Positions 1 to 11,008 of a DNA stretch of 11,008 nucleotides are shown in pieces (position 1 is the first letter of the stretch; every line of letters begins with the position of its first letter). A program made the position numbers and the translations under genes. Origin of the DNA: Synergistetes bacterium JGI 0000079-D21 (GTDB taxonomy: Bacteria > Synergistota > Synergistia > Synergistales > 79-D21); assembly GCA_000402835.1 (NCBI GenBank), contig AQRZ01000030.1, forward strand, positions 3,288 through 14,295, read 5' to 3'. The notes under the pieces are model-generated. The model did not search any database and was not told the origin of the DNA. It worked only from the letters and a program-made list of their open reading frames with translations.

Positions 1-1
1 C

Positions 2-250
2 CACAGCCGGCTGAGCCCCATGGTGAAACTGGCCCGGACGTTCCGGGAGCACAAGGCCGAGATTCTCCGGTGGTTTTCGACCCATATCTCCAACGGTCTC
101 CTGGAGGGGCTGAACAGCCTGTTCCAGGCGGCAAGGGCAAAGGCCCGGGGATATCGAAGCCTCAAGTACGGCATCCTGGCTTTTTACCTCGTCGGAGGTC
201 GTTTTGAATTCCAGTTACCAAAGTTCTATGCCGTCACCCACACAAAATAG
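2..250 (+). CDS. ISL3-family transposase, C-terminal part (cut by window edge)
   Basis: This is the end of a DDE transposase that moves an insertion sequence. The reading frame is open to the left edge, so the Met at position 20 is internal and the gene starts outside the window. The visible part has the ISL3-type C-terminus: a stretch SRLSPMVKLARTF, then SNGLLEGLNSL, in which the Glu of EGLN is by family knowledge the last acidic residue of the DDE triad, then a basic segment ARAKARGYRSL and the tail FEFQLPKF-YAVTHTK. It converges with the ornithine cyclodeaminase-like gene, whose stop is only 15 nt beyond this stop codon. Nothing in the visible part is broken. Whether the whole element is intact cannot be judged, because its left end is not in the window. 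Confidence 0.85.
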   Translation, partial: HSRLSPMVKLARTFREHKAEILRWFSTHISNGLLEGLNSLFQAARAKARGYRSLKYGILAFYLVGGRFEFQLPKFYAVTHTK

Positions 251-259
251 CGAAGAACC
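233..259 (+). repeat. Probable right terminal inverted repeat of the ISL3 element
   Basis: The transposase stop codon lies inside this stretch, and it ends in GCGAAGAACC. Read inward on the minus strand it starts GGTTCTTCGC, which resembles the GGNTCTT-type ends that I recall for ISL3 elements. The following T-rich octamer (260-267, TTTTTTCT) would suit the 8-bp AT-rich target duplication of this family, but the partner copy would be left of the window. The call rests on position and resemblance, because the left end cannot be compared. Confidence 0.45.
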
Positions 260-265
260 TTTTTT

Positions 266-1258
266 CTAGACGAAATCGAAGGAACCTCCAAGCCCCTTCT
301 CCTTCGCCCTCTCCAAAACCACCGAGGCCACCGCCACGTCCATGGCACCGGTTCCGATCGGGATGCACAGGATCCGGTCAGACGCCGACACGCGGCCCTG
401 CTTCTTACCCGCCACAACTTCGCCGATCGTCGCGTCGATGTCAGCTTCCGTGATCTTCCCGGCCTCCACCAGTTCCTTCAACGCTCCCCGGTGCAGGCAC
501 TGGCCGATATGGTCCACCACAACGCGGTCGGCCGAAAGGATGAAATCGTCATCCACTTCCTGGTACGAGCCCATTGGAAACACAACCGTCCCGGGCTTCA
601 CCCACTCGTTCTTCACGAACTTGTCCTTGGACTGCGTCACGCACACGATCGCGTCGCCCCACGCAGCGTCCTTCGGTGTGTCCGCGATTACGATGGGGCC
701 CTTCACCACATCCTTCATGTCAGCCGCGAACTTCTCAGCTGCAGGACGGTACACGTCGTACACCCGAATTTCCTCGATGTCAAACACCTTGGAGATCGCT
801 TCCGTCTGAGAGTGCCCCTGGGCTCCCGCACCGTACAGCCCCAGGCGGATCGTAGAACCCTTGTGCAGGTATTTCAGCGCCACCGCAGTCTGCGCCCCTG
901 TCCTCATGGTGGTGATCCATTCCCCGTCCATCACCGCCGTGAAATTCCCGATCTTCGGGTCGATAAGCAGGATCAGGGAGGTGATGTAGGGCAGCCCCAT
1001 CTTCTTCCTCTCTCCAAGGAAGCCTCCGGCCCACTTGATCCCGGCCACGTCCCTCCAACCCACGTAGGCCGGCATAGCGTTCATGAACCCCTGGTATGGC
1101 GGGAAGTCCGCGGTTTCACCCAGATCCAGGCCCACCTTCGTCGGGTTGATCGTCGTCCCTTCACCGAAGCCCTTGAAGGTCTTCTCCACGATCTGGACGA
1201 CTTCCCCCAGGTCCATGACCTTCTTGATGTCTTCCTGGCTCAACAGTACCGTCGACAT
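266..1258 (-). CDS. Ornithine cyclodeaminase / mu-crystallin family NAD(P)-dependent enzyme
   Basis: This is a cytosolic enzyme of the OCD/mu-crystallin fold. The family includes ornithine cyclodeaminase, archaeal alanine dehydrogenase, and ketimine or imino-acid reductases. The 330-residue length is normal. Visible features are the substrate-side segment MPAY with GIKWAGGF (Lys75), TMRTGAQTA (Arg119), and the Rossmann motif GAGAQG at residues 143-148 followed by the acidic strand end YDVY. The C-terminal half carries VVVDH and the ending typical of the family. Where true ornithine cyclodeaminases have a GGD-PG-xEL-like motif with the catalytic Asp, this protein reads MGSYQEVDD (229-237) and lacks that Asp, so ornithine cyclization is unlikely. 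Imine reduction or amino-acid dehydrogenation is a better guess. The start is firm: AAGGAGG lies 8 nt before the ATG. It is the last gene of the operon, 41 nt after the serine dehydratase-like gene. Confidence 0.85.
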   Translation of the reverse strand: MSTVLLSQEDIKKVMDLGEVVQIVEKTFKGFGEGTTINPTKVGLDLGETADFPPYQGFMNAMPAYVGWRDVAGIKWAGGFLGERKKMGLPYITSLILLIDPKIGNFTAVMDGEWITTMRTGAQTAVALKYLHKGSTIRLGLYGAGAQGHSQTEAISKVFDIEEIRVYDVYRPAAEKFAADMKDVVKGPIVIADTPKDAAWGDAIVCVTQSKDKFVKNEWVKPGTVVFPMGSYQEVDDDFILSADRVVVDHIGQCLHRGALKELVEAGKITEADIDATIGEVVAGKKQGRVSASDRILCIPIGTGAMDVAVASVVLERAKEKGLGGSFDFV

Positions 1259-1299
1259 GCCGCATTCCTCCTTCTAGAGATGTCGTTTCGCTTTCCGCG

Positions 1300-2922
1300 T
1301 CACTTTTCCCCGGCAGCTTCCCTCGCCAAGCGTTCCATCTTTTCCGCCAGCAGCCGCTTTGCAGTGGGGGTGATCCCCAACCCGCCCCGCGCGGAGGCCC
1401 TAAGCTCGACCGGCAAAAGTTTCTGGACGTTACAGAGCGCCATGATCACCTCGTCGGCCGGGATCGCGCTCTCGATTCCCGCCCGGGCCATGTCCGCCGC
1501 CACGAATGCGTTCGCGACGCCCATAGCGTTTCTCTTAATGCAGGGAACTTCGACCGCCCCCGCTACGGGGTCGCAGACGAGCCCCAAGACGTTCTTTAGG
1601 GCGATTGCCATGGCGTTCGCCACTTGGGAAGGAGTCCCCCCATCCAGCTGGACCAGTGCCGAGGCCGTCATGGCCGAGGCAACGCCAACCTCCGACTGGC
1701 AGCCACCCATCGTTCCGGAGACGGGTGCGACGAGCGCGATCACGGAGCCGACCGCCGCTGAAACGAGCAGCGCGTCCACGACCTGGTCCTCCGTCGCTCT
1801 CAGTACCTCTGCCGCCGTCAGCAGCGCGCCGGGTATGACCCCGGCTGCCCCGGCGGTAGGAGCCGCCACGACACGCCCCATGCAGGCATCGCATTCCATG
1901 CAGGCTAGGGCTCGGGCGGCCGCAAGGGCCAGTGTTTTGCCCGAAAGGGAAAGCCCTGCCTCCGCGCGCTCTGCAAGCCGGTACCCCGCATCTCCGGGTA
2001 CGAGACCACTCAGCACGGCGTTCTTGCCCTGAATTCCCGTTTCGACGGATGTCACCATTACCTTCCAGATCTCACGAGCCATTAGCCTGACCTCTGTCTC
2101 GGACATACCACTTCGCTTCTTTTCGTAAGCAATTGCGGCATCGGCCATCGAGCCCCCTTCCCTCTCGCACCAGGCCACTATCTCGGCAATGCTCTTAAAA
2201 AGGGGCACAGGGTCATACAGCCGGTAGGCGAGAAGGTTGTCGAAAGCCGAAACCCGGGTCACGCCGGGCAGCTTCCGCACCTCCTCCAGGCAGGCGACGC
2301 AAGCAGGTTTTTCAAGGATCCCGACGTAGAGGAAATGGCCGTTCTTCTCGATACATTCAACTTCCAAAAGGTTTTTCCCGAAGACGTTCCGCAGGGCCCG
2401 CTCGAGCGCCCCGTCTGACGAAAAGACCAAAAACCCGTCCTCGTTGCCCTGGATGTTGACCGGAAACCCGTCGACCTCCGACATGACGATCTCGCTGCCG
2501 CCCACGGAAAGCCCCGTGACGTGGACCGACTCGCCGCCCCGCCGCAGGTCCATCTCGATCGAAATGGGCTTCGGCCGGGCATCCGGCGGCGCCGCTTCTT
2601 CCGGCTTGATGCGGGTCGAGACCTTTATCCCCCGGGAAGCCGCGATTTCACGGGCATCCCTGATCTCGGGGGCATCCACGGCAAACCCCATGAGGCCACC
2701 GATCGCCGCCGCGTCGGTCGAGTTCCCCCGGTACTTGCATCCGAAGGTCTCGGAAAAATACAGGTCCACTTCTTCGGGTTCCCCCCCGAGGAACATCCTC
2801 CCCATGCGGCCGATCTTGACAGCCCCGGCCGTGGCTGAGCTGGAAGGGCCCGTCATGATGGGACCCAGGACATCGAAAAGGCTCAGCAGTCTTTCTTTCC
2901 CGGACAAATCAAACGCCTCCAT
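1300..2922 (-). CDS. Fused iron-sulfur L-serine dehydratase-like protein (beta-ACT-alpha)
   Basis: By family this is a [4Fe-4S] serine ammonia-lyase (L-serine to pyruvate plus ammonia), here with both subunits on one 540-residue chain. Residues 1 to about 150 match the SdaAB beta domain (SLFDVLGPIMTGPSSS, then GGSEIVMSEVDGF). About 155-235 looks like a degenerate ACT domain. About 245-540 matches the SdaAA alpha domain, with ACMGRVVAAPTAGAAG, GGCQSEVG (Cys408) and LVCDPVAGAVEVPC (Cys450, Cys461), the expected cluster ligands. The motif usually read GPSSSHTAGA has Ala30 instead of His, and the usual GHGTD reads GNSTD (residues 66-70). RETGxGGLAxTPT reads RASARGGLGITPT. The substrate may therefore not be serine. 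The ATG overlaps the preceding gene by 14 nt. An alternative TTG start at 2907 sits 8 nt after GGAGG and just past that gene's stop codon. Confidence 0.88.
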   Translation of the reverse strand: MEAFDLSGKERLLSLFDVLGPIMTGPSSSATAGAVKIGRMGRMFLGGEPEEVDLYFSETFGCKYRGNSTDAAAIGGLMGFAVDAPEIRDAREIAASRGIKVSTRIKPEEAAPPDARPKPISIEMDLRRGGESVHVTGLSVGGSEIVMSEVDGFPVNIQGNEDGFLVFSSDGALERALRNVFGKNLLEVECIEKNGHFLYVGILEKPACVACLEEVRKLPGVTRVSAFDNLLAYRLYDPVPLFKSIAEIVAWCEREGGSMADAAIAYEKKRSGMSETEVRLMAREIWKVMVTSVETGIQGKNAVLSGLVPGDAGYRLAERAEAGLSLSGKTLALAAARALACMECDACMGRVVAAPTAGAAGVIPGALLTAAEVLRATEDQVVDALLVSAAVGSVIALVAPVSGTMGGCQSEVGVASAMTASALVQLDGGTPSQVANAMAIALKNVLGLVCDPVAGAVEVPCIKRNAMGVANAFVAADMARAGIESAIPADEVIMALCNVQKLLPVELRASARGGLGITPTAKRLLAEKMERLAREAAGEK

Positions 2923-4105
2923 CCGCGCAGCATTCCCGTGGTTTTTTCCTGGCCGGCTCCCGCGGGATCGCGTACTCGAAGTTCCCGTTCAGCTCGGACT
3001 TCGTGGGCTTCCCCCCAGCGACTTCCAGGAGAAGCCCGTAGAGAGCTTCACCCGTTTCGGGAATCGGTTTTCCCTCTACGACCACACCGGCGTTGAAATC
3101 GGTGATGCTTTCGAGTTTCCTGAAGGTGGCGGGATTCCCGGTGATCTTGATCACGGGCATGACCGCGCACCCGACCGGCGAGCCCCGTCCGCTGCTGAAA
3201 ACGGTCACGTTCGCCCCCTGTATCGCGAAGCCCGTCACGTTGAAGGGATCCGGGCCCTGGGCCCGGTTGTCCACCACCCAGAGGCCGGGATGGGGGATCG
3301 GGTCTCCCAGTTGCAGGACTCCCTGGACCGGGGAGCTTCCCATCTTCTTGACATTGCCCATAGACTTTTCCACCAGGGTGGTGATGCCGCCGGCCCTGTT
3401 GCCGGGGGTGGGGTTGACTTCCTCGATGGTCTGGCCGTAAAGCTCGACGTACTCCGCCCGGAGATCGGAAACCATGTCCAGCACCTGCAGGCCCACCTCG
3501 CGGTTCACCGCGTTGGCAGCCACGATGTGCTCGCTGCCCGGGAAGCCCATGACCTCCGACATGAGGACACTGCCGCCGTTTTCGATCACCCGGTCGGCCA
3601 TCGCACCGATCACGGTGTTGCCGGCCACCGCGGTGGTCCAGTCGGAACCCCCGCACTGGATGCCCACGACGAGCCCCCCGGCGCTGCAGGGGATCCGTTC
3701 CTGCCGAGCTGCCTCTTCCTGCAGTTTCCTGACGATTTCGACTCCCCTGGCTTCCGCCTCCGGGGAGCCTCCCTCTTCCTGGATCAGGATGCCTTCGACC
3801 GGTTTCCCTATCGAAGCGATGGCCTGTTTGACGTCGGCCAGAGATGTCTGCTCGCACCCTAGGCCCACAAGCAGGACCCCGAAGACGTTCGGGTTTGTGC
3901 CCGCCGAGACGAGGGCCAGTTTTGTCCGCCTGTGGTCTTCCTGGAATTCCACGCACCCGAACTCGTGAGTGATGGGAACGGCTCCCGTCGCCTGGGCGAT
4001 CCTGGAGACGACCGTGTTTGAACAGGACACCATCGAGATGACAAGCACCTGGTTCCGGATCCCGATCCTTCCGTCCGGTCTTCTGAAGGCAAGGATTTCC
4101 TTCAT
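2909..4105 (-). CDS. UxaA-family lyase/dehydratase, large subunit
   Basis: This is the large subunit of a split altronate/galactarate dehydratase-type enzyme, a superfamily that removes water, or sulfite in sulfolactate sulfo-lyase, from hydroxy acids using a metal site. In the 398 residues I see RRPDGRIGIRN (8-18), a Cys in VSMVSCSNTVV (Cys28), FGC (Cys51), GLGCEQ (81-86), IQCGGSD (149-155), PGNRAGGITTLVEKSMGN (about 234-251) and GRGSPVGCAVMPVIKITGN (about 307-324). These are the family's landmarks. After QCGGSD the usual SG-TANP reads TTAVAGN, so the active-site loop differs from sugar-acid dehydratases. The ATG lies 7 nt after the small-subunit gene, with a GGGAG in the end of that gene. 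The pair form is also that of sulfolactate sulfo-lyase SuyAB, but the same split is common in uncharacterised UxaA-family pairs, so no substrate is assigned. Confidence 0.82.
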   Translation of the reverse strand: MKEILAFRRPDGRIGIRNQVLVISMVSCSNTVVSRIAQATGAVPITHEFGCVEFQEDHRRTKLALVSAGTNPNVFGVLLVGLGCEQTSLADVKQAIASIGKPVEGILIQEEGGSPEAEARGVEIVRKLQEEAARQERIPCSAGGLVVGIQCGGSDWTTAVAGNTVIGAMADRVIENGGSVLMSEVMGFPGSEHIVAANAVNREVGLQVLDMVSDLRAEYVELYGQTIEEVNPTPGNRAGGITTLVEKSMGNVKKMGSSPVQGVLQLGDPIPHPGLWVVDNRAQGPDPFNVTGFAIQGANVTVFSSGRGSPVGCAVMPVIKITGNPATFRKLESITDFNAGVVVEGKPIPETGEALYGLLLEVAGGKPTKSELNGNFEYAIPREPARKKPRECCADGGV

Positions 4106-4112
4106 CCCGCGC

Positions 4113-4418
4113 TCACGCTCCCATCCCGCGGATCTTTTTCGCGTAATTTTCGCTGAGTTCCTCTGTAATATCCTCTAGGTTGTGGACATGGACGTGGTCC
4201 CCGGCCGGAATGGATACTTGCGCCCGTCCGATGGGAACCCCGAACTTAACGACCATTTGTCCTTGCCCGATCGGAGCCAGGGCGACCTTGTGCCCCAGAG
4301 GGATGTCCGCTATCGCCGTGACCTTAAGCCCGGAACAATCTAGTCGGTCGCCCTTCGCCGTGTTTTGGGCGACTACCGCCACGTTGTCATCCTTCTCGAT
4401 ACGGATGGCTCTCTTCAT
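4113..4418 (-). CDS. UxaA-family lyase, small SAF-domain subunit
   Basis: This 101-residue protein corresponds to the N-terminal SAF domain of altronate/galactarate dehydratases, encoded separately here. It ends the beta-clip fold with FGVPIGRAQVSI-PAGDHVHVHNL (about residues 59-82). The HVHVHNL signature and the preceding GVPIGRA are diagnostic of this family. It would form a complex with the large subunit encoded 7 nt downstream. Its ATG overlaps the TGA of the preceding dehydrogenase gene (ATGA at 4418-4415), so translation is probably coupled. The length is usual for split small subunits such as SuyA. Confidence 0.82.
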   Translation of the reverse strand: MKRAIRIEKDDNVAVVAQNTAKGDRLDCSGLKVTAIADIPLGHKVALAPIGQGQMVVKFGVPIGRAQVSIPAGDHVHVHNLEDITEELSENYAKKIRGMGA

Positions 4419-5503
4419 CGGCAGTCACCGTCGACGAAGCGGCGGACCTGCTCCAAGGTCATCCCCGAAAGGCCCATCTTCTCGATCCCCGGTCCGGTCT
4501 CGTGGAAATCCTGCCCTGTGGCAGCAGCAAGAAGGCAGACAAGTGCATCCGTTACCGGCGTAGGGATACCGGCCAGCCTCCCCAAAGCGGAGAGCGGAAC
4601 CATGGAAAAGGGCGTGTCCTCCGTCAGGAAGCGGTGATTCAAAGTCGAAGGTGCGTCTATCCCGCTAAAGGCCGGGTTAGCGTGAATGACCGCGTGGAGG
4701 TCCTTGCCGTCGACTCCATACTGCATCCTGATAGTCTCATAGATACTCGCAAGCTCGAACCCGAAGGCCTGTCCGACGGCAACCCGTTCGCGGTCTGCCG
4801 CTTCCATGACGCGGCAGACCGACGGTGGCGTCCCTTCCGCGTAGAAACGAAAAACGGTGTTTTCGTCCTCAATGCGCCCTGCGTTCATGAGCATGGGAGC
4901 GCAATGGGCAATGCTGTTCGTGTTGGACAGGCTGGTTTGGAGCACATTCCTGCCTCTGGTAACCGTGGTGCAGAAGGCTCCCTTCACGGCCGCCTCCACA
5001 CATGCGTAATCGCTATTCGGCAAGGCCGCGAGCATCACCGACTTTTTGACGCCCTTGACGTCGACCCGGCCCGGTTCTAGCGCCACGCAGGCGTAGGGGA
5101 GGTTGTCCGTCTCCGCCACGATCACTCGTTTACCCGCTTCTGCGAAGGCTCGCCTTAGGGCGAATGTACCGAAATTTCCAGGCGAGAGGACGAGAATTTG
5201 CCCGTCTTTGAAGTGGGGCAGGGCCAGTTCGAAAAAGAGCTCCTGGGCGTAAGATGGGGCCGTGAAGTAGACGAGTTCCGCTTCCACCAGAGCTTCAGCG
5301 GCGTCGGTCGTGGAGTTGGCGAGTCTCCCCATGCCGACGACTTTGTTTTCCAGCTCGATGATATTTCCCCGTTCGCGGATCGCCGTGATCTTCGATTTGA
5401 AAAGAGGATGTTCGTAAAGGGTGACGTCGTGTCCCCTGAGAGCGAGCTCCCCCGCGAGGGCTTGGCCGCCGTTTCCAGCGCTCATGACGGTAATCCTGCC
5501 CAT
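4415..5503 (-). CDS. Octopine/nopaline dehydrogenase-family enzyme
   Basis: This is an NAD(P)-dependent dehydrogenase of the opine family. Known members reductively join, or oxidatively split, an amino acid and an oxoacid such as pyruvate. With the start chosen here it has 362 residues. The N-terminal Rossmann motif is SAGNGGQA (8-15), where GAGNGG is usual. The C-terminal opine-dehydrogenase domain begins near SNTNSIAHCAPMLMNAGRI, with His200 at the position of the family's catalytic His, followed by FRFYAEGTPPSV and DRERVAVGQAFGF. The frame extends upstream to an ATG at 5572, but the ATG at 5503 is preferred: AAAGGAG lies 10 nt before it, the Rossmann strand starts at once, and the extension would be read through a hairpin. 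It follows dctP and overlaps the next gene by 4 nt. Confidence 0.82.
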   Translation of the reverse strand: MGRITVMSAGNGGQALAGELALRGHDVTLYEHPLFKSKITAIRERGNIIELENKVVGMGRLANSTTDAAEALVEAELVYFTAPSYAQELFFELALPHFKDGQILVLSPGNFGTFALRRAFAEAGKRVIVAETDNLPYACVALEPGRVDVKGVKKSVMLAALPNSDYACVEAAVKGAFCTTVTRGRNVLQTSLSNTNSIAHCAPMLMNAGRIEDENTVFRFYAEGTPPSVCRVMEAADRERVAVGQAFGFELASIYETIRMQYGVDGKDLHAVIHANPAFSGIDAPSTLNHRFLTEDTPFSMVPLSALGRLAGIPTPVTDALVCLLAAATGQDFHETGPGIEKMGLSGMTLEQVRRFVDGDCR

Positions 5504-5537
5504 TTCTGATTCACTCCTTTTCCTATTCCTTCCAAAA

Positions 5538-5561
5538 GGGCGCAGCCTGACGGCTGCGCCC
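5538..5561 (-). terminator. Hairpin with short T run after dctP (terminator or attenuator)
   Basis: This is a perfect 10-bp GC-rich stem (GGGCGCAGCC pairing with GGCTGCGCCC) with a 4-nt loop. On the minus strand it is followed directly by TTTT and then GG. It begins 17 nt after the dctP stop. The T run is short, so partial termination, or protection of the dctP mRNA 3' end, is as likely as full termination. No T run follows on the plus strand. The five downstream genes have no obvious own promoter before the next start at 5503. Confidence 0.7.
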
Positions 5562-5578
5562 CTAACCTTCATCGGGTT

Positions 5579-6589
5579 CTATTTCAGAACAAACGTCGCT
5601 GAGATCTCATTGAAGACTTTGTCCCCAAGGACTTTTTTCAGTTCAGGCCATGCAAGCTCACGACCCCGTTTTGCAAACGCTTCCAACTGCTGTGGCGTCA
5701 GTTTAATGATCTTCACTCCGGACTTAGCAAGCAGGGTCTCGTAAACATCCTGATCCTGCTCGACTTTCACCCAGCGCCGGTTCTCAAGTTCCCTTGCCTT
5801 CTCGTCCAGGATCTTCCGGTCTTTCGGCGAGAGGGAATTATAGAGGTCCAGGTTAATCGTGATGGGCCAGCACTCGAAGTGCGTGTTCAACGGAATGTAA
5901 AACTTAATCAGGTCACGGAACGTGACGTAGTAATTTTCAGCACCGCCGCCCATGATGCCGTCCACCATCCCCGTCTGAGCCGCAGTGAAAAATTCCGAGA
6001 AAGGCAACGGAGTTGCCTGGTAACCGAAACCGTTAGCCAAGGCCTCCCAGGTCTTCATAGCCGGTACACGGACCTTCAGGTTCTGCTTGCCCATCGGGTT
6101 TGTCGGATCCGCAGGCTGTTTCAATAGGCCAACACCGCCAAAGTAAACGGGCCAGTAGCCCAGGACCTTGATATTTTGTTTCTCGTAAACCTTAGCGATG
6201 TAGTTCGCAAAGGGTGTACCGGAAGCATAGTTCTTTTTTGCGGTTGCGTAATCCCGCACTAGGTAGGGCATTGTGAAGGCCAGGCCACGCTTGTCGACCG
6301 AGGTTGACATGGACATGCACCCCATTTCCACTGAGCCCAAGCCAATCTTCTCTTGCACTACCGTGTAGTCACCAAGCTGATTGGCCCCGTAAATATTCAC
6401 CGTGATCCGACCCCCGGTCGCTGCTTTCAGTTCCTCGGAGAACCTCTTCAATTCTTTGTCGATTGTTGAGCCCTGCGGGCGAATATGGGCCATCTTCCAC
6501 GTATAAGTTTTCTCTGCCGCGAAGGCCACCCCTGAAAGCATCGAGAGCCCCATGACTAGCACTAGCAAAAAGGCAAGCTTTCTCACCAT
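5579..6589 (-). CDS. dctP: TRAP transporter substrate-binding protein
   Basis: This is the periplasmic (or exported) binding protein of a TRAP transporter, which hands an organic anion to the DctQM membrane proteins using a sodium or proton gradient. The 336 residues start with a clear Sec signal peptide: MVRK, a hydrophobic core to about residue 20, and AFA before a likely cut after residue 24. The mature part opens with the DctP-like TYTWKMAHIRPQGS. It has LKVRVP with Arg174, by family knowledge the residue that binds the substrate carboxylate, then PLPFSEFFTAAQTGMVDGIMGG. The start is supported by AAAGGGGAG 6 nt before the ATG. It is separated from dctQM by the cyuA-like gene and a 126-nt gap. 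Its base composition is lower in GC than that of the neighbours upstream. The ligand is unknown; a carboxylate or amino-acid-like acid is likely. Confidence 0.92.
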   Translation of the reverse strand: MVRKLAFLLVLVMGLSMLSGVAFAAEKTYTWKMAHIRPQGSTIDKELKRFSEELKAATGGRITVNIYGANQLGDYTVVQEKIGLGSVEMGCMSMSTSVDKRGLAFTMPYLVRDYATAKKNYASGTPFANYIAKVYEKQNIKVLGYWPVYFGGVGLLKQPADPTNPMGKQNLKVRVPAMKTWEALANGFGYQATPLPFSEFFTAAQTGMVDGIMGGGAENYYVTFRDLIKFYIPLNTHFECWPITINLDLYNSLSPKDRKILDEKARELENRRWVKVEQDQDVYETLLAKSGVKIIKLTPQQLEAFAKRGRELAWPELKKVLGDKVFNEISATFVLK

Positions 6590-6715
6590 TTTTTACTCCC
6601 CTTTCGCATTATTCTGTTCCGACTGATAAATCTCCGCCTAATCTCCTCCAACCGCGTTACCACTCCCACGAAAGGTTTCGCCCCCCATTCTGAGTTTTAT
6701 TTTTCTTGGTTTTTC

Positions 6716-8002
6716 TCAGGATCGCCTAGCGGCGACCTGTTGCTCTCGCTCGAAAATCAGCCGACACATTGTTTCATCAGCCTTTCCCAGCCCTTCACGG
6801 GCCATGCGCCCCATCAGGCGAATCGTCTCGTTGGCCGTTGCGCAGACGAACCCGTCCCCGCCTCGAATCGCCGAACCCTGCATCGCCAGGTAGGCGGACT
6901 CGATCGCCGCCCCGGCCGCCACGGAGAGTTTTAGCGCGCAACCGTGCTTGGCCCCGTCGCACAGAACCCCCAAAGTGCTCCCGACCACGTTACGGATCGC
7001 CCCGTCGGCCTGTTTTGCCGTTCCCCCAAGAAGCAGAACCATGCCCCCCGCGATCCCGATGCTGGAAGCGATGGCACAGGCACAAAAAGCCGAATAGCGG
7101 CCAATGTAGCTCTTGATCTGAATCGTCAGGAGGAAGCTGAGTGCGATCGCCCGGAGCATCCGGTCCTCGTCGGCCCCCAGTTCCCAGGCCATGACGGTTA
7201 GCGGTACCGAAGCCGTAATCCCCACGTTCCCGCTAGTGGCGCAGCTCATGGCGGGCAGGCTTTCGCCCGACATCCGGGCATCGGCCGCGGAGGCCGCCAT
7301 GCTCTTGGCCTTCTGGATCGCCCCCAAGGAGGGGATCCCCGAAAAGCCGCTCCCGAAGTTTTCCCCTATCCCTTCCTGGAGCCCCTGCTCCGCCAGCGCC
7401 ATGTTCAGGGTCACGGCCTCCCGCAGGAACAAAAGGTTGTCGATCGGCTCCTTCACCGCAAAGTCCCAGAGATCCTCCAGCCCGTAGGACCGGATCGGGT
7501 CTTTGGTCTCGTCGGTGACTTCCCTGAATCCCGAGGGGTAAGCGCCGCGGACCAGTTTTCCGTCCAGTTCCACGAAGATGACCTGGTCGTGCTTCTTGGC
7601 CACGAGGGCGTGCCCCGTGCCGCGGTCGCTTTCCACCCAGGTTTCGATGTAAAGCCCGACCCCGTCGAAGTCCCACTTTATGTCGACGCTCACCGAGGGG
7701 AGCAGGGCCCGTGCCCTTTCCGCGTCGGCAGGCTTGACCTTCTTCAGGACCTCCAGGCCCGCCTCCGACACACCCGCGACGGCCCCTAGGGCCGAGGCGA
7801 TGGGGATGCCCCTTAAGTCGATCCCGGGGATACCGACCGCGCAGTTCTTCACGTAGGTATCCTTGTCCATCAGGACCCGGACCTTTTTCGGGATCCCGCC
7901 CACCGCGTCCTTCGCCACCGCCACAGCAAAGGCGACCGCCACCGGCCCCGTACAGCCCAGGGCAGGCTTGACCTCGGAACGCAGGATTTCCAAAAGACTC
8001 AT
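6716..8002 (-). CDS. L-cysteine desulfidase / YhaM (CyuA, UPF0597) family protein
   Basis: This 428-residue protein is related to the serine dehydratase alpha domain. Characterised members (archaeal CdsB, E. coli CyuA/YhaM) break L-cysteine into pyruvate, sulfide and ammonia with a [4Fe-4S] cluster. Landmarks are VKPALGCTGP near the N-terminus (Cys17), ADARMSGESLPAMS (240-253), SGNVGITASVP, the Cys-rich SAFCACA (Cys307, Cys309) and LCDGAKHGCALK (Cys348, Cys355). The spacing of the last Cys residues fits the cluster ligands I recall for CdsB. The usual GCTEP reads GCTGP, so Glu is replaced by Gly19. The frame opens with a GTG at 8014, but that codon directly abuts the AAGGAGG, so the ATG at 8002, 12 nt beyond it, is preferred. 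It lies between dctM and dctP, so it is probably a first catabolic step for the imported compound; cysteine is only one candidate. Confidence 0.85.
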   Translation of the reverse strand: MSLLEILRSEVKPALGCTGPVAVAFAVAVAKDAVGGIPKKVRVLMDKDTYVKNCAVGIPGIDLRGIPIASALGAVAGVSEAGLEVLKKVKPADAERARALLPSVSVDIKWDFDGVGLYIETWVESDRGTGHALVAKKHDQVIFVELDGKLVRGAYPSGFREVTDETKDPIRSYGLEDLWDFAVKEPIDNLLFLREAVTLNMALAEQGLQEGIGENFGSGFSGIPSLGAIQKAKSMAASAADARMSGESLPAMSCATSGNVGITASVPLTVMAWELGADEDRMLRAIALSFLLTIQIKSYIGRYSAFCACAIASSIGIAGGMVLLLGGTAKQADGAIRNVVGSTLGVLCDGAKHGCALKLSVAAGAAIESAYLAMQGSAIRGGDGFVCATANETIRLMGRMAREGLGKADETMCRLIFEREQQVAARRS

Positions 8003-8057
8003 CGTTTTATTCACCCTCCTTCTTCATCTTCATTAGATTCATTCCGAAGAATCGCGC

Positions 8058-9362
8058 CTACACGTACCCCAGCAGCTTCGGCAGCCAGAGCGAAAGCGGA
8101 GGCCAGTACGTGGTCACCAACATCACCGGGATATAACCAGCCAGGAGGATGCCCACGTTGGGCAGCATGTCCATGAACTCCACCCTGCCGATCCGCATGC
8201 CCAGGTAGAGGAGACTCGCGTAGGGCGGCGTGATCGAGCCGATCGCCATGTTCGTGACGAACATCGCCGCGTAATGAATCGGGTTCATCCCGATCGCCTG
8301 CGTCAGGGGGAGAAGCAGCGGGGCCACCAGGATGATCCCGGTCGTGTCGTTGACGATCATGCCGACGAACAGCAGGATGAGGTTGATCATCAGCAGGATG
8401 AGGGTCTTGTTCTGGGTGATGCTGAAAACGGCCGAAACGATATGTTGGGGGACCTGGAGCACGACGTAGGTCTGGCTCAGCATCATGCTGCACATGATCA
8501 TGACCATGATCGTGCCGGTGGAAACAGCCGCGTTCCTTGAAATGTCGCAAAAACTCTTCAAGGACAGCCCCCTGTAAACGAAGAACCCGACGGGGATGGA
8601 GTAGATGACGGCCACGGCTGCGGCTTCGGTCGGGGTCATGGCGCCGCCGTAAATGCCGCCGAGGATGATGACGGGCATCAAGAGGGCAGGCAGCGCGCTC
8701 CAGCCCTTGGAAAAGATCTGGCGCCGCTTTTCCTTGCCCGTGATCGGCGGAAGGATGACAAGAGGGAACTTGCGGACCATGAATCGGTTGATCGCGCAGA
8801 AGATCGCCACGGTCAAAAGACCCGGGCCAACGGTGGACAGAAAGCCTGCCAGAACACTCGTCCCCGTCACGTAACCGAAGATAATCATTGGGGTGCTCGG
8901 GGGGATGAGCACTCCAAGAACCGAAGAAACCGTCACCAGAGCGGTCGCGAAGGGCCTGGGGTAGCCGCGCTTTTCCATCTCGGGGATGAGGATGTTACCG
9001 GTCGCCGCAACACCCGTGAAGGCACTCCCGGAGATCGCCCCGATTATGGCGGAAGCCACCGTCGAAACGTAGCCGAGCCCTCCCTTGACCCGGCCGACGA
9101 AGATGTCGACGAACTCCAGCAGCCGTTTGGCGATGCCACTGTCGCTCATGAGGCCACCAGCGTAGATGAACAGGGGGATGCAGAGCAGGGCCGGGCTCAG
9201 TATCTGCTGGAGGCCCCACATCATCATGCCCTTCATGGAAACTTCGCCGACCAGGATCATGAACAGGAGAGCCCCGCTGAAGCAGAAGGCAATGGGGACG
9301 CCGACGGAAAGGAGGATCATCAAGATCCCGAGAGAAATCGCGGAAAGGGTTACGCCGTCCAT
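8058..9362 (-). CDS. dctM: TRAP transporter large permease subunit
   Basis: This is the transport channel of the TRAP system in the inner membrane. It has 434 residues and about a dozen hydrophobic segments, the normal size for DctM. Conserved motifs are IPLFIYAGGLM, GAISGSAFTGVAATGNILIPEM, GVLIPPSTPMIIFG, GGIYGGAMTPTEAAAVAV, VGMIVNDTTGIILVAPLLLP and GSITPPYASLLY. The start is well supported: AGGAGG lies 10 nt before the ATG, inside the end of dctQ, whose stop codon is 2 nt away, so the two are translated together. A 55-nt gap separates it from the cyuA-like gene. Confidence 0.95.
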   Translation of the reverse strand: MDGVTLSAISLGILMILLSVGVPIAFCFSGALLFMILVGEVSMKGMMMWGLQQILSPALLCIPLFIYAGGLMSDSGIAKRLLEFVDIFVGRVKGGLGYVSTVASAIIGAISGSAFTGVAATGNILIPEMEKRGYPRPFATALVTVSSVLGVLIPPSTPMIIFGYVTGTSVLAGFLSTVGPGLLTVAIFCAINRFMVRKFPLVILPPITGKEKRRQIFSKGWSALPALLMPVIILGGIYGGAMTPTEAAAVAVIYSIPVGFFVYRGLSLKSFCDISRNAAVSTGTIMVMIMCSMMLSQTYVVLQVPQHIVSAVFSITQNKTLILLMINLILLFVGMIVNDTTGIILVAPLLLPLTQAIGMNPIHYAAMFVTNMAIGSITPPYASLLYLGMRIGRVEFMDMLPNVGILLAGYIPVMLVTTYWPPLSLWLPKLLGYV

Positions 9363-9364
9363 AG

Positions 9365-9901
9365 TCAGATTTCCTCCTCGATCGCCTTGGCCAGGGGTAG
9401 TTCTGCGCCCTTGTAAAGCGAGACGTAGTCGACGATCTCAACTATCGTGTAGAAAAGCATCAGGGCAAAGCAAACGAAGACCGCACCCTCGGCAAGCGTC
9501 CAGCGGATGAAGAGCGTGTCGGTCTCCTTCTCGACCCGTAGGGAATACTTGAGCAGGTCGTACCCCCAGTAGGTCAGCCACATGAGGATCGGGGTCGTGA
9601 CGACGGCCGCGAAGGCCCGCAGGAGGTACACTTTCTTTCTGTCCTTGATGAAGATCTCCAGCACCCTCGCATAAAGCTGGGTCTTCTCGGAAGAGGCATA
9701 GACGGCGGCGAAGAGGTAGAGCCACGTGGACGGGAAATAACAAAGTTCCTCGATGCCCATAAGGGGGGCACGGAAGACGTAGCGAAGGAGGACCTGCACG
9801 AACACCAAAACTGAAAGAGCCAGGAGGTTTAGCAAAATAAAAACGCCAATAATCTTATCTAGCCAATAAACGGACCTTCGGAACAAGCTTAGTTGCTGCA
9901 A
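9365..9901 (-). CDS. dctQ: TRAP transporter small permease subunit
   Basis: This is the small membrane subunit that pairs with DctM. From the chosen start it has 178 residues and four hydrophobic segments (about 15-38, 54-71, 93-116 and 135-158). The family landmarks are a WLDK-type amphipathic start, VQVLLRYVFRAP, and GIEELCYF after the first segment. The start is uncertain. A TTG at 9901 has GGGGGGA 5 nt upstream and gives the usual DctQ N-terminus and length. An ATG at 9973 would add 24 residues without a clear SD. The frame stays open to a TTG at 10084, which would give 239 residues, long for DctQ and overlapping a possible promoter. It is the first gene of the operon and is divergent from the regulator gene. 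Confidence 0.88.
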   Translation of the reverse strand: MQQLSLFRRSVYWLDKIIGVFILLNLLALSVLVFVQVLLRYVFRAPLMGIEELCYFPSTWLYLFAAVYASSEKTQLYARVLEIFIKDRKKVYLLRAFAAVVTTPILMWLTYWGYDLLKYSLRVEKETDTLFIRWTLAEGAVFVCFALMLFYTIVEIVDYVSLYKGAELPLAKAIEEEI

Positions 9902-10040
9902 GCGAATCCCCCCAGTTTCAATAAACACTTCTAGATGTTTTTCTAAAGTCCAGGACTGCCTGCCGTAAATCATTTTACTTACATTACGCCCCATACCTCC
10001 CATTCGAATAAAGTTGTGATACAATAAACTAAGACGTTTT

Positions 10041-10067
10041 TTGTAGGACAGCCCTACCGTACTACAA
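10041..10067. promoter_or_regulatory. Candidate operator: 27-bp inverted repeat
   Basis: The outer arms are TTGTAG (10041-10046) and CTACAA (10062-10067), a perfect 6-bp inverted repeat. Inside it, GTAGG (10043-10047) and CCTAC (10053-10057) form a second, 15-bp inverted repeat that shares the left arm. Three similar half-sites in 27 bp, overlapping the predicted -10 of the operon promoter, suit binding by a dimeric FadR-type repressor. Function is inferred from position and symmetry only. Confidence 0.4.
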
Positions 10068-10084
10068 TTAGGGCTTCTCGTCAA
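10056..10084 (-). promoter_or_regulatory. Possible promoter of the catabolic operon
   Basis: On the minus strand TTGACG (10084-10079) matches the -35 consensus at five of six bases. Seventeen nt later stands TACGGT (10061-10056), a poor -10 with three of six matches. A weak -10 would suit an activated promoter or one whose real -10 I have not recognised. It overlaps the 27-bp inverted repeat. Confidence 0.3.
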
Positions 10085-10150
10085 TAACCATTTGGGGGTG
10101 CAAATTCTGCAACGATGTTTTAAACTTCAGTATTATCAGGGGATCTATGT

Positions 10151-10180
10151 TTGAGTTATCAGGGCAGGGATTCCGATAAT
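10151..10180 (+). promoter_or_regulatory. Probable promoter of the GntR-type regulator gene
   Basis: TTGAGT (10151-10156, four of six -35 bases) is followed after 18 nt by GATAAT (10175-10180, five of six -10 bases). Transcription would start near 10187, leaving a short leader that includes AAGGAG (10197-10202), 10 nt before the ATG. The -35 overlaps one copy of a TTATCAGGG repeat, which could allow self-regulation. Confidence 0.55.
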
Positions 10181-10212
10181 GTTAAACTTGAATTATAAGG
10201 AGAAATGCATAC

Positions 10213-10911
10213 ATGTTGAAACCCGCAAACAAATCCACTCTACATAAGGACATCATGGAGCAGATGCTTCAGGCAATAAGAGACAAACACTGGGTCCCCG
10301 GAGAGAAACTCCCGGGAGAAAAAGCGCTTGCTTCAACTTTTGGCGTGAGCCGAAACTGCATACGGGAGGTTTTGAAGGCACTTGAGCATGCGGGGATCCT
10401 GGAGGCGAAGCCGGGCCAAGGCACATTTCTCTCAAGGAATGCCGGTAAGCTCTCCGAAGGAGCAGACGTGGCCACAGCGATTTTTGAGAATTCTTCTTAT
10501 AACGAACTCATGGAAATTAGGCGACTTCTCGAAGGGCAGGCTGCCTACAACGCCGCAGAGCGGGTAACCCTGAAAGATATTGAAAAATTAGAGTACATCC
10601 TGAGGGGAGAGGAGCGAGGAGAAACACTGGATTTCATCCATGATCGGTTCCATGAAGCCGTCGTTGAACTCTCAGGGAACCGTCTCTTAGGTAGATTGCT
10701 TGAATTCCTGAAAAACGAGATTCAGGCCCAACGACAGTTCCACTATGCCATATTGCCCACCGAGGACCGTCTGGAACATTGGAAAGTTTTAGAAGCGATA
10801 AAGACTCGAGAGCCTGGCAAGGCCTGGAAAGCCATGCTCAACCACGTCGACTACTTCTGGAGAAAAATGCCTCAAGTTAAGAGCAACACCCCAAAAGACA
10901 AAGGTGATTAG
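10213..10911 (+). CDS. GntR-family transcriptional regulator, FadR/FCD type
   Basis: This 232-residue DNA-binding regulator probably controls the divergent operon. The N-terminal winged helix spans about residues 8-76, with PGEKLPGEKALASTFGVSR as helix-turn-helix lead-in and AGILEAKPGQGTFLS as wing. The C-terminal all-helical FCD domain, about 97-215, binds a metal and an organic-acid ligand in known members. The metal site normally uses Asp, His, His, His with spacing near 4, 44 and 22. Here the matching positions are His143, His147, His189 and His211, so the Asp is replaced by His, with Asp144 next to it. The start is set by AAGGAG 10 nt upstream of the ATG. The last 97 nt of the window after this gene show no gene or clear terminator. 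Confidence 0.9.
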   Translation: MLKPANKSTLHKDIMEQMLQAIRDKHWVPGEKLPGEKALASTFGVSRNCIREVLKALEHAGILEAKPGQGTFLSRNAGKLSEGADVATAIFENSSYNELMEIRRLLEGQAAYNAAERVTLKDIEKLEYILRGEERGETLDFIHDRFHEAVVELSGNRLLGRLLEFLKNEIQAQRQFHYAILPTEDRLEHWKVLEAIKTREPGKAWKAMLNHVDYFWRKMPQVKSNTPKDKGD

Positions 10912-11008
10912 TCCCTATTTGGCACAAAGGGTACAAAGTCACAGACATACTGACCGAGAACAGGGAAGATATCCGTCCTTCGATTGTTGTATCGGAATTC
11001 CAGTTCCT

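What the first reader, a model, noticed from the sequence alone, without database searches (positions are those of the whole stretch)
266..10084. Uncharacterised TRAP-linked catabolic operon pairing opine-type and OCD-type dehydrogenases with three lyase families
One co-directional block holds DctQM and DctP, a CyuA/YhaM-like protein, an opine dehydrogenase-like enzyme, a split UxaA-type lyase, a fused serine dehydratase-like protein and an OCD-family enzyme. I know of no described pathway with this set. Two enzymes of imine or secondary-amine chemistry plus three elimination enzymes suggest breakdown of a substituted amino acid: an opine-like N-carboxyalkyl amino acid, a beta-hydroxy amino acid or a thio/sulfo amino acid. 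The products would be pyruvate-type oxoacids and ammonia. Gene content is seen; the pathway is inference.
Basis: partly seen in the sequence, partly recalled or inferred. Interest (0 to 1): 0.7.

Follow-up and report, generated by a model that had tools for sequence, protein, structure and literature searches.

The report
Opine-like amino acid breakdown operon
A set of genes from an uncultured anaerobic bacterium appears to import an unusual amino acid in which two acids are joined through a shared nitrogen and to split it, and it belongs to a recurring, apparently undescribed gene module that in sister versions uses a selenium enzyme instead.

Summary
The operon is real: GntR, DctQM, a CyuA-like protein, DctP, an opine dehydrogenase (ODH), a split UxaA-type lyase, a fused SdaAB-like protein and an OCD-family protein, on a Synergistota contig. 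One of 185 Synergistota genomes has the same full order, a second all but the genes beyond its contig edge; 37 hold at least one member of the clades counted. In sister operons the UxaA pair is replaced by a GrdGF-type selenoprotein reductase of a distinct clade, and one genome carries both versions with OCD genes identical at 985 of 990 bases. A few operons hold, as mapped, only this transporter plus an ODH, or only this transporter plus GrdGF. The 'three lyases' reading fails in part: the CyuA-like protein lacks the catalytic Glu of cysteine desulfidase (15 of 15 module members; 16 of 16 controls read keep Glu or Asp), and the SdaAB-like protein lacks the catalytic His, although it still passes NCBI's cut-off for the serine ammonia-lyase alpha subunit. 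Only the UxaA pair keeps its published cysteines. Substrate and activities are unproven.

The parts
10213..10911 (+). GntR/FCD-family regulator, divergent
   Evidence: Pfam GntR 68.1 and FCD 65.5 bits
9365..10084 (-). DctQ, TRAP small permease (true start probably downstream of 10084)
   Evidence: Pfam DctQ 41.4 bits; relatives 178-182 aa
8058..9362 (-). DctM, TRAP large permease
   Evidence: Pfam DctM 288.9 bits; TIGR00786 322 bits, cut-off 268.45
6716..8014 (-). CyuA/UPF0597-like [4Fe-4S] protein; cluster cysteines C311, C352, C359 kept, catalytic Glu replaced by Gly23
   Evidence: Pfam SDH_alpha; alignment to 9fsl; motif survey
5579..6589 (-). DctP, TRAP substrate-binding protein of a module-linked clade
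   Evidence: Pfam DctP; clade survey; 42 invariant columns in 24 members
4415..5572 (-). Opine dehydrogenase-like protein (probable start 5503, 362 aa)
   Evidence: Pfam Octopine_DH 160.1; 1bg6 at 2.3e-57; H223/R314/D319 kept
4113..4418 (-). UxaA-type SAF subunit
   Evidence: Pfam SAF 36.4 bits
2909..4105 (-). UxaA-type catalytic subunit, cysteines 28, 51, 84, 151 kept
   Evidence: Pfam GD_AH domains; alignment to 6u7l; Cys list
1300..2922 (-). Fused SdaB-SdaA-like protein; cluster cysteines 408, 450, 461 kept; SSSHT is SSSAT and GHx[T/S]D is GNSTD
266..1258 (-). OCD/mu-crystallin-family NAD(P)-dependent enzyme of a distinct subfamily
   Evidence: Pfam OCD 193.5 bits

Best explanation
The TRAP transporter imports an opine-type compound, that is, an amino acid whose nitrogen also carries a second carboxyalkyl group. 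The opine dehydrogenase, the OCD-family enzyme or both cleave the secondary amine with NAD(P)+ through an imine, giving an amino acid and a 2-oxoacid for fermentation. The UxaA-type pair handles a hydroxylated part of this substrate by alpha,beta-elimination; sister operons instead carry a GrdGF selenoprotein reductase that would cut the same kind of C-N bond reductively. The CyuA-like and SdaAB-like proteins probably bind [4Fe-4S] clusters but must work with another base, on another substrate, or not at all. Shown: gene content, conservation, catalytic residues kept or lost. Inferred: substrate, reactions, order of steps.
Confidence: 0.42

Rival explanations
1. Hydroxy-acid or sugar-acid pathway: UxaA dehydrates an imported 2,3-dihydroxy acid, and ODH is in truth a 2-hydroxy-acid dehydrogenase; OCD and the SDH proteins serve the amino-acid side.
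For: UxaA/GarD relatives are mostly sugar-acid dehydratases (PMC6336799, passages) and the four cysteines are kept. Five ODH loci (L054, L057, L058, L061, L075) carry a protein of a mandelate-racemase/dehydratase-family cluster (one member annotated).
Against: ODH matches a true opine dehydrogenase over nearly its whole length. UxaA lies beside only 6 of 42 ODHs. GrdGF and OCD call for an amine.
Confidence: 0.2
2. Plain amino-acid fermentation: OCD is an L-amino-acid dehydrogenase and the TRAP takes up an ordinary or D-amino acid, ODH making an opine as an electron sink.
For: OCD is nearest to alanine dehydrogenase; six loci (L044, L051, L052, L056, L059, L060) carry a gene of an amino-acid binding-protein cluster, one member annotated as glutamine/arginine/lysine type. 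The SdaAB-like protein passes TIGR00718 (263.6, cut-off 243.2).
Against: Alanine-dehydrogenase equivalog cut-off not reached; Arg52 of AF1665 is Asn and the Asp219 loop is missing (residue roles recalled). TRAP plus ODH alone (L116, L117) makes little sense as a sink.
Confidence: 0.2
3. Beta-hydroxyaspartate-like pathway: lyases dehydrate a hydroxy-amino dicarboxylate and OCD reduces the imine as BhcD does.
Against: BhcD cut-off is 500; two of the lyases lack the published base; no ODH role.
Confidence: 0.08
4. Sulfonate pathway: the split UxaA is a SuyAB-type sulfolactate sulfo-lyase fed by OCD acting on cysteate.
Against: PMC6336799 says SuyAB lacks the four conserved cysteines; the window keeps all four. 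Sulfite-handling genes were not looked for.
Confidence: 0.05

Closest known systems
Ti-plasmid octopine/nopaline catabolic regions (occ, noc)
   Same: Importer, an opine-cleaving enzyme and an OCD-family gene in one region (PMC4575208, passages)
   Different: There the opine is cleaved by OoxAB/NoxAB-type enzymes, uptake is by an ABC permease and OCD acts on ornithine; here PF02317, TRAP uptake, Fe-S lyase relatives and an OCD of another subfamily
N-(1-D-carboxyethyl)-L-norvaline dehydrogenase (1bg6)
   Same: Match over residues 27-380, catalytic His/Arg/Asp positions kept
   Different: Substrate of the window enzyme unknown
Strombine/tauropine dehydrogenases of marine sponges (PF02423)
   Same: Same Pfam family as the OCD protein, opine chemistry (PMC4575208, passages)
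   Different: No sequence comparison was made here
SbnB (N-(1-amino-1-carboxyl-2-ethyl)-glutamate enzyme)
   Same: OCD fold, secondary-amine ligand, short loop where AF1665 has Asp219
   Different: 24-25% identity; TIGR03944 159.5 bits against a 326.9 cut-off; SbnB is biosynthetic
Sarcosine/glycine reductase component B and the far fluoroacetate operon of Synergistota
   Same: Sister operons carry a GrdGF pair with an in-frame TGA in GrdF; far shows Synergistota using such B components for another substrate (PMC10838667, passages)
   Different: Sarcosine GrdG model 451 bits against a 780 cut-off; TRAP and ODH/OCD context; none in the window itself
CyuA L-cysteine desulfidase
   Same: Family and three cluster cysteines
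   Different: Catalytic Glu25 is Gly; sits in a TRAP/ODH/OCD operon

Membership tests
PF02317 opine dehydrogenase | Octopine_DH domain | tested here: met
   160.1 bits, cut-off 30
PF02317 opine dehydrogenase | Catalytic His/Arg/Asp (1bg6 H202/R292/D297; roles recalled) | tested here: met
   H223/R314/D319; 59 of 60 aligned; the odd one is L062, whose place has a stop inside
PF02317 opine dehydrogenase | NAD(P)-dependent cleavage of an opine | not testable with these tools
   needs enzyme assay
L-cysteine desulfidase CyuA | Three cluster cysteines | tested here: met
   C311, C352, C359 align with cysteines of 9fsl
L-cysteine desulfidase CyuA | Catalytic Glu25 (E25A/Q/D inactive in PMC12647591, passages) | tested here: not met
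   Gly23 in the window; GCTGP in 15 of 15 module members, GCT[E/D]P in 16 of 16 controls read
[4Fe-4S] L-serine dehydratase | TIGR00718 alpha-subunit equivalog cut-off 243.2 | tested here: met
   263.6 bits; the beta model TIGR00719 is not reached, 109.9 against 161.2
[4Fe-4S] L-serine dehydratase | Three cluster cysteines | tested here: met
   C408, C450, C461
[4Fe-4S] L-serine dehydratase | Catalytic His61 (LpLSD; role from PMC12647591, passages) | tested here: not met
   Asn67 in the window, placed by a weak alignment and the GHx[T/S]D motif of relatives; 20 of 20 control fusions have Gln there
[4Fe-4S] L-serine dehydratase | SSSHT motif (recalled) | tested here: not met
   SSSAT in the window, L036 and L037; SSSHT in 20 of 20 controls
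UxaA/GarD family | SAF plus GD_AH domains and four conserved cysteines | tested here: met
   PMC6336799 passages
Galactarate dehydratase equivalog TIGR03248 | Score at least 730.85 | tested here: not met
   157.5 bits for the catalytic subunit, 39.1 for the SAF subunit, scored apart
Sulfolactate sulfo-lyase SuyAB | Lacks the four cysteines (PMC6336799) | tested here: not met
   all four present; no SuyAB sequence was compared
Archaeal alanine dehydrogenase TIGR02371 | Score at least 409.15 | tested here: not met
   230.1 bits
SbnB TIGR03944 | Score at least 326.9 | tested here: not met
   159.5 bits
BhcD iminosuccinate reductase NF045643 | Score at least 500 | tested here: not met
   131 bits
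TRAP transporter | DctP, DctQ and DctM together | tested here: met

The most novel reading that the evidence does not exclude
Synergistota (with the OCD subfamily also in Clostridia) ferment opines by a dedicated modular system: a TRAP importer of one clade, two unrelated NAD-dependent opine dehydrogenases, and either a UxaA-type lyase or a new opine-specific selenoprotein reductase (GrdGF type). The system has also recruited two [4Fe-4S] lyases that lost their known catalytic base and therefore run a different reaction.
Probability: 0.25. Interest if true: 0.8.

Novelty: new variant of a known kind. Interest (0 to 1): 0.58.

Why it matters
Anaerobic opine breakdown and a selenoprotein reductase for secondary-amine amino acids would be new metabolism, as far as the searches here show. 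The CyuA subfamily without its catalytic Glu, the same in all 15 module members read, is a clean test case for how [4Fe-4S] amino-acid lyases change function, and it shows that the name CyuA, and perhaps SdaA, is misleading here.

Tried and rejected
Sulfolactate sulfo-lyase: dropped as leading idea after the cysteine test. Ordinary cysteine/serine degradation: lowered after the base tests, though the SdaA-alpha cut-off is passed. I first took the His of SSSHT for LpLSD His61; the numbering (chain of 476 residues, Cys458 as last residue in PMC12647591) places His61 in the GHGTD motif instead.

Own genome: none held. Plasmid search with UxaA-C: best hits about 40%, named mostly UxaA family hydrolase. 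DctP fold search: the top rows cover several ligands and are tied, so no ligand follows. Paper searches; no title or abstract listed showed this module, but only open-licence papers are held and only passages of five papers were read. The 4rqo paper is not held. Contexts of an Aerococcus OCD (L191) and an Agrobacterium ODH (L192) gave no clue.

Results against or limiting: two module-type CyuA genes (G120:C2, G041:C111) have no other module-clade gene within 12 kb. Three out-of-clade CyuAs, two out-of-clade SDHfus and one out-of-clade DctP do lie near module genes. DctP: 28 of 33 with strict neighbours; four of the other five have a distant ODH (28-34%) next door, one (G135, L120) has none and lies near an aromatic amino acid lyase. 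8 of 42 ODHs and 4 of 49 OCDs stand alone. L096 (TRAP plus GrdGFX) ends at its contig edge and is not counted as a minimal operon; L190 has purine genes about 340 bases behind the OCD. Clade limits were set by eye: clear identity gaps for UxaA-C and CyuA, smaller ones for GrdG and SDHfus, for DctP only a step in bit score (269 to 231, identity 39% against at most 38%), none for ODH and OCD, which were cut by E-value. The GrdG and CyuA out-of-clade rows are not complete: the GrdG listing was cut, and only 52 CyuA rows were entered.

Full report
What is there. The window (11,008 bases; no whole genome held) carries one minus-strand operon behind a divergent GntR regulator: DctQ, DctM, CyuA-like, DctP, opine dehydrogenase (ODH), UxaA-N (SAF), UxaA-C, a fused SdaB-SdaA-like protein (SDHfus) and an OCD-family protein. 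Named close relatives of ODH and OCD come from Synergistales, so the contig is most likely from Synergistota.

Conservation. ODH was searched in 185 genomes of this phylum; 30 have a match at E 1e-60. G011 (L037) has the same ten genes in the same order. G010 (L036) has DctM to OCD in that order from the very start of its contig. G036, G039 and G019 carry UxaA-N/C, ODH, DctP, DctM, DctQ and CyuA in other orders. How sharply the module clades stand out differs: UxaA-C 71-88% then 44%, CyuA-like 52-87% then 41%, GrdG 58-100% then 51%, SDHfus 43-85% then 40% or less for near-full matches, DctP 39-90% then 38% or less, with a step in score from 269 to 231 bits; ODH and OCD were cut by E-value only. 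Within 12 kb, another module family is found for 6 of 6 UxaA-C (out-of-clade 0 of 21), 15 of 16 GrdG (0 of 134 listed), 21 of 21 SDHfus (2 of 71), 13 of 15 CyuA (3 of 52 entered), 28 of 33 DctP (1 of 34), 45 of 49 OCD and 34 of 42 ODH. In all, 37 of 185 genomes hold some member of these clades.

Sister operons. The GrdGF pair is related to sarcosine reductase component B but far below its cut-off (GrdG 451 against 780 bits). GrdF has an in-frame TGA followed by GTGTRCGAT in 15 of 15 loci read, as expected of a selenoprotein. No UxaA-C of the clade lies within 12 kb of a GrdG of the clade. G010 carries both an operon with UxaA and one with GrdGF; their OCD genes are identical at 985 of 990 bases, while the 1,837-base block that includes the end of SDHfus averages 83.5%. 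I read this as recent exchange, so OCD likely does the same job in both.

Minimal operons. As mapped, L116 and L117 hold GntR, DctQMP and an ODH of a second, distant family (28%), and L097 holds GntR, DctQMP and GrdG-GrdF-GrdX without ODH or OCD; L096 looks like L097 but ends at its contig edge. Their DctPs belong to the window's clade: 24 members share 42 invariant columns. R37, Y75, Y149, E218 and H237 are in 32 of 32 clade sequences but in 3, 4, 2, 3 and 4 of 22 outgroup DctPs, while R174 is in all 54. Whether these line the pocket was not tested. Outside the phylum, two Vescimonas plasmids have sodium symporter-OCD (62% and 46% identity to the window OCD) and a Cytobacillus plasmid has sodium symporter-ODH (32%). 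So each enzyme is sometimes found with little besides a transporter.

Why opine-like. PF02317 holds the octopine/nopaline dehydrogenases, and PMC4575208 (passages) says that the sponge strombine and tauropine dehydrogenases belong to PF02423, the OCD family. The window thus has a member of each of two families with proven opine dehydrogenases. ODH matches 1bg6 over 27-380 and the His/Arg/Asp positions are kept in 59 of 60 aligned ODHs. Glycine/sarcosine-type reductases cut the C-N bond of glycine and N-substituted glycines (recalled). A compound open to ODH alone and to GrdGF alone is most simply an N-carboxymethyl-type opine. This is inference; the UxaA pair must deal with some hydroxylated variant and is the least explained part.

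The lyases. PMC12647591 (passages) gives Glu25 of CyuA as the alpha-proton base, with E25A, E25Q and E25D inactive, and cites His61 as the base of L. pneumophila L-serine dehydratase. The window CyuA-like protein has Gly at the Glu25 position, as do 15 of 15 module-clade members, while 16 of 16 out-of-clade CyuAs read have Glu or Asp. SDHfus of the window, G010 and G011 has SSSAT and GN(S/A)TD; SDHfus of the Grd-type loci read keeps SSSHT and GHx[T/S]D. One of each tandem SDHfus pair in L072 and L073 has SSSAT but keeps GHASD. Twenty control fusions keep SSSHT but have Gln at the His61 position, so loss of that His alone is not unique to the window. Against this, SDHfus still passes the NCBI cut-off for the serine ammonia-lyase alpha subunit (263.6 against 243.2), though not that for the beta subunit. 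Both window proteins keep the three cluster cysteines. The CyuA-like protein is very probably not a cysteine desulfidase, and SDHfus is doubtful as a serine dehydratase; they may act on another configuration or substrate, or only bind it. UxaA-C keeps all four family cysteines, against a SuyAB identity (PMC6336799, passages).

Verdict. No description of the module was found in the papers searched.

Noticed in passing
window 2-250 (+): C-terminal end of an ISL3-type transposase cut by the window edge (Pfam DDE_Tnp_ISL3 58.2 bits), just beyond the OCD gene.
   Followed up: yes
L045 15085-17513; also L046, L048, L049, L050, L063, L092-L101: A clade of GrdGF-type reductase components distinct from the other GrdG homologues listed, mostly beside TRAP, OCD, ODH or SDHfus genes.
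   Followed up: partly
L036 8131-9120 and L049 11381-12370: Two OCD genes of one genome identical at 985 of 990 bases in two different operons.
   Followed up: partly
L136-L155: Twenty fused SdaAB-like proteins of Synergistota keep SSSHT but have Gln in place of the His of the GHx[T/S]D motif; their activity may also differ from L-serine dehydratase.
   Followed up: no
window 10120-10192: Imperfect inverted repeat (18-base arms, 72%) between the divergent GntR and DctQ genes, a possible operator; weak evidence.
   Followed up: no
L044, L051, L052, L056, L059, L060; also L104: A family-3 amino-acid binding protein gene near ODH and/or OCD, in place of or beside the TRAP.
   Followed up: partly
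L189, L190: Human-derived Vescimonas plasmids carry two sodium symporter-OCD pairs.
   Followed up: no
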